Shown here: piece after piece, positions 1 to 62,606 of the stretch | Position numbering within the stretch: the stretch's first letter is position 1 | How the letters are laid out: every line of letters starts with the position of its first letter | Origin: Sulfuritalea sp. | GTDB taxonomy: Bacteria > Pseudomonadota > Gammaproteobacteria > Burkholderiales > Rhodocyclaceae | DNA: 62,606 bases | Assembly: GCA_030651305.1 (NCBI GenBank) | Contig: JAUSCI010000074.1 | Location: 1-62,606 of the forward strand | Reading direction: 5' to 3' | Position numbers and translations under genes: made by a program | Notes under the pieces: generated by a model | Seen by the model: the letters and a program-made list of their open reading frames with translations, nothing else | What the model was told of the DNA's origin: nothing | Database searches by the model: none

Positions 1-59
1 TCGCTTTGAGGCAGCCCGAGGCTAAAATGATCCCCCGACTTTCCCACCGCGCCGCCCGC

Positions 60-701
60 CTACGGTCTAGAGGGACCTTCGGCAGGCCGCACCGTGGAAA
101 AGTCTCTTCCCGCCTCACACACAGAATTTCTGACACCCCCGTCGAGGGTGGAATAGAAGTCACCGTCTTCACTAATTACATGGAGATTTTCGCCATCCGG
201 TACAGCATCGATTAGCGCCATCCAATTGACCGCATCCCCTATCGACCCATTTTTTCCAGGAGGATTGCCTAGTGCCATGCGCATTTGCGCTTTTCCAAAT
301 AATTCTGGAGTGGTCGGTATCGGATTGCTCTTATTGAAGATGTCCTTGACCAAGGTATCGGTCAGCAACCCGTTTTCGACAACATCGACATCCACTTTTT
401 GCGACATTGCCTTTACCAGTTCCTGCAACTCTGCGCTTTTCTGCCGAATTTGCTCATACTCTTCATACTGTTTCATGAAGGCTGGCAATTGAGCGGCAAA
501 CTTCACATCTTTGAATTTCTTCAGCGCGTCCTTGATCTTGTTTTCTCTATTACGCAAGAACTCGTCACAGACTTGCTCAGTCAAATGCACTGTTGCTGCG
601 CCGTGCGCGTGCGATGCAAACACGTTGCTCAGTGCATCGATCTCTTCCTTGGTGAAGTGGAAGAAGTTAAGGAGAATGTTTGTGTCGATGAAGACGTGCA
701 T
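60..701 (-). CDS. PIN-domain protein, probably C-terminally shortened
   Basis: The 213-residue product opens with the PIN-type beta strand and acidic centre (D6, N8 in FIDTNILLNFF). It carries a further conserved Glu in the stretch TEQVCDEFLRNR and acidic residues in SEDGDFYS near residue 178, so a metal-dependent ribonuclease fold (DUF4935-like) is likely. The middle is rich in Lys and Glu and looks helical. After the SEDGDFYS strand the protein ends in a short Arg/Pro-rich tail that does not look like a PIN C-terminus, which suggests truncation or a degraded 3' end. No antitoxin gene is visible next to it within the window. The fold is fairly sure; the target and whether it is a toxin are unknown. 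Confidence 0.7.
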   Translation of the reverse strand: MHVFIDTNILLNFFHFTKEEIDALSNVFASHAHGAATVHLTEQVCDEFLRNRENKIKDALKKFKDVKFAAQLPAFMKQYEEYEQIRQKSAELQELVKAMSQKVDVDVVENGLLTDTLVKDIFNKSNPIPTTPELFGKAQMRMALGNPPGKNGSIGDAVNWMALIDAVPDGENLHVISEDGDFYSTLDGGVRNSVCEAGRDFSTVRPAEGPSRP

Positions 702-1017
702 AGATACCTAACGAAATGGACGGCAAATTTGTGGGGTTTCGTGGGTGACCTGATGCATAACCTGGTCTCACGTTAAACAATGCAATTTCTATCAATGGAT
801 TCGGTAAGTTGACTGGTTATTGCACCCACTGAAATCTTCCTTAAACCTTGCATGGAGAAAATTCCAGTTCGCATACTACTCCCTGCCGAATGACTGCTAT
901 GAGGAGCGCCATTGAATGGCGACTTTTGGCCGAAAGTGTGAGTTCAGTCGATTGCCGCATTGCAGTCGTTCATCAATTTGCACCGATCTCGGCGAACGCC
1001 GGCTGTGGCCGAACAAC

Positions 1018-1042
1018 CGCCGTATCGCCAGCGCCGACTTTC
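1018..1042 (-). repeat. dispersed 25-bp repeat, copy 1
   Basis: Matches the family core GTCGGCGCTGG followed by a CGATACGGCG-type right end (minus-strand reading). It is one of eight or nine copies in this window. It lies in non-coding DNA between the PIN gene and the thiolase gene. Confidence 0.7.
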
Positions 1043-1094
1043 AGCATTGGACAAAACGACCTTTGTGGCCGACAACCTCAACCCGTAAACGAAC

Positions 1095-1118
1095 CGAGGC
1101 GGGCACAAGCCCGCCTCG
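1095..1118 (-). terminator. hairpin terminator candidate of the thiolase operon
   Basis: Perfect 10-bp stem CGAGGCGGGC / GCCCGCCTCG with a 4-nt ACAA loop, about 70 bp past the thiolase stop codon on the minus strand. There is no clear U-tract, so termination could be weak or Rho-assisted. Confidence 0.5.
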
Positions 1119-1188
1119 CCGGCGAATTCTGCAAACAACCGATCTGCGGCCGCTCCGGATCAACCCTCGGCGGCCCACCGACCAGCGA

Positions 1189-2385
1189 TTACATGCGCTC
1201 GAAAATTCCCGCCGCGCCCATGCCGGTGCCGACGCACATGGTCACCATGCCGTACTTCAGGTTGCGCCGGCGCAGGGCGTGAATCACCGTCGCCGAGCGG
1301 ATCGCTCCGGTGGCGCCGAGCGGGTGACCGAGAGCGATGGCGCCGCCGATCGGGTTGACCTTGGCCGGATCGAGGCCGAGATCCTGGATCACCGCCAGCG
1401 ACTGCGCGGCGAAGGCTTCGTTAAGTTCGATCCAGTCGAGCTGATCCTGGGTGATGCCGGCCGCCTTGCAGGCCAGCGGAATCGCTTCCTTGGGACCGAT
1501 GCCCATGATTTCGGGCGGCACGCCGCGCACCGCAAAGGACACGAAGCGCGCCAGCGGCGTCAGGTTGAACTGCTTCAGGATCTTCTCACTGACCAGGATC
1601 AGCGCACCGGCGCCGTCGGAAGTTTGCGAACTGTTGCCGGCCGTGACCGAACCCTTGGCGGCGAACACGGGTTTGAGTTTCGCCAGCGCCGCCAGCGTCG
1701 AATCGGCGCGCGCGCCTTCGTCGCGATTGACCGTGCGCGTCTTCACCTCGATCTCGCCGCTGGCGAGATTGGGAACGCGCTCATTGATTTCGACCGGCGT
1801 CGTCTCGTTGTCGAACTCGCCCGCCTGCTGCCCGGCAATGGCCTTCTGGTGCGACTCCAGCGCGAACTGGTCCTGCATCTCGCGCGTCACTTTCCATTGC
1901 GCGGCGACCTTTTCCGCGGTGAGGCCCATGCCGTAGGCCATGCCGACGTTTTCGTCGGCAAACGCCCGGATGTTGATCGACGGGTGATGGCCCATCATCG
2001 GCACCATGGACATCGACTCGGCGCCGCCGGCGATCATGACATCGGCCTGGCCGACACGAATCCGGTCGGCGGCCATCGCCACGGCGGTGATGCCCGAGGC
2101 GCAGAAGCGATTGACGGTAACGCCGCCCACGGTATTCGGCAGGCCGGCCAGCAGCACGGCGTTCCTCGCCATGTTGAGGCCGGCTTCGGCCTCGGGAAAG
2201 GAACAGCCGACGATGGCGTCCTCGATCAGCTTCGGATCGAGACCGGGCACCTGGCTCAGGGCGGACTGGATCACGCGCACCAGCAGGTCATCCGGGCGCA
2301 CCGTGCGGAACATGCCGCGCGGCGCCTTGCCGATCGGCGTGCGGGTGGCGGCAACGATGTAGGCGTCTTGCAGTTGTTTGCTCAT
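1189..2385 (-). CDS. acetyl-CoA acyltransferase (3-ketoacyl-CoA thiolase)
   Basis: Thiolase II family, 398 residues, the usual length. The nucleophilic cysteine sits in NRFCASG near residue 95, the catalytic His in GGAIALGHPLGATGA, and the second Cys in CVGTGMGAAGIF near the C-terminus. It cleaves 3-ketoacyl-CoA to acetyl-CoA and a shortened acyl-CoA, the last step of beta-oxidation. The start follows a GAGGAG ribosome binding site that lies only about 10 bp after the stop of the HADH/hydratase fusion gene, so both are read as one transcript. The context (fusion enzyme plus acyl-CoA dehydrogenase upstream) supports a fatty acid or aromatic-derived acyl-CoA degradation unit rather than PHB synthesis. 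The exact chain length is not readable from sequence. Confidence 0.93.
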   Translation of the reverse strand: MSKQLQDAYIVAATRTPIGKAPRGMFRTVRPDDLLVRVIQSALSQVPGLDPKLIEDAIVGCSFPEAEAGLNMARNAVLLAGLPNTVGGVTVNRFCASGITAVAMAADRIRVGQADVMIAGGAESMSMVPMMGHHPSINIRAFADENVGMAYGMGLTAEKVAAQWKVTREMQDQFALESHQKAIAGQQAGEFDNETTPVEINERVPNLASGEIEVKTRTVNRDEGARADSTLAALAKLKPVFAAKGSVTAGNSSQTSDGAGALILVSEKILKQFNLTPLARFVSFAVRGVPPEIMGIGPKEAIPLACKAAGITQDQLDWIELNEAFAAQSLAVIQDLGLDPAKVNPIGGAIALGHPLGATGAIRSATVIHALRRRNLKYGMVTMCVGTGMGAAGIFERM

Positions 2386-2395
2386 TTTGGTCTCC

Positions 2396-4783
2396 TCAAT
2401 TGCGAACCGGTTTGCCGGTCTGCATCATGCCCATGATGCGTTCCTGGGTCTTGGGATGGTTCAGCAGTTCCATGAAGGCCTTGCGCTCGAGATCGAGCAG
2501 CCACTGCTCGCTGACCAAGCTGCCCTGATCGACATCGCCGCCGGCCACCACCGTGGCGATCATCTGCCCCAGCTTGAAATCGTGCGCCGAAATGAAGCCG
2601 CCGTCGCGCATATTCACCAGTTGCGCCATGATGGTGGCGATGGCATAGCGGCCGGCGACCGGCACCAGTTTTTGCAGCGGCGGCCGGTAACCGGCGTCGA
2701 ACATCGCGCGTGCTTCCACCTTGGCCACATGCAGCAGTTCGTAGGCGTTGAAGACGATGACGTCGTCGGACTTCAGATAGCCCATTTGCCGTGCTTCCAG
2801 CGCCGACTTTGAAACTGCCGCGGTGGCGGCATTCATGAAATAGTTCTTGAGGAATTGCAGCAGGTCGTTGCCCCTGGCGTCCGCCGCCGCGCGCAGCGCC
2901 GCTTCCTTCAGGCCGCCGCCCGACGGGATCAGGCCGACACCGACTTCGACCAGGCCGATGTAGGACTCGATCGAGGCGACGCGCTTCGCCGCATGCAGCG
3001 CCAATTCGCAGCCGCCGCCCAAGGCGAGGCCGGCCACCGCAGCGACCACCGGCACATTGGCGTACTTCATGGCCTGCAAAGCCTGTTGCAGCTTGACGAC
3101 TTCCGGCCCGATGGCCTTGACACCGCCCGACATGAACAGCGGCAGCATCGACTGCAGATCGGCGCCGGCGGAGAAAGCGCCGCCTTCGGCCGCATCGGCA
3201 CCCCAGATCACCAGCCCCTTGTAGTTGGCCTCGGCTTCGGCAATGGCCTTCGCCAGACCGGCGATGACGCCGGCGCCGATGACATGCATCTTGGTTTTCA
3301 GCGACAGGATCAGCACCTCGTCGTTCTGGTGCCAGATGCGTACCGACTCGTCCTCGAATACCGTGGTTCCGGCCTTGCTGCCGTCGGCTGCGCCCTCGCC
3401 CAGAACCTGGGCGCGGAAGACCTGGCGGTGATACACCGGCAGATCGGCACGCGCCACATTGGCCTTGCGCGCCGGCGACCAGGAGCCGTCCGCCGCATGC
3501 ACTCCCGTGCGTCCGTCGAACACCCAGGCCGGTAGCGGTGCGGAACACAGCGCCTTGCCGGCATCGATGTCTCCTTTCACCCAGCCGGCGATCTGCTGCC
3601 AACCGGCGGCCTGCCAGGTCTCGAAGGGACCAAGTTTCTGGCCGAAGCCCCAGCGCATGGCGAAATCGACATCGCGCGCATTGTCGGCAATGGCTTCCAG
3701 ATGCACGGCGATGTAATGGAAGGCGTCACGGAAAATCGCCCAGAGGAATTGCGCCTGCGGGTTGGTCGATTCGCGCAGTGCCTTCATGCGCTTGGCCGGA
3801 TCCTTTTCCTTGAGGATGCGCGCCACCAGCTCATCGGCCTTGCCGCCGCCAGCCACATACTGGCCGGTGGCAAAATCGAGGCGTTGCACCTCGCGGCCGA
3901 CTTTCTTGTAGAAGCCCGCGCCCGTCTTCTGGCCCAGCGCCCCGGCCGCGACGAGCTTGGTCAGCACTTCGGGCGTCTTGTACACGGCGGCGAAAGGATC
4001 GTCAGGCAGCGTGTCCTGCATGGTCTTGACCACGTGGCCCATGGTGTCGAGGCCGACCACGTCGGCGGTGCGGAAAGTGCCGGACTTGGCACGGCCGAGC
4101 TTGGAACCGGTCAGGTCGTCGACCACGTCGCACGACAGACCGAATTTCCCGGCCTCGTGGATGGTCGCCATCATGCTGAAGACGCCGACGCGGTTGGCGA
4201 TGAAATTGGGCGTGTCCTTGGCGCGGACCACACCCTTGCCCAGCGTAGTGACGAGGAAGCCTTCGAGCTGGTCGAGAATCTCCGGCCGCGTCGAGGCAGT
4301 CGGAATCAGTTCCACCAGATGCATGTAGCGCGGCGGATTGAAGAAATGCACGCCGCAGAAACGCGCTTTCAATTCTGCCGCGAAACCTTCCGACAGCGAT
4401 GTGATCGACAGGCCCGAAGTATTCGAGGCGAAGATCGCATTGGGCGCAATGAAGGGCGCGACCTTTTTGTACAGGTCGTGCTTCCAGTCCATGCGCTCGG
4501 CAATCGCCTCGATGATCAGGTCGCAGCCTTTCAGCAGTTCGAGGTTGTCATCGTAGTTGGCGACTTCGATGCAGGCGGCATCGTCCTTGTTGCCCAGCGG
4601 CGCCGGGCTGAGTTTCTTGAGGCCTTCGATGGCGCGCAGCACGATGCCGTTCTTCGGGCCTTCTTTTGCCGGCAGGTCGAACAGCACCACGGGTACTTTG
4701 GCATTGACACAGTGGGCGGCGATCTGCGCGCCCATCACACCGGCGCCGAGGACGGCGACTTTCCTGACGATGAAATTGCTCAT
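2396..4783 (-). CDS. 3-hydroxyacyl-CoA dehydrogenase / enoyl-CoA hydratase fusion (FadB/FadN type)
   Basis: A 795-residue bifunctional beta-oxidation enzyme. The N-terminal half is the NAD-binding 3-hydroxyacyl-CoA dehydrogenase (VAVLGAGVMGAQIAAHC near residue 10, followed by HFFNPPRYMHLVELIP with the catalytic His region). The C-terminal half is a crotonase fold (AFSAGADLQSML and the oxyanion-hole segment around GLALGGGCELAL). This dehydrogenase-then-hydratase order is that of FadN-like proteins and is reversed relative to E. coli FadB. I chose the ATG at 4783 because GAGGAATC lies 9 nt upstream; an in-frame start five codons earlier has no such site. It lies between the acyl-CoA dehydrogenase and the thiolase, which together make a complete beta-oxidation round. 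Confidence 0.93.
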   Translation of the reverse strand: MSNFIVRKVAVLGAGVMGAQIAAHCVNAKVPVVLFDLPAKEGPKNGIVLRAIEGLKKLSPAPLGNKDDAACIEVANYDDNLELLKGCDLIIEAIAERMDWKHDLYKKVAPFIAPNAIFASNTSGLSITSLSEGFAAELKARFCGVHFFNPPRYMHLVELIPTASTRPEILDQLEGFLVTTLGKGVVRAKDTPNFIANRVGVFSMMATIHEAGKFGLSCDVVDDLTGSKLGRAKSGTFRTADVVGLDTMGHVVKTMQDTLPDDPFAAVYKTPEVLTKLVAAGALGQKTGAGFYKKVGREVQRLDFATGQYVAGGGKADELVARILKEKDPAKRMKALRESTNPQAQFLWAIFRDAFHYIAVHLEAIADNARDVDFAMRWGFGQKLGPFETWQAAGWQQIAGWVKGDIDAGKALCSAPLPAWVFDGRTGVHAADGSWSPARKANVARADLPVYHRQVFRAQVLGEGAADGSKAGTTVFEDESVRIWHQNDEVLILSLKTKMHVIGAGVIAGLAKAIAEAEANYKGLVIWGADAAEGGAFSAGADLQSMLPLFMSGGVKAIGPEVVKLQQALQAMKYANVPVVAAVAGLALGGGCELALHAAKRVASIESYIGLVEVGVGLIPSGGGLKEAALRAAADARGNDLLQFLKNYFMNAATAAVSKSALEARQMGYLKSDDVIVFNAYELLHVAKVEARAMFDAGYRPPLQKLVPVAGRYAIATIMAQLVNMRDGGFISAHDFKLGQMIATVVAGGDVDQGSLVSEQWLLDLERKAFMELLNHPKTQERIMGMMQTGKPVRN

Positions 4784-4807
4784 TGACTGATTCCTCAATA
4801 AATTCCG

Positions 4808-4902
4808 TGAAAAGTGAATTTGAAGCTGTGAAACGTGAAAAGTGAAACGTGATGTGAGTCAAAGGCAGTTCCCGTTTCACGTTTCACATTTCACATTTCA
4901 CG
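4808..4902. repeat. heptad GTGAAA(N) inverted repeat between beta-oxidation genes
   Basis: The left arm (about 4828-4852) holds tandem heptads of the form GTGAAAC/GTGAAAA, and the right arm (about 4871-4902) holds the complementary TTTCACG/TTTCACA heptads, separated by a loop of about 20 nt. Transcribed from the minus strand, the two arms can form a long imperfect stem just after the acyl-CoA dehydrogenase stop and before the next gene's RBS. Confidence 0.75.
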
Positions 4903-4903
4903 A

Positions 4904-6694
4904 TTAAAACAATTCGGCTTCGAGATCGAGCAGCGACTTGGCACCGGAACGCGCCTGGCGTATCAGCATGGCCGTCTCAGGTTGCAGGCGGGCGAAGTAG
5001 AAACGCGTGGTGGCAAGTTTGGCTTTGTAAAAGTTGTCGCCGGAATCCAGCTTGGCCAAGGCGATCTTTGCCATGCGGGCGAAGAAATAACTGTACACCA
5101 GATGGCCGACCACGCGCAGGTAGGGAACGGCCGCAGCACCGACCTCGTCCGGATTCTGGAAGGCCTTCATGCCGATTTCGGTGGTCAGCTTGGTCACCTT
5201 GTCGCCCAGATCGGCGAGCGGCGTGATGAATTCGCTCATGGCTTCGTCGGTGCCGTTTTCCTCGACGAAGGACTGCACCAGCGCGCCGAATTTCTTCAGC
5301 TTGGCGCCGTTGTCCATCAGGATCTTGCGCCCCAGCAGGTCGAGCGACTGGATGGTGTTGGTGCCCTCGTAAATCATGTTGATGCGGGCGTCGCGCACAT
5401 ACTGCTCCATGCCCCATTCGGCGATGTAGCCGTGGCCGCCATAGACCTGCATCGCCTCGGAAGTGGCGATCCAGCCGTTGTCGGTCATGAAGGCCTTGAT
5501 GATCGGCGTCAGCAGCGTCACCAGATCGGCGGCGTCCTTGCGCACGGCTTCATCCGGATGATTCAGTTCGCGATCGATCTGCAGCGCGACGAAGGACGAA
5601 AAGGCGCGGCCGCCTTCCGCGTAGGCCTTTGCGGTGAGCAGCATGCGCCGCACATCGGGGTGCACGATGATCGGATCGGCCGCCTTGTCCGGCGCCTTGA
5701 CGCCCGACAGGCTGCGCATCTGCAGCCGCTCTTTGGCGTAGACCAGCGCATTCTGGTAGGCCACTTCGGTCAGCCCCAGGCCCTGCATGCCGACACCGAG
5801 ACGCGCCGCGTTCATCATGATGAACATGGCATTGAGGCCCTTGTGCGGCTGGCCAATCAGCCAGCCGGTGGCGTCGTCCAGATTCATCTGACAGGTCGAG
5901 TTGCCGTGAATTCCCATCTTTTCTTCAAGGGCGCCGCAGGTGATCGTGTTGCGCGGGCCCAGCGTGCCGTCGGCATTGGGGATGAACTTGGGCACGATGA
6001 ACAGCGAAATCCCCTTGGTGCCGGGAGGCGCATCGGGCAGGCGGGCCAGCACCAGATGCACGATGTTTTCCGCCAGGTCGTGCTCGCCGGCGGAGATGAA
6101 TATCTTGCTGCCGGTGATCTTGTACGACCCATCCGCCTGGGGCACTGCCTTGGAGCGCAACAGGCCGAGGTCGGTACCGCAGTGGGATTCGGTGAGGCAC
6201 ATGGTCCCGGTCCATTGGCCCGAGACCAGCTTGGGCAGGTACAGCGCCTTCAGTTCCGGCGTGCCGTGCTCGCGCAGACATTCATAGGCGCCGTGCGACA
6301 GGCCCGGATACATGTACCAAGCCTGGTTGGACGAGTTGAGCATCTCGGCCAGGGAGTTGTACACGATGATCGGCAAACCCTGCCCGCCGAATTCCGGATC
6401 GCAGGTCAGCGCCGGCCAGCCGCCATCGACGAACTGGCGATAGGCCTCCTTGAAGCCGGATGGCGTCTTCACCTCGTGGGTTACCGGATCAAGCAGGCAA
6501 CCTTCGCGATCGCCGACGTGATTCAGGGGAAATAGCACTTTGGAAGTGAACTTGCCACCTTCCTCCAGCAATTGATTTATGGTGTCCGCATCCAGCTCGG
6601 CATGCGCGGGCAAAGCCTTGAGCTCCGCCGTCACATCGAACAACTCGTGCAGCACAAACTGCATGTCGCGCAGCGGGGCAATGTATTGGCCCAT
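4904..6694 (-). CDS. acyl-CoA dehydrogenase with extended C-terminal domain
   Basis: A 596-residue FAD-dependent acyl-CoA dehydrogenase of the long form: N-terminal helical region, central beta domain (MCLTESHCGTDLGLLRSKA, the usual TE..G.D.. motif), C-terminal helical domain with YGGHGYIAEWGMEQYVRDARI and the YEGTN motif, then an extra domain of about 130 residues of the acetyl-CoA dehydrogenase-like C-terminal type. It introduces the alpha-beta double bond into an acyl-CoA. The start at 6694 has a strong AAGGAGG site 5 nt upstream; a longer frame to 6754 lacks support. The HADH/hydratase and thiolase genes follow downstream, separated by the heptad inverted repeat. The substrate cannot be told from sequence. 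Confidence 0.93.
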   Translation of the reverse strand: MGQYIAPLRDMQFVLHELFDVTAELKALPAHAELDADTINQLLEEGGKFTSKVLFPLNHVGDREGCLLDPVTHEVKTPSGFKEAYRQFVDGGWPALTCDPEFGGQGLPIIVYNSLAEMLNSSNQAWYMYPGLSHGAYECLREHGTPELKALYLPKLVSGQWTGTMCLTESHCGTDLGLLRSKAVPQADGSYKITGSKIFISAGEHDLAENIVHLVLARLPDAPPGTKGISLFIVPKFIPNADGTLGPRNTITCGALEEKMGIHGNSTCQMNLDDATGWLIGQPHKGLNAMFIMMNAARLGVGMQGLGLTEVAYQNALVYAKERLQMRSLSGVKAPDKAADPIIVHPDVRRMLLTAKAYAEGGRAFSSFVALQIDRELNHPDEAVRKDAADLVTLLTPIIKAFMTDNGWIATSEAMQVYGGHGYIAEWGMEQYVRDARINMIYEGTNTIQSLDLLGRKILMDNGAKLKKFGALVQSFVEENGTDEAMSEFITPLADLGDKVTKLTTEIGMKAFQNPDEVGAAAVPYLRVVGHLVYSYFFARMAKIALAKLDSGDNFYKAKLATTRFYFARLQPETAMLIRQARSGAKSLLDLEAELF

Positions 6695-6839
6695 GATGTC
6701 CTCCTTCGCTTTATTGGGTAGCCGCGACCGAACCGGGACGAACGGCCGTTTCAAACAACTGTTCGAATAATAACGCAGTTGCCCGACTGGATGTAGTCGC
6801 GCGACTCTAATTCGGGAATCTCGGGGATTGGCGCGGCCT

Positions 6840-7382
6840 TCAGCGCAAGAAGGTCTTGCTGACTTCGCGGAATACTGCGGAATCGGCGCGACGCAGCCAC
6901 TCGAAGGCCACCATTTCGCGGCTGACGATGCTCGCGCCGGCGTCGCGCATGCGCGCCAGGGCCAGCGCCTTGTCCGAGTCGCGGCGCGAACCGACAGCCT
7001 CTTCGACGACGAAGACCTGCTTGCCGGCAGCCAGCAGTTCGATCACCGTCTGCAGCACGCAGACATGGGTTTCCATGCCGCAAACCACGACCTGTCCCGA
7101 ACCGCCCGTCTGGTCCAGACCGTGACAAGCCCCCGCCACAGCAGAGAAATGCAGCTTGCTGGCGACGCAGTCGGGCGGCAGTTCGGCTGCCACCGCCGGA
7201 TGGGTCGGACCGAGACCTTGCGGGTATTGTTCGCAGGCCAGAACCTGGATTTCCAGCTTGCGCGCGACGCGGATCAGCCAGATGACATGGTCCAGCAGAG
7301 GCTGCCAACCGGCGATGGCCGGCACCAGCTTGCCCTGTACATCCACCACCAGCAGCGTCGAATCGCGTGCGTCGATCAGCAT
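6840..7382 (-). CDS. isochorismatase-family cysteine hydrolase
   Basis: A 180-residue protein of the isochorismatase-like alpha/beta hydrolase superfamily. The expected triad is present: D14 (VVDVQ), K76 (ASKLHFSA) and C108 (ETHVCVLQT). The cis-peptide segment VVVCGME precedes the Cys. Members hydrolyse amides or act as nicotinamidase/YcaC-like enzymes; the substrate here is unknown. The start at 7382 is backed by GGGAGG 5 nt upstream and overlaps the 3' end of the exonuclease gene by 7 nt, so the two are probably translationally coupled. Confidence 0.85.
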   Translation of the reverse strand: MLIDARDSTLLVVDVQGKLVPAIAGWQPLLDHVIWLIRVARKLEIQVLACEQYPQGLGPTHPAVAAELPPDCVASKLHFSAVAGACHGLDQTGGSGQVVVCGMETHVCVLQTVIELLAAGKQVFVVEEAVGSRRDSDKALALARMRDAGASIVSREMVAFEWLRRADSAVFREVSKTFLR

Positions 7383-8170
7383 GATGCCTCCCATGCGGCA
7401 ATGAATTCCTTCCAGTGCGGCAGGCCCGTCGCCGCCAGCGTGGTCTTCACCAGTTCCAGTTCCTTGTCATGTTCGGCCGCCGTCAGCAAACCGCGCATCA
7501 ACTGAAAGCGCAGAAACACCAGCAAGGTATTGACCACGTCGGTTTCGCAATAATCGCGAATCTCGTCGATGCGGCCCTCCAGCCACGCGCCCCAGACCGC
7601 GGAGCCATCCATGCCGAGCTTGCCCGGCAGACCCATGAGGCGCGCCAATTGATCGAGCGGCGCGCTGCCGCGCGGCTGGTACATCGCCAGCAGATCCATC
7701 AGATCAAGGTGGCGCGAGTGATAGCGGCTGATGTAGTTGTTCCACTTGAAGTCTTTCGAGTCGCGGTAGTCGCCCTCGCCCATGTCCCAGTAGCGCGGCG
7801 CGGTGACGCGATGGATCAGGCCGCGATAGTGCAGCACCGGCAGGTCGAAGCCGCCGCCGTTCCAGGACACGATCTGCGGCGTGAACTTTTCCACGCCGTC
7901 GAAAAAACGCTGGATGATTTCGCCCTCGCCGGATTTGGGCTCGGCCAGCGACCAGACGCGGAAACCATCGTCGCTGCGCAAGGCGCAGGAAATCACCACC
8001 ACGCGCTGCAAATGAAGCGGCAGAAAGTCGCTGCCGTTCTTCGCCCGCTGGCGCTGGAAGGCAAACTCGGCCACCTCGGCGTCATTCAGCGTCGGCGGCA
8101 GTTCGTGCAGCGTGCGCAGGCCGGCGATGTCCGGGATGGTTTCGATGTCGAAGACGAGGATGGGAGTCAT
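7376..8170 (-). CDS. predicted 3'-5' exonuclease, PolB exonuclease-like (DUF/PF10108 type)
   Basis: A 264-residue protein with the DEDD exonuclease signature. Exo I is VFDIETIPD at residues 6-14 (D8, E10), exo II is in the SWNGGGFDLPVL segment, and exo III is the late Asp in RDYCETDVVNTL. It corresponds to the stand-alone exonuclease related to DNA polymerase B proofreading domains. The single-domain length matches that family and no polymerase domain follows. It is co-directional with the isochorismatase-like gene (7-nt overlap). The role in repair or RNA processing is not established. Confidence 0.85.
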   Translation of the reverse strand: MTPILVFDIETIPDIAGLRTLHELPPTLNDAEVAEFAFQRQRAKNGSDFLPLHLQRVVVISCALRSDDGFRVWSLAEPKSGEGEIIQRFFDGVEKFTPQIVSWNGGGFDLPVLHYRGLIHRVTAPRYWDMGEGDYRDSKDFKWNNYISRYHSRHLDLMDLLAMYQPRGSAPLDQLARLMGLPGKLGMDGSAVWGAWLEGRIDEIRDYCETDVVNTLLVFLRFQLMRGLLTAAEHDKELELVKTTLAATGLPHWKEFIAAWEASC

Positions 8171-8185
8171 GGGCTGGGTTATTTT

Positions 8186-8210
8186 GAAAGTCGGCGCTGG
8201 TGATGCGGCG
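8186..8210 (+). repeat. dispersed 25-bp repeat, copy 2
   Basis: Core GTCGGCGCTGG with the right end TGATGCGGCG. It sits in the short divergent intergenic space between the exonuclease gene and the IclR gene, immediately upstream of the IclR -10 element. Confidence 0.75.
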
Positions 8211-8214
8211 ATTC

Positions 8215-8220
8215 TATAAT
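8215..8220 (+). promoter_or_regulatory. consensus -10 (TATAAT) for a possibly leaderless iclR-type mRNA
   Basis: A perfect TATAAT ends 7 nt before the ATG at 8228, and no Shine-Dalgarno sequence lies between them. Transcription would begin at or next to the start codon. No good -35 is seen 16-18 nt upstream, because the dispersed repeat occupies that space. Confidence 0.5.
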
Positions 8221-8227
8221 CCTCGCC

Positions 8228-9064
8228 ATGTTAGCCGAAGAAAAAGACGGGAGCAGCCGTCAGGGGATACAGTCGATCGAAGTCGGCGTACCGTTGCTGC
8301 GCGTGCTGGCCGATCACGGCGGGCCCATGATGCTGCGCGATCTCGCCGGAGTGGCCGGCATGCCGGCCGCCAAGGCGCACCGCTACCTGGTCAGCTTCAT
8401 GCGCACCGGACTGGTGACGCAGGACCCGCTGTCGGGCCGCTACGACCTCGGCCACTTTGCGCTGGATCTCGGGCTGGCCAGCCTCGCCCGGCTCGACGCC
8501 GTGCGCGTGGCGACGCCGGTGCTCGACGCACTCGGCGAGGAAATCGGGGAAACAGTCGCATTGGCGGTGTGGGGCAACATGGGCCCGACCATCGTGCGCT
8601 GGGTCGACTCGAAGCGGCCGGTCACCGTCAATCTGCGCACCGGCGCGGTAATGCCGCTGCTGCACTCGGCCATCGGCCTGTGCTTTGTCGCTTTTTTCGA
8701 TTCGCCGGTGCTGCAAAGGCAGATTGAAGAAGAACTGCTGATCAACGCCCGTGGCGGCGATACCCGGGCGCCGGTCACCCGCGCCCAACTCGACACCCTC
8801 GTCACCGAGGCTCGCGAACATGGCATGTCACGCGTCGTCGGCTCGCTGATTCCCGGCATCAACGCCTTCTCCGCGCCGGTTTTCAATCACGACGGCAAGA
8901 TGGCACTGGCGATTACCGGCCTGGGCCATGCCGGCCTCCTGCCGCCGAACTGGAACGGCCCGCTGCCGAAGGCGATTCTTGCCGCCGCCCGCGGCATCTC
9001 GCGCCAATTGGGCTGGCACGTCCCTGCCGCGCGCACGACGAAAACCCCGTCCGCCTCGCGATAA
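8228..9064 (+). CDS. IclR-family transcriptional regulator
   Basis: 278 residues. The N-terminal winged helix-turn-helix spans about residues 15-80 (IQSIEVGVPLLRVLADHG, then LRDLAGVAGMPAAKAHRYL), and the C-terminal IclR effector domain covers about 95-265 (DALGEEIGETVALAVWG, RVVGSLIPGINAFSAPVF). Such proteins bind small aromatic or aliphatic acids and often control nearby catabolic genes. It is divergent from the exonuclease/hydrolase pair, which would make the shared 57-bp spacer its likely site of action. The ATG at 8228 follows directly on a TATAAT box; no later start preserves the whole wing domain. The effector is unknown. Confidence 0.9.
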   Translation: MLAEEKDGSSRQGIQSIEVGVPLLRVLADHGGPMMLRDLAGVAGMPAAKAHRYLVSFMRTGLVTQDPLSGRYDLGHFALDLGLASLARLDAVRVATPVLDALGEEIGETVALAVWGNMGPTIVRWVDSKRPVTVNLRTGAVMPLLHSAIGLCFVAFFDSPVLQRQIEEELLINARGGDTRAPVTRAQLDTLVTEAREHGMSRVVGSLIPGINAFSAPVFNHDGKMALAITGLGHAGLLPPNWNGPLPKAILAAARGISRQLGWHVPAARTTKTPSASR

Positions 9065-9226
9065 GCTGACGCCCGTCCGCCAACCAGTTGCCGCGTCTAT
9101 TCATTCATTAAGAGAATTGCTCGCCGCTCGCCGCCCGCCCGGTAACCCCTGTGATAGCGTAGGTACCTTGCAAAATCGACGGGGAATCCGCAGTTCAAGG
9201 TTCCGCGGATCACTGGAGGCGGGACA

Positions 9227-9619
9227 ATGGAGTCGAACAAGATCAGCATCGTGGTGCTTTCGGACAAGCGCGAACAACTGCAAATGGCCGGAATGATCGC
9301 CTCGGTGGGTGCGGTAAGCGGCAACGAGGTGCTGGTATTTATCTCCATGAACGCCATGCGCTACTTCGTCAAGGGTGCCGACGAAAAGGCTCCCTGCGAG
9401 GGGCCGGTGGGCGAACTGATGGCGCAGAAAAATGTTCCCCCGTTCAAAATGCTTTTCGAGCAGGCGGTAACGCTCGGCGACGCGAAAATTCATCCCTGTT
9501 CCATGGCCATGGATGTGCTTGGCATAGAGCAGGGCGGACTCGAGGACTATATTGGCGAAGCGATGGGCCTGACCATGTTCCTCGACGAGTGCAAGGGCGG
9601 ACAGGTCTGGTCTTTTTAA
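9227..9619 (+). CDS. DsrE/DsrF-like sulfur-carrier family protein
   Basis: A 130-residue DsrE-like protein (ISIVVLSDKREQLQMAGMIASVGAVSGNEVLVFISMNA: nucleotide-fold-like strand-loop-helix). A cysteine is present at HPCSMAMDVLGIE near residue 88, the place where sulfur-relay DsrE proteins carry theirs. GGAGGCGGGACA precedes the ATG. It is the first gene of a tight four-gene operon with TusA-like, SQR-like and DUF1641 genes, so a cytoplasmic persulfide transfer role linked to sulfide or thiosulfate oxidation is inferred. A 6-bp inverted repeat (ATCCGC/GCGGAT, 9186-9210) lies in its leader. Confidence 0.82.
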   Translation: MESNKISIVVLSDKREQLQMAGMIASVGAVSGNEVLVFISMNAMRYFVKGADEKAPCEGPVGELMAQKNVPPFKMLFEQAVTLGDAKIHPCSMAMDVLGIEQGGLEDYIGEAMGLTMFLDECKGGQVWSF

Positions 9620-9638
9620 CAAACAAGGAAATACATTC

Positions 9639-9869
9639 ATGGCGGAAAAAAAGCTGGTCGATGCCCGTGGCAGTTTCTGCCCCGGCCCCCTGATGGAACT
9701 GATCGCGGCGATCAAGATGGTCGAGATCGGAGATGAATTGGAGGTCTTGTCCACCGACAAGGGCTCGGCGGCGGAAATCCCGCAGTGGCTAAAAAAAGTC
9801 GGCCACGAGCACCTCGGCAGCCACGAGGAAGCGGGTGTCTGGCACGTGAATGTGAAAAGGACCAAGTAG
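9639..9869 (+). CDS. TusA-family sulfurtransferase
   Basis: A 76-residue TusA/SirA-like protein. The hallmark CPGPLMEL follows the first strand (VDARGSFCPGPL, Cys near residue 14), where the cysteine carries the persulfide. Length and fold pattern fit single-domain TusA. It has an AAGGAA site and starts 19 bp after the DsrE-like gene. DsrE-TusA pairs act as sulfur relays in sulfur oxidisers; here the neighbouring flavoprotein is the probable partner. A role in tRNA thiolation is less likely given this operon. Confidence 0.87.
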   Translation: MAEKKLVDARGSFCPGPLMELIAAIKMVEIGDELEVLSTDKGSAAEIPQWLKKVGHEHLGSHEEAGVWHVNVKRTK

Positions 9870-9942
9870 CGGGAAACAGGCAAGGCAGCAAGGACGGTGC
9901 CGCGAGGCGCCGATCATCATCTAAAAAAACGAGGAGACAGAC

Positions 9943-11076
9943 ATGAAGATACTAGTCATCGGCGGCGGCATGGGCGGAACCATTCTGGCCAACAACGTGG
10001 CGCGCACGCTAAAGGATGATTTGAAATCCGGCAAGGTACAGTTGACCATGCTTTCGGCATCGGACAAGCACATGTACCAGCCCGGACTGCTTTACGTCGC
10101 CGTCGGGAAAATGACCCCCGACGAGATGTATAAAGACCAGGCCAGTTTGCTGGAACCGAGCATCCAGTTCCATGTCGATCCGGTCGAGACTTTCATGCTC
10201 GACGACAACCAGGTCAAGACCAAGAGCGGCAAGGTGCATAGCTATGACATCCTGGTCATCGCCACCGGCTCGCGCATGTTCCCGGACTCGATTCCAGGCC
10301 TCAAGGAGAACGCCGAGTTTTTCTATACCGAAGAGACGGCGGTGAAGTTATTCCATCGCGTACGCGAGTTCCAGGGCGGCAAGATAGTCATTGCCATGGG
10401 CGTGCCGCACAAGTGCCCGATGGCTCCGCTGGAAATAACCTTCATGCTCGATGATTTCTTCAGGGACCGGGGCATTCGCGACAAGGTGCAGATTCACTAC
10501 ACCTATCCGATCGGCCGCGTGCATACCCTGGAAAACGTCGCCAAGTGGGCGCAACCGGAGATGGACAAGCGGGGCATCACTTACGAAACGCTGTTCAACC
10601 TCAAGTCGGTCGACGGCGAAAAACGTGTGCTGCATAGCGAAGAAGGCGTCGACATCAGTTACGACATGCTGATTTCGATTCCGTCGCACAAGGGCATGGA
10701 AGTCATCGAGACCAACAAGCTGGGACAGAACGGCTGGATCCCCACGGACCGCTACAACCTCAACATGGAAGGCCGCAGCAACGTCTTCATCCTCGGCGAC
10801 ACCACCAACATTCCGATCAGCAAGGCGGGTTCCACGGCGCACTTCGAGGCCGAAACGGTGGGTGCCAACATCGTCGCCATGGTCAAGTTCGGCGCACCGG
10901 TGCGCAAGTACGACGGCAAGGTCTTCTGCTTCATCCAGACCGGCTCGGAATCGGCCACCTACGCCATGTTCAACTACATCAAGCCGCCCGATCCCAAGGC
11001 GCCGACCCGCGCCATCCACTGGTTCAAGCTTGCCTACAACAAGCTCTACTGGATCTCGGCCCGCGGTTTGCTGTAA
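9943..11076 (+). CDS. SQR-like FAD/NAD(P)-dependent oxidoreductase
   Basis: 377 residues of the sulfide:quinone oxidoreductase / flavocytochrome c sulfide dehydrogenase family. The N-terminal FAD-binding motif is VIGGGMGGTILANNVA (residues 5-20), the second dinucleotide region is YDILVIATGSR, and the late FAD-contacting segment is NVFILGDTTNIP. Of the three redox cysteines of classical SQR only C158 (VPHKCPMAP) and C329 (KVFCFIQTG) have plausible counterparts, so the chemistry may differ from sulfide:quinone reduction. The RBS is GAGGAGA. It lies between TusA-like and DUF1641 genes, a grouping that suggests electron transfer during oxidation of carrier-bound sulfane sulfur. Confidence 0.85.
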   Translation: MKILVIGGGMGGTILANNVARTLKDDLKSGKVQLTMLSASDKHMYQPGLLYVAVGKMTPDEMYKDQASLLEPSIQFHVDPVETFMLDDNQVKTKSGKVHSYDILVIATGSRMFPDSIPGLKENAEFFYTEETAVKLFHRVREFQGGKIVIAMGVPHKCPMAPLEITFMLDDFFRDRGIRDKVQIHYTYPIGRVHTLENVAKWAQPEMDKRGITYETLFNLKSVDGEKRVLHSEEGVDISYDMLISIPSHKGMEVIETNKLGQNGWIPTDRYNLNMEGRSNVFILGDTTNIPISKAGSTAHFEAETVGANIVAMVKFGAPVRKYDGKVFCFIQTGSESATYAMFNYIKPPDPKAPTRAIHWFKLAYNKLYWISARGLL

Positions 11077-11086
11077 GGAGACGGCC

Positions 11087-11701
11087 ATGAGTGAAAATAC
11101 TTGTGAAATCGGCAGCATCCCGGAGCTCGAACGCGTGATGCAGGCTGCCAGGGACTCGGTCACCGACGACATGGTGTCGCGGCTGGCGGAAAATGGCGCC
11201 CAGGCACTCGATCTGCTCGACCGCCTCAACCGCAGCGGCATCGACCGCGCCCTGCCGGTGCTGACGCGGCTGGTCGAGAACGGCGACCTGCAGCGCATCG
11301 TCGACATCGCCCGTGCCGTGGCGGCGGCCGAGGATGCGATGAACGACGACATGGTCGGGCGCGTGGCGCAGATGGGCGCCGAAGCGCTCAGCGTCATCGA
11401 CCGGCTTAACCGCAGCGGCGTCGAACGCCTGATCGACATCCTGGATCGCCTCAACAACTCCGGCTCGCTCGACATCCTGGCCGACAAGTTGCCGAGCATG
11501 ATCAAGCACATCGACATGGTCGATCAGCTCGCCGGCTGCCTCACTTCCGGCGCCGAGGATGCCAGGAAACTACCGCCACCCTCCGGCGGCATCATGGCCA
11601 TGGTCCGCCTCATGAGTGATCCCGAAAATCAGGCGGCTCTGCAGTTCGTCATGTCCATCGGCAAGCGCATGCGCGCCAGTTGCGGTACGGGCAAGGGCTA
11701 G
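11087..11701 (+). CDS. DUF1641 protein with internal duplication
   Basis: A 204-residue soluble, mostly helical protein. Two copies of one segment are visible: DDMVSRLAENGAQALDLLDR near residue 27 and DDMVGRVAQMGAEALSVIDR near residue 87, each followed by LNRSG. A third, shorter variant (ILDRLNNSGSLD) follows. DUF1641 proteins commonly occur beside SQR-like or formate dehydrogenase genes, and the function is not established. It starts 10 bp after the SQR-like gene with AAGGAGA, so it is certainly cotranscribed. A good intrinsic terminator follows. Confidence 0.82.
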   Translation: MSENTCEIGSIPELERVMQAARDSVTDDMVSRLAENGAQALDLLDRLNRSGIDRALPVLTRLVENGDLQRIVDIARAVAAAEDAMNDDMVGRVAQMGAEALSVIDRLNRSGVERLIDILDRLNNSGSLDILADKLPSMIKHIDMVDQLAGCLTSGAEDARKLPPPSGGIMAMVRLMSDPENQAALQFVMSIGKRMRASCGTGKG

Positions 11702-11743
11702 CACCAACCGTCTCCTCTTCCGTTTCCGCGAGGACGCGGATTC

Positions 11744-11770
11744 AATCCCGGCCTTGAGCCGGGATTATTT
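11744..11770 (+). terminator. Rho-independent terminator of the DsrE-TusA-SQR-DUF1641 operon
   Basis: Perfect 9-bp stem AATCCCGGC / GCCGGGATT with a 5-nt loop, followed by ATTTT. It lies 43 bp after the DUF1641 stop and runs into the stop codon of the convergent oxidase-like gene, so it may serve both strands. Confidence 0.8.
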
Positions 11771-13093
11771 TGTCCGGCGCGGCACCATGACCTTGAGGCA
11801 AACCAGCACGAACATGATGCCGCCGATGACGGCGATCAGGCCGCCGAGGCCCATCATGCCCATGCCGATTTTCTGCGGCAGCGTCGTCAGCGCCTGCTCG
11901 GCGCCGGCTACCTTGCGCTGCACGCCATAGCCGCCCGACCAAGCCAGCCCCAGTATGTGAATCAACTGCCCGCCGCCATACACATAGGCCTGCCAGTGCG
12001 CCATGCGCCCGCGTACCTCGCCGAAACCCAGTTGCGGCAGCAGCACGTAGGTCAGGCCCATGAAAGCCAGCGTCACGCCGACGGTAGAGCCGTGATAGTG
12101 CGCCGGGATCACCACGTTGACACCCTGGATCATGTAGGCCAGCACGCCACCCACGGCGAACAGCGAAAACGAGGCGATGAATGCCGATTTGGCCGGATCG
12201 GCAGGCGCCTTGCGCGTCGCCCACAGACTCAGGAAACCGACCAGAATCAGCGGCGCCATGTAGGGATGTCCCCATACCATGAGCTTGGCAAAAAGCTCCA
12301 TGTGCGGCAGCGAACCGGCCGGCACCGTGAAGTAGATCGCCGGCACCACCAGCAGCGGCAGCGCGGCAATCCAGAACATGGCCGACAGGGCGCGCGGCGA
12401 TGCTGCGGCAGGGCGACCGAGATGCGCGGCTATCCACAGCCAGGCCACCACCATCAGCAGGGCATGCTGGAACTGCAGGGTATGCCCGCCACCCCAGAAC
12501 AGCACTTCGAAATAGATCTTTTCCTCGATCTTCGGCACCATCGCCCAGGACCAGACGAAGGCCGCCAACGCCAAAAACGCCGCCACCGCGCCAAGAAAAG
12601 CACCGAGTTGCAGCGGGGCGCCAAACAACGGTCGCGGCCAGGTGGTGATCAGCGCGCGCAGCACGGCGAGACTGAAACCCGCGCCGCAAATCCACAGCGA
12701 GACATAGAACACCTGCTGCTGCAACACCGGAATGTAGTTGTTGAGCACCGGATCGGCGCCCGGCAGAAACGGCGAAACCGTCATGACCGCAGTGCCGACC
12801 GCCGCCAGCACGAAGCCACCCCAGCCCAGCCAGGCGAAGCCGTCACGCCCCAGCGCACTCCAGATCACCGCGGCAAACGCCATGAACCAGACCGCCACCG
12901 ACAGGTCGACATGAACCACCAGGGCGGCGCGGAACATGTCCTTCAGCGGGAAGATGTCCTGGATGCCCGGCGTGCGCGACAGCACCAGCAAAATCGCCAG
13001 CAGCCCGGAACCGATCAGCGCCATCAGCCCCAGCCACAACCATGCCCTGGCAAGGGCTTTAGGCGCCCCCCCGGAAACTGCTACGCTATGCAT
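11765..13093 (-). CDS. divergent haem-copper oxidase subunit I-like membrane protein
   Basis: 442 residues with about twelve hydrophobic helices. Histidines fit parts of the oxidase pattern: helix II VVHVDLSVAVWF, a WGGGHTLQFQH motif (resembling NorB/cbb3 helix VI), and AHYHGSTVGV in helix X (compare HxH haem ligands). The His-His pair that completes the CuB site in helix VII is not obvious; only LPHMELF and WGHPY are seen there. The start at 13093 was chosen because the translation upstream is a shadow of the SCO gene. No subunit II or III gene accompanies it. The divergent SCO gene suggests copper delivery. Membrane oxidase-like role likely; activity uncertain. Confidence 0.78.
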   Translation of the reverse strand: MHSVAVSGGAPKALARAWLWLGLMALIGSGLLAILLVLSRTPGIQDIFPLKDMFRAALVVHVDLSVAVWFMAFAAVIWSALGRDGFAWLGWGGFVLAAVGTAVMTVSPFLPGADPVLNNYIPVLQQQVFYVSLWICGAGFSLAVLRALITTWPRPLFGAPLQLGAFLGAVAAFLALAAFVWSWAMVPKIEEKIYFEVLFWGGGHTLQFQHALLMVVAWLWIAAHLGRPAAASPRALSAMFWIAALPLLVVPAIYFTVPAGSLPHMELFAKLMVWGHPYMAPLILVGFLSLWATRKAPADPAKSAFIASFSLFAVGGVLAYMIQGVNVVIPAHYHGSTVGVTLAFMGLTYVLLPQLGFGEVRGRMAHWQAYVYGGGQLIHILGLAWSGGYGVQRKVAGAEQALTTLPQKIGMGMMGLGGLIAVIGGIMFVLVCLKVMVPRRTK

Positions 13094-13195
13094 ATTCACT
13101 ATTGTTCCCGCCAAAAGTATGGAAGTATACGGCAAGGCCAGATGGTAAACGAGGTACACTGATTGCCGCTCTGACCCTTCCCCTTTCCGGTTCCC

Positions 13196-13777
13196 ATGAA
13201 GCTGCTGTCGGCCCTGTTGCTGTGCGTTGCCCTGCTGCTGGCAGGATGTTCCGAGCCGCCGCTGTTCGTCTCCACCGATCTCTCGAAAGTCGAGTGGGGC
13301 AAGGATTTCAGCCTTACCGACCACCACGGCCAGGCGCGCCGCCTCGCTGATTTCCACGGCAAGGCCGTGGTGATGTTCTTCGGCTATACCCAGTGCCCCG
13401 ATGTCTGCCCCACCACGTTGGCAACCATGCGCGAGGCCATGACGCTGATGGGCGACGACGCCAAACGGGTGCAGATGCTGTTCGTCACGGTGGACCCGGC
13501 GCGCGACACGCCGGAGTTGCTGGCCCAGTATGTGCCGGCGTTTCACCCGAGCTTTCTCGGCTTGTACGCCGATGAAAAAGGCACCGCGGCGCTGGCGAAG
13601 GACTTCAAGGTGTTCTATGCCAAACAGGCCGGATCGACCCCCGGCAGCTACAGCATCGACCACTCCACCGGCAGCTACGTCTTCGACGCGCGGGGAAAGC
13701 TCAGATTGCTGCTGCGTCATGGCGAAACGCCCGCCAACGTCGCCGCCGATCTCAAACTGCTGCTGGCCGGTAAATAA
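13196..13777 (+). CDS. SCO1/SenC-family copper chaperone lipoprotein
   Basis: 193 residues with a lipoprotein signal ending LLLAGC at C18, so it should be anchored facing the periplasm. It has the thioredoxin-like SCO fold with the copper-binding CxxxC at C67/C71 (TQCPDVCPTT) and H156 (SIDHSTGSY). SCO proteins deliver copper or maintain thiols for assembly of the CuA centre of cytochrome oxidase. Here the gene is divergent from a subunit I-like gene without a visible CuA subunit, which makes the client unclear. The YdbL-like gene follows 17 bp downstream. Confidence 0.92.
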   Translation: MKLLSALLLCVALLLAGCSEPPLFVSTDLSKVEWGKDFSLTDHHGQARRLADFHGKAVVMFFGYTQCPDVCPTTLATMREAMTLMGDDAKRVQMLFVTVDPARDTPELLAQYVPAFHPSFLGLYADEKGTAALAKDFKVFYAKQAGSTPGSYSIDHSTGSYVFDARGKLRLLLRHGETPANVAADLKLLLAGK

Positions 13778-13794
13778 ATTCAGGGTACCCACCG

Positions 13795-14220
13795 ATGAAA
13801 CGACTCGTCCTCCTGCTCGCCTGCCTCGCACTCCCGGTCTCCGCCGCGGAGCCCGCCAAGGCAGCCATCAATCTGGACATCGGCACGCCGCCGGTGATTG
13901 TCGTCAAGCATGCCCTGGCGCAGCGCACTTCGCGCCTGATACGTTTTTACGAACCCGGCGAAATAGGCCTGGGCGCTGATGGATTCATCTATCTGCGCGA
14001 GGGCGTCAAACTCTCTTTGGCCAAGCGCCAGATTGCGGAAAAGCTGATCGACACAGAGAACGAGGAGCGCAAAGCGCTGATCCAGGCCCTGGCCGACAGC
14101 AACGGCCGGCGCGACGCCGAGCCGGAAGTCTGGGTTCTGATGCGCCAACGCTGGCACCAGCAGTGGAAGTCCGGCTGGTGGCTGCGCGACGCTGACGGCA
14201 AGTGGAGCAGGAAGCCCTGA
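13795..14220 (+). CDS. secreted YdbL/DUF1318-like protein
   Basis: 141 residues with a clear Sec signal peptide (KRLVLLLACLALPVSA, cleavage near residue 18). The mature part has the DUF1318-type pattern: GADGFIYLREG followed by a long charged helical stretch (VKLSLAKRQIAEKLIDTENEE) and ALADSNGRRDAEPEVW. In enterobacteria YdbL is a periplasmic protein of unknown role. It starts 17 bp after the SCO gene and is probably cotranscribed. No catalytic motif is visible. Confidence 0.65.
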   Translation: MKRLVLLLACLALPVSAAEPAKAAINLDIGTPPVIVVKHALAQRTSRLIRFYEPGEIGLGADGFIYLREGVKLSLAKRQIAEKLIDTENEERKALIQALADSNGRRDAEPEVWVLMRQRWHQQWKSGWWLRDADGKWSRKP

Positions 14221-14648
14221 TTTGGAGCGCAGGGTAAGCCGTTCGCGTGCCGCCTGGCTTATGCACAAAGAGTACTGATCGGCGGCAATGTCCCATAGCA
14301 GACCGACACGGGTAGAAATTGCTTGCGGACAAGCATACCTATATTGATTTCCTCGGTAAACATATGGTCCTCCCCATTTTCACGGGATACGATATGTTCT
14401 TGTTCTTGACGACCCCGCTGACCAATATCTCCCCAACGAGCGAAGCGCCAAACCCTTGAAAGCCGGACAATCCCAGGTTCATGGTAGGGGATTGTCAATC
14501 GATTGCGACATCGATTGCCGACATCTATTCTCTGCCCAGCTTCACTTCCCATTATGTCGGTCCCTTCGGTGCCGGCCCTGCTCTTGTCTTCCAATCGAAG
14601 ACAACTTCCTGTATATATGCCTTCCGTAGAGATATGAATTGGGAAACC
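14221..14648. other. 428-bp low-GC intergenic region
   Basis: This stretch between the YdbL-like gene and the DUF4143 ATPase is noticeably richer in A and T than its neighbours. It holds a tandem near-duplication (ATCGATTGCGAC then ATCGATTGCCGAC, 14498-14522) and, on the minus strand, one short frame with a strong Shine-Dalgarno (listed separately). I see no tRNA, terminator or longer gene. The composition change and the ATPase next to it suggest an insertion of foreign DNA. Confidence 0.5.
14259..14363 (-). CDS. possible 34-residue small protein
   Basis: ATG at 14363 preceded by a strong GGAGGACC site. The frame runs MFTEEINIGMLVRKQFLPVS and on to a stop near 14259. No family is recognised. 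The good ribosome binding site is the only argument for expression; it could equally be the 5' remnant of a lost gene. Confidence 0.25.
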   Translation of the reverse strand: MFTEEINIGMLVRKQFLPVSVCYGTLPPISTLCA

Positions 14649-15953
14649 ATGAACAGCATCCTCGAGCAAATCATCGGCGACTTTCAGGACCGTCCGCTGC
14701 CGCAGCCCACGCGACGCGAAGTCGCGCTTCCCATGCTTCCCGGCAAGGCCGATACCCTGATCGGCATGCGTCGCACGGGCAAGAGCTGGCGAATTTTCCA
14801 GGCCATGAACGAACTGCTGGCGACTGGCGCCGCCAAGGAAAGCCTGCTTTACATCAACTTCGACGACGAGCGGCTCTACCCGCTGACCATTGCCGACTTG
14901 CACCGCATCCCGGAAACATTCTTTCGGCTCTGCCCGGAAAACAAGCAGCGCCGCTGCCACTTCTTTTTCGATGAAATCCAGAATGTTGCCGGCTGGGAGC
15001 GCTTCGTCCGCCGCCTGCTCGATACCGAAAACGCCCAGATCACTCTGACCGGTTCATCGGCACGACTGTTGAGTCGCGAGATCGCCACCACTCTGCGCGG
15101 TCGTTCGCTGGCCACCGAAATATTTCCTTTCAGCTTCCGCGAAGCCCTGCGCCATCAGGGCGAGGATGACGCGTTTCCCAAGCGCCCCGGCAGCGCCCAC
15201 CGCGCCCTGCTGGGCAACCGTCTGCGCAGCTACCTGGAAACGGGCGGCTTTCCCGAAGTCCAGGGCCTGGAGACGCCCTATCGGCTGCGCATTCTCCAGG
15301 AATACGTCGATGTGGTGATTCTGCGCGACGTGGTGGAGCGTCACGGCATAGGCAACCTGGCGCCCCTGCGCTATCTGATTCGTCATTTATTGGGCGCGCC
15401 GGCCGGCGCCTTCAGCGTCAATCGCTTTCATAACGATCTCAAATCCCAAGGCATTGCTTGTGGCAAGAACAGCCTGCACGACTATCTGGCCCATCTGGAA
15501 GATGCCTATCTGGTGCAAAGCATTCACGTCGATTCGCGCTCGGTGCGCCAGCGACAAGTCAATCCGCGCAAGGTCTATCCAATCGACACTGGCCTGGCCC
15601 AGGCCTTTCGCCACGGATCGGGCATGGATCGCGGGCGCTTGCTGGAAACCCTGGTATTTCTCGACCTGCGGCGGCGGGGGTTGGATATCGCCTACTTCCG
15701 CTCTGAACAAGGCTACGAAGTGGATTTTCTCGCACGAACCGGCGACGGCGAGGTTCTGGCCGTCCAGGTGGCTGAAACCGTCGCCGATCCGAATACGCGG
15801 CAGCGCGAATTGCGCGCCATCGAAGCGGCGATGGCGGAGCGCAAGATTTCGGCGGCGGTCATGGTTACACTGGACGAGGAGGAGACCATCGAAACCACGC
15901 GCGGCCCGGTCGCCGTGGTGCCCGCCTGGCGCTGGCTGTTGCGGGAGGAATGA
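14649..15953 (+). CDS. AAA ATPase with DUF4143 domain
   Basis: 434 residues. The N-terminal ATPase has Walker A LIGMRRTGKSW near residue 37, Walker B HFFFDEIQNV near residue 105, and the sensor-like ITLTGSSARLL. The C-terminal DUF4143 domain ends with the nuclease-like FRSEQGYEVDFLA, which resembles a PD-(D/E)XK core. Such stand-alone ATPases are widespread accessory genes of unknown biological role. I chose the ATG at 14649 (GGGAAA 4 nt upstream); ATG at 14634, five codons earlier, is equally in frame. It is isolated, follows a low-GC region and looks acquired. Confidence 0.82.
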   Translation: MNSILEQIIGDFQDRPLPQPTRREVALPMLPGKADTLIGMRRTGKSWRIFQAMNELLATGAAKESLLYINFDDERLYPLTIADLHRIPETFFRLCPENKQRRCHFFFDEIQNVAGWERFVRRLLDTENAQITLTGSSARLLSREIATTLRGRSLATEIFPFSFREALRHQGEDDAFPKRPGSAHRALLGNRLRSYLETGGFPEVQGLETPYRLRILQEYVDVVILRDVVERHGIGNLAPLRYLIRHLLGAPAGAFSVNRFHNDLKSQGIACGKNSLHDYLAHLEDAYLVQSIHVDSRSVRQRQVNPRKVYPIDTGLAQAFRHGSGMDRGRLLETLVFLDLRRRGLDIAYFRSEQGYEVDFLARTGDGEVLAVQVAETVADPNTRQRELRAIEAAMAERKISAAVMVTLDEEETIETTRGPVAVVPAWRWLLREE

Positions 15954-15996
15954 ACAAAAGCCGCCCCGGCTTGCAACAATGCGGAGTTTTGGCGGT

Positions 15997-17634
15997 CTAT
16001 TCGAAGGAAGTGGCCGACCTGGCCTTTTCCCGCAGCACGAATTTCTGGATCTTGCCGGTGGAGGTTTTCGGCAAGGCCTCGAAAATGAAATGCTTGGGCA
16101 CCTTGAAGCGCGCCATACGCTCGCGGCAGAACTCGGTCAACTCTTCCGCCGTGACGCTGGAGCCTTCGCGCACTTCGATGAAGGCGCAGGGCACTTCGCC
16201 CCACTTGGCGTCGGGCGTGGCCACCACCGCCGCGCCCATCACCGCCGGATGGCGATACAGCGTGTCTTCGACCTCGATCGAGGAGATGTTCTCGCCGCCG
16301 GAAATGATGACGTCCTTGCTGCGATCCTTGATCTTGATGTAGCCGTCGGGCTGCATCACGGCCAGATCCCCGGTGTGATACCAGCCGCCGTGAAACGCCT
16401 CCTCCGTCGCCTTCGGGTTCTTCAGGTAGCCCTTCATCACGATGTTGCCGCGAAACATGATTTCGCCCATGGTCTGGTCGTCCCAGGGCACCGGCTGCAT
16501 GGTTTCCGGGTCCATCACGGTAATGCCTTCCTGGCAGTGATAGCGCACGCCCTGGCGGCCGTTGAGGCGCACCTGCTCGTCCAGCGGCAGGGAAAGCCAT
16601 TCCTCGTGCTTGGCGCAGACCGCAGCGGGGCCATAGGTTTCGGTCAAGCCATAGACGTGGGTGATGTCGAAACCGATCTTGCCCATGCCTTCGATCACCG
16701 CGGCCGGCGGTGGCGCGGCGGCAACCAGCGCCGAGACCTTGTGGTTGATCCCCTCCCGCCATGCGGCAGGTGCGTTGACCAACATCGAATGCACAATCGG
16801 CGCACCGCAGTAATGGCTGACCTTGTGCTCGCGAATCGCATCGAGAATCAGCTTGGCGTCGACGCGGCGCAGGCAGACGTTGGTCCCCGAATTGGCCGCC
16901 ACGGTCCACGGGAAGCACCAGCCGTTGCAATGGAACATCGGCAGCGTCCACAGATACACCGACTGCGGCGGCATGCCCCACGAGACGATGTTGGACAAGG
17001 CATTGAGATAGGCGCCACGGTGGTGATAGACCACGCCCTTGGGGTTGCCCGTGGTGCCCGAGGTGTAATTGAGGGATATCGCTTCCCACTCGTCCGCCGG
17101 TGTCTTCCAGGCGTAGTCGGGATGACCGCCGGCCAGCAGGGCTTCATACTCGATGCGGCCGACACGCTCGCCGGGGCCGGTGTACTCCGGATCATCGACA
17201 TCGACGACGACTATCTCGCGCCCCAGTTCGGCGAGGGCCTTCTTCACCATCGGCGAATACTCGCGGTCGGTGATCAGCACCTTGGCTTCGCCGTGGTTGA
17301 GCATGAAGGCAATGGTCTCGGCGTCGAGCCGGGTATTCATCGTGTTGAGCACGGCACCGCACATCGGCACACCGAAATGGCACTCGAACATCTCCGGCGT
17401 GTTGTTGAGCATCACCGCCACCGTATCGCCAGCGCCGACTCCTTGCATGGCCAGCGCCGAAGCCAGGCGCCTGCTGCGCGCGTAGGCCTGACCCCAGGTA
17501 TAACGGCGCTGGCCGTGGATGGTCGCCACGCGCTCGGGATAGATGTAAGCCGAGCGCTCGATGAAGGTCAGCGGCGTCAGCGGAACGTAGTTGGCCGGAT
17601 TCTTGTCCAGTCCGTTGGCATAGGGATTGCTCAT
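15997..17634 (-). CDS. acyl-CoA synthetase (AMP-forming)
   Basis: A 545-residue ANL-superfamily enzyme. The AMP-binding P-loop is LNYTSGTTGNPKGVV, followed by VYGLTETYGP, the hinge YHTGDLAVMQPDGYIKIKDR, and the catalytic Lys motif near the end (PKTSTGKIQKFVLR). It activates a fatty or other carboxylic acid as CoA thioester; length and motifs resemble the AlkK/medium-chain type. The start at 17634 has AGAGAGG 5 nt upstream. It is the last gene after the MCE/Mla-type transport operon (14-bp gap), which hints that imported lipids or fatty acids are its substrate. The substrate range is not deducible. Confidence 0.9.
   Translation of the reverse strand: MSNPYANGLDKNPANYVPLTPLTFIERSAYIYPERVATIHGQRRYTWGQAYARSRRLASALAMQGVGAGDTVAVMLNNTPEMFECHFGVPMCGAVLNTMNTRLDAETIAFMLNHGEAKVLITDREYSPMVKKALAELGREIVVVDVDDPEYTGPGERVGRIEYEALLAGGHPDYAWKTPADEWEAISLNYTSGTTGNPKGVVYHHRGAYLNALSNIVSWGMPPQSVYLWTLPMFHCNGWCFPWTVAANSGTNVCLRRVDAKLILDAIREHKVSHYCGAPIVHSMLVNAPAAWREGINHKVSALVAAAPPPAAVIEGMGKIGFDITHVYGLTETYGPAAVCAKHEEWLSLPLDEQVRLNGRQGVRYHCQEGITVMDPETMQPVPWDDQTMGEIMFRGNIVMKGYLKNPKATEEAFHGGWYHTGDLAVMQPDGYIKIKDRSKDVIISGGENISSIEVEDTLYRHPAVMGAAVVATPDAKWGEVPCAFIEVREGSSVTAEELTEFCRERMARFKVPKHFIFEALPKTSTGKIQKFVLREKARSATSFE
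17418..17442 (-). repeat. possible dispersed 25-bp repeat copy inside the acyl-CoA synthetase
   Basis: About 21 of 25 positions match the family, including the full core. The region encodes GVGAGDTVAVML, a conserved motif of this enzyme family, so the match may be coincidence rather than a true copy. Confidence 0.3.
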
Positions 17635-17647
17635 GGGGTTCCTCTCT

Positions 17648-18265
17648 CTAGCTGCGGCAACGTTCGAGAATAGCAGGCTTCTCGCGGGCAATTTCGTCCA
17701 GCCAGCCTCCCAGCTCATCCGCCAAAGTCTGAACCGCGTCACGCGCCGCCGCCGCGCCACCGCGCGCGACCGCTTCGGGCGCCAGTTTCTGGACAAGGAA
17801 GGCCCGTTTGGACAGTATCTCCGCACCCCGCATGGGCCTCAGCAGCGCGCGCACTTCGAGCACCATCTTGCTGCCTTGCGGATCGTCGAAACGCTGTTCG
17901 AACTCGTCCAGAACCAGTTTCAAACGACATCCGGCGCCGCTGAAATCGGGCTGGCCGAAAACGATGCGGCGCCTGAGGAAACGTTCCAGCAGGTCCGCAG
18001 GCGGAGCCGCCCAGCGACTTTCCGCGTAGCTCTGGCGCCGCAGGGGTTCAGCGTAGGCAAGTCGAAAATGCATCCCTGGCCCCGAAAGCCACGAAGCCGC
18101 CTGCACATCGACCGATGCGATCGGGATGCGCGACCCCGACCACGCCTCTGTCACCTTGGCGGCCAAATTCCCCAGGTCGTACTGCACTGGTTCGGTGGTC
18201 CGCACATTGCCGCCGCATGCCGCCAGCAACACGCCCGCAAGAATTGCGGCTAGCCGCATCATCAT
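17648..18265 (-). CDS. ABC-type transport auxiliary lipoprotein
   Basis: 205 residues with signal peptide and lipobox (GVLLAAC, Cys17). The mature protein matches the ABC-type transport auxiliary component family (PqiC/LetC-like; YDLG near the start of the mature part, then ASVDVQAASWLSGPGMHFRL). It probably sits in the outer membrane and completes the MCE transport path. The GGAGGAG site and ATG overlap the stop of the MCE gene upstream, showing translational coupling. Confidence 0.82.
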   Translation of the reverse strand: MMMRLAAILAGVLLAACGGNVRTTEPVQYDLGNLAAKVTEAWSGSRIPIASVDVQAASWLSGPGMHFRLAYAEPLRRQSYAESRWAAPPADLLERFLRRRIVFGQPDFSGAGCRLKLVLDEFEQRFDDPQGSKMVLEVRALLRPMRGAEILSKRAFLVQKLAPEAVARGGAAAARDAVQTLADELGGWLDEIAREKPAILERCRS

Positions 18266-19209
18266 CGCTCTCCTCCCTGTTTGACCGGTGCCGCAAAGCC
18301 GGCCTCGCCGGGGCCCGGGGCTGCCGCACCGCGGCCGAAAAGCAGCATCTGCGGATTGTTTTCAAGGCCGTCCAGCACGCGCGACAACTGACGTGAATTG
18401 GTCGCCAACTCGTTCATCAGGGCAGTGGCGCGCGGCAGCGTCGCCGTCGCCAGTTCATCGCCGGCGTTGCCCGCAAGCTGGTCGAAGCGCCGCGACAGGA
18501 GGTTCATCGATTTCACCAGTTCGCGCATTTCGGCGGTCAACGGCGCGCTCTCTCCCGCCGTCTTTTCGACATGCGCCAGAATCCGCCGCAAGCTGCGCAT
18601 GTTGCTTTCGGAAAGCGCTTCGCGCGCCGACGCCAGGATTTTCGGCAGGTCACGCAGTCCATCCGAAGCAGCTGCCAGATTCTCCAGAGTGCGCGACAGA
18701 TTCTGCACATTCTTCTCATCCAGCACCCTGGTCAGGCGCAAGGATGCCGTGCTGATCTGGTTCACGATTTCGCCCGCCTTCTCGTCCAGCGTGTCGAACA
18801 CGGTTGGCCGCAGTGCAATGCGGGGCATCTCGCCGCCCTTCCCCACCAGTAGCTCGCTCGAAGAACCATCATCATCGATCTGCACGTACGCCAGGCCGGT
18901 AACGCCCTGATAGCCGAGCCGGGCAGTGCTTCCCCGCGTCAGCCTGAAGCGGCTGTCGATGTTCACGCGCACCAGGATCACTCGCGGATCGGCGTCGTCC
19001 GGCTCGATGGCGCTCACCTTGCCGGCGCGAATGCCACGATAGCGCACCTGCGCCTGGACGTTGAGACCGGTCACGTTACGTCGCGTTTCCAGGACATAGG
19101 TCGTCGTCGACTCGCTGCTCTGCCCCAGCCACCAGATGCCGGCGGCGGCGGCAAAGCCGAGAAGAATGGTGAATATGCCGGCAGCCAGTGCGTGAGATCT
19201 GTTTTCCAT
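18262..19209 (-). CDS. MlaD/MCE-domain substrate-binding protein
   Basis: 315 residues with one N-terminal membrane helix (about 8-30, ending GIWWLGQ) and one MCE domain of about 90 residues (TYVLETRRNVTGLNVQAQVR, then GYQGVTGLAYVQID). A long helical tail follows with repeated LxxLxxxL spacing, as in proteins that span the periplasm. It should form a hexameric ring binding lipids in the periplasm. The gene lies between the ATPase and the auxiliary lipoprotein with spacing of a few bases or overlap. Confidence 0.9.
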   Translation of the reverse strand: MENRSHALAAGIFTILLGFAAAAGIWWLGQSSESTTTYVLETRRNVTGLNVQAQVRYRGIRAGKVSAIEPDDADPRVILVRVNIDSRFRLTRGSTARLGYQGVTGLAYVQIDDDGSSSELLVGKGGEMPRIALRPTVFDTLDEKAGEIVNQISTASLRLTRVLDEKNVQNLSRTLENLAAASDGLRDLPKILASAREALSESNMRSLRRILAHVEKTAGESAPLTAEMRELVKSMNLLSRRFDQLAGNAGDELATATLPRATALMNELATNSRQLSRVLDGLENNPQMLLFGRGAAAPGPGEAGFAAPVKQGGER

Positions 19210-19214
19210 GGTCT

Positions 19215-20018
19215 TTAGTAGGGCGCTGCCATGAGGCCTGAATTCTTCAGGGCCCGCACACTGCGCTCGGAAAGGAAGAAATTGCGAATGAAAGGATGAT
19301 CAAGCTGCATGATTTCTTCGATCGTGCCATAGGCCAGTATGCGCTGCTCGGCGAGCACGGCGACACGCGTGGACAGCGCCGCCAGTGTATCGAGATCGTG
19401 CGTGACCAGCATGACGGTGAGACCGAGTTCCTCACCCAGCATGCGGATCAGGCGCACGAAACTGTCGGAACGATCCGGATCGAGGCCGGCGGTCGGCTCG
19501 TCGAGCAGCAGCAGCTCCGGTTCAAGCGCCAGCGCGCGCGCCAGCGCAACCCGCTTGACCATGCCGCCGGAAAGCTCTGCCGGCATCAACCTGCCATGGC
19601 GCGGCAGCAATTCGACCATGGACAGCTTGAGCATGACCAGATCGTGAATGGCGTCCTCGTCGTAGCGCTTCAATTCGCGCAAGGGAAAAGCGATGTTGTC
19701 GAAGACGTTGAATGCCGAAAACAGCGCTCCCTGCTGGAACAGCACGCCGAAGCGCTGCCGCAGGTCGCGTTCGCGCGCGACGCCGCCGCCGAACAAGGGC
19801 TCGCCGAAAACTTCTATGCTGCCGCTGTCGGGCAGCAGCAAGCCGACGACCATGCGCAACAGGGTGGTCTTGCCGCTGCCGGAACCGCCCACCAGCGAAA
19901 CCAGTTCGCCGCGCTGAATGTCGAGATCGAGCTGGCGATGGATCCACACATCGCCGAAGCGGGTGCAGAGATCACGAATGCGGATGACGGGGGTCGTCGC
20001 CATGTTTGTCGAACTCAT
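19215..20018 (-). CDS. ABC transporter ATP-binding protein, MlaF type
   Basis: 267 residues. Walker A is GGSGSGKTT, the signature LSGGMVKR, Walker B LLLLDEPTAGLDP, and the H-loop His is in LVTHDLD. The QQGALFSAFNVFDNIAFPLRE segment is typical of MlaF ATPases that pair with YrbE/MlaE permeases. I used the ATG at 20018, which overlaps the permease stop by 4 nt (ATGA); the longer frame is an overlap shadow of the permease. It energises phospholipid or other lipid movement between the membranes. Confidence 0.92.
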   Translation of the reverse strand: MSSTNMATTPVIRIRDLCTRFGDVWIHRQLDLDIQRGELVSLVGGSGSGKTTLLRMVVGLLLPDSGSIEVFGEPLFGGGVARERDLRQRFGVLFQQGALFSAFNVFDNIAFPLRELKRYDEDAIHDLVMLKLSMVELLPRHGRLMPAELSGGMVKRVALARALALEPELLLLDEPTAGLDPDRSDSFVRLIRMLGEELGLTVMLVTHDLDTLAALSTRVAVLAEQRILAYGTIEEIMQLDHPFIRNFFLSERSVRALKNSGLMAAPY

Positions 20019-21133
20019 AGCGGCAAACCGATGTGGCGCGTGGCGATGGCGAACACGGCATCGATCACGATCACTACCGTTATTGCCGAGACCACCGACG
20101 CCGTCGTATTGATCGACAGGCTTTCCGTGTTGGGCCGCACCCTGAGGCCGAAGTGGCAGGCAATCAGTGCGACGAACATGCCGAATACCGTTCCCTTGAC
20201 CAGACCAATCCACAGATTGGACGCCGGTACTACACGCGGCAGGGTCTGGAAGAAGAACCCATAGGAAATGTCGAGTTGCAACTGCGCCGACACCATGCCG
20301 CCGATCAGGGCTATCGCCGTGGCCCACAATACCAGCAGCGGCATGGCGATGGTCAGCGCCACCACTTTGGGGAATACCAGCCGTAACCCGCGCGGAACAC
20401 CCATGGTCGCCAGCGCATCGACTTCTTCGGTAACGCGCATCACGCCCAGTTGCGCCGTCATGGCCGAACCGGAACGTCCGGCAACCAGAATCGCCACCAG
20501 AACCGGCCCGAGTTCGCGCACAAGACCAAGGCCGATGATATTCACGATAAATACATCCGCGCCGAACTGTTTGAGCTGCAAGGCGGATAGATAGGAAAGC
20601 ACGACACCGATGAGAAAGCCAACCAGGGCCGTGACGGGCATTGCGCGCACGCCGCTCTTGTACAGATTTGCCGAAATTTCGCGTCGCGGCAGATCGGCCG
20701 GATAGCGCAGGACATGCACCAGGTTCAGGCCGAATTGGCCAACCAGGGCAATGAAGTCGACGAGATGGCGGCCGATACCGATCACCGCCGCACCGATGAT
20801 CATCGCGCCGCGCAGGGGTGAGATAGGCACGGTCGGCGCCCGCGGCTCGTGGTCGGCGGTATCGATGCGTTCAAAGATCCGCCAATGCTCGGGTTTGATC
20901 GACAACTGAAGGGGAAGGGTGCGGCCCCAGGCGCGCCAGAGCAGGATGGCGCCGGCACTGTCGATTGCCTCGATATCCATGCAGTCCCAACTGCTGGCCG
21001 CATCGGCCACCCGGCTCAGTTCTGCCGACAGGCCCGTCACCCGCTGCGACGTGGTCGCCAGCGTCCAACGCCCGGAAAGCCTGACCAGGCGCCCGCCTTC
21101 GCGAACGATCACTTCAATGCGCGCGACAGACAT
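20015..21133 (-). CDS. MlaE-type ABC permease with N-terminal STAS domain
   Basis: 372 residues. The first 95 or so form a STAS-like domain (VRLSGRWTLATTSQRV ... MDIEAIDSAGAILLWRAW), so MlaB and MlaE functions are fused in one chain. Residues 110-370 are the permease (GLVRELGPVLVAILVAGRSGS is the MlaE signature). It is the first gene of the four-gene transport operon. This STAS-permease fusion with an auxiliary lipoprotein differs from the canonical mlaFEDCB operon of E. coli. Confidence 0.9.
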   Translation of the reverse strand: MSVARIEVIVREGGRLVRLSGRWTLATTSQRVTGLSAELSRVADAASSWDCMDIEAIDSAGAILLWRAWGRTLPLQLSIKPEHWRIFERIDTADHEPRAPTVPISPLRGAMIIGAAVIGIGRHLVDFIALVGQFGLNLVHVLRYPADLPRREISANLYKSGVRAMPVTALVGFLIGVVLSYLSALQLKQFGADVFIVNIIGLGLVRELGPVLVAILVAGRSGSAMTAQLGVMRVTEEVDALATMGVPRGLRLVFPKVVALTIAMPLLVLWATAIALIGGMVSAQLQLDISYGFFFQTLPRVVPASNLWIGLVKGTVFGMFVALIACHFGLRVRPNTESLSINTTASVVSAITVVIVIDAVFAIATRHIGLPL

Positions 21134-21181
21134 CGGGCAAAGATCGGCAGGTTGAGAGGGAATTGATCATAGCTACGCGGC

Positions 21182-22666
21182 TCAGGCATCGCGATCGATC
21201 CGCAGTTCGCTGCCGATGCCTGCCCATTGCTGCGCCTCATCCTCCAGCGTCGCGGCGGTGAGCGGCAGCGCCTCCAGTCCGCAGTCGCCCAGTCTCAGTT
21301 GAAATCCGTGGCGGGTGAGTCCGGCGGAAATCGGCGGCAAGGGCTGGTCGTCGCGCGATCGATGCAGCACGACGGCGGTCCGCAGGCAAAGGATCAAGGT
21401 CCATTCCGGAGCTTCCCCGCGCAGGGGCTGGGCTCGCTCCAGCTTGCCGCGATGCGCCAGCACCAGTCGCGACAAACGCGCCTGATCGCGCCGGGAAAAG
21501 CCCGGCATGTCGGCATTGCCGATGATGTAGGCGCTGTGCTTGTGATAGCTCGAGTGCGCCACGGAAATCCCGACCTCATGCAAACGGGCGGCCCAGACCA
21601 GGAACTGCGCATCCGGATGTTCCGTCTCGCCGCTCCCGGGAACGATCTGGTTGAACAAGTCGAGCGCGGTATGAGCGACGCGCGACGCCTGCCGCCGGTC
21701 AACTTCGTAGCGCTGCATGAAGCGATTCACCGTCGCTTCGCGCAAGTCGTCATGGTGATAGCGACCGAGCTGGTCATACAGCACGCCAAGGCGCAGGGCG
21801 CCTTCGGAAAAAGCCATGCGCTCCAGGCCGAATTCCTTGAACACGGCAGACATAATCGCCAGACCGCCGGGCAGCACCGGAATGCGGTCGGCGCGCAAGC
21901 CCTGCAGCCGCATGCGCGAGGCCTCGCCGGCATGCAGGAGTTCGTCGCGCAACTTGTCCAGCCCGTCGCGGGTCAAGCCGTTATCGGAAAAGCCGTTCAA
22001 CTCAAGCAGATCGACGATGGCCTTGGCCGTGCCCGATGAGCCGATGGCCTCGTCCCAGCCTGTCTCGCGGTAGGCGTGAACTATGGTCTGCAACTCGCGC
22101 CGCGCCGCCAGCTCCGCTTCCTTGAATGCACGCTTGTCGACGCGGCCGTCCGGAAAGAAGCGCAGGCTGTAGCTGACGCAGCCCATGTAGAGCGACTCCA
22201 GCTGGATCGGATCGATGTTCTGGCCGATGATGAATTCGGTGGAGCCACCGCCAATATCGACCACCAGTTGGCGCGTTTGCGGATTGGCCAGGGTGTGGGC
22301 AACGCCGAGATAGATCAGACGCGCCTCTTCACGCCCGGCAATCACTTCGATGGGAAACCCCAGGGCGACCTCGGCCTTTTCGAGGAACTCCCCGGCGTTC
22401 TTCGCCACCCGCAAGGTATTGGTCGCCACCGCGCGCACCGCCCCCGGATCGAAGTCCCGCAGGCGTTCGCCAAAGCGCGACAACGCCTCTACGCCGCGTT
22501 GCTGGGCCGCGGCATCAAGCCGCTTGTCGGGCGCCAGGCCCGCAGCCAGTCGCACCGATTCCTTGAGCCCGTCGAGCGGGTAGATCTGATTGGCCACAAT
22601 CCGCCCCACCTGGAGGCGAAAGCTGTTGGAGCCGAGATCAACGGCGGCGATCAGGTCGTAGGCCAT
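21182..22666 (-). CDS. ppx: exopolyphosphatase (Ppx/GppA family)
   Basis: 494 residues. The phosphate-binding motifs of the ASKHA fold are present: AAVDLGSNSFRL at the N-terminus and VDIGGGSTEFI near residue 144, followed by the C-terminal HD-like helical domain (RLHEVGISVAHSSYHKHSAYI). It hydrolyses polyphosphate from the ends, or pppGpp. The ATG at 22666 gives the standard N-terminus; a TTG eight codons earlier is possible but adds residues not expected. It is divergent from ppk1 over a spacer of 96 bp, so synthesis and breakdown of polyphosphate are controlled together. Confidence 0.93.
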   Translation of the reverse strand: MAYDLIAAVDLGSNSFRLQVGRIVANQIYPLDGLKESVRLAAGLAPDKRLDAAAQQRGVEALSRFGERLRDFDPGAVRAVATNTLRVAKNAGEFLEKAEVALGFPIEVIAGREEARLIYLGVAHTLANPQTRQLVVDIGGGSTEFIIGQNIDPIQLESLYMGCVSYSLRFFPDGRVDKRAFKEAELAARRELQTIVHAYRETGWDEAIGSSGTAKAIVDLLELNGFSDNGLTRDGLDKLRDELLHAGEASRMRLQGLRADRIPVLPGGLAIMSAVFKEFGLERMAFSEGALRLGVLYDQLGRYHHDDLREATVNRFMQRYEVDRRQASRVAHTALDLFNQIVPGSGETEHPDAQFLVWAARLHEVGISVAHSSYHKHSAYIIGNADMPGFSRRDQARLSRLVLAHRGKLERAQPLRGEAPEWTLILCLRTAVVLHRSRDDQPLPPISAGLTRHGFQLRLGDCGLEALPLTAATLEDEAQQWAGIGSELRIDRDA

Positions 22667-22762
22667 AATTGATTCTACCTGCTGCCCCAAGTTTGAATCG
22701 TGTCATGATGCGGCAATGAAATTGACACATAATTATCCGGTTCGAATCGCCTGAAAACCATC

Positions 22763-24847
22763 ATGTCATCCCCGCGCCGATTTCCCAACGAGCAGTTCCT
22801 CAACCGCGAACTTTCACTGCTTGCCTTTAACCGGCGTGTTCTCGCCCAGGCCGCCGACAGCCGGGTGCCCTTGCTGGAGCGCCTGCGTTTTCTGTGCATC
22901 GTCTCCTCCAACCTCGACGAATTCTTCGAGATCCGCGTCGCCGGACTCAAGGAGCAAATCAAGCTCGGCAGCCATGCCGCCGCCGCCGACGGCATGCCGC
23001 CGCTGGACGTTTTCCGCCGCGTCAGGGATCAGGCGCACCTGCTGATCGCCGAACAATACGCGCTGCTGAACGACGTAATACTCCCGGCACTGGAAAAGGA
23101 GGGCATCGCCTTCTTCCGGCGCAGCCTGTGGAACGATGCCCAGCGAGCATGGATACGCGAGTTCTTCTTCAGGGAAGTGATGCCGGTGCTGACGCCGATC
23201 GGACTCGATCCCTCGCACCCTTTCCCGCGCGTGCTGAACAAGAGTCTCAACTTTGCCATTGAACTGGAAGGCACCGACGCTTTCGGCCGCAGTTCGGGCG
23301 CCGCCATCGTTCAGGCGCCGCGCGCACTGCCGCGAGTGATCCAACTGCCGAAGGAACTTTGCGGGGTTGACTACGGTTTCGTGTTCCTGTCGTCGGTGGT
23401 CCACGCATACGTCGGCGAACTGTTCGCCGGCATGAACGTTCTCGGCTGCCACCAGTTCCGCGTCACGCGCAATTCGGACCTGTTTGTCGATGACGAGGAA
23501 GTCAAGAACCTGCGCATCGCGTTGCAGGGCGAACTTCCGCAACGCCACTTTGGCGATGCCGTGCGCCTGGAAGTCGCCGACAACTGTTCGGAAGTCATGA
23601 CCGACTTTCTGCTGCTGCAGTTCGGTCTGGAGCGCGGCGACCTGTACCGCGTGCCGGGCATCGTCAATCTGGTGCGCCTGATGTCGGTACCCGACCAGGT
23701 GGATCGCCCCGACTTGATGTATGAACCATTCCAGCCCGGCCTGCCCAAGGTGCTGACCAAGCGCTACGACATTTTTTCCAGCATTCGCAAGCATGACATC
23801 CTGATGCATCACCCGTTTCAGTCCTTCACCCCGGTCATCCAGTTCCTGCAGCAGGCAGCCGATGACCCGCAGGTAGTGGCGATCAAGATGACCGTGTATC
23901 GCACCGGGACCGACTCGGTGCTCATGGAACATCTGCTGCGCGCCGCGGAGAAGGGCAAGGAAGTCACGGTCGTGGTCGAGTTGATGGCGCGCTTCGAGGA
24001 GGAAGCCAACCTGTCCATCGCCGCACGCCTGGAAGAGGTCGGTGCCCATGTGGTCTATGGCGTGGTCGGCTACAAGACCCACGCCAAGATGCTCATGGTA
24101 TTGCGGCGCGAAGAGCAGGGCTACCGCCGCTACATACACCTCGGCACCGGCAACTACCACCCGCGCACCACACGCTTCTACACGGACTTCGGCCTGCTGA
24201 CGGCCAACCCGGAGATCGGCAGCGACGTCAACGAGGTATTCAAGCAGTTGACCGGCCTGGGCAAGGCCAGCGCACTCAAGCACCTGTGGCAGGCGCCCTT
24301 CTCGCTCCACTCGAAAATACTGGGCGCGATCCGCGCCGAGACCGAGGCGGCCAATGCCGGCAAGCCGGCGCGCATCATCGCCAAAATGAACTCCCTGCTC
24401 GAACCGGAGACCATTGCCGCCTTATACGAGGCCAGCGCGGCCGGGGTCACCGTCGACCTGATCGTCCGCGGCGCATGTTCGCTGCGCCCGGGAGTAAAAG
24501 GCCTCTCGGAAAACATCCGGGTGCGCTCGGTGATCGGACGCTTCCTCGAGCATCACCGGATCTTTTATTTCCATGCCAACGGCAAGCAGAACATCTACCT
24601 TTCCAGCGCCGACTGGATGGAGCGCAATTTTTTCCGCCGCATCGAAATCAGTTTCCCGGTGCTGGAACCCAAACTAAAGCGGCGGGTGCTCAAGGAAGGG
24701 CTCAAGCCCTATCTCGCCGACAACAGCCAAGCCTGGGAAATGAATGGCAACGGCGAATTCCGCATAAAAGCAACGCAACGCGCCCGCATCTGCGCCCAGG
24801 AACTCCTGATGGCCGACATGGGCGTCGGCGCCATCAGCGTAACGTAA
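22763..24847 (+). CDS. ppk1: polyphosphate kinase 1
   Basis: 694 residues, normal length for PPK1. The N-terminal domain begins FLNRELSLLAFNRRVL. The first phospholipase D-like domain carries the THAKMLMVLRREE region with the autophosphorylated His, and the adjacent HLGTGNYHPRTTRFYTDFGLLT is a PPK hallmark. The second has FYFHANGKQNIYLSSADWM near the end. It makes polyphosphate from ATP reversibly. It is divergent from ppx and overlaps the S49 peptidase gene tail to tail by 14 bp. Clear identification. Confidence 0.97.
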   Translation: MSSPRRFPNEQFLNRELSLLAFNRRVLAQAADSRVPLLERLRFLCIVSSNLDEFFEIRVAGLKEQIKLGSHAAAADGMPPLDVFRRVRDQAHLLIAEQYALLNDVILPALEKEGIAFFRRSLWNDAQRAWIREFFFREVMPVLTPIGLDPSHPFPRVLNKSLNFAIELEGTDAFGRSSGAAIVQAPRALPRVIQLPKELCGVDYGFVFLSSVVHAYVGELFAGMNVLGCHQFRVTRNSDLFVDDEEVKNLRIALQGELPQRHFGDAVRLEVADNCSEVMTDFLLLQFGLERGDLYRVPGIVNLVRLMSVPDQVDRPDLMYEPFQPGLPKVLTKRYDIFSSIRKHDILMHHPFQSFTPVIQFLQQAADDPQVVAIKMTVYRTGTDSVLMEHLLRAAEKGKEVTVVVELMARFEEEANLSIAARLEEVGAHVVYGVVGYKTHAKMLMVLRREEQGYRRYIHLGTGNYHPRTTRFYTDFGLLTANPEIGSDVNEVFKQLTGLGKASALKHLWQAPFSLHSKILGAIRAETEAANAGKPARIIAKMNSLLEPETIAALYEASAAGVTVDLIVRGACSLRPGVKGLSENIRVRSVIGRFLEHHRIFYFHANGKQNIYLSSADWMERNFFRRIEISFPVLEPKLKRRVLKEGLKPYLADNSQAWEMNGNGEFRIKATQRARICAQELLMADMGVGAISVT

Positions 24848-25778
24848 AGCCCGTCAGGACATTCGCCATGCTCTCGGCCATGTCCGCGCCGAACTGCTTG
24901 GCAAACTTCTCGGCAAAATTCTGCTTGACGGTGAAATCACGCACATCACTGGCCTTGAAAACATCACGGGCGACGCTGTCGACCGTGCCGTAGCCATCGG
25001 CCAGGCCCAGTTCGATGCTCCTGGCACCGCTCCACATCAGGCCGGAAAACATGTCGGGTGTTTCCTTGAGCCGCTTGCCGCGGCCTTTTCGCACCACGTC
25101 GATGAATTGCCCGTGAACTTCGCTGAGCATTTGTTTTGCATGATCCTTGTGCTGTTCATTTTGCGGCGAAAAGGGATCAAGAAAACCCTTGCTCTCCCCG
25201 GCAGTCAGCAACCTCCGCTCGACGCCGAGCTTTACCATGGTGCCGGTAATACCAAAACCGTCCATCAGCACGCCGATGGAACCGACGATACTGGCCTTGT
25301 CCACAAAGATCTTGTCCGCCGCCGCCGCAACATAGTAGCCGCCTGAAGCGCAGACATCCTCGACGACGACGTGAAGCGGAATCTCCGGATGCGCGGCACG
25401 CAGGCGCCGCATTTCGTCGTTGATGATCCCCGACTGCACCGGGCTGCCACCCGGGCTGTTGATGCGCAGGATCACGCCCGCCGTATGCTTGTCTTCGAAG
25501 GCGGCCTGCAAGCCGCTGATGACATGCTCGGCATTGGCGTCACCCTTGGCCTTGATGACGCCATTCAAGCTCACCAGGGCCGTGAATTTGGCGCCGTCGG
25601 CAACCTTGTCGGCCTGGCCCCAGTCGACCAGCAAACCAAGAATCACCGCCAGATAGCCGAACCCGAGCAACTTGAAAAAAATACCCCAGCGACGACCGCG
25701 CCTCTGCTCGGCGAGCGCCTCCAACGCCAGTTTTTCAAGTACCTTGCGTTCCCACTGCACATCATTGCTATCCGACAC
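24834..25778 (-). CDS. S49-family membrane peptidase (SppA-like)
   Basis: About 314 residues from the GTG at 25778 (AGGAAGG upstream; a TTG at 25796 is the alternative). One membrane helix follows a basic stretch (IFFKLLGFGYLAVILGLLV). The catalytic Ser is in EDVCASGGYYVAAAAD and the catalytic Lys region is FVDKASIVGSIGVL, the classical Ser-Lys arrangement of signal peptide peptidase A. The short form has one peptidase domain. It probably degrades cleaved signal peptides in the membrane. The start overlaps the 3' end of the Rieske gene, in a run of overlapping genes with the HAD phosphatase and rluC. Confidence 0.88.
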   Translation of the reverse strand: MSDSNDVQWERKVLEKLALEALAEQRRGRRWGIFFKLLGFGYLAVILGLLVDWGQADKVADGAKFTALVSLNGVIKAKGDANAEHVISGLQAAFEDKHTAGVILRINSPGGSPVQSGIINDEMRRLRAAHPEIPLHVVVEDVCASGGYYVAAAADKIFVDKASIVGSIGVLMDGFGITGTMVKLGVERRLLTAGESKGFLDPFSPQNEQHKDHAKQMLSEVHGQFIDVVRKGRGKRLKETPDMFSGLMWSGARSIELGLADGYGTVDSVARDVFKASDVRDFTVKQNFAEKFAKQFGADMAESMANVLTGFTLR

Positions 25779-26127
25779 GATCCCTGCCTTCCTCAATCAA
25801 CAAGACCAGCCCGTCATTTTCGATCACGGCCAAGGCAACGAGCCCTTTGCCATCGCAACGCCCGCCCAGACAACGCCCTGATTCCGGGGCATACAGCGCG
25901 CCATGTGTCGCGCAAATCAAGTATAAGCCTGAATGATCGAAGAACTCACCTTCTTGCCAGTCCATTTCCACCGGCACATGGGCGCAGCGGTTCAGATAGG
26001 CATGAACCTGTCCCCGAAAACGCACGACAAAGGCCGGCTCGCTGACGCCGTGACGATCCACCGTAAAGCGCACGCCCCGCCCGCCCTCGACCAGATCATC
26101 GGCGGCACAGATCACGCGCCGTTTCAA
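25768..26127 (-). CDS. Rieske [2Fe-2S] domain protein
   Basis: About 119 residues. The cluster ligands are seen in NRCAHVPVEM (C-x-H) and LICATHGALY (C-x2-H). The rest is a single Rieske domain, as in ferredoxin components or small cytosolic Rieske proteins. The upstream part of the open frame overlaps the phosphatase gene in another frame, so I place the start at the TTG at 26127 that overlaps the phosphatase stop; a GTG at 26115 is nearly as good. It is always found in this order in a run of coupled genes here. The electron partner is unknown. Confidence 0.82.
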   Translation of the reverse strand: MKRRVICAADDLVEGGRGVRFTVDRHGVSEPAFVVRFRGQVHAYLNRCAHVPVEMDWQEGEFFDHSGLYLICATHGALYAPESGRCLGGRCDGKGLVALAVIENDGLVLLIEEGRDRVG

Positions 26128-26780
26128 GCGTGTTGCCGCAGCCACGCCGCCATATCCGCCACATTTGCCGCACAGTAAACCGGGACTTCCGCCTCCAGTG
26201 CCGCGCGCGGATGGGCGCCATAAGTCACACCCAGCGCCGCCACACCGGCGTTGCGGGCCATCAGCAAATCGTGAGTGGTGTCGCCGATCATCAAGGTTGC
26301 CTGCGGTTCCACGCCAAACTCGCTCATCAGTTCCTCGAGCATTTGCGGATGCGGCTTGGAATGGCATTCGTCGGCGCAGCGCGAGGCCTGGAAGCGCGGC
26401 CCCAGTCCGCTGACCGCGAAGGCCCGATCCAGTCCCTTGCGTGTCTTGCCTGTCGCGATGGCAAGATGGTGGCCCGCGCGAGTCAGTTCGTCGATCAGGT
26501 CCGCCGCGCCAGCAAACAGCAGCAGATCATGGTCGCGCGACAGGTAGTGATGACGATAACGCTCCGCGACGTCGAGGTAGCGCTCCTTCGGCAGGTCAGG
26601 CAAAGCGTGGCGCAAGGCATCTATCAGGCCGAGGCCGATGATGTGGTTTGCCCGCTCGTCGGAGGGCGGTTCAAGGCCGAGATCCCGCGCCGCCGCCTGG
26701 ATACTGGCGACGATGGCGCCGGTCGAATCCATCAGAGTGCCGTCCCAGTCGAAGACGATCAGTTCAAAACGCCTGGCCAT
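26124..26780 (-). CDS. HAD-family phosphatase (phosphoglycolate phosphatase-like)
   Basis: 218 residues. HAD motif I is VFDWDGTLMDST (D9, D11), motif II the Thr in AIATGKTRKGL, and motif III the late MIGDTTHDLLMARN. The cap helices between fit the Gph/PGP subfamily. It likely dephosphorylates 2-phosphoglycolate or a related sugar phosphate. The ATG at 26780 lies within the last 17 bp of rluC, and its own stop overlaps the Rieske start, so it is translationally coupled on both sides. Confidence 0.87.
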   Translation of the reverse strand: MARRFELIVFDWDGTLMDSTGAIVASIQAAARDLGLEPPSDERANHIIGLGLIDALRHALPDLPKERYLDVAERYRHHYLSRDHDLLLFAGAADLIDELTRAGHHLAIATGKTRKGLDRAFAVSGLGPRFQASRCADECHSKPHPQMLEELMSEFGVEPQATLMIGDTTHDLLMARNAGVAALGVTYGAHPRAALEAEVPVYCAANVADMAAWLRQHA

Positions 26781-27726
26781 AATCCCGTTTCTCGTTTCTA
26801 TCAAGCTTTTCAGTAAAGCTGCGCAATTCCACCGGCAGCGGTGATTCAAGCGCCACCGGCGCACCGGAGAGCGGATGCGGCAGCGCCAGTTTCGCCGCAT
26901 GCAGGAACATGCGGCCGAGTCCGGTCTTCTGCAAGACCTTGTTCAGGGAAAAATCGCCATACTTGTCGTCGCCGGCGATCGGAAAGCCGAGATGGGCAAG
27001 GTGGACGCGAATCTGGTGAGTCCGCCCGGTCTTGAGTTCCACCTCGACCAGGCTGAAGTTCTCCCAGCGCGCCACCAGCCGCACGATGGAATGCGACGGC
27101 TTGCCCTCGGCATCGACGCTCACCCGTCGTTCGCCCTCCGCCGTCAGGTACTTGTGCAAAGGCAGGCGGACGTGCTGCAGCTCATTACGCCAGCGGCCCT
27201 TGACCAAGGCCAGATAGCGCTTGCTGATCCCGCCGTCGCGGAACTGGTCATGCAGCCTGGTCAACGCCATGCGCTTCTTGGCCACCACCAGGAGACCGGA
27301 GGTATCGCGATCCAGCCGGTGGGCGAGTTCGAGGAACTTCGCCAGCGGCCGGGCACGGCGCAACTGTTCGATGACCCCGAAGGAAACTCCGCTGCCGCCG
27401 TGCACGGCCACGCCCGCAGGCTTGTCGATCACGATGAGTGCCTCGTCTTCCCAAGCGATCACGAAATCCCTTGCTGGAACAGCTGCTTGGGATGACCTTT
27501 CGGCAGTTCGCATGGGCGGAACACGCACCCGGTCGCCGACCTGAAGCCGATACTCGGCCTGCACCCGGCCCTTGTTCACCCGCACCTCGCCGCTACGCAC
27601 AACGCGGTAGATGTGGCTCTTCGGCACGCCCTTGGCGATGCGTAGCAGAAAGTTGTCGAGGCGCTGGCCTTCGGCCTCCTCGCCGACTTCAAGCCATGTA
27701 ACCGAATCTTTGCTTAAGTCCTTCAT
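26764..27726 (-). CDS. rluC: 23S rRNA pseudouridine synthase RluC
   Basis: 320 residues. The N-terminal S4 domain (RLDNFLLRIAKGVPKSHIYRVVRSGEVRVN) is followed by the RsuA/RluA catalytic domain with HRLDRDTSGLLVVAKK (catalytic Asp). It modifies U955, U2504 and U2580 equivalents in 23S rRNA in E. coli. It is divergent from rne across a long leader, the usual arrangement in beta- and gammaproteobacteria. The ATG at 27726 has no Shine-Dalgarno and a TATATT box ends 4 nt upstream, so the message may be leaderless. Confidence 0.93.
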   Translation of the reverse strand: MKDLSKDSVTWLEVGEEAEGQRLDNFLLRIAKGVPKSHIYRVVRSGEVRVNKGRVQAEYRLQVGDRVRVPPMRTAERSSQAAVPARDFVIAWEDEALIVIDKPAGVAVHGGSGVSFGVIEQLRRARPLAKFLELAHRLDRDTSGLLVVAKKRMALTRLHDQFRDGGISKRYLALVKGRWRNELQHVRLPLHKYLTAEGERRVSVDAEGKPSHSIVRLVARWENFSLVEVELKTGRTHQIRVHLAHLGFPIAGDDKYGDFSLNKVLQKTGLGRMFLHAAKLALPHPLSGAPVALESPLPVELRSFTEKLDRNEKRDYGQAF

Positions 27727-28197
27727 TTGCAATATACTGATCGCTTGGTTAGCCGTCCCGTGACGGTGTGCCCGGCGGCCCGAAGTGGCGTCGGTGGCAC
27801 GGTTCTCGGGGTGTCGTTGCCTCCCATGCAGCATCGCTTGTCAGTGATCGAATGCAGAGAGGCGACAAGGGCGCGCAAGCAGAACAACCGCCGGACTTCA
27901 CAACCCGACCGGTAACGCGACCAGCCAACCACAGGGTATTTCGCTCGCCCGAAAGAGCGATACTACTTGATTGCGCACAACACACGCACAGATTTGGGCA
28001 CAGATTGCCGGGCGTTGATCATGAGTCAGCGACCGCCTAACCGAAGACAAGTCATCACCCCCGTTTGCCACGTTAAAACACAGGCACCATGAACCCGCCA
28101 AGCCAACCGCAAACCCGATTCGCACCGCCCGCGTCCTGACGCCTGCGGTGCGTGATTTGTCGTGCCCGCCTGCCAGTGATTGCGCGCGGGAGCACAC
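27727..28197. promoter_or_regulatory. 471-bp divergent rluC/rne region, rne leader
   Basis: Non-coding between the two start codons. It contains a TATATT -10-like element for rluC (27731-27736, minus strand), a small hairpin CCGTC/GACGG near 27755, a bulged stem GTAT-CGCTC/GAGCG-ATAC (27936-27963) and a strong hairpin at 28121-28152. A long structured leader is a known property of rne in E. coli, where RNase E autoregulates its own mRNA through it; the same role is inferred here. Confidence 0.55.
28121..28152 (+). promoter_or_regulatory. strong rne leader hairpin
   Basis: Stem CGCACCGC / GCGGTGCG (8 bp, perfect) continues through a 2x2 internal loop into GCGTC / GACGC. It ends 45 nt before the rne ATG, well placed as a cleavage sensor or folding unit in the mRNA leader. 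Confidence 0.55.
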
Positions 28198-30981
28198 ATG
28201 AAACGCATGCTTTTCAATGCGACGCAGGCTGAGGAACTCCGCGTCGCGATCGTCGATGGTCAGAAACTGATTGACCTCGACATCGAATCAGCCAACAAGG
28301 AACAGCGCAAGAGCAATATCTACAAGGCGATCATCACCCGCATCGAGCCGAGTCTCGAAGCTGCCTTTGTAGACTATGGCGCCGAGCGCCACGGCTTTCT
28401 GCCGTTCAAGGAAATTTCGCGTACTTATTTCAAGCCCGGCGTCGACGCCGGCAAGGCGCGTATTCAGGATGTCCTCAGCAATGGCCAGGAAATCATCGTC
28501 CAGGTCGAAAAGGACGAGCGCGGCAACAAGGGCGCAGCGCTGACCACCTATGTCTCGCTGGCCGGCCGCTACCTCGTCCTGATGCCCAACAATCCCCGTG
28601 GCGGCGGCGTTTCACGCCGGGTCGAGGGTGATGACCGGCAGGAACTGCGCGAGATCATGGACCAGCTGGTCGTTCCGCCCGGCACCAGCCTGATCGCCCG
28701 CACCGCAGGCATCGGCCGCGGACTGGAAGAACTGCAGTGGGACCTCAACTACCTGCAGCAGTTGTGGACCGCCATCGACGGCGCCGCCAAGGCGCAAAGC
28801 GGCGCCTTCCTGATTTATCAGGAATCGAGCCTCGTCATCCGCGCCATCCGCGATTACTTTCATTCGGAAATCGGCGAAATCCTGATCGATACCGATGACA
28901 TCTTCGAACAGGCGCAGCAGTTCATGGCGCACGTGATGCCGGGTACGGTCAACCGTGTCAAGCGCTATCAGGATGACGTGCCGCTGTTCTCGCGCTTCCA
29001 GATCGAGCACCAGATCGAATCGGCCTACTCGCGCCAGGTCACCCTGCCTTCGGGCGGCGCCATCGTCATCGACCATACCGAGGCCCTGGTCTCGGTCGAC
29101 GTCAACTCGGGTCGCGCCACCAAGGGCAGCGACATCGAGGAAACGGCGCTGCGCACCAACTGCGAAGCCGCCGACGAAATCGCGCGCCAGCTGCGCCTGC
29201 GCGACCTCGGCGGCCTGATCGTGATCGACTTCATCGACATGGAATCGACCAAGAACCAGCGCGAAGTGGAGAATCGCCTGCGCGACGCCCTGCACTTCGA
29301 CCGCGCTCGCGTCCAGACCGGCAAGATCTCGCGCTTCGGCCTGCTTGAACTGTCGCGCCAGCGCCTGCGTCCGGCGCTCGCCGAGACCAGCTACATCACC
29401 TGCCCGCGCTGCACCGGCACCGGCCACATTCGCAGCACCGAATCCGCCGCACTGCACATCCTGCGCATCCTCGAAGAGGAAGCCATGAAGGAAAACACCG
29501 GCGCCCTGCACTGCCAGGTTCCGGTCGATGTCGCGACTTTCCTGCTCAACGAAAAGCGCGTCGACATTTCCCGCATCGAGATGCGCCATCGCGTCAATCT
29601 GGTGATCGTACCCAATCGCCACCTGGAAACGCCGGCCCACGAAATCGTCCGCCTGCGCCATGATCAACTGAATGCCGAGGGGATCGTTCTCGCCAGTTAC
29701 CAGATGGCGGAAAAACCGGTTGAAGAAGCCTACCAGCCGCCCTCCGCGCAATCAGAAGCCAAGCCCGTCAAGATCGAGGCGGCGGTGAAGGGGATCACCC
29801 CGGATCAGCCGGCGCCGATCGTCGAACACAAGGCAGCGGCGCCAGTCGCTCCGCCTGTGGTGGCCGACCAAGGAGGCTTCTTCGGCAAGATCATGTCCTT
29901 CTTCATGGGCGACAAGAAAGCGGAAGTGCCTGTCGTCAAAGAAGAAAAGGCCGATAAGCCACCGCGCCGCGAAAGCGGACGCGACCGCAACCGGGATGGC
30001 AATCGCGAAGGCGGCCGCGGTGGCCGCGACCGCAATGCTCGCCGCGACGGACGCGACACCCGCGAAGGCGGCGAACGCAAGGACAGAAGCGAACAGACGC
30101 CGCGCCCGCAGGGAAAGCGCGACGAGACCCAAGCCGAAGGCAGCAACCGCCGTCCGCGCGATGGTCGCAACGAACCGCGTGAACCGAAGGAAGTCCGCGA
30201 ACCAAGGGAGGCGCGCGAACCCCGTCCGCCGCGCGAGCCCAAGGAGCCGAGGGAGCCGCGCCAGCCGCGCAACGAAGCGAATGCCGCCCTGGCCGCCGTC
30301 CCGCCAGCGCCGACTCTTGCCGGCGACGGCAATCAATCCGCCGGCCAGGACGGCGAAGCCCGCAGCGGACGCAGAAACCGTGGTCGCGGTCGCGGCCGTG
30401 GTCGCAGCGAGGAAGGCAGCACACCGGAAGTCGCCGCCGCCGGACTCGTCGCCGACCAGGCCACCGAGTTCGCTCCTGTCGCGACGGCAGCCGCTGCTCC
30501 GCAACCGACCTCCGCGCCGGCCGTCGAACCAATTGCAACTGAGCCAACCGTCGAGGCAGTCGTCGCCCCGGCAGCTCCGGTCGAGCCGACGCCGGCGTTC
30601 GTCGAGCCTGTCGTCGAGCCCATAGCTGCCGAACCGGTCACCCCCACCGCCGTAGTGCTTGCAGAGCCGATTCCGCTGCCCGTCGTGGTTCCCGCAGCGG
30701 CACCGACTCCCGCCGCCGAGCCTGCCCCGCAATTCGTCGCGGCGCCGCCTCAGCCGGCGATTCCCGTTGCCGATCCGATCATCGTTCCGCCGGCACCAAA
30801 ACCCGCTCCGGTGGATCTTTCGGGATCATTGCAACAGGCAGGCCTGGTCATGATCGAAACCAGCCATGCCGCACCGGCCGCTGACAGTTTTGCACCGGCA
30901 CAGCCTCTCGGCCGCAAGCCGAAGCCGGCGCCGGTGATCGTCAACGAGCCCCTGCAGATGGTGGAAACCAAGAACAACTGA
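28198..30981 (+). CDS. rne: ribonuclease E
   Basis: 927 residues. It begins KRMLFNATQAEELRVAIVDG, then the S1 domain (about 35-120), the 5' sensor and RNase H-like part, and the DNase I-like catalytic core with D301 (VSVDVNSG) and D344 (VIDFIDMES). The Zn-link is C402/C405 (CPRCTGTG). All catalytic features of E. coli Rne are kept. The C-terminal half from about residue 520 is disordered: a GGFFGKIMSFF membrane-like amphipathic motif, an Arg/Glu/Asn-rich RNA-binding stretch, a Pro/Ala-rich segment and the conserved tail ending PLQMVETKNN. It organises the mRNA degradosome. A dispersed repeat copy lies within the low-complexity linker. Confidence 0.97.
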   Translation: MKRMLFNATQAEELRVAIVDGQKLIDLDIESANKEQRKSNIYKAIITRIEPSLEAAFVDYGAERHGFLPFKEISRTYFKPGVDAGKARIQDVLSNGQEIIVQVEKDERGNKGAALTTYVSLAGRYLVLMPNNPRGGGVSRRVEGDDRQELREIMDQLVVPPGTSLIARTAGIGRGLEELQWDLNYLQQLWTAIDGAAKAQSGAFLIYQESSLVIRAIRDYFHSEIGEILIDTDDIFEQAQQFMAHVMPGTVNRVKRYQDDVPLFSRFQIEHQIESAYSRQVTLPSGGAIVIDHTEALVSVDVNSGRATKGSDIEETALRTNCEAADEIARQLRLRDLGGLIVIDFIDMESTKNQREVENRLRDALHFDRARVQTGKISRFGLLELSRQRLRPALAETSYITCPRCTGTGHIRSTESAALHILRILEEEAMKENTGALHCQVPVDVATFLLNEKRVDISRIEMRHRVNLVIVPNRHLETPAHEIVRLRHDQLNAEGIVLASYQMAEKPVEEAYQPPSAQSEAKPVKIEAAVKGITPDQPAPIVEHKAAAPVAPPVVADQGGFFGKIMSFFMGDKKAEVPVVKEEKADKPPRRESGRDRNRDGNREGGRGGRDRNARRDGRDTREGGERKDRSEQTPRPQGKRDETQAEGSNRRPRDGRNEPREPKEVREPREAREPRPPREPKEPREPRQPRNEANAALAAVPPAPTLAGDGNQSAGQDGEARSGRRNRGRGRGRGRSEEGSTPEVAAAGLVADQATEFAPVATAAAAPQPTSAPAVEPIATEPTVEAVVAPAAPVEPTPAFVEPVVEPIAAEPVTPTAVVLAEPIPLPVVVPAAAPTPAAEPAPQFVAAPPQPAIPVADPIIVPPAPKPAPVDLSGSLQQAGLVMIETSHAAPAADSFAPAQPLGRKPKPAPVIVNEPLQMVETKNN
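30294..30318 (-). repeat. dispersed 25-bp repeat copy inside the rne linker
   Basis: Carries the complete core and also shares the extended flank (CTTGCCGGCG) with the copy at 37768. It encodes part of [11 protein letters not shown] in the disordered linker of RNase E, where sequence is little constrained. Confidence 0.5.
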
Positions 30982-31003
30982 CGCTTGCAATCAGGATAAG
31001 CAG

Positions 31004-31036
31004 CGGGCGCCATGCGAAGGTATGGCGCCCGTTGTT
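31004..31036 (+). terminator. intrinsic terminator after rne
   Basis: 10-bp perfect stem CGGGCGCCAT / ATGGCGCCCG with an 8-nt loop, followed by TTGTT. It lies between rne and the convergent phosphatase gene and ends on that gene's stop codon. Confidence 0.75.
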
Positions 31037-31509
31037 CATGGGACGCCCAGTTTCAGAATGAGTCCGGTCGCCGCGTCCTCGATCAAATCGAGTACGTGTT
31101 CAAATCCCTGAGCACCGCCATAGTAGGGATCAGGCACCTCGTCTTCCTTGAAGCGCTCGCCGAATTCGAGGAACAGCCCCAGCTTTTTTTGATGGGGCCG
31201 CGGACAGGCACGCTGCAGCAAGTCAAGATGTTCGCGATCCATCGCCAGCACGTAGTCGAAGTGAATGAAATCGAAGTCGGTCACCCGCCGCGCGCGCAAG
31301 GACGCCAAATCATAGCCGCGCCGCAAGGCAGCGGCGATCGTTCTGGGATCGGGCGGATCGCCGACATGGTAGCCATGAGTGGCAGCCGAATCGAACTCGA
31401 ACAGGTGCTCAACGCCCTGCTTCCTCGCCAGGCCACGTGCGACGCCTTCAGCCGTGGGCGACCGGCAGATATTTCCAGTGCAGACGAACAGCACCTTGTG
31501 CCGGATCAC
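31036..31509 (-). CDS. low-molecular-weight protein tyrosine phosphatase
   Basis: 157 residues. The P-loop is VCTGNICRS with nucleophile C10 and R16, and the general acid Asp is in the DPYYG motif near residue 126. This is the complete LMW-PTP fold. It dephosphorylates tyrosine residues, commonly in control of polysaccharide export, but no tyrosine kinase or capsule gene is nearby. The ATG overlaps the uvrB stop (ATGA), so it is coupled to uvrB. Confidence 0.93.
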
Positions 31510-33578
31510 TTCGCATCCCCCTGCGCGTCGTGCGCTTCGCCGCCAAAGGCGAGGCGCTGGATGCGGAACAGTTCATCGCGGGCCGCCGCCGCCTCTTCGA
31601 ACTCCAGGTTCTTCGCGTGCTCCTGCATTGCCTTTTCCAGCCGCCGGATTTCGCGCGACAGATCCTTCTCGCTCATCACTTCGTAACGCGCGGCCTCCTG
31701 CGCGGCCTTGAGTTCCCGCACCGCCGTTTCCGAATCGTAGATGCCGTCGATCATATCCTTGATGCGTTTCCTGACGCCGATCGGGGTGATGCCCTCGGCC
31801 TCGTTGTGCGCCAGTTGCTTCGCCCGCCGCCGCGCGGTTTCGCCCATCGCCCGCTGCATCGAGTCGGTGATCCTGTCGGCATAGAGGATCGCGGTGCCGT
31901 TGAGATGCCTGGCGGCGCGGCCCATGGTCTGGATCAGCGAGCGCGTCGAACGCAGGAAGCCTTCCTTGTCGGCATCGAGGATCGCCACCAGCGACACCTC
32001 GGGAATGTCCAGGCCTTCGCGCAGCAGGTTGATGCCGACCAGCACATCGAACTCGCCGAGGCGCAGATCGCGGATGATCTCGACCCGTTCCACGGTATCG
32101 ACGTCGGAATGCAGGTAGCGCACCTTGATGCCGTTGTCGTTGAGGTATTCGGTCAGTTGTTCCGCCAGCCGCTTGGTCAGCGTCGTCACCAACACCCGCT
32201 CACCCAGCGCGATGCGCTTCTTGCACTCCGAGAGAAGATCATCCACCTGGGTGCTGGCCGGCCGTACCTCGACCATCGGATCGACCAGCCCGGTCGGCCG
32301 TACCAGCTGCTCCACCACCTGGCCCTGATGGGCTTCCTCGTAGGTCGAGGGCGTCGCCGAGACGACCACCGTCTGCGGCATCAGCTTCTCGAACTCGTCG
32401 AACTTCAGCGGCCGGTTATCCAGTGCCGAGGGCAGGCGGAAGCCGTAATCGACCAGGTTTTCCTTGCGCGAACGGTCGCCCTTGTACATGCCGCCCACCT
32501 GGGGGATTGTCACGTGCGACTCGTCGACGAACATGATTGCGTCGGGCGGAAGGTAGTCGTAAAGCGTTGGCGGCGGCTCGCCGAGCTGGCGCCCCGACAG
32601 ATGCCGCGAGTAGTTCTCGATGCCCTTGCAGAAGCCCAGCTGGTCCAGCATTTCCAGGTCGAAGCGGGTGCGCTGCTCGATGCGCTGACACTCGACCAAT
32701 TTCTGATTCGTCTGGAAGAACTCGATGCGTTCGCGCAGTTCTTCCTTGATCGCTTCGACGGCCTTGAGCACCGTGGCACGCGGCGTGACGTAATGGCTCG
32801 ACGGAAACACCGTGAAGCGGCCAAGTTTCTGTTTCGTATGCCCGGTTAGCGGATCAAAAACCGTCAGGCCCTCGATCTCGTCATCGAACAGCGTGATGCG
32901 CACCGCGCTCTCGGCGTTCTCCGCAGGAAAGACATCGATCACGTCGCCGCGCACGCGATACACGCCGCGCTTGAAGTCAATCTCGTTGCGCTCGTACTGC
33001 ATCTCGGTCAGGCGACGGATGATCTCGCGCTGGCCGATCTTCTCGCCCGTGCGCAGGTGCAGGATCATGCTGTGGTAATCGACCGGATCGCCGATGCCGT
33101 AGATCGCCGACACGGTGCACACGATCACCACATCGCGCCGCTCCAGCAGGCTCTTGGTCGCCGACAGGCGCAACTGCTCGATGTGCTCGTTAATCGAGGA
33201 ATCCTTCTCGATGAACAGGTCGCGCGAAGGCACGTAGGCCTCGGGCTGGTAGTAGTCGTAATAGGAAACGAAATACTCGACCGCGTTCTCCGGAAAGAAC
33301 TCGCGAAATTCCGAATACAGTTGCGCCGCCAGCGTCTTGTTGGGCGCCAAGACCAGGGCCGGGCGGCCCAGCCGGGCGATGACGTTGGCCATGGTGAAGG
33401 TCTTGCCCGAGCCCGTCACGCCGAGCAAGGTCTGGAATGAAAGCCCGTCGTTGAATCCTTCGGTCAGCAGGCGAATCGCCTCGGGCTGATCCCCTGCCGG
33501 CAGGAAGGGCTGATGCAGGCGCCAGGGACTGCCGGCGAACTCGATCACCCGCCCCGTCAACTCGTGAATCTCGGCCAT
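31506..33578 (-). CDS. uvrB: UvrABC system protein B
   Basis: 690 residues. Walker A is [13 protein letters not shown] near residue 45, the beta-hairpin region [12 protein letters not shown] (DNA strand separation) follows, then helicase motifs DESHVT and GRAARH, and the C-terminal UVR domain ([30 protein letters not shown]). It is the damage-verification subunit of nucleotide excision repair. The ATG at 33578 was preferred over a GTG five codons upstream, giving the N-terminus [12 protein letters not shown]. It is divergent from the aminotransferase gene. Confidence 0.97.
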
Positions 33579-33694
33579 AACCTGTCTATCCACTTATGGA
33601 AACCGGGGCAAAACCGGATCAAAACCACCCAGGCAATGCGGTATTATTGCTTGTTTTACGGCTTTCCGTCCTTGCCTTCCTCTCAGGAGTTTTC

Positions 33695-34903
33695 ATGACT
33701 GCATCACTCTTCGCCGCCGTTGAAATGGCGCCCCGCGACCCCATCCTTGGCCTCACCGAAGGCTTCAATGCCGATACCCACGCGACAAAGGTGAATCTTG
33801 GCGTCGGCGTGTATTACGACGACAACGGCAAGGTGCCCCTGCTGGGCGCCGTCCGCGCCGCTGAAAAGACCCGCCTCGAAGCCGCACCGGCACGCGGCTA
33901 CCAGCCGATCGAAGGACTTGCCGCCTACAACCAGGCGGTGCAGAAGCTGATGTTTGGCGCCGATTCGCCCCTGATCGCGGACGGCCGCCTGGTCACCATC
34001 GAGGCGCTCGGCGGCACCGGCGCACTGAAGGTCGGCGCCGACTTCCTCAAGCGCATGTATCCCGAAGCCAAGGTGTACATCAGCGACCCGAGCTGGGAAA
34101 ACCATCGCGCCCTGTTCGAATCCGCCGGATTCACAGTGGAAAACTATCCCTACTACGATGCCGCCACACGCGGCGTCGATTTCGCCGCCATGAAGGCCGG
34201 CCTCGCCGGTCTGCCCGCCAATTCCATCATCGTGCTGCATGCCTGCTGCCACAACCCGACCGGTGCCGACATCTCGGCCTCCCAATGGCAGGAAGTGGTC
34301 GACGTCGTTCGTGCCCGCAACCTGGTCGCCTTCATCGACATGGCCTATCAGGGCTTCGCCGACGGCATCAAGGAGGATGCCGTGGCGCTCGACCTTTTCA
34401 CCGCATCGGGTTTGCAGTTCTTTGTCTCAAGCAGCTTCTCCAAATCGTTCTCGCTCTACGGCGAGCGCGTCGGCGCGCTGACCATGGTTACCGCCAGTCG
34501 CGAAGAAACGACTCGCGTGCTCTCGCAGGTCAAGCGCGTGATCCGCACCAACTACTCCAACCCGCCCACCCATGGCGGCGCCATCGTTGCCGCGGTGCTG
34601 TCCAGCCCAGAACTGCGCAAGCAGTGGGAAGACGAACTGGCCGGCATGCGCGAGCGCATTCGCGCCATGCGCGTGTCCCTGGTGGAAAAGCTCAAGGCCA
34701 AGGGCGTGACCCAGGACTTCGGCTTCATCGTCAAGCAGCGCGGCATGTTCTCCTACACCGGCCTCACCGTCGAACAGGTCGAAAAACTCAAGGCGGATTA
34801 CGGCGTTTACGCCGTCGGCACCGGCCGCATCTGCGTCGCGGCGCTGAACAGCAAGAACATCGACTATGTCGCGGATGCCCTTGCCAGCGTGCTGAAGAAG
34901 TAA
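33695..34903 (+). CDS. aromatic/aspartate aminotransferase (class I)
   Basis: 402 residues. The start follows CAGGAG and gives ASLFAAVEMAPRDPILGLTE, the typical N-terminus of the AspC/TyrB group. The PLP Lys lies in SSSFSKSFSLYGERVGAL, the Asn/Asp contacts are HACCHNPTGAD and FIDMAYQGFA, and the carboxylate-binding Arg is in GRICVAALN near the C-terminus. It transfers amino groups between aromatic or dicarboxylic amino acids and 2-oxo acids. Which it prefers cannot be read directly. A monocistronic arrangement ends at the tRNA promoter. Confidence 0.92.
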   Translation: MTASLFAAVEMAPRDPILGLTEGFNADTHATKVNLGVGVYYDDNGKVPLLGAVRAAEKTRLEAAPARGYQPIEGLAAYNQAVQKLMFGADSPLIADGRLVTIEALGGTGALKVGADFLKRMYPEAKVYISDPSWENHRALFESAGFTVENYPYYDAATRGVDFAAMKAGLAGLPANSIIVLHACCHNPTGADISASQWQEVVDVVRARNLVAFIDMAYQGFADGIKEDAVALDLFTASGLQFFVSSSFSKSFSLYGERVGALTMVTASREETTRVLSQVKRVIRTNYSNPPTHGGAIVAAVLSSPELRKQWEDELAGMRERIRAMRVSLVEKLKAKGVTQDFGFIVKQRGMFSYTGLTVEQVEKLKADYGVYAVGTGRICVAALNSKNIDYVADALASVLKK

Positions 34904-34911
34904 CAAAACCA

Positions 34912-34940
34912 TTGCGAGCGAAAAGGGGCGCGGCTATAAT
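34912..34940 (+). promoter_or_regulatory. sigma-70 promoter of tRNA-Asn with GC-rich discriminator
   Basis: -35 TTGCGA (34912-34917), 17-bp spacer, consensus -10 TATAAT (34935-34940), then CCGCGCC, the GC-rich discriminator typical of stringently controlled stable RNA promoters. GGCGCGG (34927-34933) and CCGCGCC (34941-34947) are exact inverted copies around the -10. The tRNA begins at 34957, about 10 nt after the predicted start. Confidence 0.8.
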
Positions 34941-34956
34941 CCGCGCCTCTTGATAT

Positions 34957-35032
34957 TCCTCGATAGCTCAGTTGGTAGAGCGCCGGACTGTTAATCCGTA
35001 GGTCCCTGGTTCGAGCCCAGGTCGAGGAGCCA
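34957..35032 (+). tRNA. tRNA-Asn (GTT)
   Basis: 76 nt with full cloverleaf. Acceptor TCCTCGA pairs with TCGAGGA, D-loop AGCTCAGTTGGTAGAGC, anticodon loop CTGTTAA with GTT at 34990-34992, T-arm CCTGGTTCGAGCCCAGG, discriminator G and encoded CCA. It reads AAC and AAU. Confidence 0.98.
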
Positions 35033-35060
35033 CCGAATTGTTGTTGTGGTTCTTGCAGTT

Positions 35061-35087
35061 AGCCCGGCCATCGCGGTTGGGCTTTTT
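35061..35087 (+). terminator. intrinsic terminator after tRNA-Asn
   Basis: AGCCCGGCC / GGTTGGGCT stem (9 bp with two G-U pairs), 5-nt loop ATCGC, then TTTT. It ends 55 nt after the tRNA. Confidence 0.8.
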
Positions 35088-35149
35088 GCATTTTCGGGGG
35101 CGGTAGTCCGGAGGTCGGTAATGCATCGCCAAAACTTAGGAAACAGTCA

Positions 35150-35494
35150 ATGAGCAGCTTCCCCAAATGCCCCAAGTGCGGCTCGGAGTACACTTACGAA
35201 GACGAAGAAATGTTCGTCTGCCCGGAATGTGCCCACGAGTGGTCCAGGGAGGCCGCCGCAGAGGAGAATCCCGAACGGAAGGCGGAAGTACGGGATGCAG
35301 TCGGGAATATGCTTCAAGACGGCGATTCCGTGACCGTGATCAAGGATCTGAAGGTCAAAGGCTCATCGTCGGTCGTCAAGCTAGGTACGAAGGTCAGGAA
35401 TATCCGTCTTGTGGACGGCGATCACGATATCGACTGCAAGATCGATGGTATCGGTTCAATGGGACTCAAATCGGAATTCGTGAAGAAGGCGTAA
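35150..35494 (+). CDS. PhnA/YjdM-family zinc-ribbon protein
   Basis: 114 residues. N-terminal zinc ribbon [21 protein letters not shown] (two CxxC pairs, residues 7-28), then a linker and the PhnA C-terminal beta domain ([29 protein letters not shown]). Despite the old name it is not needed for phosphonate breakdown in E. coli. The function is unknown. A 63-residue gene follows 2 bp after its stop. Confidence 0.92.
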
Positions 35495-35496
35495 CC

Positions 35497-35688
35497 ATGA
35501 CTGTTCGCTCTACCCTCCACCGGATCAAATTCAGCGATGTTGCACTTGGTCAGCGTTTCTTTGATCCGATCAGCGCGGAGTACTTCATGAAGCTTAGCGA
35601 CACCATGGCCGCCATGGTCACCGGCATTGGCGACGGCACTGTTCCGGACGAGTTCGAAGCTGACGACATCGTGGGCATAGACCAGTAG
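35497..35688 (+). CDS. small hypothetical protein, 63 residues
   Basis: The ATG lies 2 bp after the PhnA stop, with an AAGGCG site inside the end of that gene, so it should be translated by coupling. The acidic protein (FSDVALGQRFFDPISAEYFM) resembles small hypothetical proteins that begin with FxDL/V..G..F, but I cannot assign a family. No cysteine, signal or membrane helix is seen. Confidence 0.5.
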   Translation: MTVRSTLHRIKFSDVALGQRFFDPISAEYFMKLSDTMAAMVTGIGDGTVPDEFEADDIVGIDQ

Positions 35689-35803
35689 CGAAGATCGGTC
35701 TTGAGGGGCGCCAGAGTCAGCATGGGGCCTTTCCGGACCAGGTGTTTGGTTTGCAGGCAACAAAGAGCAGGTCTCAGGTTCCACCTTTACGGGAGTTACT
35801 CTC

Positions 35804-36061
35804 ATGCAGGAAGTATTGCAATATCTGAAGAAACACGGTCAGCGCCTTGACTCCGAGATTGCTGCAGACACGGGAATACCCCTGGCCCAGGTACGGCGGG
35901 ACATATCTGCCCTTTCAGCCCTGGGCGAAATCACCACGTGCAGCGTGACACGATTCAATGGCGACGAGCGATTTGAGGGAACTCAGTGTCGCCCTGCGTC
36001 ATTCATTCCACCCAAGTCGCCAGGCAGGAAACCCGGCGCACAAGTAAAGGTGGCCGCGTGA
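35804..36061 (+). CDS. small winged-helix regulator-like protein
   Basis: 85 residues. The first 55 form a helix-turn-helix (QEVLQYLKKHGQRLDSEIAA, then IPLAQVRRDISALSALGEI), resembling ArsR-type or DeoR-type small winged helices. The tail holds one Cys pair (TCSVTRF ... TQCRP) and ends PPKSPGRKPGAQ. It may bind DNA, but no partner gene is recognised. The stop overlaps the next gene's GTG (GTGA). Confidence 0.6.
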   Translation: MQEVLQYLKKHGQRLDSEIAADTGIPLAQVRRDISALSALGEITTCSVTRFNGDERFEGTQCRPASFIPPKSPGRKPGAQVKVAA

Positions 36062-36306
36062 CCCTGTCCTCTCCTGCAACCATCTACTGCTACCACTGTG
36101 GCAGAAATCATCCCCGCGAAGAAATGCGCCAGATTGAAACCAAGGGCGGCAAGAAGTGGCGCTGCATCCAGTCGATTGCTGCGACCAGGAAGAATAGCAG
36201 TCAGCGCGATGCCTTTGGCAAGACGGTCACCGCCATCAACAAGTCCGAAAACCAGGCGCGAATCAAGTCGCGGCTGGACGCTGAACGATTGGTGGCCGGG
36301 CGCTAG
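36058..36306 (+). CDS. small cysteine-containing hypothetical protein, 82 residues
   Basis: GTG start overlapping the winged-helix gene by 4 nt. The N-terminus YCYHCGRNHPREEM has a CxxC followed by a conserved His and a lone later Cys (RCIQSI), so half a zinc finger is visible. The rest is basic and rich in Lys/Arg. It is probably a partner or companion of the upstream winged-helix protein. Function not recognised. Confidence 0.5.
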   Translation: MTLSSPATIYCYHCGRNHPREEMRQIETKGGKKWRCIQSIAATRKNSSQRDAFGKTVTAINKSENQARIKSRLDAERLVAGR

Positions 36307-36369
36307 GGTCGGTCGGCCTTGAGCAGGATCAGCGCCAAAAGCTCGCGCCGGGAAATCTGGCGAGGCACC

Positions 36370-36855
36370 TTATCCCGGTGATTCCACCCCAGGCGAAAAG
36401 TGCGGCGCCCACTCTGGCTTTTGGCGCAGCGCGGCGGCGTGTTTCGAGGCAACGCGGGCTATCCGCTCGGGAGCAAAATCCTGTTGCGCCAGTGCCATGC
36501 CACGATCAAAGACTTCGCGATAGTGGCTGATCAAGCCATTGTGAAGGTCGACGCAACAGATGCCATCGAAGCCAACCCTTCGTCCCAGCGCCTGGGGCTG
36601 CAAGGATTCATAACTGAATCGATAGCTGGCGTAGCCCTGATCACCGGAACACACTGGCTGGAAGAATTCCCACCGAAAATTCCGCGCACCCGCGTAAAAG
36701 TGATCCAGCATTTCTCCTAGTCCCTGAGGTCCCTGCTTGGGACCGAAGAAATAGTCCTCGTAAATGCCGTCGGGCGTAAAACAGCCGGCGAGAGCCTCGG
36801 CATCCCCGATCTCGATCGCGCTTGCCAATCGTTTCAGTAGCTGTTCGAAGTCCAT
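36370..36855 (-). CDS. SnoaL/NTF2-like protein
   Basis: About 161 residues with the cone-shaped NTF2 pattern: an N-terminal helix (FEQLLKRLASAIEIGDAEALAGCF), TPDGIYEDYFFG with a hydrophobic pocket, and beta strands around FRWEFFQPVC and YASYRFSYES. Family members are isomerases, hydrolases or ligand binders. The ATG at 36855 is used; a GTG three codons upstream (36864) is the alternative. It follows the orphan ABC ATPase gene by about 21 bp. Confidence 0.65.
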   Translation of the reverse strand: MDFEQLLKRLASAIEIGDAEALAGCFTPDGIYEDYFFGPKQGPQGLGEMLDHFYAGARNFRWEFFQPVCSGDQGYASYRFSYESLQPQALGRRVGFDGICCVDLHNGLISHYREVFDRGMALAQQDFAPERIARVASKHAAALRQKPEWAPHFSPGVESPG

Positions 36856-36876
36856 ATCCGGCACCCGGTTCCAAGC

Positions 36877-37704
36877 TCAGGGATGGCCTGATGATTGCTC
36901 AGCAATGCGGAGATCCTGGCTGTAGGGCGGACTTTCCATGTGGAACGCCACCGGCCCGCTGGGCCGGGCATGAATGAACTGGTCAACGAAGGGAACAGTG
37001 GAGGCCAGCAGTTCTTCCGGCGTACCCTCGGCCTCCACGACGCCTTTGTAGAGCAGGTAGGCGTAGTCCGCCACCTTCAGCGATTCCGACACGTCGTAGG
37101 TAACGATGATCGACGTTGCGCCCAGCGCATCGTTCAGGCGCCGGATCAGCAGCGCAATCACGTTGAGCGAGATCGGATCGAGGCCGCCGAACGGCTCGTC
37201 GTAAATGGTCAGCATCGGGTCGACGGCGATGGCTCTGGCCAACGCCACGCGACGCGCCATGCCGCCCGAGAGTTCGCTGGTCATCAACCCCGTCGTGCCG
37301 CGCAGGCCGACCGCCTGCAGCTTCATCAGGACCAGGCTGCGGATCAGCGCTTCAGGCAGATCCGTGAGTTCGCGCATGGGAAAGGCGATGTTGTCGTAGA
37401 CCGACATGTCGCTGAACAACCCGCCGGCCTGGAACATCATGCCCATCTGCCGCCGCATTTCGTATAGTCCCTTGTGGTCCAGTTCATGGATGACTTTTCC
37501 GTCCACCAGTACGCTGCCTCGATCGGGCCGCAACTGCCCTCCGATCATCCGCAGCAGGGTGCTTTTGCCCGAGCCGCTGGCACCGAGGATTGCCGCCACC
37601 TTGCCGCGCGGCACCTTGAGATTGATGCCCTCCAGGACTTTCCGGTCACCATAGGAAAAATGAAGGTCTTTGATCTCGATGAGAGTGTCGGATTCTTGGC
37701 TCAT
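36877..37704 (-). CDS. orphan MlaF-type ABC ATPase with altered H-loop
   Basis: 275 residues. Walker A GASGSGKSTLL, MlaF-type QAGGLFSDMSVYDNIAFPMRE, signature LSGGMARR and Walker B LTIYDEPFGGLDP are all present. The H-loop His, expected in a VTHD motif, is replaced by Tyr203 (IVTYDVSES). No permease, MCE protein or lipoprotein lies next to it, unlike the complete system at 17.6-21.1 kb. It may serve a permease elsewhere, or be a slow or regulatory ATPase. The start at 37704 gives SQESDTLIEIKDLHFSYGD. Confidence 0.82.
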   Translation of the reverse strand: MSQESDTLIEIKDLHFSYGDRKVLEGINLKVPRGKVAAILGASGSGKSTLLRMIGGQLRPDRGSVLVDGKVIHELDHKGLYEMRRQMGMMFQAGGLFSDMSVYDNIAFPMRELTDLPEALIRSLVLMKLQAVGLRGTTGLMTSELSGGMARRVALARAIAVDPMLTIYDEPFGGLDPISLNVIALLIRRLNDALGATSIIVTYDVSESLKVADYAYLLYKGVVEAEGTPEELLASTVPFVDQFIHARPSGPVAFHMESPPYSQDLRIAEQSSGHP

Positions 37705-38249
37705 GTTTTCTTTACCTGCCGAATGGGAAGAACTGCCTTGGATGGATCGATATGTTGTCACGGATTTCGCCGTATCGCCAGCGCCGACTTCTTGCCGGCG
37801 CGGATCGCGTTCGACCGGGCGTCAACGGCAAAAGCCTGTTCCGGAAGATTCACCAAAACAGGCTCTTTGCTTACCGCTTTAGCTGTACTTGTTGTGCGCC
37901 CGCAAGCTGAAACTCAAATCGGCGCTGCCCGTCAGGGCTGGAGCCCGGAAGACTCCTGGTCAAAAGGTGAAACGCTACTTCGCGGACGTTTGTTCAGCGC
38001 TAAGTTCCTCCCGAAAAGGCCTTCAGGGTGAAAGCAATTTCACTCTATGCCTCGGCGCGGGCGATGTCAAATCGACGATGCCGAAATGACCGCAGGCCCA
38101 GTGCGGGCAATGCCTATTGGGTGTACCATCTGCCTTGGCCCGCCGCATTCGACCAAGATCGCGGATCGCGGGCAGGGCAGCTTTTCCGATTTCGCCGCCT
38201 GGCTTTCCACTAGCGTGCGGCCAACACTTACACTGTCAGGAGAACTCAA
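37705..38249. other. 545-bp intergenic region with a repeat copy and a hairpin
   Basis: No reliable gene. It contains a copy of the dispersed repeat (37768-37792), an 8-bp inverted repeat AGCCTGTT/AACAGGCT (37833-37864) followed by CTTTG, and unremarkable GC-rich sequence. A 66-codon frame at 37889-38089 has no ribosome binding site or recognisable family. The ABC gene reads away from this region and the 44-residue gene begins at its right end. Confidence 0.5.
37768..37792 (-). repeat. dispersed 25-bp repeat copy
   Basis: Full core with the right end CGATACGGCG (minus strand); nearly identical to the copy at 1018. The flank CTTGCCGGCG is shared with the rne copy. Intergenic, about 65 bp before the ABC ATPase start codon. 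Confidence 0.75.
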
Positions 38250-38384
38250 ATGGCCAAGGGACAATTGCGCAGCAATCGCGAACAGAAAAAGCCCAAGAAG
38301 GACAAGACCAAGCCCGCTGCACCGGCTTCGCCTTTCGGCGGCGCGCAGGGCAAATCGTCGATTCCCACTCCGATCAAGAAGTAA
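38250..38384 (+). CDS. small Lys-rich protein, 44 residues
   Basis: ATG preceded by AGGAG at 7 nt. The product begins MAKGQLRSNREQKKPKKDKT and ends in a Pro/Gly-rich tail (GKSSIPTPIKK). It is strongly basic and disordered, like small proteins of unknown role that are conserved in betaproteobacteria; nucleic-acid or ribosome binding is possible. It is too short for most gene calls. It lies 93 bp before yaeQ in the same direction. Confidence 0.6.
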   Translation: MAKGQLRSNREQKKPKKDKTKPAAPASPFGGAQGKSSIPTPIKK

Positions 38385-38477
38385 GCCGGCGGAGACGCGG
38401 GCTTGCGGAGCCCGCCGTAGCCGTACCAACCACCGATACCACTCGTGGATCGCGCAAGCGATGACGAATTGCTTGCC

Positions 38478-39026
38478 ATGGCCCTCAAATCAACCATCTT
38501 CAGGATAGAGCTGCAGATCGCCGATCTGGATCGCAATTACTATCAGAACCATACCCTGACTGTCGCCCGCCATCCGTCGGAAACCGACGAACGCATGATG
38601 GCGCGGGTGCTTGCCTTCGCGCTACACGCCGACGACGCCCTGACATTCGGCAAGGGACTGTCGTCCGATGACGAACCCGATCTTTGGCGCAAGGACCTGA
38701 CCGGCGCCATCGAACTCTGGATCGAGGTGGGCCTGCCCGAAGAAAAGCGCATCCGGCGTGCCTGCGGACGTGCCCGGCAGGTCGTGGTGCTGACTTACGG
38801 CGGCCGTATCGCGGATATGTGGTGGCAGCAGAACAAGGCGGCCCTGCAACGGCAGGACAATCTCGCCGTCATCAATATTTCAGCGGAAGAATCAAAGGCA
38901 CTGGCGGCCCTGGCAGAGCGCGGCATGCAGTTGCAATGCACGCTGCAGGAGGCCGAACTCTGGTTGATCGTCGATGGCGAGAGCACGCGAATCGCGCCGG
39001 AAATCAGACTGGCGCCATCCGCCTGA
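38478..39026 (+). CDS. yaeQ: YaeQ-family protein
   Basis: 182 residues, matching the E. coli length. It has the YaeQ core HPSETDERMMARVLAFALHAD, then GLSSDDEPDLWRKDLTGAIELWIEVGLP and WWQQNK. The fold is related to PD-(D/E)XK nucleases and the role is unclear. I use the ATG at 38478, which gives MALKSTIFRIELQIADLDRN like E. coli YaeQ; a GTG 11 codons upstream would add residues not seen there. Confidence 0.93.
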   Translation: MALKSTIFRIELQIADLDRNYYQNHTLTVARHPSETDERMMARVLAFALHADDALTFGKGLSSDDEPDLWRKDLTGAIELWIEVGLPEEKRIRRACGRARQVVVLTYGGRIADMWWQQNKAALQRQDNLAVINISAEESKALAALAERGMQLQCTLQEAELWLIVDGESTRIAPEIRLAPSA

Positions 39027-39085
39027 GGTTGTTACAGCCGTGGCCTGCATTTGATCGAACGGGATCGGTGCGGCGTTACCGGCTG

Positions 39086-39532
39086 TCAGTTCATTTCATC
39101 CTGTCCCAGCAGCATCAGTTCCTGTATGCCTTTCGGGGTGCCGGGCAGTTGCGCTATGTGAACCGCCGTCAGGCCATCGACGCGGGCAATATCAATATCG
39201 GCGCCGACGGCCAGCAGCAGTTCGACCGGCCCGGCCTGACCGTTGAGAATGGCCACGATCAACGGCGTGTTGCCATCCTCGTCCTGCGGATCGATTTCGC
39301 AGCCGGCGCTCACCAATGTCGCTGCGATGCTGGCGTGGCCGCCGGCAGCGGCCGCGTGCAGCGGGCGCTGCTGCTTCGGGCCGACAACTTCAAGATGGGT
39401 GCCGGCCTCCGTCATCACCTTCACCGCAGCCACGCAGCCAAGTTTGGCGGCGACAAACAGCGGCGGCCCCTCGCGGGCGAGCAGGGCTTCGGTGAGGCTG
39501 GCATTGACCCAATCGGCGGGGCTAAGGTCCAT
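39086..39532 (-). CDS. ankyrin-repeat protein
   Basis: 148 residues with about four ankyrin repeats (GPPLFVAAKLGCVAAVKVM; QQRPLHAAAAGGHASIAATL; GNTPLIVAILNGQAGPVELL; GLTAVHIAQL). The N-terminal cap begins LSPADWVNASL. No signal peptide, so it is cytoplasmic, and it probably binds another protein. It sits 12 bp after the dienelactone hydrolase gene and is likely cotranscribed. Confidence 0.85.
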   Translation of the reverse strand: MDLSPADWVNASLTEALLAREGPPLFVAAKLGCVAAVKVMTEAGTHLEVVGPKQQRPLHAAAAGGHASIAATLVSAGCEIDPQDEDGNTPLIVAILNGQAGPVELLLAVGADIDIARVDGLTAVHIAQLPGTPKGIQELMLLGQDEMN

Positions 39533-39544
39533 GGCGGTCCCTCT

Positions 39545-40216
39545 TCAAACCAGGTGTCTGGCGAGAAAGGCCAGTGTCCGCTCCCATGCCTGGGCGGCAC
39601 AGATCGCGTCGTAGACCTCGCCGCGCCGTTCGTTGAAAAAGGCGTGGTCGGCATCATACCGATACAGTTCCGGCGTCGCGCCCTTGGCGCGCATCGCGGC
39701 TTCGAGGGCGTCAACGGCAGCCGGCGTGCACCAATCGTCGCGGCTGGCAAAGTGCCCCTGAAATGGAATCCGAATGTCGGCGGAATCGGCGAACTCCCTC
39801 GGCGGGATGCCGTAGAAACACACGGCGGCCGACAAGTTCGGCACATGCACGGCGGCGGCAATGGTCAGCGCGCCACCCATGCAAAAACCCATGGCGGCGA
39901 CCTTGCCGCCGCCGTCGAGGCGGCGCAGATAATCGACGGCGCCGCGAATGTCCTGATGCGTGGCGCCCGGAAAATCGAGGCCGTTCATCAGGTGGCTGGC
40001 CTCGTCGGGTTTCTGGGTAACGCGGCCCTGGAACAGATCGACTGCCAGCGCATTGAATCCGGCACGGGCAAAGCGGTCGGCAACGCCGCAGATCTGGTCA
40101 TTGAGACCCCACCATTCCTGGATCACCACCACGCCCGGGCAACCCTTGCCGCCATTGGCGAGATAACCGCGACAGGCGCTGGCATCCGGCCGGCTGAATT
40201 CGATCATTTGTCCCAT
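39545..40216 (-). CDS. dienelactone hydrolase-family protein
   Basis: 223 residues, alpha/beta hydrolase. The nucleophile elbow is GFCMGGA with Cys as expected for dienelactone hydrolases, then Asp in SRDDWCTP and His in DADHAFFNE complete the triad. GAGGAGACAGGT lies before the ATG at 40216. Such enzymes open lactones in chlorocatechol pathways, but many act on other esters; nothing here shows a chloroaromatic pathway. Confidence 0.88.
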   Translation of the reverse strand: MGQMIEFSRPDASACRGYLANGGKGCPGVVVIQEWWGLNDQICGVADRFARAGFNALAVDLFQGRVTQKPDEASHLMNGLDFPGATHQDIRGAVDYLRRLDGGGKVAAMGFCMGGALTIAAAVHVPNLSAAVCFYGIPPREFADSADIRIPFQGHFASRDDWCTPAAVDALEAAMRAKGATPELYRYDADHAFFNERRGEVYDAICAAQAWERTLAFLARHLV

Positions 40217-40269
40217 ACCTGTCTCCTCACCTGCTGCAGACCTCCTAATTTACCGGAATTCTGCAGCCA

Positions 40270-40297
40270 TCGACGAGCGCGAGCCCTCTCGTATAAT
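40270..40297 (+). promoter_or_regulatory. sigma-70-like promoter of dapD
   Basis: -35-like TCGACG (40270-40275), 16-bp spacer, consensus -10 TATAAT (40292-40297). It lies about 99 bp before the dapD ATG, which leaves a leader of about 90 nt. Confidence 0.45.
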
Positions 40298-40395
40298 GAT
40301 TTCATCCGCATTGCGCGGGTCGCGGCGCATGAGGAATGTCTCGAAGCGGCGCGCCGGATCGACGATTATTGTCTGTCTCTCTAAAAGAGGTTGCC

Positions 40396-41214
40396 ATGAA
40401 TGAACTCCAGCAGATCATCGAACAGGCGTGGGAAGACCGCGCCACACTCAGCCCCGGCATTGCTCCGGCGCGCATCGGCAATGCGGTTGCGCAGGTGCTG
40501 GGCGAACTCGATAGCGGCGCACTGCGCGTAGCGGAAAAAATCGATGGCCAGTGGACCACGCATCAGTGGATAAAGAAAGCCGTGCTGCTGTCCTTTCGCC
40601 TTGAGGACAACGTGCTGATGGAGGGCGGCCCGATGCGCTACTTCGACAAGGTGCCGAACAAGTTCGCCCACTACGACACCTACAACTTCCAGCAGGGAGG
40701 CTTCCGCGTGGTGCCTCCGGCTGTCGCCCGGCATGGCAGTTTTGTCGGGAAGGACGTGATCCTGCTGCCCTGCTTCGTAGACATCGGCGCCTATATTGAC
40801 GAAGGCACGACGGTGGGTGCCTGGGCCACCGTGGGCTCCTGCGCGCAGATCGGCAAGAACGTGCACCTGTCCGGCGGCATCGGCATCGGCGGCGTGCTCG
40901 AACCGCTGCCGGCCAACCCGACAATCATCGGCGATAACTGCTTCGTCGGCGCCCGCGCCGAAATCGTCGAGGGCGTCATCGTCGAAGACAACTGCGTTAT
41001 TGCAACGGGTGTGTATATCGGCCAGAGCACAAAGATCTATGATCGTGCCACCGGCGAAGTGATCTACGGCAGGGTTCCGCAAGGCTCGGTGGTGGTCAGC
41101 GGCAGCCTGCCGGCGGCGGACGGCAAGTACAGCCTCTACTGCGCCGTCATCATCAAGAAAGTGGATGCGCAAACGCGAGCCACGACCGCCATAAACGAAC
41201 TGCTTCGCGACTGA
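40396..41214 (+). CDS. dapD: tetrahydrodipicolinate N-succinyltransferase
   Basis: 272 residues, the usual length. A left-handed beta-helix of hexapeptide repeats ([39 protein letters not shown]) follows the N-terminal helical domain ([17 protein letters not shown]). The enzyme transfers succinyl from succinyl-CoA in lysine and diaminopimelate synthesis. AGAGG precedes the ATG. It is followed by pilU, dapE and prmB in the same direction, so two steps of the succinylase route flank pilU. Confidence 0.97.
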
Positions 41215-41246
41215 CGCGCAAGACAACACGCAAGGGAGACAAAAGC

Positions 41247-42428
41247 ATGGGCACTATGCAAAGACTGTTTCAGTTGATGTCGGAAAAAAAGGCTTCGGAC
41301 CTGTTTGTCTCCGTCGGCTCGCCGATCCACATCAAGATCAACGGCAACGCGATGCCGATCAATCAGACGCTGATGGACGCGGCAACCATCATGACCCTCT
41401 TCGGCGAAGTCCTGACCGAAAAGCAGATGAACGAGTTCCTCGAGGAAATGGAATTCAACGGCGCCTACAACATGCCCGGCACCGGCAATTTCCGTCTCTC
41501 CTGCTTTCGCCAGAAAGGTTCGCCGGCGCTGGTGGTGCGCTACATACCCAGCGACATTCCGGATTTCGACAGCCTCGACCTGCCGGAGGTGCTCAAGGAC
41601 GTCATCATGGAAAAGCGCGGCCTGATCCTGATGGTGGGCGCTACCGGATCGGGCAAGTCGACCACGCTGACCTCGATGATCGACTATCGCAACGCGCGCA
41701 AGGCCGGCCACATCCTGACACTTGAAGATCCGGTGGAATTCATCTTCCAGAACAAGAAGTCCATCGTCAATCAGCGCGAAGTCGGCTCCGACACCAAGGC
41801 CTTCCACATCGCCTTGAAGAACGCCTTGCGCCAGGCCCCCGATGTCATTTTCATCGGCGAGGTGCGCGACAAGGACACCATGAGCCAGTCGATCGCCTAT
41901 GCCCAGTCGGGCCACCTGTGCATGGCGACGCTGCATGCCAACAACAGCTATCACGCCATGAGCCGGATCATCAGTTTCTATCCGCTGGAAAACCGTCCGG
42001 CCCTGCTCGCCGACCTCGCCGTCACCCTGAAATGCGTGATTTCCCAGCGGCTGGTCAAGAAGCCCGATGGCGGTCGCGCGCCAGCCGTCGAAGTGCTGCT
42101 CAACTCGCGTTACATCGCCGAACTGATCGACAAGGGCGACCTCAACGAAATCAAGGACGCCATGGAAAAGAGCATGGTGCCCGGCAGCCAGACCTTCGAA
42201 CAATGCCTGTTCACCCTGTACAAGAGCGGCAAGATCACCCTTGAGGAAGCGCTCAATAACGCCGACTCGGCCAACAACCTGCAACAGGTCATCAACAACG
42301 CCGCCGACCCGGCCGCAGCCGCCGCCGCGGCATCCGCCGCCGATGCCGACAAATCCGCCGCGCCCGACTATACGAAATCCGTCGCACCGGGATCCTTCAG
42401 CGAATTCAAGCTGGATATGGACGCCTGA
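41247..42428 (+). CDS. pilU: type IV pilus retraction ATPase PilU
   Basis: 393 residues. Walker [12 protein letters not shown], Walker B-like segment [10 protein letters not shown], and His box [12 protein letters not shown] are those of PilT/PilU. The N-terminus [21 protein letters not shown] and the extended C-terminus fit PilU rather than PilT. It works with PilT in twitching motility. The C-terminal 45 residues are an Ala/Asp-rich, probably disordered tail ([17 protein letters not shown]). It starts 32 bp after dapD. Confidence 0.93.
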
Positions 42429-42432
42429 TCTG

Positions 42433-43563
42433 ATGCCGGTGTTGGAAAAAGCCCGGGCACTGATCGCCCGCCCTTCAATAACGCCTGAAGACGCCGGTTG
42501 CCTCGATCTCATCGCCTCCTGGCTGAAACCGCTGGGCTTCAGCATCGAACGCATCGATGTCGGCGGCGTCTCGAACTTGTGGGCACGGCGCGGTACCGGT
42601 GGCCAACTGATCTGTTTCGCCGGTCATACCGATGTCGTGCCGCCGGGGCCATTGGAACAATGGACGTCCCCTCCTTTCGCGCCGACCGTTCGCGACGGGT
42701 ATCTATACGGTCGCGGGGCGGCCGACATGAAAAGTTCGATCGCCGCCTGCGTCGTCGCAGTTGAACGCCTCATAAATCGCCGTGCCACCAGCGCCGACTC
42801 TTTGGCTCTATTGCTCACCTCCGACGAAGAAGGCGACGCAGTGGATGGCACCGTGCGCGTGGTGGAAGCGCTGCGGGCGCGCAATGAAACCGTCGACTTC
42901 TGCATCGTCGGCGAACCCACGTGTGTCAGCCGCCTCGGCGATACGATGAAAAACGGACGCCGCGGCTCGCTCTCGGCGACCCTCAGCATCAAGGGTGTGC
43001 AAGGCCATGTCGCCTATCCGCATCTGGTGAAGAACCCGGTGCACCTCGTCGCGCCCGCATTGGCGGAACTGGCGTCGACGACATGGGATGCCGGCAACGA
43101 GCATTTTCCGCCCACCAGTTTCCAGATTTCCAATGCCCATGCCGGAACCGGCGCCGGCAATGTCGTGCCGGGAAGCTTCGAGATCATGTTCAACTTCCGC
43201 TTCTCGACGGCCAGCACGGTGGCAGGCTTGCAGTCCCGCGTCCATGCCCTGCTCGACAGCCACCCGTTCGAATACGACATTCGCTGGACGCTCGGCGCAA
43301 AGCCCTTTCTGACGTCGCGCGGCGCCCTGTGCGCAGCGCTGACCGATGCAGTTGCCGGCGAAGTCGGCATTGCCCCCGAACCATCGACCACCGGCGGAAC
43401 GTCGGACGGCCGCTTCATCGCCGATATCTGCCCGCAACTGGTGGAATTCGGTCCGGTCAACGCCAGCATTCACCGGATTGACGAATGCATCGCCGTCGCC
43501 GATCTGGAACCGCTGGCGCGCATTTACGAGCACACCTTCGACCGCCTGATGTCAAACAGATGA
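42433..43563 (+). CDS. dapE: succinyl-diaminopimelate desuccinylase
   Basis: 376 residues of the M20 metallopeptidase-like family. Metal ligands are seen in [29 protein letters not shown] and VGEPTC, and the late [12 protein letters not shown]. It removes succinate from N-succinyl-LL-2,6-diaminopimelate in lysine synthesis. It begins 4 bp after pilU and overlaps prmB by 4 nt. A dispersed repeat copy lies within it (42778-42802), encoding the loop RRATSADS; the loop has the same length as in E. coli DapE. Confidence 0.96.
42778..42802 (-). repeat. dispersed 25-bp repeat copy inside dapE
   Basis: Nearly identical to the intergenic copy at 47962 over the full 25 bp and its flank. It lies in the coding sequence of a surface loop between two strands and does not change the loop length. 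Confidence 0.55.
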
Positions 43564-44453
43564 ACAACGCCACCGACGAACTTGTCACTGTCCGCGACTG
43601 GCTGCGCTGGGCAGTCAGCCGCTTCAACGAGGCCGGGCTGTCTTACGGCCACGGCACCGACAATGCCTGGGACGAAGCCGTCTGGTTGGTCCTCGCCACC
43701 CTGCATCTGCCACGAGACACGCTGGAACCCTGGCTCGACGCACACCTGACGCAGCAGGAGCGCCTGACGCTGCTGAACAACCTCCAGCAGCGCGTGGCGC
43801 ACCGCCTGCCCACTGCCTATCTGGTGCAGGAAGCCTGGCTCGGACCCTTCCGTTTCTATGTCGATCAGCGCGTCATCGTGCCGCGCTCCTACTTCGCCGA
43901 ACTGCTGGAAAACGGCTTCGCACCGTGGATCGAAGATGCGGAGTGCGTCGGCACCGCGCTCGACCTGTGCACCGGCTCGGGTTGTCTGGCGATCCTGATG
44001 GCCCACGCCTTTCCCAATGCCGCCGTAGACGCGATCGACATCTCTGCCGATGCCCTCGCCGTGGCAGGCCGCAACATCGCCGATTACGGGCTCGATGATC
44101 GCGTGCAGGCGATCGAATCCGATCTGTTCGCGGCAGTCGAAGGCAAGCGCTACGACCTCATTTTGTGCAACCCGCCCTACGTCACCACTGCGGCGATGAA
44201 CGCCCTGCCGGCCGAGTACCGCCACGAACCGGCGCTGGCGCTGGCTGCCGGCGCCGATGGCCTTGACGTGGTGCGCCGCATCCTCGGCGAAGCGCGCGAG
44301 CACCTCAATCCCGGTGGCCTGCTGGCGGTCGAAGTCGGCCACGATCAGGAACTGGTCGAAGCCGCCTTTCCAGATTTGCCTGCCGTCTGGCTGGATACCG
44401 AGCACGCCGAGGGCAAGGTGTTTCTCGTCACGCGCGACGACCTGCTGGCCTGA
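43560..44453 (+). CDS. prmB: ribosomal protein L3 N5-glutamine methyltransferase
   Basis: 297 residues. An N-terminal helical domain with [17 protein letters not shown] is followed by the SAM-dependent methyltransferase fold: [12 protein letters not shown] and the catalytic NPPY at N204-Y207 (LILCNPPYV). The W..EA motif and length are those of PrmB, which methylates a Gln of L3. ATGA overlap with dapE. Confidence 0.92.
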
Positions 44454-44528
44454 GCAAGCCCACGACTCCAGCGGGCGTCAAGGTAGTTGTCGCCTCAGTC
44501 ATGAAGTTCACCCGATAATTGTGGTAAC

Positions 44529-44536
44529 GTAGCTAC
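44529..44536. promoter_or_regulatory. palindrome at the phd-vapC-like promoter
   Basis: GTAGCTAC within GTAACGTAGCTACATTAT, 24 bp before the antitoxin ATG. A palindrome here is the expected place for autorepression by the antitoxin. Confidence 0.4.
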
Positions 44537-44560
44537 ATTATCTGAATCAAAGGTGCCTCC

Positions 44561-44815
44561 ATGACCCTTACAACCCTTTCCAGCCGCGAGTTCAACCAGG
44601 ACGCAAGCAAGGCCAAAAAAGCTGCAAAGTCCGGTCCGGTCGTGATAACTGATCGCGGTCGACCAGCTCATGTGCTGCTTAGCTTCAAGGAATACCTGCG
44701 GCTCACTGGTAGCCGTACCCGCATCGGCGATCTACTGTCGCTGCCCGGCGTCGAAGACATTGAATTCGAGGTCACCAAGGCGACTGACCTCGCACAAAGC
44801 GCCGACCTCGCCTGA
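44561..44815 (+). CDS. Phd/YefM-family antitoxin
   Basis: 84 residues. The N-terminal DNA-binding part is TLSSREFNQDASKAKKAAKS followed by GPVVITDRGRPAHVLLSFKEY, the YefM/Phd core. The C-terminal part (GVEDIEFEVTKATDLAQ) would bind the toxin. It overlaps the PIN toxin gene by one base. It probably represses its own promoter through the palindrome upstream. Confidence 0.87.
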   Translation: MTLTTLSSREFNQDASKAKKAAKSGPVVITDRGRPAHVLLSFKEYLRLTGSRTRIGDLLSLPGVEDIEFEVTKATDLAQSADLA

Positions 44816-45237
44816 TGTACCTGCTCGACACGAACCTGGTCTCCGAACTGCGCAAGGTCCGCGCCGGCAAGGCGGACCGGAATGTCGCGGAGTGGTCCGA
44901 CAGCGTAGACGCGAATGAACTCTATATTTCCGTAATCACGGTTCAGGAACTCGAAATCGGTGTCCTCCTGACCGAGCGTCGCGACCAGGCGCAGGGATCA
45001 ATGCTCCGAACCTGGCTTGACCGGCACGTTCTCCCCGCCTTCGACAACCGGATTCTTTCCGTCGATGTTGCCGTGGCACTTCGCAGCGCCCAACTGCACA
45101 TACCCGATCCGTGTCCCGTGCGTGACGGCTTGATTGCCGCCACCGCTCTCGTCCACGGCATGACGGTCGTCACCCGCAATACCGCCGACTTCGAGCCCAC
45201 CGGCGCTGCAACGCTGAACCCCTGGCTGGCACGCTGA
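44815..45237 (+). CDS. VapC-type PIN-domain toxin
   Basis: 140 residues. PIN motifs: LLDTNLVSELR (D5), Glu in VITVQELEIGVL, Asp in CPVRDGLIAATA and TRNTADFEPTG near the C-terminus. It is a predicted Mg-dependent ribonuclease, often against tRNA. Paired with the upstream Phd-type antitoxin; both frames appear intact, so this module should be functional. Confidence 0.87.
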   Translation: MYLLDTNLVSELRKVRAGKADRNVAEWSDSVDANELYISVITVQELEIGVLLTERRDQAQGSMLRTWLDRHVLPAFDNRILSVDVAVALRSAQLHIPDPCPVRDGLIAATALVHGMTVVTRNTADFEPTGAATLNPWLAR

Positions 45238-45386
45238 CGACCGGGAACGCAACGTGAGGGAACAAGAATCCCTTGCCTGCGGTACTACCCGACCGCTGCT
45301 CGGTCAGATCGATTTTCGTAGTGCCTGAAACCGTCCGTGCAGTGGCGGGTGCGATCCTGCTTCTTCCCGCCTCGGCCAAAGCCTCC

Positions 45387-45809
45387 TTATGCCTTCCTCA
45401 GGATTGCAATTGCCTTGTTGGCGTCTTCCAGCGAATCCACGGCGACATAGGCAACAAATTGCGTATTCAGCACCGAGGCCGAGAAGCCGCTGATATTGAT
45501 TCCCCCGGCGGCCAGCTTCTGCGTCAATTCCGCCGCGATACCCTTGCGGTCCTGGCCCACGATGCGAATCGAGTGGTGAACCCGGTTCACGTTGAAACCG
45601 ACCTGCGCAGCCGCCGCGATTTCCTCGTCACCTTGCAGGGGCGTGACAAACACGACCCCCCGCCCGTGGTCATCCGGAGAGCGTCGAGCGATGATCGATT
45701 GAAAGTCCGCGCCGACCTGTTGCAGAGGCGCCAGAATATCTGCGAGCCCACCGGGTACGTCAGGAATAGGCGCGGCCCAGACATCAATAAGTTCCACGAG
45801 ATAACTCAT
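45387..45809 (-). CDS. ACT-domain protein
   Basis: 140 residues with two ACT-like beta-alpha-beta units: VELIDVWAAPIPDVPGGLADIL near the start, and SIRIVGQDRKGIAAELTQKLAAGGINISGFSAS in the second half. It probably binds an amino acid or other small ligand. The start at 45809 has a strong GGAGGG site; the longer frame is not needed. It lies between two toxin-antitoxin modules and has no partner gene of clear function. Confidence 0.75.
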   Translation of the reverse strand: MSYLVELIDVWAAPIPDVPGGLADILAPLQQVGADFQSIIARRSPDDHGRGVVFVTPLQGDEEIAAAAQVGFNVNRVHHSIRIVGQDRKGIAAELTQKLAAGGINISGFSASVLNTQFVAYVAVDSLEDANKAIAILRKA

Positions 45810-46038
45810 CGCATACCCTCCTTTTCCACAGTTATGCAACCGTCCCAGCCTTCGTTTTGACTATAGTACCCAATACCACACTACGCTAGTGCCACTCAGC
45901 CGCTTTCATGGCGGCGTCTGTTCCGCATCGAAATGGATTTCGTCGCGGGGACCGAAATCCAAAGGAATCAGACTTGTCGGCGGCGTGACATGGTTGCTTA
46001 GCTGAGAATTATTGCCAAGCAGCCTCCTGTTTGCTCGA

Positions 46039-46365
46039 TCAGGCGGACCCCAAATCACTCCAATCCTCTTCCTCGCCCCAATAGCCCGCTTCGCGCTGGT
46101 GGCGGATCGCGAGAATCAGGACTGCGTCCTGATTTTCCTCGACGCTATAAAGAGCCACATACCCGGTGCGCCCGCGAGATATCACCAACTCACGCAATGG
46201 GTGCTCAACAGGACGACCGATCAGCGGATGACGAATCAGCAACTCAACGGCTTCTTCAATCAACCCCATCGTCTCTACCGCCACAGCCGGGTCGATCCCG
46301 ATGAGGAAGTCGGTCAGCCTTTCGAGATCGGCAAGCGCTCGTCCCGAATAGATCAGCTTTGCCAA
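46039..46365 (-). CDS. RelE/ParE-family toxin
   Basis: 108 residues. IYSGRALADLERLTDFLIG, GRPVEHPLRELVISRGRTGYVALY and LILAIRHQREAGY are the ParE/RelE pattern with its conserved Arg and His. The frame opens with TTG at 46365, overlapping the end of the antitoxin reading frame. The antitoxin upstream is frameshifted, so this toxin may be unneutralised, attenuated or kept in check from elsewhere. Confidence 0.85.
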   Translation of the reverse strand: MAKLIYSGRALADLERLTDFLIGIDPAVAVETMGLIEEAVELLIRHPLIGRPVEHPLRELVISRGRTGYVALYSVEENQDAVLILAIRHQREAGYWGEEEDWSDLGSA

Positions 46366-46636
46366 GATATGGCCTTCGGCTTCGCCAACTTGTTGCCGGC
46401 AATACGCGCCTTCAACCAGGCATGAACCTCAGCGGAATCGTAGCCTTTGCCACTCTTCAGCATCTGTTCCCGCGCCGCCTGAGCCTCTGCCACGAAACCG
46501 GCCCGTCGCTCTGCCGCCGTCGCTGCCTGCTCTATCGCTGGACCATGAAGGCATGTGGCGACACCCCAATCTTCTCGGCTGCGGCAACGGCCCTTTGCTT
46601 GAGATCGTCGGAAAGCTTCAGTGATGTGGTGGACAT
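46353..46636 (-). pseudogene. frameshifted RHH-type antitoxin
   Basis: Starting at the ATG at 46636 the frame reads STTSLKLSDDLKQRAVAAAE and on to SPHAFMVQR, then meets TAG at 46532-46534. A one-base change of frame at that point recovers a continuous antitoxin C-terminus (IEQAATAAERRAGFVAEAQA, then KGYDSAEVHAWLKARIAG) that runs to the toxin overlap. It is therefore a ribbon-helix-helix antitoxin broken by a single-base deletion, or a sequencing error in the run around CGATAG. Confidence 0.78.
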
Positions 46637-46657
46637 TTCGAGCACCTCTGGCTTGCG

Positions 46658-46677
46658 GGTGTTACTATGGTAACACC
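46658..46677. promoter_or_regulatory. palindromic operator of the RHH-RelE module
   Basis: Perfect 8-bp inverted repeat GGTGTTAC / GTAACACC with a 4-bp TATG centre, 21 bp upstream of the antitoxin ATG. This is the form of site bound by RHH antitoxin-toxin complexes. Confidence 0.65.
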
Positions 46678-46760
46678 ATGATGCGATGAGCTGCGTGGCG
46701 GCAAGAACTAGCGTCGCCGCAATTGCCCAACGCCGAGAAATGAAGCGGCAAACAAAAAGC

Positions 46761-46785
46761 CGCCGTCTAGCCAGTGCCGACTATT
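46761..46785 (-). repeat. degenerate dispersed 25-bp repeat copy
   Basis: Intergenic, with four or five mismatches to the family (CCAGTGCCGAC in place of CCAGCGCCGAC). It lies between the toxin-antitoxin module and the ClpX-like gene. Confidence 0.5.
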
Positions 46786-46899
46786 GGTGTGTGCTCGACC
46801 AAATACCGACCCCAATCACTACCGCCAATCACTACCGCAAAGGCGGCGACTGAGCGGCGGTGCTGCCTGCCAGACACCCCCGCGCCGCCGCGTCGACAT

Positions 46900-47949
46900 T
46901 CAGGCGCCAGGCGGAGTATCGGCTTGCCGACCGCCGATGAATCGCGGGTTTCCGAACAGTGACGCGATCTTGACCTGGCGCACTGCGGGGTGGTCGGGCA
47001 CCGCGTAGATCACCGGCGTCAGCATTTCCTCGAAAATGCCGCGCAGGCTGCGCGCGCCGACCTTGTATTCCATCGCCAGGTCGGCGATCTGCTCGAACAC
47101 CAGCGGCTCGATGGTCAGCTCCACGCCATCGAGTTGCAGTATCTGGCGGAACTGTTTGTAGATCGCGTTCTCCGGTTCGGTCATGATCCTGACCATCATT
47201 TCGCGCGACAGCGGCTTGAGCGAGGCGACAATCGGCAGGCGACCGGCGAATTCCTGGATCAGTCCGTACTCGAACAGATCGGTTGGCTTGACGCGCGTGT
47301 TGAGTCGATCAAGCAGCTTCTGGTTGTCGTCCTCCGAAGTGGAGATGAAGCCGAATGAGTGGGTCTTCGACAGAATCTCTGTGAGTCCGACAAAGGCGCC
47401 GCCGCAGATGAAGAGAACCTGAGTGGTGTCGATGTAGTGCGCATCCTTGATCTTGACCGGAACGCCTTCCATGATCTTCAACAGCGCGTGCTGGACACCT
47501 TCGCCGGAAGTTCCGCGCATTTGACCTCCCTGGCTGCTGATGGCTTTGAGCTTGTCGATCTCGTCGATGAAAACGATGCCGCGCTGGGCGCGCCCGATAT
47601 CGCCCTCGGCCTTGTCGATCAGCCGCTGCAGGATGGCCTCGATTTCATCATTGACGTATTCGCTTTGGGCCAGCGAGGTGGCATTGGCCGTGACGAAGGG
47701 TACCTGGAGCACCCGCGAGAGGGTCTCGCATAACAGCGTCTTGCCGGTGCCGGTCGGCCCGACCAGGAGCACATTGCTCTTGATGATTTCCACCTTGTCG
47801 GGCGCCGCCAGTTCAATCTTCTTGTAGTGGGTATAAACGGCGACGGCCAGTTGACGCTTGGCCTCGTCCTGGCCAATGACGTGCTGGTCAAGAAATTTGA
47901 CGATCTGGCTCGGGGTCATGATTGGGGTCCGGTTCAGTTTGGGCACCAT
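46900..47949 (-). CDS. ClpX-like AAA+ ATPase lacking the zinc-binding domain
   Basis: About 349 residues from the ATG at 47949 (GGGAAAG 6 nt upstream). Walker A GPTGTGKTLLCETL, Walker B GIVFIDEIDKL and the sensor-2 segment GARSLRGIFEEMLTPVIY follow ClpX closely, and a pore-loop Tyr-Val is kept (SEYVNDEIEAIL). The N-terminal Cys4 zinc domain is missing: the protein starts directly at MTPSQIVKFLDQHVIGQDEAK. The region that should hold the ClpP-docking IGF loop reads SFGFISTSED. It is probably a ClpP-independent unfoldase or a partner of another peptidase. It is not in the usual tig-clpP-clpX-lon neighbourhood. Confidence 0.85.
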   Translation of the reverse strand: MVPKLNRTPIMTPSQIVKFLDQHVIGQDEAKRQLAVAVYTHYKKIELAAPDKVEIIKSNVLLVGPTGTGKTLLCETLSRVLQVPFVTANATSLAQSEYVNDEIEAILQRLIDKAEGDIGRAQRGIVFIDEIDKLKAISSQGGQMRGTSGEGVQHALLKIMEGVPVKIKDAHYIDTTQVLFICGGAFVGLTEILSKTHSFGFISTSEDDNQKLLDRLNTRVKPTDLFEYGLIQEFAGRLPIVASLKPLSREMMVRIMTEPENAIYKQFRQILQLDGVELTIEPLVFEQIADLAMEYKVGARSLRGIFEEMLTPVIYAVPDHPAVRQVKIASLFGNPRFIGGRQADTPPGA

Positions 47950-47961
47950 TGGTACTTTCCC

Positions 47962-47986
47962 AAAAGTCGGCGCTGGTGGCACGGCG
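47962..47986 (+). repeat. dispersed 25-bp repeat copy
   Basis: Core GTCGGCGCTGG with right end TGGCACGGCG. It lies 12 bp before the ClpX-like ATG, between that gene and the PPOX-like gene; a longer frame of the ATPase would read through it but lacks a good start. Confidence 0.75.
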
Positions 47987-48006
47987 AAATCTGACCCAGG
48001 CGCGAA

Positions 48007-48473
48007 TCAAACGCCCTTGAGGTCTATTTCGTCGCGGTGGCCGAAGCCTTTGCTGTTGTCGATGAAATGGAAATGTTCGGGCACCAGCCTGAACCAGCGT
48101 ACCTTGGCCAACGCCTTGACGATGGCCGGCGGTACGTTTCCCAGCGGGCTGGCGATGGGGAATTTCTCGCCATACAGCGTTTGGGCGCGGCGCTCTTCGT
48201 CGCCCTGAAGTTCGATGACGCGGCCTTCGAGCTGGATGCCCTTGATCTGGGCCCAGTCGCTGTAGTCTTCCTGGATCGTTGCCGCGCAGCGGGCATCCAG
48301 TGCCAGATTGTGGCAATGGCGCGTGTTCGGCGACGAGAGAAAGATCAGCGAGCAGCCGTCGGCGGCGTAGAACACGGCTGCCGCCCATGGCCCTTGCGCG
48401 CCGTGCGTGGCCAGCGTCATGACATGGTGCGCGGCGAGATAGTCCGCCACCGGCCGCGGCAATGTCACCGGCA

Positions 48474-48474
<1 letters not shown>
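48007..48474 (-). CDS. pyridoxamine 5'-phosphate oxidase-family protein
   Basis: 155 residues, split beta-barrel flavin-binding fold: MTLATHGAQGPWAAAVFYAADGCSLIFLSS, then the strand QEDYSDWAQIKGIQLEGRVIEL. Such small proteins bind FMN, F420 or haem. The ATG overlaps the regulator stop by 1 nt (TGATG), so it is coupled to the sigma-54 activator gene and may sense or modify a ligand. Not PdxH itself: the PLP-binding motifs are missing. Confidence 0.78.
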
Positions 48475-50216
<1,742 letters not shown>

Positions 50217-50274
50217 TGCCGCACTCTCACTCTGTCTCTCCTCAATTATTCATTGTAAGCGCAGATCGGAAAAC

Positions 50275-50297
50275 CTGTTGCATCCACGTTGCAACAG
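50275..50297. promoter_or_regulatory. inverted repeat, candidate activator binding site
   Basis: CTGTTGCA, 7-bp spacer, TGCAACAG: a perfect 8-bp inverted repeat, 59 bp from the regulator ATG and about 270 bp upstream of the -24 element. It could be the upstream activating sequence for the ppsA promoter or a site of autocontrol. Confidence 0.5.
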
Positions 50298-50538
50298 TCC
50301 GGTTGCCGCCCCTCGCCGCGCGAATTCGGCAAGTAACCGAAAGAACAAATGGCGACAACGCCATGCGGATAATTTACCAAATGAACAACGGTCGACTTCT
50401 GTGCCTTGCGCCGAACAGGGGTAGCGCGAAGCTTGCTTTTGTCATTTTTGTTGCGCGCGCATGAAGCGCCGATACCCATATTTACAGTAGGACCAATTGA
50501 ATCGACCGCTGCGGATAGTGCACTGCGCAAATGCCCGG

Positions 50539-50554
50539 TGGCCCGGACCTTGCG
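50539..50554 (+). promoter_or_regulatory. sigma-54 (-24/-12) promoter of the pps operon
   Basis: TGGCCCGGACCTTGCG fits the consensus TGGCAC-N5-TTGC with GG (50540-50541) and GC (50552-50553) exactly 10 bp apart. Transcription should start near 50565, about 65 nt before the ppsA ATG. Confidence 0.75.
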
Positions 50555-50629
50555 TTATCTCCGTCGCTCCGGGCGCGTAACCGGGCCCGGTTTTCCGATT
50601 TCCAAAATAATTACAGAAGGAGACACTCA

Positions 50630-52465
50630 ATGAAGTTTCCAGTTCCGCACGACGTAAAGGCCAAGACGATTCCGGGTACCGAAGGCTGGGAGAGGATGTA
50701 CCCGTACCAGTATCAGTTCGTCACCGACGACCCGGTGCGCAACCAGTACGAAAAAGAGACGTTCTGGTTCTACGACGGATTGCACTATCCGGAGCCGCTG
50801 TATCCCTTCGACACCATCTGGGATGAGGCCTGGTTCCTCGCCCTCTCGCAATTCAACAACCGCATTTTCCAGGTGCCGCCGGTGCGCGGCGTCGACCACC
50901 GCATCATCAACGGTTATGTCTATATCTCGCCGGTGCCGGTCAAGGACGGCGCGGAAATCGGCAGCCGCGTGCCGAACTTCATGGAGCGCGCCGGCTTCTA
51001 TTACAAGAACTGGGACATGCTGGAGGCCAAGTGGAAGCTCAAGATGGAGGCCACCATCAAGGAACTCGAGGACCTGCAGATTTCACCCCTGCCGGATCTC
51101 GAGGACATCTCGGTGGTGATGGACGCCCTCGGTGAATCCAAGGGCTACCACCTGATCAAGAACTACGACGACCTGATCAATCTCGGCATCAAGTGCTGGC
51201 AATATCACTTCGAGTTCCTCAATCTCGGCTATGCGGCCTATGTCTTCTTCATGGACTTCTGCCAGAAGCTGTTCCCCAGCATCCCGCTGCAGCGCATCAC
51301 GCAGATGATCTCGGGTATCGACGTCATCATGTACCGCCCCGATGACGAGCTCAAGGAACTGGCGAAGAGCGCGATAGCGCTGGGCGTCGACGGGGCCGTC
51401 GCGGCACACCGCGACTGGGCCACCGTCAAGGCCAATGTCGGCAAGCTGCCCAAGGGCGCAGAATGGCTGGCGGCCTTCGAGAAGGCACGTTATCCGTGGT
51501 TCAACATCTCGGACGGCACCGGCTGGTTCCACACCGACCGCAGCTGGAACGACAACCTCGACGTGCCGCTCTCCGGCATCCAGACCTACATCGGCCGGCT
51601 CAAGATCGGCGCCACCATCGATCGTCCGACGGAGCAGGTGCGCGCCGAACGCGACCGCATCACCGCCGAGTACCGCGCCCTGATCACCAACGAAGCCGAC
51701 CTGAAGCAGTTCGACGAGTTGCTCGGTTGCGCCAAGACCGTGTTCCCCTATGTCGAGAACCACTTGTTCTACGTCGAGCACTGGTTCCACTCGGTGTTCT
51801 GGAACAAGATCCGCGAAGTGGCGGCGATCATGAAGGATCACGGCATGATCAAGGACATCGAGGACATCTGGTATCTGCGCCGCGACGAGATCAAGTCAGC
51901 CTTGTGGGACGTCGTCACCGCCTGGGCCACCGGCGTCACGCCGCGTGGCACCACCACCTGGCCGCCGGAAATCGAATGGCGCAAGGGCGTCATGGACAAG
52001 TTCCGCACCTGGAGCGTGCCGCCGGCCATCGGCATCGCGCCGGAAGTCATCCAGGAGCCCTTCACCATAGTGCTCTGGGGCGTCACCAACAAGTCGCTGT
52101 CCGACTGGTCCGCGGTACAGGAAATCACCGATCCCGACAGCATCACCGAGCTCAAGGGCTTTGCCGGCAGTCCCGGCGTGGTCGAGGGCAAGGCGCGCGT
52201 CTGTCGCACGGCAATGGACATCCGCGACCTGCAGGACGGCGAAATCCTCGTCGCGCCGACCACCTCGCCGTCATGGGCGCCGGCCTTCGCCAAGATCAAG
52301 GCCTGCGTCACCGATGTCGGCGGAGTCATGAGTCATGCCGCCATCGTCTGCCGCGAGTACGGACTGCCCGCAATCGTCGGCACGGGACATGGCACCAAGA
52401 TCATCAAGACCGGAATGACGATCAGGGTCGACGGTTCCACGGGTCTGGTTTCAATCACCCGGTAG
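50630..52465 (+). CDS. ppsA: phenylphosphate synthase subunit A (PEP synthase central/C-terminal-like)
   Basis: 611 residues. The C-terminal part has the swivelling phosphohistidine domain of PEP synthase/PPDK: the motif GGVMSHAAIVCREYG puts the catalytic His at residue 569, the same number reported for T. aromatica phenylphosphate synthase protein 1. The long N-terminal part (YPYQYQFVTDDPVRNQYEKE ... DTGWFHTDRSWN region) binds the phenolic substrate. The His is phosphorylated from ATP with help of subunit B and passes the phosphate to the phenol hydroxyl. AGAAGGAGA precedes the ATG. It is the first gene of the catabolic operon. Confidence 0.93.
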   Translation: MKFPVPHDVKAKTIPGTEGWERMYPYQYQFVTDDPVRNQYEKETFWFYDGLHYPEPLYPFDTIWDEAWFLALSQFNNRIFQVPPVRGVDHRIINGYVYISPVPVKDGAEIGSRVPNFMERAGFYYKNWDMLEAKWKLKMEATIKELEDLQISPLPDLEDISVVMDALGESKGYHLIKNYDDLINLGIKCWQYHFEFLNLGYAAYVFFMDFCQKLFPSIPLQRITQMISGIDVIMYRPDDELKELAKSAIALGVDGAVAAHRDWATVKANVGKLPKGAEWLAAFEKARYPWFNISDGTGWFHTDRSWNDNLDVPLSGIQTYIGRLKIGATIDRPTEQVRAERDRITAEYRALITNEADLKQFDELLGCAKTVFPYVENHLFYVEHWFHSVFWNKIREVAAIMKDHGMIKDIEDIWYLRRDEIKSALWDVVTAWATGVTPRGTTTWPPEIEWRKGVMDKFRTWSVPPAIGIAPEVIQEPFTIVLWGVTNKSLSDWSAVQEITDPDSITELKGFAGSPGVVEGKARVCRTAMDIRDLQDGEILVAPTTSPSWAPAFAKIKACVTDVGGVMSHAAIVCREYGLPAIVGTGHGTKIIKTGMTIRVDGSTGLVSITR

Positions 52466-52486
52466 TGATGCGGCAGGGATTCGACA

Positions 52487-53614
52487 ATGGGAAACGTTGT
52501 GGCAATCGGGAAGATTCGCACGGAGGCCTGGATGGATAGCGCAATGCCGAAAGTCTGCTGGTTCGAGGAGTGCAGCAAGGACTCCGTCGCCCTGGTGGGG
52601 GGCAAGTGCGCCTCTCTCGGCGAACTCATCAACGCGGGAGTGCGGGTGCCGCCGGGGTTCGCCCTGACGACGCACGGCTACGCGCAGTTCATGCGCGAAG
52701 CCGGGATCCAGCCCGAAGTGACCGCCCTGCTCAAGGGGCTGGATCACGAGGATATGGACAAGCTCGAAGATGCTTCTCGCATTATCCGCGAGATGATCGA
52801 ATCACGCCCGATCTGCATCGAGCTTGAAGACCTGATTGGCGAGTCCTACCGCAAGTTGTCGAATCGCAGTGGTATTCCGGCGGTCCCGGTCGCGGTGCGT
52901 TCCAGCGCCACGGCCGAGGACCTGCCCGGCGCCAGTTTTGCGGGTCAGCAGGATACCTACCTGTGGATTCGCGGCATCGACGAGGTGATCCACCATGTGC
53001 GGCGCTGCATCTCAAGCCTTTATACCGGCCGCGCCATCGCCTATCGCATGAAGATGGGTTTTCCCCACGAGCAGGTGGCGATCAGCGTCGGCATCCAGAA
53101 GATGGCCAACTCGTTTTCCGCCGGCGTGATGTTCACCATCCATCCCACCAATGGCGACCGCTCGGTGATCGTCATCGACTCGAATTACGGCTTTGGCGAG
53201 TCGGTGGTTTCAGGCGAGGTCACGCCGGACCATTTCGTGGTCAATAAGGTAGCGCTCGACATCATGGAGCGCACCATCTCCCGCAAGGAAATTTGCTACA
53301 CCGTCGATCTGAAGGCACAGAAATCCGTCGCCACCGAGATTCCCTTCGAACGCCAGACCGTGCAGTCGATCATCGACGATGAAGTCACCGAACTGGCCTG
53401 GATGGGCAAGCAGATCGAAAAGCACTACGGCCGTCCGATGGACATCGAATGGGCGATCGACAAGGACCTTCCCGCCGGCGGCAACGTCTTCATCCTGCAA
53501 GCGCGGCCGGAGACGATCTGGAGCAACAAGAAGCAGGCGCCTGTGTCGGCAGGCAGCGCTTCCGCCATGGACTACATCCTTTCCAGCCTGCTGACCGGCA
53601 AGAAAGTCGGCTAG
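52487..53614 (+). CDS. ppsB: phenylphosphate synthase subunit B (ATP-binding)
   Basis: 375 residues of the N-terminal PEP-synthase ATP-grasp type. VALVGGKCASLGELINAGVRVPPGFAL is the classical start of this domain, VRSSATAEDLPGASFAGQQDTYL carries the nucleotide-binding Arg and Glu, and VFILQARPETIWS closes it. It provides the beta-phosphate from ATP to His569 of PpsA, together splitting the roles of one PEP synthase into two chains. GCAGGGA lies 7 nt before the ATG at 52487. 21 bp after ppsA. Confidence 0.93.
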   Translation: MGNVVAIGKIRTEAWMDSAMPKVCWFEECSKDSVALVGGKCASLGELINAGVRVPPGFALTTHGYAQFMREAGIQPEVTALLKGLDHEDMDKLEDASRIIREMIESRPICIELEDLIGESYRKLSNRSGIPAVPVAVRSSATAEDLPGASFAGQQDTYLWIRGIDEVIHHVRRCISSLYTGRAIAYRMKMGFPHEQVAISVGIQKMANSFSAGVMFTIHPTNGDRSVIVIDSNYGFGESVVSGEVTPDHFVVNKVALDIMERTISRKEICYTVDLKAQKSVATEIPFERQTVQSIIDDEVTELAWMGKQIEKHYGRPMDIEWAIDKDLPAGGNVFILQARPETIWSNKKQAPVSAGSASAMDYILSSLLTGKKVG

Positions 53615-53672
53615 CGGCGTATCACGCAAGCATTCGAGTCACCCACCACCCCTGTACTACTACGGAGCGAAA

Positions 53673-55250
53673 ATGAAAGCACCCGCAAAAGTAAAGCCCA
53701 TCGACGATATCCGCAGCTACATCGCCGCCCTGGAGGCCAACGGCGAGTTGCATCGCGTCAAGGCCGAAGTGGATTGGAAGTTCGAGCTTTGCCACGTCTC
53801 GAAGGTCAATGAAGAACAGAAAGGGCCGGCGCTGCTCTACGAAAACGTCAAGGGTTACGACATTCCGGTATTCACCAGCGCCTTCACCACCTCGCGGCGG
53901 CTGGCCATCGCGCTGGAGCAGGACCCGTCGCTGTCGATGAGCCAGCTCTCGAAGAAATGGATGGAACTGACCACCAAGACCATGGTCAAGCCGAAGTTCG
54001 TCAAGAATCCGCAAGTGAAGGAAAACATCATCGAGGGCGACGCCGTCGATATCAATATGTTCCCTTCCCCCTGGTTTTACCCAGACGACGGCGGGCGCTT
54101 CTTCGTCACCTCCGGCTTTCTGGTGACCGAAGACCCGGATACCGGCTGGACCAACCTGGGCACCTACCGCGCCCAGGTGCTGGGCAAGAACATCCTTGGC
54201 TCGCAGATCATCAAGGGCAAGCACGGCGACATGCACATGAAGAAGTATCAGGAACGCGGCGAACTGATGCCCGCGGCCTACGTGGTGGGTACCGACCCGG
54301 TGCTGTTCCTCGCCGGCTCGACCCTGGTCAGCGCGCAGGTGGATGAATACGAAGTGGCCGGCTCGCTGCGCGGCAAGCCGGTCGAGGTGTTCAAGTCGGA
54401 CCTGACCGGGCTGACCTTGCCGGCCAATGCCGAGATCATCGCCGAAGGCTGGATCGACCCGAACGAGTTGATGGACGAAGGCCCCTTCGGCGAATACACC
54501 GGCTACTACTCCGGCAACAAGGGCAAGGACTATCCGAAGCCGGTGCTGCGCATCGCACGCATCCTGCATCGCAACAAGCCGGTGATGTGGTCAACGACCG
54601 TGGGCAAGCCGATCAACGACATCCATATGATCCAGTCCCTGAACCGCACCGCGACGCTCTGGCACGACCTGGAAACCATGAAGGTGCCGGGCATCCAGAG
54701 CGTGTATATCCCGCCCGAAGCCTGCGGCCGCTTCTGGGTCGTGGTCTCGGTCAAACAGATGTATCCGGGACACTCGAATCACGTCGGCAATGCCGTAATC
54801 TCCACTACCACCGGCCACTATGGCGTCAAGGGCGTGATCGTCGTCGATCACGACATCGAGGCCGACGACTGGGACCGCGTCTGGTGGGCGCTGGCAACGC
54901 GCTTCGACCCCAAGCGTTCGGCCCAGATCATCGACCGCGGCCGCTCCACGCCGCTGGATCCGGGGCTACCGATCGAGGCGCGCGACATCACCAGCCGCAT
55001 CATCCTCGATGCCTGCACGCCCTACGAGTGGGCCAACAAGCCCAACGAGATTTTCATGGACCGCACGGTGCTGCAGAAGGTTTCCGACCGCTGGAATGAT
55101 TACGGCTTCAAGGGGGCCAGCCCGGTGGCCGGCATGATCAACCGGCTGACGCGACCGGAAGTGAAAAAGGCCAAGGCAGAAGCGCCCAAGGCCAAGCCGG
55201 AGGTGAAGAAAGCCAAACCTCCTGTGAAGAAGGCCAAGAGCGGCAAGTGA
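53673..55250 (+). CDS. UbiD-family (de)carboxylase with Lys/Ala-rich tail, phenylphosphate carboxylase-like
   Basis: 525 residues. UbiD hallmarks are visible: the acid pair in the DEGPFGEYTG motif (E269 and E274) for prenyl-FMN catalysis, and the segment HMIQSLNRTATLWHDLE. It should carboxylate a phosphorylated phenol, or decarboxylate an aryl acid, using the cofactor made by UbiX. In T. aromatica two UbiD subunits plus two small ones form the enzyme; only one UbiD is seen here. The last 35 residues are an unusual Lys-Ala-Pro repeat (VKKAKAEAPKAKPEVKKAK) not part of the UbiD fold. It lies 58 bp after ppsB with a weak GGAGCG site. Confidence 0.88.
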   Translation: MKAPAKVKPIDDIRSYIAALEANGELHRVKAEVDWKFELCHVSKVNEEQKGPALLYENVKGYDIPVFTSAFTTSRRLAIALEQDPSLSMSQLSKKWMELTTKTMVKPKFVKNPQVKENIIEGDAVDINMFPSPWFYPDDGGRFFVTSGFLVTEDPDTGWTNLGTYRAQVLGKNILGSQIIKGKHGDMHMKKYQERGELMPAAYVVGTDPVLFLAGSTLVSAQVDEYEVAGSLRGKPVEVFKSDLTGLTLPANAEIIAEGWIDPNELMDEGPFGEYTGYYSGNKGKDYPKPVLRIARILHRNKPVMWSTTVGKPINDIHMIQSLNRTATLWHDLETMKVPGIQSVYIPPEACGRFWVVVSVKQMYPGHSNHVGNAVISTTTGHYGVKGVIVVDHDIEADDWDRVWWALATRFDPKRSAQIIDRGRSTPLDPGLPIEARDITSRIILDACTPYEWANKPNEIFMDRTVLQKVSDRWNDYGFKGASPVAGMINRLTRPEVKKAKAEAPKAKPEVKKAKPPVKKAKSGK

Positions 55251-55255
55251 ATCGA

Positions 55256-55283
55256 CGCCGGCAGCCAGACTTGCCTGCCGGCG
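55256..55283 (+). promoter_or_regulatory. intercistronic hairpin between UbiD and Tm-1-like genes
   Basis: CGCCGGCAG / CTGCCGGCG, a perfect 9-bp stem with a 10-nt loop. It begins 6 bp after the UbiD stop and ends 19 nt before the ATG at 55303. No U-tract follows, so it is more likely an mRNA stability or translation-control element than a terminator. Confidence 0.6.
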
Positions 55284-55302
55284 CTGCAACCCGACAGCAA
55301 AC

Positions 55303-56559
55303 ATGAAATAAAAAAAGGGCATCGTCATCGTCTGCAACCTGGACACGCGGGGCGAGGACATTGTCTTCGTCAGGCAGCTCATCGCCGACCGTGGCCACCA
55401 GCCGATCCTGCTCGATTTCAGCATGGAGGAGCCGCCGCCCTTCCCCGGCGACATCCGTACCGAGGACGTCGCAGCGCGCGGAGGGCTGTCCATCGAAGTG
55501 GTGCGCGAGAAGTACCGCTCCGACCGCGACACCGCCACCAACAACCAGATCAGGGGCGCCGCGGCGATCGTCCAGGATCTGCTGGCGCAGGGAAAGGTGT
55601 ACGGCATCATCGGCATCGGCGGCGGTACCGCGACGCTGGTCGCCACGTCGATCATGAAGCAGCTGCCCTTCGGCATGCCCAAGCTGATGGCCTCGCCAAT
55701 GGCGGCGCATCCGGCCTACATCGACAAGTACGTCGGCACCCGCGACATCACCATGCATCACACAGTGCTCGACATCGTCAAGATGAATCCGCTGCTCAAG
55801 GCGCAGATCATCAATGCGGTCGGCGCCATCTGCGGCATGGTCGAAATGACCCAGGGCACCGACATCGTCTTCGACAAGCCCTGTGTCGCCATCTCTTCCT
55901 TCGGTTTCGGCGAGATGGCGGTGCAGACGGCGATCGGCATGCTGGAGGAAGCCGGTTTCACGCCCATCGTCTGCCACGCCCAGGGCAAGGGCGACAAGGC
56001 GATGGAGGAAATGATCCGCGACGGCGCCTTTCACGGCGTGCTCGACATCTGCATCGGCGGCATCATGGAGCACCTGTTCAAGGGCAACCGCGACCCCGGA
56101 CCGGATCGCCTGATGGCGGCCGTGGAGACCGGCATTCCGATGGTGCTGGCGCCCTGCGGACTCGACATCCTGTCCTATGGCGGTCGCCCGGACATGCTGG
56201 AAAAGACCAGGGATCGCGTGCAGTACGTGCAGGACGCATTGCGTGTCCAGGTGCGCACCACAGCCTACGAGCTGCGCCAGGCCGCCGATGTAATCGCCGG
56301 GAGACTCAATCAGGCCAAGGGTCCGTGGACCTTCCTGATTCCGCAGAAAGGCTGGTCGTCCCTCGACAAGGAGGGACGCCCGATCTACGACCCGGTAGCC
56401 GATGCCGCGTTTGTTGCCCGCCTGAAGGACAAGCTGGACGATCCCGCCCGCGTCAAGGAAATTCCGCTGCACCTTTACACCCAGGAATTCGCCCGTGTCG
56501 CGGTGGACGAGTTCGTGCGCTTGCATGAAGAAGCAAAGACCAAGGAGAAGCTGCAATGA
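55303..56559 (+). CDS. Tm-1-like / UPF0261 ATP-binding protein with UAA at codon 3
   Basis: The frame ATG AAA TAA AAA AAG continues without further stop for over 410 codons. The translation after the stop (KKGIVIVCNLDTRGEDIVF) is the normal N-terminal nucleotide-binding strand of the UPF0261/Tm-1 family, so the UAA at 55309-55311 lies inside the conserved gene. The next ATG is 55423, which would delete this strand. The Tm-1-like domain and the C-terminal UPF0261 domain (IGGGTATLVATSIMKQLPFGMPKL ... LAPCGLDILSYGG) are intact. A role in the phosphorylation-carboxylation step or ATP sensing is guessed from position only. The 4-nt overlap with the CBS gene shows a live operon. Real nonsense mutation, recoding or read error are all possible. 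Confidence 0.75.
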
Positions 56560-57263
56560 TGGTACGCAACTGGATGCAGGCCAACCCGACGATCATCCCG
56601 AGCGACACACTGGTGTCGGAGGCCAAACGCATCATCAGCGAAAACAATCTGCACGCCCTGCCCGTGGTCGACAACGGCAAGCTGCGCGGACTGATCACCC
56701 GGGCCAACCTGCTGCGCATGGGCAGTTTTGTCCTGCGCACGCAAAATGCCGACGAGTTCGATTTTTTCGTCACCCGGCTCAAGGTGCGCGACATCATGGT
56801 GCGCAACCCGGCGACGATCCAGGCCGACGAGACCATGGAGCATTGCCTGCTCAAGGGACAGGAACTCGGTGTGGCGCAGCTTCCGGTCATCGAAAAGGAT
56901 CAGGTGGTGGGCGTCATTTCCGCCAACGAAATATTCCAGCTGGCGGCACATTGCCTGGGCGCCTGGGAGAAGCGCAGCGGCGTTACGCTGGCGCCCATCA
57001 AGTTGGGCCCCGGCGTACTTGGCCGGATAGTCGACGTCGTCGAAGCCGCGGGGGCCGTACTGCAGGCGGTGTATCCGATAGGACGCCATGACGACCCGAC
57101 GGAATGGGGCTATCCGGAGAAGAAGGTGATCCTCCGCTTTCATGCCGGCGAAGGACAGGACGTTGCGGCCGCGCTTGAAGCCGCGGGATTCCCGGTCCTC
57201 GAAACGACCGAGATGCGGCACGCCGAGGCGCTCAAGCCGGAGCCGAAAGACGGCGGACACTGA
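56556..57263 (+). CDS. ppsC: CBS-pair/ACT protein, phenylphosphate synthase subunit C-like
   Basis: 235 residues. Two CBS motifs occupy about 1-60 (MQANPTIIPSDTLVSEAKRI) and 75-135 (VRDIMVRNPATIQADETMEH, GVISANEIFQL). The rest is ACT-like (GRIVDVVEAAGAVLQAVYPI). In T. aromatica a 24-kDa protein with two CBS domains stimulates phenylphosphate synthase; this one has the same size and setting. It probably senses adenylates. ATGATG overlap with the Tm-1-like gene. Confidence 0.82.
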   Translation: MMVRNWMQANPTIIPSDTLVSEAKRIISENNLHALPVVDNGKLRGLITRANLLRMGSFVLRTQNADEFDFFVTRLKVRDIMVRNPATIQADETMEHCLLKGQELGVAQLPVIEKDQVVGVISANEIFQLAAHCLGAWEKRSGVTLAPIKLGPGVLGRIVDVVEAAGAVLQAVYPIGRHDDPTEWGYPEKKVILRFHAGEGQDVAAALEAAGFPVLETTEMRHAEALKPEPKDGGH

Positions 57264-57303
57264 CAAGCATCGACAGCCGTGAAACAATGCGCCTGCCATT
57301 CGC

Positions 57304-57328
57304 AAGAGTCGGCGCTGACGACACGGCG
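57304..57328 (+). repeat. dispersed 25-bp repeat copy
   Basis: Core GTCGGCGCTG with right end ACGACACGGCG. It lies in the 128-bp spacer between the CBS gene and ubiX, in the middle of the catabolic operon. Confidence 0.7.
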
Positions 57329-57391
57329 ATACTTCGACGGCCAGCCACGGTAGGAACCGTGCGGACCTGAATCTGACGCAAGGACAAGACA

Positions 57392-57982
57392 ATGAAACTG
57401 GTAGTAGGCATCTCGGGGGCCAGCGGCGCCATCTACGGACTGAGGATTCTGGAGGTGCTGAAGCAGCTAGGGGTGGAAACGCATCTGGTGATGTCGGATT
57501 CCGCCAAGCGCACGATCGTCTACGAAACTGACTACACGATCGACGATGTCAAGAAGCTGGCCACCCATGTGCACGACAACAACGACGTCGGCGCCTGTAT
57601 TTCTTCCGGTTCGTTCCGACATGACGGCATGGTCATCGCGCCGTGTTCGATCAAGACGCTTTCGGCCCTGGCGCACTCGTTCAACACCAACCTGCTGATC
57701 CGCTCCGCCGATGTCACGCTCAAGGAACGGCGCAAGCTGGTGCTGATGATTCGCGAGACCCCCCTGCATCTCGGTCACCTGCGGCTGATGACCCAGGTGA
57801 CGGAAATTGGCGCCGTGCTGGTGCCGCCGCTGCCGGCCTTCTACCATCAGCCGAAGACCCTCGACGACATCATCAACCAGTCGGTCAACAAGGCGCTCGA
57901 CCAGTTCAACCTGGGCGTCGAACTCAACCTGTTCAAGCGCTGGACCGGCAATGAAGAACGCGAACGCGCCAAGTCGCCGTAG
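57392..57982 (+). CDS. ubiX: flavin prenyltransferase UbiX
   Basis: 196 residues. GISGASGAIYGLRILEVL is the UbiX N-terminal FMN-binding loop, followed by the conserved SSGSFRHDGMVIAPCSIKTLSALAH segment and RETPLHLGHLRLM. It makes prenylated FMN, the cofactor of UbiD enzymes. As it is inside this operon it probably serves the UbiD here rather than ubiquinone synthesis alone. A 128-bp spacer with a repeat copy separates it from ppsC. Confidence 0.95.
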   Translation: MKLVVGISGASGAIYGLRILEVLKQLGVETHLVMSDSAKRTIVYETDYTIDDVKKLATHVHDNNDVGACISSGSFRHDGMVIAPCSIKTLSALAHSFNTNLLIRSADVTLKERRKLVLMIRETPLHLGHLRLMTQVTEIGAVLVPPLPAFYHQPKTLDDIINQSVNKALDQFNLGVELNLFKRWTGNEERERAKSP

Positions 57983-58000
57983 CGTTGCCACGGTACTGCA

Positions 58001-58525
58001 ATGACAGCGCACCATTGCAGCCAGTGCGGCTCGCGCATGGTCCTCGCCACCATCGCCGAGCGGCCGCGCGAACAGTGCCCGGCCTGCGGCTTCATCGCCT
58101 GGCGCAATCCGGCGCCGGTGGCGATGGCCGTGATCGAGCATGAGCGACAACTGGTGCTGATCCGCCGCAGCGAGGCGCCGCTCGCCGGCTATTGGGCGCC
58201 GCCGGCCGGCTATGTCGAAACCGGCGAGTCGGTACCCGAGGCGGCGATAAGAGAGGCCCGCGAGGAATGCGGACTGGAAATTGTTCTCGATGACCTGGCC
58301 GGCGTCTACTCCCAGGCCGATGTCGATGTGCTGATCATCGCCTACAGCGCCCACTCGACCGGCGGCAGGCTGATCGCCGGTGACGACGCCAGCGAGGCCG
58401 GGCTTTTCGCCTCCGGGCGGATGCCGGCACAGCCAGTCCCGGCGACCGGAACGGCAACCGATCGCTGGCTGCACGGCGTGATCCTCGACGTGACTGCACG
58501 CTGGCAGCAGGCCTCGTGTCGCTGA
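58001..58525 (+). CDS. Nudix hydrolase with N-terminal zinc ribbon
   Basis: 174 residues. Zinc ribbon Cys6, Cys9, Cys26, Cys29 (CSQCG ... CPACG), then the full Nudix box at 70-92 with E76, R84, E85, E88 and E89 (GESVPEAAIREAREECG). NudC-like in layout, but shorter. A Nudix (MutT-type) gene is also reported in the T. aromatica phenol cluster, which argues for a conserved though unexplained role. 18 bp after ubiX. Confidence 0.87.
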   Translation: MTAHHCSQCGSRMVLATIAERPREQCPACGFIAWRNPAPVAMAVIEHERQLVLIRRSEAPLAGYWAPPAGYVETGESVPEAAIREAREECGLEIVLDDLAGVYSQADVDVLIIAYSAHSTGGRLIAGDDASEAGLFASGRMPAQPVPATGTATDRWLHGVILDVTARWQQASCR

Positions 58526-58544
58526 CGCAATCGGAGAACAGACG

Positions 58545-59045
58545 TTGACCGGCAATATCACCCCCACCCTGGCGGAAAAGCTGATCGGCTACCTGCGCCC
58601 CGGCGCGCCGGGCCTGATGCTCACCACGGGCGCGGACGGCTATGCCAGTTCAGCCTATACCTGGCTCATGGCGATGGATGCCAGGCGGTTGCGCTTCGGT
58701 GTCGACGCCGGCAGTACGGCGATGAACAATCTCCAGCGCAGCGGTCTGGTAGCAATCCAGATCATCGGTCCGGGCGAGCTGTGTTTCCTGGTCAAAGGCA
58801 AGGCGCGGCAGCTCAAGGAGCGTATCGAGGCCGCCGCTCCCGCTTCGATCATGCTCTGGGAGATGGAGGTCGTCGGCGCAAAGGACCAGTCCTGGCCGGG
58901 AGTCAGGATGGCGGCACTGGCGTACGAATGGCCAGCGGAAAAACGCGACGCGATGCTCAGGATGGAACAGGCGGTATACGCGGAAATGCGTGCCGCCGTA
59001 AGCGAATCACGACATGAACCCACTCATATTTCCACTTCCCGATAA
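58545..59045 (+). CDS. pyridoxamine 5'-phosphate oxidase-like protein
   Basis: 166 residues with the split beta-barrel pattern: PGLMLTTGADGYASSAYTWLMAMDARRLRFGV, then IQIIGPGELCFLVKGKA. The TTG start at 58545 is preceded by GGAGAA and fits the operon spacing (19 bp after the Nudix gene). It is a second, different PPOX-like protein in this cluster; the first is coupled to the regulator. FMN binding likely, reaction unknown. Confidence 0.72.
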   Translation: MTGNITPTLAEKLIGYLRPGAPGLMLTTGADGYASSAYTWLMAMDARRLRFGVDAGSTAMNNLQRSGLVAIQIIGPGELCFLVKGKARQLKERIEAAAPASIMLWEMEVVGAKDQSWPGVRMAALAYEWPAEKRDAMLRMEQAVYAEMRAAVSESRHEPTHISTSR

Positions 59046-59058
59046 CGGCGAAAAGCAC

Positions 59059-60357
59059 ATGGCGTATTTTGACGAAGCGACCGAAACACTTCCGCGCGAG
59101 CAACTGGCGGCTTTGCAGTTGAAGAAGCTGCAAGCGATGCTGACCGAACTGTGGGGCAAGAACCGGTTCTATACCGAAAAATGGAAGGCCGCCAGTGTGC
59201 AGCCGTCCGACATCGAATCGCTGGAGGACCTGGCGCGCCTGCCGCTGACCAAAAAAGGCGAACTGATGGACGACCAGGCCGCTCGCGGCCCGTTCGGCAC
59301 CAATCTGACCTATCCCATCGAAGCTTATGTACGCATGCATCAGACTTCGGGCACCACCGGCGTGCCGTTGAAGGTAATGGATACCAACGAATCATGGGAC
59401 TGGTGGGGGCGCTGCTGGGGCCATGTACTCGCCGGCGCCGGCGTCACGGCCACCGACCGCCTGTTCATGGCCTTTGCCTTCGGCCCCTTCATCGGGTTCT
59501 GGGCAGCCGTCGAAGGGGCGCGCAAGATCGGCGCCTTGATGATTCCCGGCGGCGGACGCGATTCGCAGCAACGCCTGGAACTGATGCGGGACGCAGGGGC
59601 GACCGTCCTGTGCTGCACGCCGACCTATGCGCTGCGTCTGGCGGAAGTCGCGCACGAAATCGGTTTCGACCTCGGCACCATACCGATGAGAGCCACCGTT
59701 CACGCCGGCGAACCGGGCGCCAACATACCCGCCACCAAGCGCCGCATCGAAGATTCCTGGGCCGCGAAATGCTTCGATCACGCCGGCGCTTCAGAAGTCG
59801 GTGCCCATTCCTTCGAATGCCACATGCAACCCGGCGGCACGCATCTGATCGAGAGCGAATACATCGCCGAAGTGATCAATTCGCTGACGGGTGAAGCCGT
59901 TGCGCCGGGCGAGCGCGGCGAACTGGTGATCACCAATCTCGGGCGCTGGGGCTTCCCGGTGATCCGCTATCGCACCGGCGACCTGGTGCGGGTGAATCTC
60001 GACCGCTGCGACTGCGGTCGCACCTCTTTGCGTTTCGAGGGCGGCATCCTGGGACGAGCCGACGACATGGTGACGGTGCGCGGCGTCAACGTCTTTCCCG
60101 CCGGAGTGGAAAACATCATCCGCAAATTCACCGAGGTGGACGAGTTCCGCATCACCGTGAACAAGGTCAAGCAGATGGATGAAATGGACATCGAGGTGGA
60201 ATTGTGCGAAGGCGCCGATCCCGAAGTGGTACACGAAATCGCCATGAAACTCGATTCGATGCTCGCCTTCCGGCCGCGGGTGCATCACGTCGCGCATAAC
60301 GCGCTGCCGCGCTTTGAAATGAAAGCCAAGCGCTTCCACGTGAAACTGGATGAATGA
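59059..60357 (+). CDS. PaaK-type aryl-CoA ligase
   Basis: 432 residues, the usual length of phenylacetate-CoA ligases. The P-loop is HQTSGTTGVPLKV, the adenylate-binding segments are HAGEPGANIP and GASEVGAHSFE, then RYRTGDLVRV and the C-terminal GRADDMVTVRGVNVFPAGVE hinge. It activates an aromatic acid with ATP and CoA. In the cluster it would take the product of carboxylation. Phenylacetate is less likely as there is no paa ring-hydroxylating set. The ATG at 59059 is used; an ATG at 59014 is the alternative. Confidence 0.9.
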   Translation: MAYFDEATETLPREQLAALQLKKLQAMLTELWGKNRFYTEKWKAASVQPSDIESLEDLARLPLTKKGELMDDQAARGPFGTNLTYPIEAYVRMHQTSGTTGVPLKVMDTNESWDWWGRCWGHVLAGAGVTATDRLFMAFAFGPFIGFWAAVEGARKIGALMIPGGGRDSQQRLELMRDAGATVLCCTPTYALRLAEVAHEIGFDLGTIPMRATVHAGEPGANIPATKRRIEDSWAAKCFDHAGASEVGAHSFECHMQPGGTHLIESEYIAEVINSLTGEAVAPGERGELVITNLGRWGFPVIRYRTGDLVRVNLDRCDCGRTSLRFEGGILGRADDMVTVRGVNVFPAGVENIIRKFTEVDEFRITVNKVKQMDEMDIEVELCEGADPEVVHEIAMKLDSMLAFRPRVHHVAHNALPRFEMKAKRFHVKLDE

Positions 60358-61079
60358 GGAGCCAGACGCCGCCTGATTCGGTGATCTACGCCATCGGCGA
60401 CATTCACGGTCGCCTTGATCTGCTTGTCGAAATGCATGATCGCATCGCAACCGACGCGCGGCAGCGATCGACGCAAAGCAAACTGGTGGTTTATCTCGGC
60501 GACTACGTCAGTCGCGGCGAGGATTCGCGCCGGGTGGTGGACCGGGTACTGGAGTGGCTGCCGGAGGGCTTCGAACGGATAACGCTCAAGGGTAATCACG
60601 AAGACCTGCTGCTGCGCTTTCTCGACGGCGATCTGGACGCGGGACGACACTGGTTCGACTACGACGGACTCGATACCCTGGCCCACTACGGCGTCGCCGT
60701 TCCCGACCGGCAAACCCGCGATGATGCGAGCGTGGCTGTTTTGCGTGACCGCTTTGCGGCCGCCCTGCCGCAATCGCATCTGGAGTTTTTCAGGTCGCTG
60801 CCGGCGAGCCATCGTGCCGGCGACTACTATTTTGTACATGGCGGTGTACGTCCCGGGGTGCCGCTGCCAGAGCAAAGCGAGCACGACTGCATGTGGATCC
60901 GCAAATCCTTTCTGGATTCGGACGTTGATCACGGGGCGGTCGTGGTGCATGGCCACAGCATTTCCAGCGCTCCGGTGGTTCGCCACAACCGCATCGGCAT
61001 CGATACCGGAGCCTACCGCAGCGGTGTGCTGACCTGCCTCGTGCTCGACGCCACAACGCGGAGTTTCCTGCAGACCTGA
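60354..61079 (+). CDS. calcineurin-like serine/threonine phosphoesterase
   Basis: 241 residues. Metallophosphoesterase motifs: GDIHGRLDLL (residues 15-24), GDYVSRGEDS, LKGNHEDLL, VHGGVRPG and VHGHS. It resembles the PrpA/lambda phosphatase type. ATGA overlap with the ligase gene, so it is part of the operon. It might hydrolyse phenylphosphate or a phosphoprotein; the substrate is not known. Confidence 0.87.
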   Translation: MRSQTPPDSVIYAIGDIHGRLDLLVEMHDRIATDARQRSTQSKLVVYLGDYVSRGEDSRRVVDRVLEWLPEGFERITLKGNHEDLLLRFLDGDLDAGRHWFDYDGLDTLAHYGVAVPDRQTRDDASVAVLRDRFAAALPQSHLEFFRSLPASHRAGDYYFVHGGVRPGVPLPEQSEHDCMWIRKSFLDSDVDHGAVVVHGHSISSAPVVRHNRIGIDTGAYRSGVLTCLVLDATTRSFLQT

Positions 61080-61222
61080 GCGCTAGAAATCCAATTGTTT
61101 TAGTTCCACCTATAATCCCTTATACTCAATAATGCCATTGGTCGGCATTTGCGACCGGCAACGACCAGCCGTGCGTATCGCCATCGACTGGCGCAGAAGC
61201 AGCGGAATGAGGAGAGCCAAGA

Positions 61223-61762
61223 GTGCAGGAACCAGGTACTGCCCCTGTCCATCAGGCGGGAATCGCTGAGCGCGGCCCCTACGGACGCATGCTGCTGGCG
61301 ACCGCCAAATGGCTCGCCTTCGCCGGCGGGGTGATATTCACCGGCCTGGTGATCATGTCCATCGTCTCGATTGTCGGGCGCAAGTTGTTCAGCGCACCCG
61401 TTCCGGGCGATGTCGAAGTGTTGCAGATGTTTGCCGCCTTCGCCTCGGCGGCCTTTTTCGCTTACTGCCATTTGATGCGCGGCGAAGTCAAGGTGGACTT
61501 CTTCACGGCCCATCTGGCCGAACCCAAGCGCTGCTTTCTGGATGCCGTGGGCTCGCTGCTGGTGGGCCTGGTCGGGGCACTCCTGGCGTGGCGCACCTGG
61601 GTAGGCGCGATGAGCCTCAGGGAAGGCGGCGAATCGTCCGCCATCCTCGAAATACCGGTGTGGATTGCACAGGCCCTGATGGTACCCAGCTTCATCCTGC
61701 TGGCGCTGGCGGGTTTCTACATGTGCGTGCAGACCTGGAAACAGCGCGGTACGAGATCATGA
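61223..61762 (+). CDS. TRAP transporter small permease (DctQ type)
   Basis: 179 residues, four membrane helices (LAFAGGVIFTGLVIMSIVSI near 31-50, then EVLQMFAAFASAAFFAYC). GTG start with GAGGAGAG upstream. The VSIVGRKLF and GDVEVLQ motifs are DctQ-typical. ATGA overlap with the large permease. The 143-bp spacer before it contains TATAAT (61111-61116) and TATACT elements and a TGGTCG/CGACCA palindrome, so it may have its own promoter. Confidence 0.88.
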   Translation: MQEPGTAPVHQAGIAERGPYGRMLLATAKWLAFAGGVIFTGLVIMSIVSIVGRKLFSAPVPGDVEVLQMFAAFASAAFFAYCHLMRGEVKVDFFTAHLAEPKRCFLDAVGSLLVGLVGALLAWRTWVGAMSLREGGESSAILEIPVWIAQALMVPSFILLALAGFYMCVQTWKQRGTRS

Positions 61763-62606
61763 GCGGAACCCAGATCGGCTTCATCATCTTCGGCTGCCTG
61801 TTGACGCTGCTGGTGCTGCGCGTGCCGATAGGCATCGCCATGTTCATTTGCGGTGGCGGCGGCTATTTGTATCTCACCGGCGGTGAAACCGGGCCGCTGC
61901 TCAACTCGCTGAAGAATCTTGCCTATGCCCGGCTGTCCAATTACGACCTGGTGGTGATTCCGTTGTTCCTGCTGATGGGGCAGTTCGCCACGCACGGCGG
62001 CCTGAGCCGATCCTTGTTCAGGTTTGTCAGCGCCTTCATCGGCCACCGCAAGGGCGGCATTGCGATGGCGGCAATCGGCGCCTGCGCAGGCTTCGGCGCG
62101 ATCTGCGGTTCGTCCCTGGCAACCGCTGCAACCATGGGCCAGGTGGCCCTGCCCGAGCTGAAGCGCTACGGCTATTCCGGATCGCTGGCGACCGGTGCAC
62201 TGGCCGCCGGCGGCACGCTCGGCATCATGATCCCGCCCTCGGTGCCGCTGGTGATCTATGCCATCCTGACCCAGGAGTCGATCGGCAAGCTGTTCATGGC
62301 GGCCGTATTGCCGGGCATCATCGCGATGCTCGGCTATATGCTGGTGGTGCAGATCGTAGTCGCCTTCAACCCCGGCGCCGGACCTGCAGGGCCGCGCGTA
62401 CCGTGGCCGGAACGCATCCGCTGTCTGCTCCAGGTGCTGCCGGTGCTGCTGGTCTTCGTCGTGGTCATCGTCGGCATCTACGGCGGCTGGGCCAACCCGA
62501 CCGAGGCGGCATCGATCGGCGCCGCCTCCTGCGGCATTCTCGCCTTCATGTCCGGCAACATGCGCTGGGAGCAGGTGGAAAAGACGCTGCTCGGAACTGC
62601 CATGGC
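61759..62606 (+). CDS. TRAP transporter large permease (DctM type), partial
   Basis: Begins with ATG at 61759 (overlapping the DctQ stop) and runs off the right edge after about 282 residues. The DctM pattern is clear: FIIFGCLLTLLVLRVPIGIA, LVVIPLFLLMGQFATHGGLS, GAICGSSLATAATMGQVALPE and GGTLGIMIPPSVPLVIYAI. It forms the ion-coupled channel for an organic anion, with a periplasmic binding protein presumably beyond the edge. The catabolic setting suggests an aromatic acid. Confidence 0.93.
   Translation, partial: MSGTQIGFIIFGCLLTLLVLRVPIGIAMFICGGGGYLYLTGGETGPLLNSLKNLAYARLSNYDLVVIPLFLLMGQFATHGGLSRSLFRFVSAFIGHRKGGIAMAAIGACAGFGAICGSSLATAATMGQVALPELKRYGYSGSLATGALAAGGTLGIMIPPSVPLVIYAILTQESIGKLFMAAVLPGIIAMLGYMLVVQIVVAFNPGAGPAGPRVPWPERIRCLLQVLPVLLVFVVVIVGIYGGWANPTEAASIGAASCGILAFMSGNMRWEQVEKTLLGTAM

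Follow-up and report, generated by a model that had tools for sequence, protein, structure and literature searches.

In Thauera aromatica, full phenylphosphate carboxylase activity requires all four subunits of the enzyme (PMC7500099), and operons of the Thauera/Aromatoleum PpcABCD type encode a third UbiD as well, the PpcX of PMC5946492. Clusters in which phenylphosphate synthase genes are accompanied by PpcB only have already been published for Geobacter metallireducens and Desulfatiglans anilini (PMC6114531). As described there, the phenol-induced D. anilini cluster has a single ppc-beta gene that is, by locus tag, the neighbour of an AMP ligase gene; another UbiD, PpcA-like and encoded outside the cluster, likewise rises in abundance on phenol. 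In vitro, by the account in PMC7500099, two PpcB-like D. anilini proteins, Ppc-beta and Ppc-beta2, were active only together on phenylphosphoamidate; FMN was sufficient, and phenylphosphate was left unconverted.

The window analysed here, a stretch of 62,606 nucleotides from Sulfuritalea sp., carries on its + strand (50630-60357) a cluster that fits the PpcB-only type as PMC6114531 describes it, with a single ppcB-like gene, ppsAB, and neither ppcA nor ppcC (Table 1). We read it as an operon for anaerobic phenol degradation in which a compact enzyme with one UbiD probably serves as the phenylphosphate carboxylase. The genes named in the original prediction, which was made from the sequence alone, are all present on this strand and in the order given, the CBS gene sitting between the Tm-1-like gene and ubiX. 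The proposed match of PpsA (His569), PpsB and the CBS protein to the known synthase is borne out by the NF006152 score, which is over its cut-off, by PF01326 and PF00571, and by an alignment of five PpsA proteins in which H569 is invariant. The start of ppsA is the ATG at 50630. The regulator gene adjoins ppsA on the opposite strand in most of the 80 loci compared below; its product here reaches 628 bits on the NCBIfam model NF041906 (MobR), under the cut-off of 999, and 545 bits against CapR (6iy8) with phmmer. A sigma-54 promoter pattern with two mismatches allowed matched 12 times in the window, for 14.6 matches expected; two of the 12 are upstream of ppsA, and we attach no weight to them. 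The downstream end of the operon is not fixed, because the contig stops 2.2 kb after the PaaK gene, and the TRAP transporter genes downstream of the phosphoesterase may be counted as putative members only.

Table 1. Features of the phenol operon and its flanks (positions in the window)
Feature	Position	Strand	Evidence
Sigma-54-dependent phenol-sensing activator, PheR/MopR/CapR-like, V4R domain	48474..50216	-	
ppsA, phenylphosphate synthase phosphotransfer subunit (His569)	50630..52465	+	PF00391; NF006152 1269 bits, cut-off 723
ppsB, ATP-binding subunit	52487..53614	+	PF01326 PPDK_N 388 bits
Compact-type PpcB-like UbiD carboxylase (predicted)	53673..55250	+	TIGR02724 563 bits; residues; trees
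UPF0261/Tm-1-like protein	55303..56559	+	PF06792 and PF23189; Foldseek 9mpy
CBS-domain protein, PpsC-like	56556..57263	+	PF00571, two stretches
UbiX flavin prenyltransferase	57392..57982	+	NF004685 268 bits, cut-off 188
Nudix protein, accessory	58001..58525	+	PF00293
PNPOx-like protein, accessory	58545..59045	+	PF01243 24.3 bits, below cut-off 28.1
PaaK-type AMP/CoA ligase	59014..60357	+	PF14535, PF00501; start uncertain, 59014 or 59059
Calcineurin-like phosphoesterase, after the operon in some loci	60354..61079	+	PF00149
TRAP transporter DctQ and start of DctM	61223..62606	+	PF04290; TIGR00786 206 bits (fragment); contig end cuts DctM

With the Thauera/Aromatoleum PpcABCD operons the window shares the synthase genes and the type of regulator, and its UbiD is sister to PpcB. 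Unlike them, it has no gene for PpcA, PpcC, PpcD, the third UbiD or the CTP-dependent riboflavin kinase; it keeps the Mn-binding His and Glu and adds the UPF0261 gene. The Geobacter and Desulfatiglans clusters, compared by their published descriptions, also have one ppcB-like gene beside ppsA and ppsB. The D. anilini AMP ligase, with its neighbouring locus tag (PMC6114531), resembles the situation in G120 and other compact loci, whereas the window has UPF0261 and PaaK-type genes and no such AMP ligase; as noted, D. anilini also has its second phenol-induced UbiD elsewhere. The UbiD fold family to which the window protein belongs also includes the prFMN enzymes 5o3m, a protocatechuate decarboxylase (phmmer 117 bits), and 7ae4, a phenolic acid decarboxylase (188 bits). 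Decarboxylases of this type, such as AroY and VdcCD, act on free phenolic acids and are not known to have a phenylphosphate synthase alongside.

The search of the whole genome (3.9 Mb in 82 contigs, 97.6% complete) recovered two UbiD genes over the Pfam cut-off: that of the window and one on contig C17 that is of the ubiquinone type (NF008175, 895 bits, cut-off 788). No PpcA exceeded its cut-off genome-wide, the best match being the window UbiD itself (TIGR02723, 201 bits against a cut-off of 565). The PpcC model found nothing credible (E 0.33), and the PpcD model matched only two HAD-type proteins, at 119 and 94 bits, both below the cut-off of 282, one of them KdsC-like (over the TIGR01670 cut-off). 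The single carboxylase UbiD without small subunits that had been proposed agrees with this inventory, and the case that had been named as refuting it, with ppcB, ppcC and ppcD elsewhere and the UbiD placed as a PpcA, did not occur in either the genome search or the tree. A tblastn search of viral contigs with the window UbiD gave no relative.

The window UbiD is nearer PpcB than PpcA, with 563 bits on TIGR02724 (cut-off 469), a model on which canonical PpcBs score 831-854, and it is 51-55% identical to the latter. Two quick trees without bootstrap, one with 85 of 130 UbiD rows and one with 67 rows from which the third UbiDs were left out, both place the compact UbiDs in a clade of their own, sister to PpcB. 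The proposal of a variant system with a simpler carboxylase gains support from this position beside PpcB, and not with PpcA, together with the genome inventory. A single NCBIfam model, TIGR02724, covers both the compact and the canonical class.

The two classes also differ in the active site. The window UbiD has an intact prFMN/Mn residue set, N161, R166, H184, E225, E269 and E274, which we equate by motif with N168, R173, H191, E233, E277 and E282 of Fdc1; both 7pda and 6h6v have a His aligned with H184. The roles of these residues are treated in PMC4947166. All six are intact in 35 of 35 compact UbiDs, whereas the Mn-binding His is changed in each of 34 PpcBs and 32 PpcAs of the first phylum. 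The column needs some latitude, as the ubiquinone UbiD used as a control has Gly there and its own His at most two columns off; a His within two columns either way was found in 0 of 34 PpcBs, 0 of 32 PpcAs and 0 of 27 third UbiDs, and one within five columns in 14 of 27 third UbiDs and, in the second phylum, in 2 of 9 PpcAs. A predicted structure of the UbiD was set aside (mean pLDDT 68.7); alignment row L060 had a wrong N-terminal extension.

How widespread is this arrangement? We found 433 PpsA relatives and took the best 80, which are close kin: 35 are compact, 33 canonical and 12 assigned to neither (in 11 the contig stops within 6 kb; the twelfth, L113, carries UPF0261 and CBS genes and no UbiD). 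Among these best 80 of 433, 57 loci have at least 6 kb downstream of ppsA: 27 with the canonical module ppcB-D-A-C-ubiD3, 29 with a compact module made of a window-type UbiD plus UPF0261 or AMP-ligase, and L113. PpcA, PpcD, PpcC (89 aa, too short for the ORF listing and located by tblastn) and the third UbiD occur in 27/27 canonical and 0/29 compact loci, so that the modules are unmixed in the loci examined; these counts are not independent events, since the set consists of related loci picked for the similarity of their PpsA. The CBS homologue is present in all 27 canonical and all 29 compact loci, and a homologue of the phosphoesterase in 6 and 12 of them, respectively. At the genome level (genomes of 49 of the 80 loci), 14 of 15 canonical genomes have a PpcA over its cut-off; of the 34 compact ones only G369 does, and it may be a mixed bin. 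Eight module changes are seen on the PpsA tree, with L036, L038, L040, L063 and L097 counted as compact from partial UbiDs and seven rows of neither class uncounted. The gene-order comparison called for at the outset thus shows the compact order recurring in many independent assemblies. The companions that had been singled out with it, UbiX, Nudix, PPOX-like and PaaK genes, are indeed there but are not special to it: canonical Thauera-type phenol operons always have UbiX, like CBS, and often the Nudix, PNPOx-like and PaaK genes, and the PaaK-type ligase of the window shares 76% identity with its counterpart in L016, a canonical locus.

Because the betaproteobacterial set was selected by PpsA, it is no independent test of the linkage between UbiD and synthase. 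A second phylum was searched with the UbiD itself: of 297 genomes 100 matched, many with distant UbiDs, and from 30 loci we read 29 proteins and took 20 neighbourhoods, several cut by contig ends. The same module split appears, 11 against 9. UPF0261 is present in 11/11 and PpcA in 0/11 neighbourhoods whose UbiD keeps the His, against 0/9 and 9/9 in the others. All six residues are intact in 15 of 15 His-keeping UbiDs, 11 of which fall inside the compact clade and four outside. Homologues of both ppsA and ppsB lie in 7 of the 11 His-keeping neighbourhoods; L160 has weaker matches, and three of the remaining contigs are without one or both genes.

The window operon is itself a mosaic, a compact cassette inside an otherwise canonical operon of Sulfuritalea type. 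Close relatives with canonical operons have a regulator, PpsA, PpsB and UbiX that share 83-96% identity with its own, and the UbiD-UPF0261-CBS cassette occupies the position of CBS-ppcB-D-A-C-ubiD3 in these relatives. We infer that the canonical set came first and gave way to the compact cassette.

Compared with its relatives, the UPF0261 gene of the window has a TAA as third codon after the apparent ATG at 55303; the next in-frame start, at 55423, begins the longest intact ORF, and the Pfam scan that gave PF06792 and PF23189 read through the early stop. The best fold match, and closest solved relative, is 9mpy, Saro_1862 of Novosphingobium aromaticivorans, a UPF0261 family member (29% identity) whose bound ligand is acetovanillone, a phenol. 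Saro_1862 is presumably the kinase MarK, and the related pathways there use a three-component carboxylase (PMC13101465). By analogy, the window protein would most likely bind ATP along with either the phenolic substrate or its phosphate. An obligatory subunit it is not, because among 37 genomes tested five compact ones (G376, G377, G378, G383 and G390) yield nothing at E 1e-20; in G120 the only match is a 31% paralogue. It is a usual, not universal, partner of the compact carboxylase. A bolder proposal, to which we give a rather low probability, is that the protein acts as a single-component aromatic kinase, like MarK, or as a subunit that handles phosphate. With the catalytically complete UbiD it would then make up another class of phenylphosphate carboxylase, in which phosphoryl transfer is coupled to carboxylation and PpcA, PpcC and the PpcD phosphatase are dispensed with; the cassette would have spread by being swapped among the phenol operons of two or more phyla.

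UbiX enzymes produce prFMN. In the pathway we propose, PpsA and PpsB, with the CBS protein, would convert phenol to phenylphosphate, as is known for their homologues; UbiX would supply prFMN to the UbiD; the UbiD, with its complete prFMN/Mn site, would turn phenylphosphate into 4-hydroxybenzoate without PpcA, PpcC or PpcD; and a CoA ligase, here of the PaaK type, would activate this product for entry into the benzoyl-CoA pathway. The compact operon probably acts on phenol, since in Ramlibacter lithotrophicus it stands in an island with HcrA, HcrB, Had, BcrB and BcrC genes (4-hydroxybenzoyl-CoA reductase and benzoyl-CoA reductase), the setting to be expected if phenol is converted to 4-hydroxybenzoate. 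The genome of the window has Oah, BoxB, BoxC and benzoate-CoA ligase genes, and nothing over the cut-off for PobA of the aerobic 4-hydroxybenzoate route. Oah is over its cut-off in 30 of 33 compact genomes (with L097 in place of L036 in this test) and HcrB in 17 of 34. HcrB is not recognisable in the genome of the window, nor in G370-G373, the other four single-module compact genomes of Sulfuritalea type tested; we rejected its absence as a marker of the compact type, as 5 of 15 canonical genomes and G014 also have no HcrB over the cut-off.

The missing HcrB might favour another phenolic (cresol, catechol or naphthol), carboxylated by the single UbiD, as the original prediction had suggested, and AroY, of the UbiD family, does carboxylate catechols (PMC5656893). 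We find this unlikely, however: the synthase, regulator and UbiX closely resemble their counterparts in the canonical operons of near relatives, the best matches of the regulator are phenol sensors, some genomes have hcr genes in the vicinity of the compact operon and R. lithotrophicus has bcr genes there, and the similar D. anilini cluster is described as phenol-induced (PMC6114531). Somewhat less improbable, though still doubtful, is that the compact UbiD makes a carboxylase only when paired with a second UbiD-like protein, as in the D. anilini phenylphosphoamidate enzyme. The joint requirement for Ppc-beta and Ppc-beta2, the phenol-induced PpcA-like UbiD of the same organism and the four-subunit requirement in T. 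aromatica all speak for it; yet the only other UbiD of the window's genome is the ubiquinone one, 33 of 34 compact genomes have no PpcA over the cut-off, and the D. anilini proteins, by the published account (PMC7500099), were refolded from inclusion bodies and assayed with FMN.

The intact prFMN/Mn site, like that of ordinary UbiD decarboxylases, and the decarboxylase or carboxy-lyase names of the solved relatives found would also suit a UbiD whose substrate is free phenol, or one that decarboxylates 4-hydroxybenzoate, with phosphorylation serving another step. The ppsA and ppsB homologues near the UbiD in seven of eleven second-phylum neighbourhoods make this very unlikely. As for a decayed canonical operon or an assembly artefact, with ppcA, ppcC and ppcD lost or unassembled, the nearby contig end and the early stop in the UPF0261 gene could be invoked, but the UbiD is no canonical PpcB, the compact order recurs across assemblies and whole genomes were searched for PpcA; we rejected decay on the separate clade and recurrent order, and hold this explanation to be extremely improbable. 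The phenol operon with a compact one-UbiD carboxylase remains our preferred interpretation.

The comparison adds to the published PpcB-only clusters that two carboxylase modules occur beside one synthase, unmixed in the loci examined; the exchange, in which one UbiD seems to take the place of the four-part enzyme, recurs among many relatives and again in a second phylum. The compact type would escape any survey that demands ppcA or ppcC. As canonical PpcB and PpcA have no Mn-binding His in any first-phylum sequence examined, the seat of the metal and cofactor in the canonical enzyme becomes a question. Our results suggest that PpcB-only clusters need not be reduced four-subunit enzymes; they can constitute a class apart, one that keeps its metal site intact and has partners of its own. 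How such a cluster carboxylates phenylphosphate, a question raised by Geobacter and Desulfatiglans, is now testable, with candidate proteins named and an isolate, Ramlibacter lithotrophicus, that has the whole island.

The operon that begins with ppsA in the window has the make-up originally described, with one UbiD and no small carboxylase subunits, and its gene set and order were confirmed. The window is an entire contig (C14) of a 3.9 Mb assembly that is 97.6% complete, and the PpsA it encodes shares 96-98% identity with the PpsA of MAGs of Rhodocyclales/Sulfuritalea type (L035-L039). In profile searches, the window UbiD passes the NCBIfam cut-off for PpcB and stays far under that for PpcA. 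Only two UbiD genes exceed the cut-off in the whole genome, the window copy and the ubiquinone UbiD; searches of the same assembly gave no credible match to PpcC and, for PpcD, only HAD matches below cut-off, one of them KdsC-like. The proposal of a simpler carboxylase is thus supported by the rest of the genome. The role of PheR, which the divergent regulator resembles, is given in the accessible part of PMC10715001.

Coordinates and gene order of the features discussed (L, fetched loci; G and C, genomes and contigs)
Feature	Location	Strand	Remark
ppsA, ppsB, ubiD, UPF0261/Tm-1-like, CBS, ubiX, Nudix, PNPOx-like, PaaK-type ligase, calcineurin-like phosphoesterase	window, from 50630	+	operon
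UbiD	window, 53673..55250	+	
UPF0261/Tm-1-like gene	window, 55303..56559	+	
In-frame TAA in UPF0261 gene	window, 55303-55311		third codon, two after apparent ATG
PheR/MopR/CapR-like sigma-54 activator	window, upstream of ppsA		divergent from ppsA
YhbP/PNPOx-like gene	window, 48010-48474		adjoins regulator; conserved across many canonical and many compact loci alike
Canonical module			CBS, ppcB, ppcD, ppcA, ppcC, third ubiD, ubiX, CTP-dependent riboflavin kinase-like gene
Compact module			one UbiD, then UPF0261 or AMP-ligase, then CBS, mostly UbiX (27/29)
PpcB, PpcA and third UbiD, canonical reference	L016:8171-13302		Fdc1-type Mn-His kept in neither PpcB nor PpcA, all three Mn ligands lost from third UbiD at aligned columns, as in other canonical loci
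Riboflavin kinase-like gene	L016:13299-13784		
Second PpsA-like gene of G120	L015:8457-10340		59% to window PpsA
Aerobic (BoxB, BoxC) and anaerobic (Oah) benzoyl-CoA routes	L031:12894-16033; G000:C29:95514-96605		near each other
Xanthine-dehydrogenase/HcrA-like molybdenum enzyme genes	G000:C70:38601-42358 (L021:8601-12358)		adjoin methylmalonyl-CoA mutase-type gene; 589 bits with the HcrA model, far under cut-off 995

One of two modules sits 3' of ppsAB in the 80 loci that we fetched around the closest PpsA relatives (the best 80 of 433). Those with at least 6 kb downstream number 57: 27 canonical, 29 compact and one unclassified (L113), although many are kin and the counts are not independent events. 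PpcA, PpcD, PpcC and the third UbiD are present in 27/27 canonical and 0/29 compact loci, and the riboflavin kinase-like gene (PF01982 was tested on the L016 copy) in 26/27 and 0/29, whereas UPF0261 is found in none of the canonical and 25 of the compact loci. An AMP-ligase follows the compact UbiD in the other four (L068, L069, L077, L088). Nudix, PNPOx and PaaK are often part of the canonical module. The labels hold in L016, where PpcB (831 bits), PpcD (288) and PpcA (968) each exceed their cut-offs; PpcC is above that of Pfam (PF09662) and below that of NCBIfam (122 vs 136). Genome-wide, PpcA passes its cut-off in 14/15 canonical versus 1/34 compact genomes. The canonical exception (G403, L039) lies on a contig that stops after ppcB; the compact one (G369, L036) carries both modules or pieces of them and may be a mixed bin or a real double carrier. 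L113 has ppsA, ppsB, CBS and UPF0261, with no recognised UbiD within 10 kb downstream. No ppsB homologue was seen beside the second PpsA-like gene of G120 in the 20 kb fetched.

The window operon is itself a mosaic. Median identities to canonical loci of Sulfuritalea type (12, or fewer for certain genes) versus up to 33 other compact loci are 89% and 76% for the regulator, 90% and 81% for PpsA, 84% and 73% for PpsB, and 88% and 56% for UbiX; they are reversed for UbiD (55% and 88%) and for CBS (65% and 70%). Only UbiD, UPF0261 and, weakly, CBS, which is also at its compact-type position, are nearer to the compact loci. The module state requires eight changes on a PpsA tree with 83 rows, of which 76 are labelled. 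The modules are thus interchangeable next to a single synthase and phenol regulator, which is our best argument that both do the same job.

Fdc1 numbering was matched to the window UbiD by motifs, and the alignment of H184 with a His in 7pda and 6h6v supports this match. The window UbiD retains the equivalents of the prFMN- and Mn-binding residues of Fdc1, as given in the accessible part of PMC4947166, and so do 35/35 compact UbiDs; the sole deviating row, a second UbiD from L098, falls outside the compact clade. Canonical PpcB has Arg in place of the Mn-His in 34/34 sequences, and Asp (33) or Gln (one) in place of the Mn-Glu; PpcA has Leu for the His in 32/32 but retains the Glu; the third UbiD differs at Asn, His and Glu in 27/27 at aligned columns. 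A His lies within five columns in 14/27 third UbiDs and 2/9 PpcAs of a second phylum, where the Mn ligand may be shifted. Because its site is intact, the compact UbiD could, judging by these residues, function by itself like an ordinary prFMN enzyme.

The second phylum is that of the host record of L097, a Syntrophaceae MAG. The L097 contig, which carries compact pps genes, falls among betaproteobacteria in the PpsA tree and was probably placed in the wrong bin. The window UbiD matched 100 of 297 genomes of this phylum at E 1e-60. Among 29 UbiDs read, 15 keep the Mn-His and 14 are PpcB-type, lacking His in all 14 (Arg, Lys or Thr) and Glu in 10. Across 20 fetched neighbourhoods, UPF0261 relatives (35-39%) accompany 11/11 His-intact versus 0/9 PpcB-type UbiDs, and PpcA, PpcD and the third UbiD show the opposite (0/11 versus 9/9); 7 of the 11 His-intact neighbourhoods have clear matches to both ppsA and ppsB, and L160 has weak ones. 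In a two-phylum UbiD tree, the compact clade (SH-aLRT 93; 27 rows, 11 of them second-phylum) and the canonical PpcB clade (SH-aLRT 99; 26 rows) are sisters, and four more His-intact rows, including the one from the G700 neighbourhood (L171), lie outside both.

The predicted UPF0261 fold (pLDDT 82.9) best matches PDB 9mpy (E 5.8e-32, TM 0.55, 29% identity), followed by Tm-1. The title of 9mpy names Saro_1862 of Novosphingobium aromaticivorans with acetovanillone bound; in that species, according to the accessible part of PMC13101465, the one-component kinase MarK begins acetovanillone breakdown, and we infer that Saro_1862 is MarK. In both this pathway and that of phenol, a phenol is phosphorylated before carboxylation. 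UPF0261 had no match in five compact genomes (four of AMP-ligase type and G376) and is therefore not strictly required. The early TAA of the window gene, where its closest relatives (L037, L042) have sense codons, may be an assembly error, may mark an unusual start or may mean that the gene is broken.

Is a different phenolic substrate, as originally suggested, likely? Module exchange at one synthase and phenol regulator does not support it, nor does Ramlibacter lithotrophicus RBP-1, in which a single 40 kb stretch carries the compact operon, its regulator, a PaaK-like ligase and bcr/had/hcr genes (bcrB 780, bcrC 647, had 579 and hcrA 1153 bits, the last against a cut-off of 995), with oah about 12 kb from the compact UbiD. 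RBP-1 hcrB is at its cut-off of 404.55 (404.7 in one search; 404.3 in the genome-wide count, hence uncounted). HcrB lies on the compact operon's contig, 12-18 kb off, in G396 and G386. Oah passes its cut-off in 30/33 compact versus 13/15 canonical genomes, and HcrB in 17/34 versus 10/15. What counts against phenol is that HcrB, which would take 4-hydroxybenzoyl-CoA further, is absent over cut-off from the window's genome (best 65 bits, cut-off 405), as it is from G370-G373 in genome-wide profile searches. Oah scores 597 bits in the window's genome (cut-off 464) and is on a contig with BoxB (904), BoxC (958), the anaerobic-benzoate regulator NF006015 (398) and benzoate-CoA ligase (828); no PobA was found in it.

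Differing pps-ppc composition as such is already in print: the accessible part of PMC5946492 compares operons from bacteria that reduce nitrate, sulfate or iron, finds PpsAB and PpcB-PpcY common to all, and names the third UbiD PpcX and UbiX PpcY. The literature searched, mostly outside subscription journals, yielded no mention of two exclusive modules, of the metal-site difference, or of a link between UPF0261 and phenol carboxylation. Excerpts of PMC6114531 describe in D. anilini a phenol-induced cluster with one ppc-beta, an AMP ligase of adjoining locus tag with function unassigned there, and no ppc-gamma, and cite G. metallireducens as having a ppc-beta homologue only (Gmet_2100-2102 in excerpts of PMC1924859). 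They also report that a PpcA-like UbiD encoded elsewhere in D. anilini is up on phenol, which slightly lowers our confidence and raises the alternative that the compact UbiD needs a second UbiD-like protein. Phenylphosphoamidate, in the accessible part of PMC7500099, required two PpcB-like proteins. With the ubiquinone UbiD as the only other one over cut-off in the window's genome, a two-UbiD carboxylase seems to us unlikely. The evidence supports the compact operon as a compact class of phenylphosphate carboxylase, its carboxylase role being predicted, and the published PpcB-only clusters may belong to this class.
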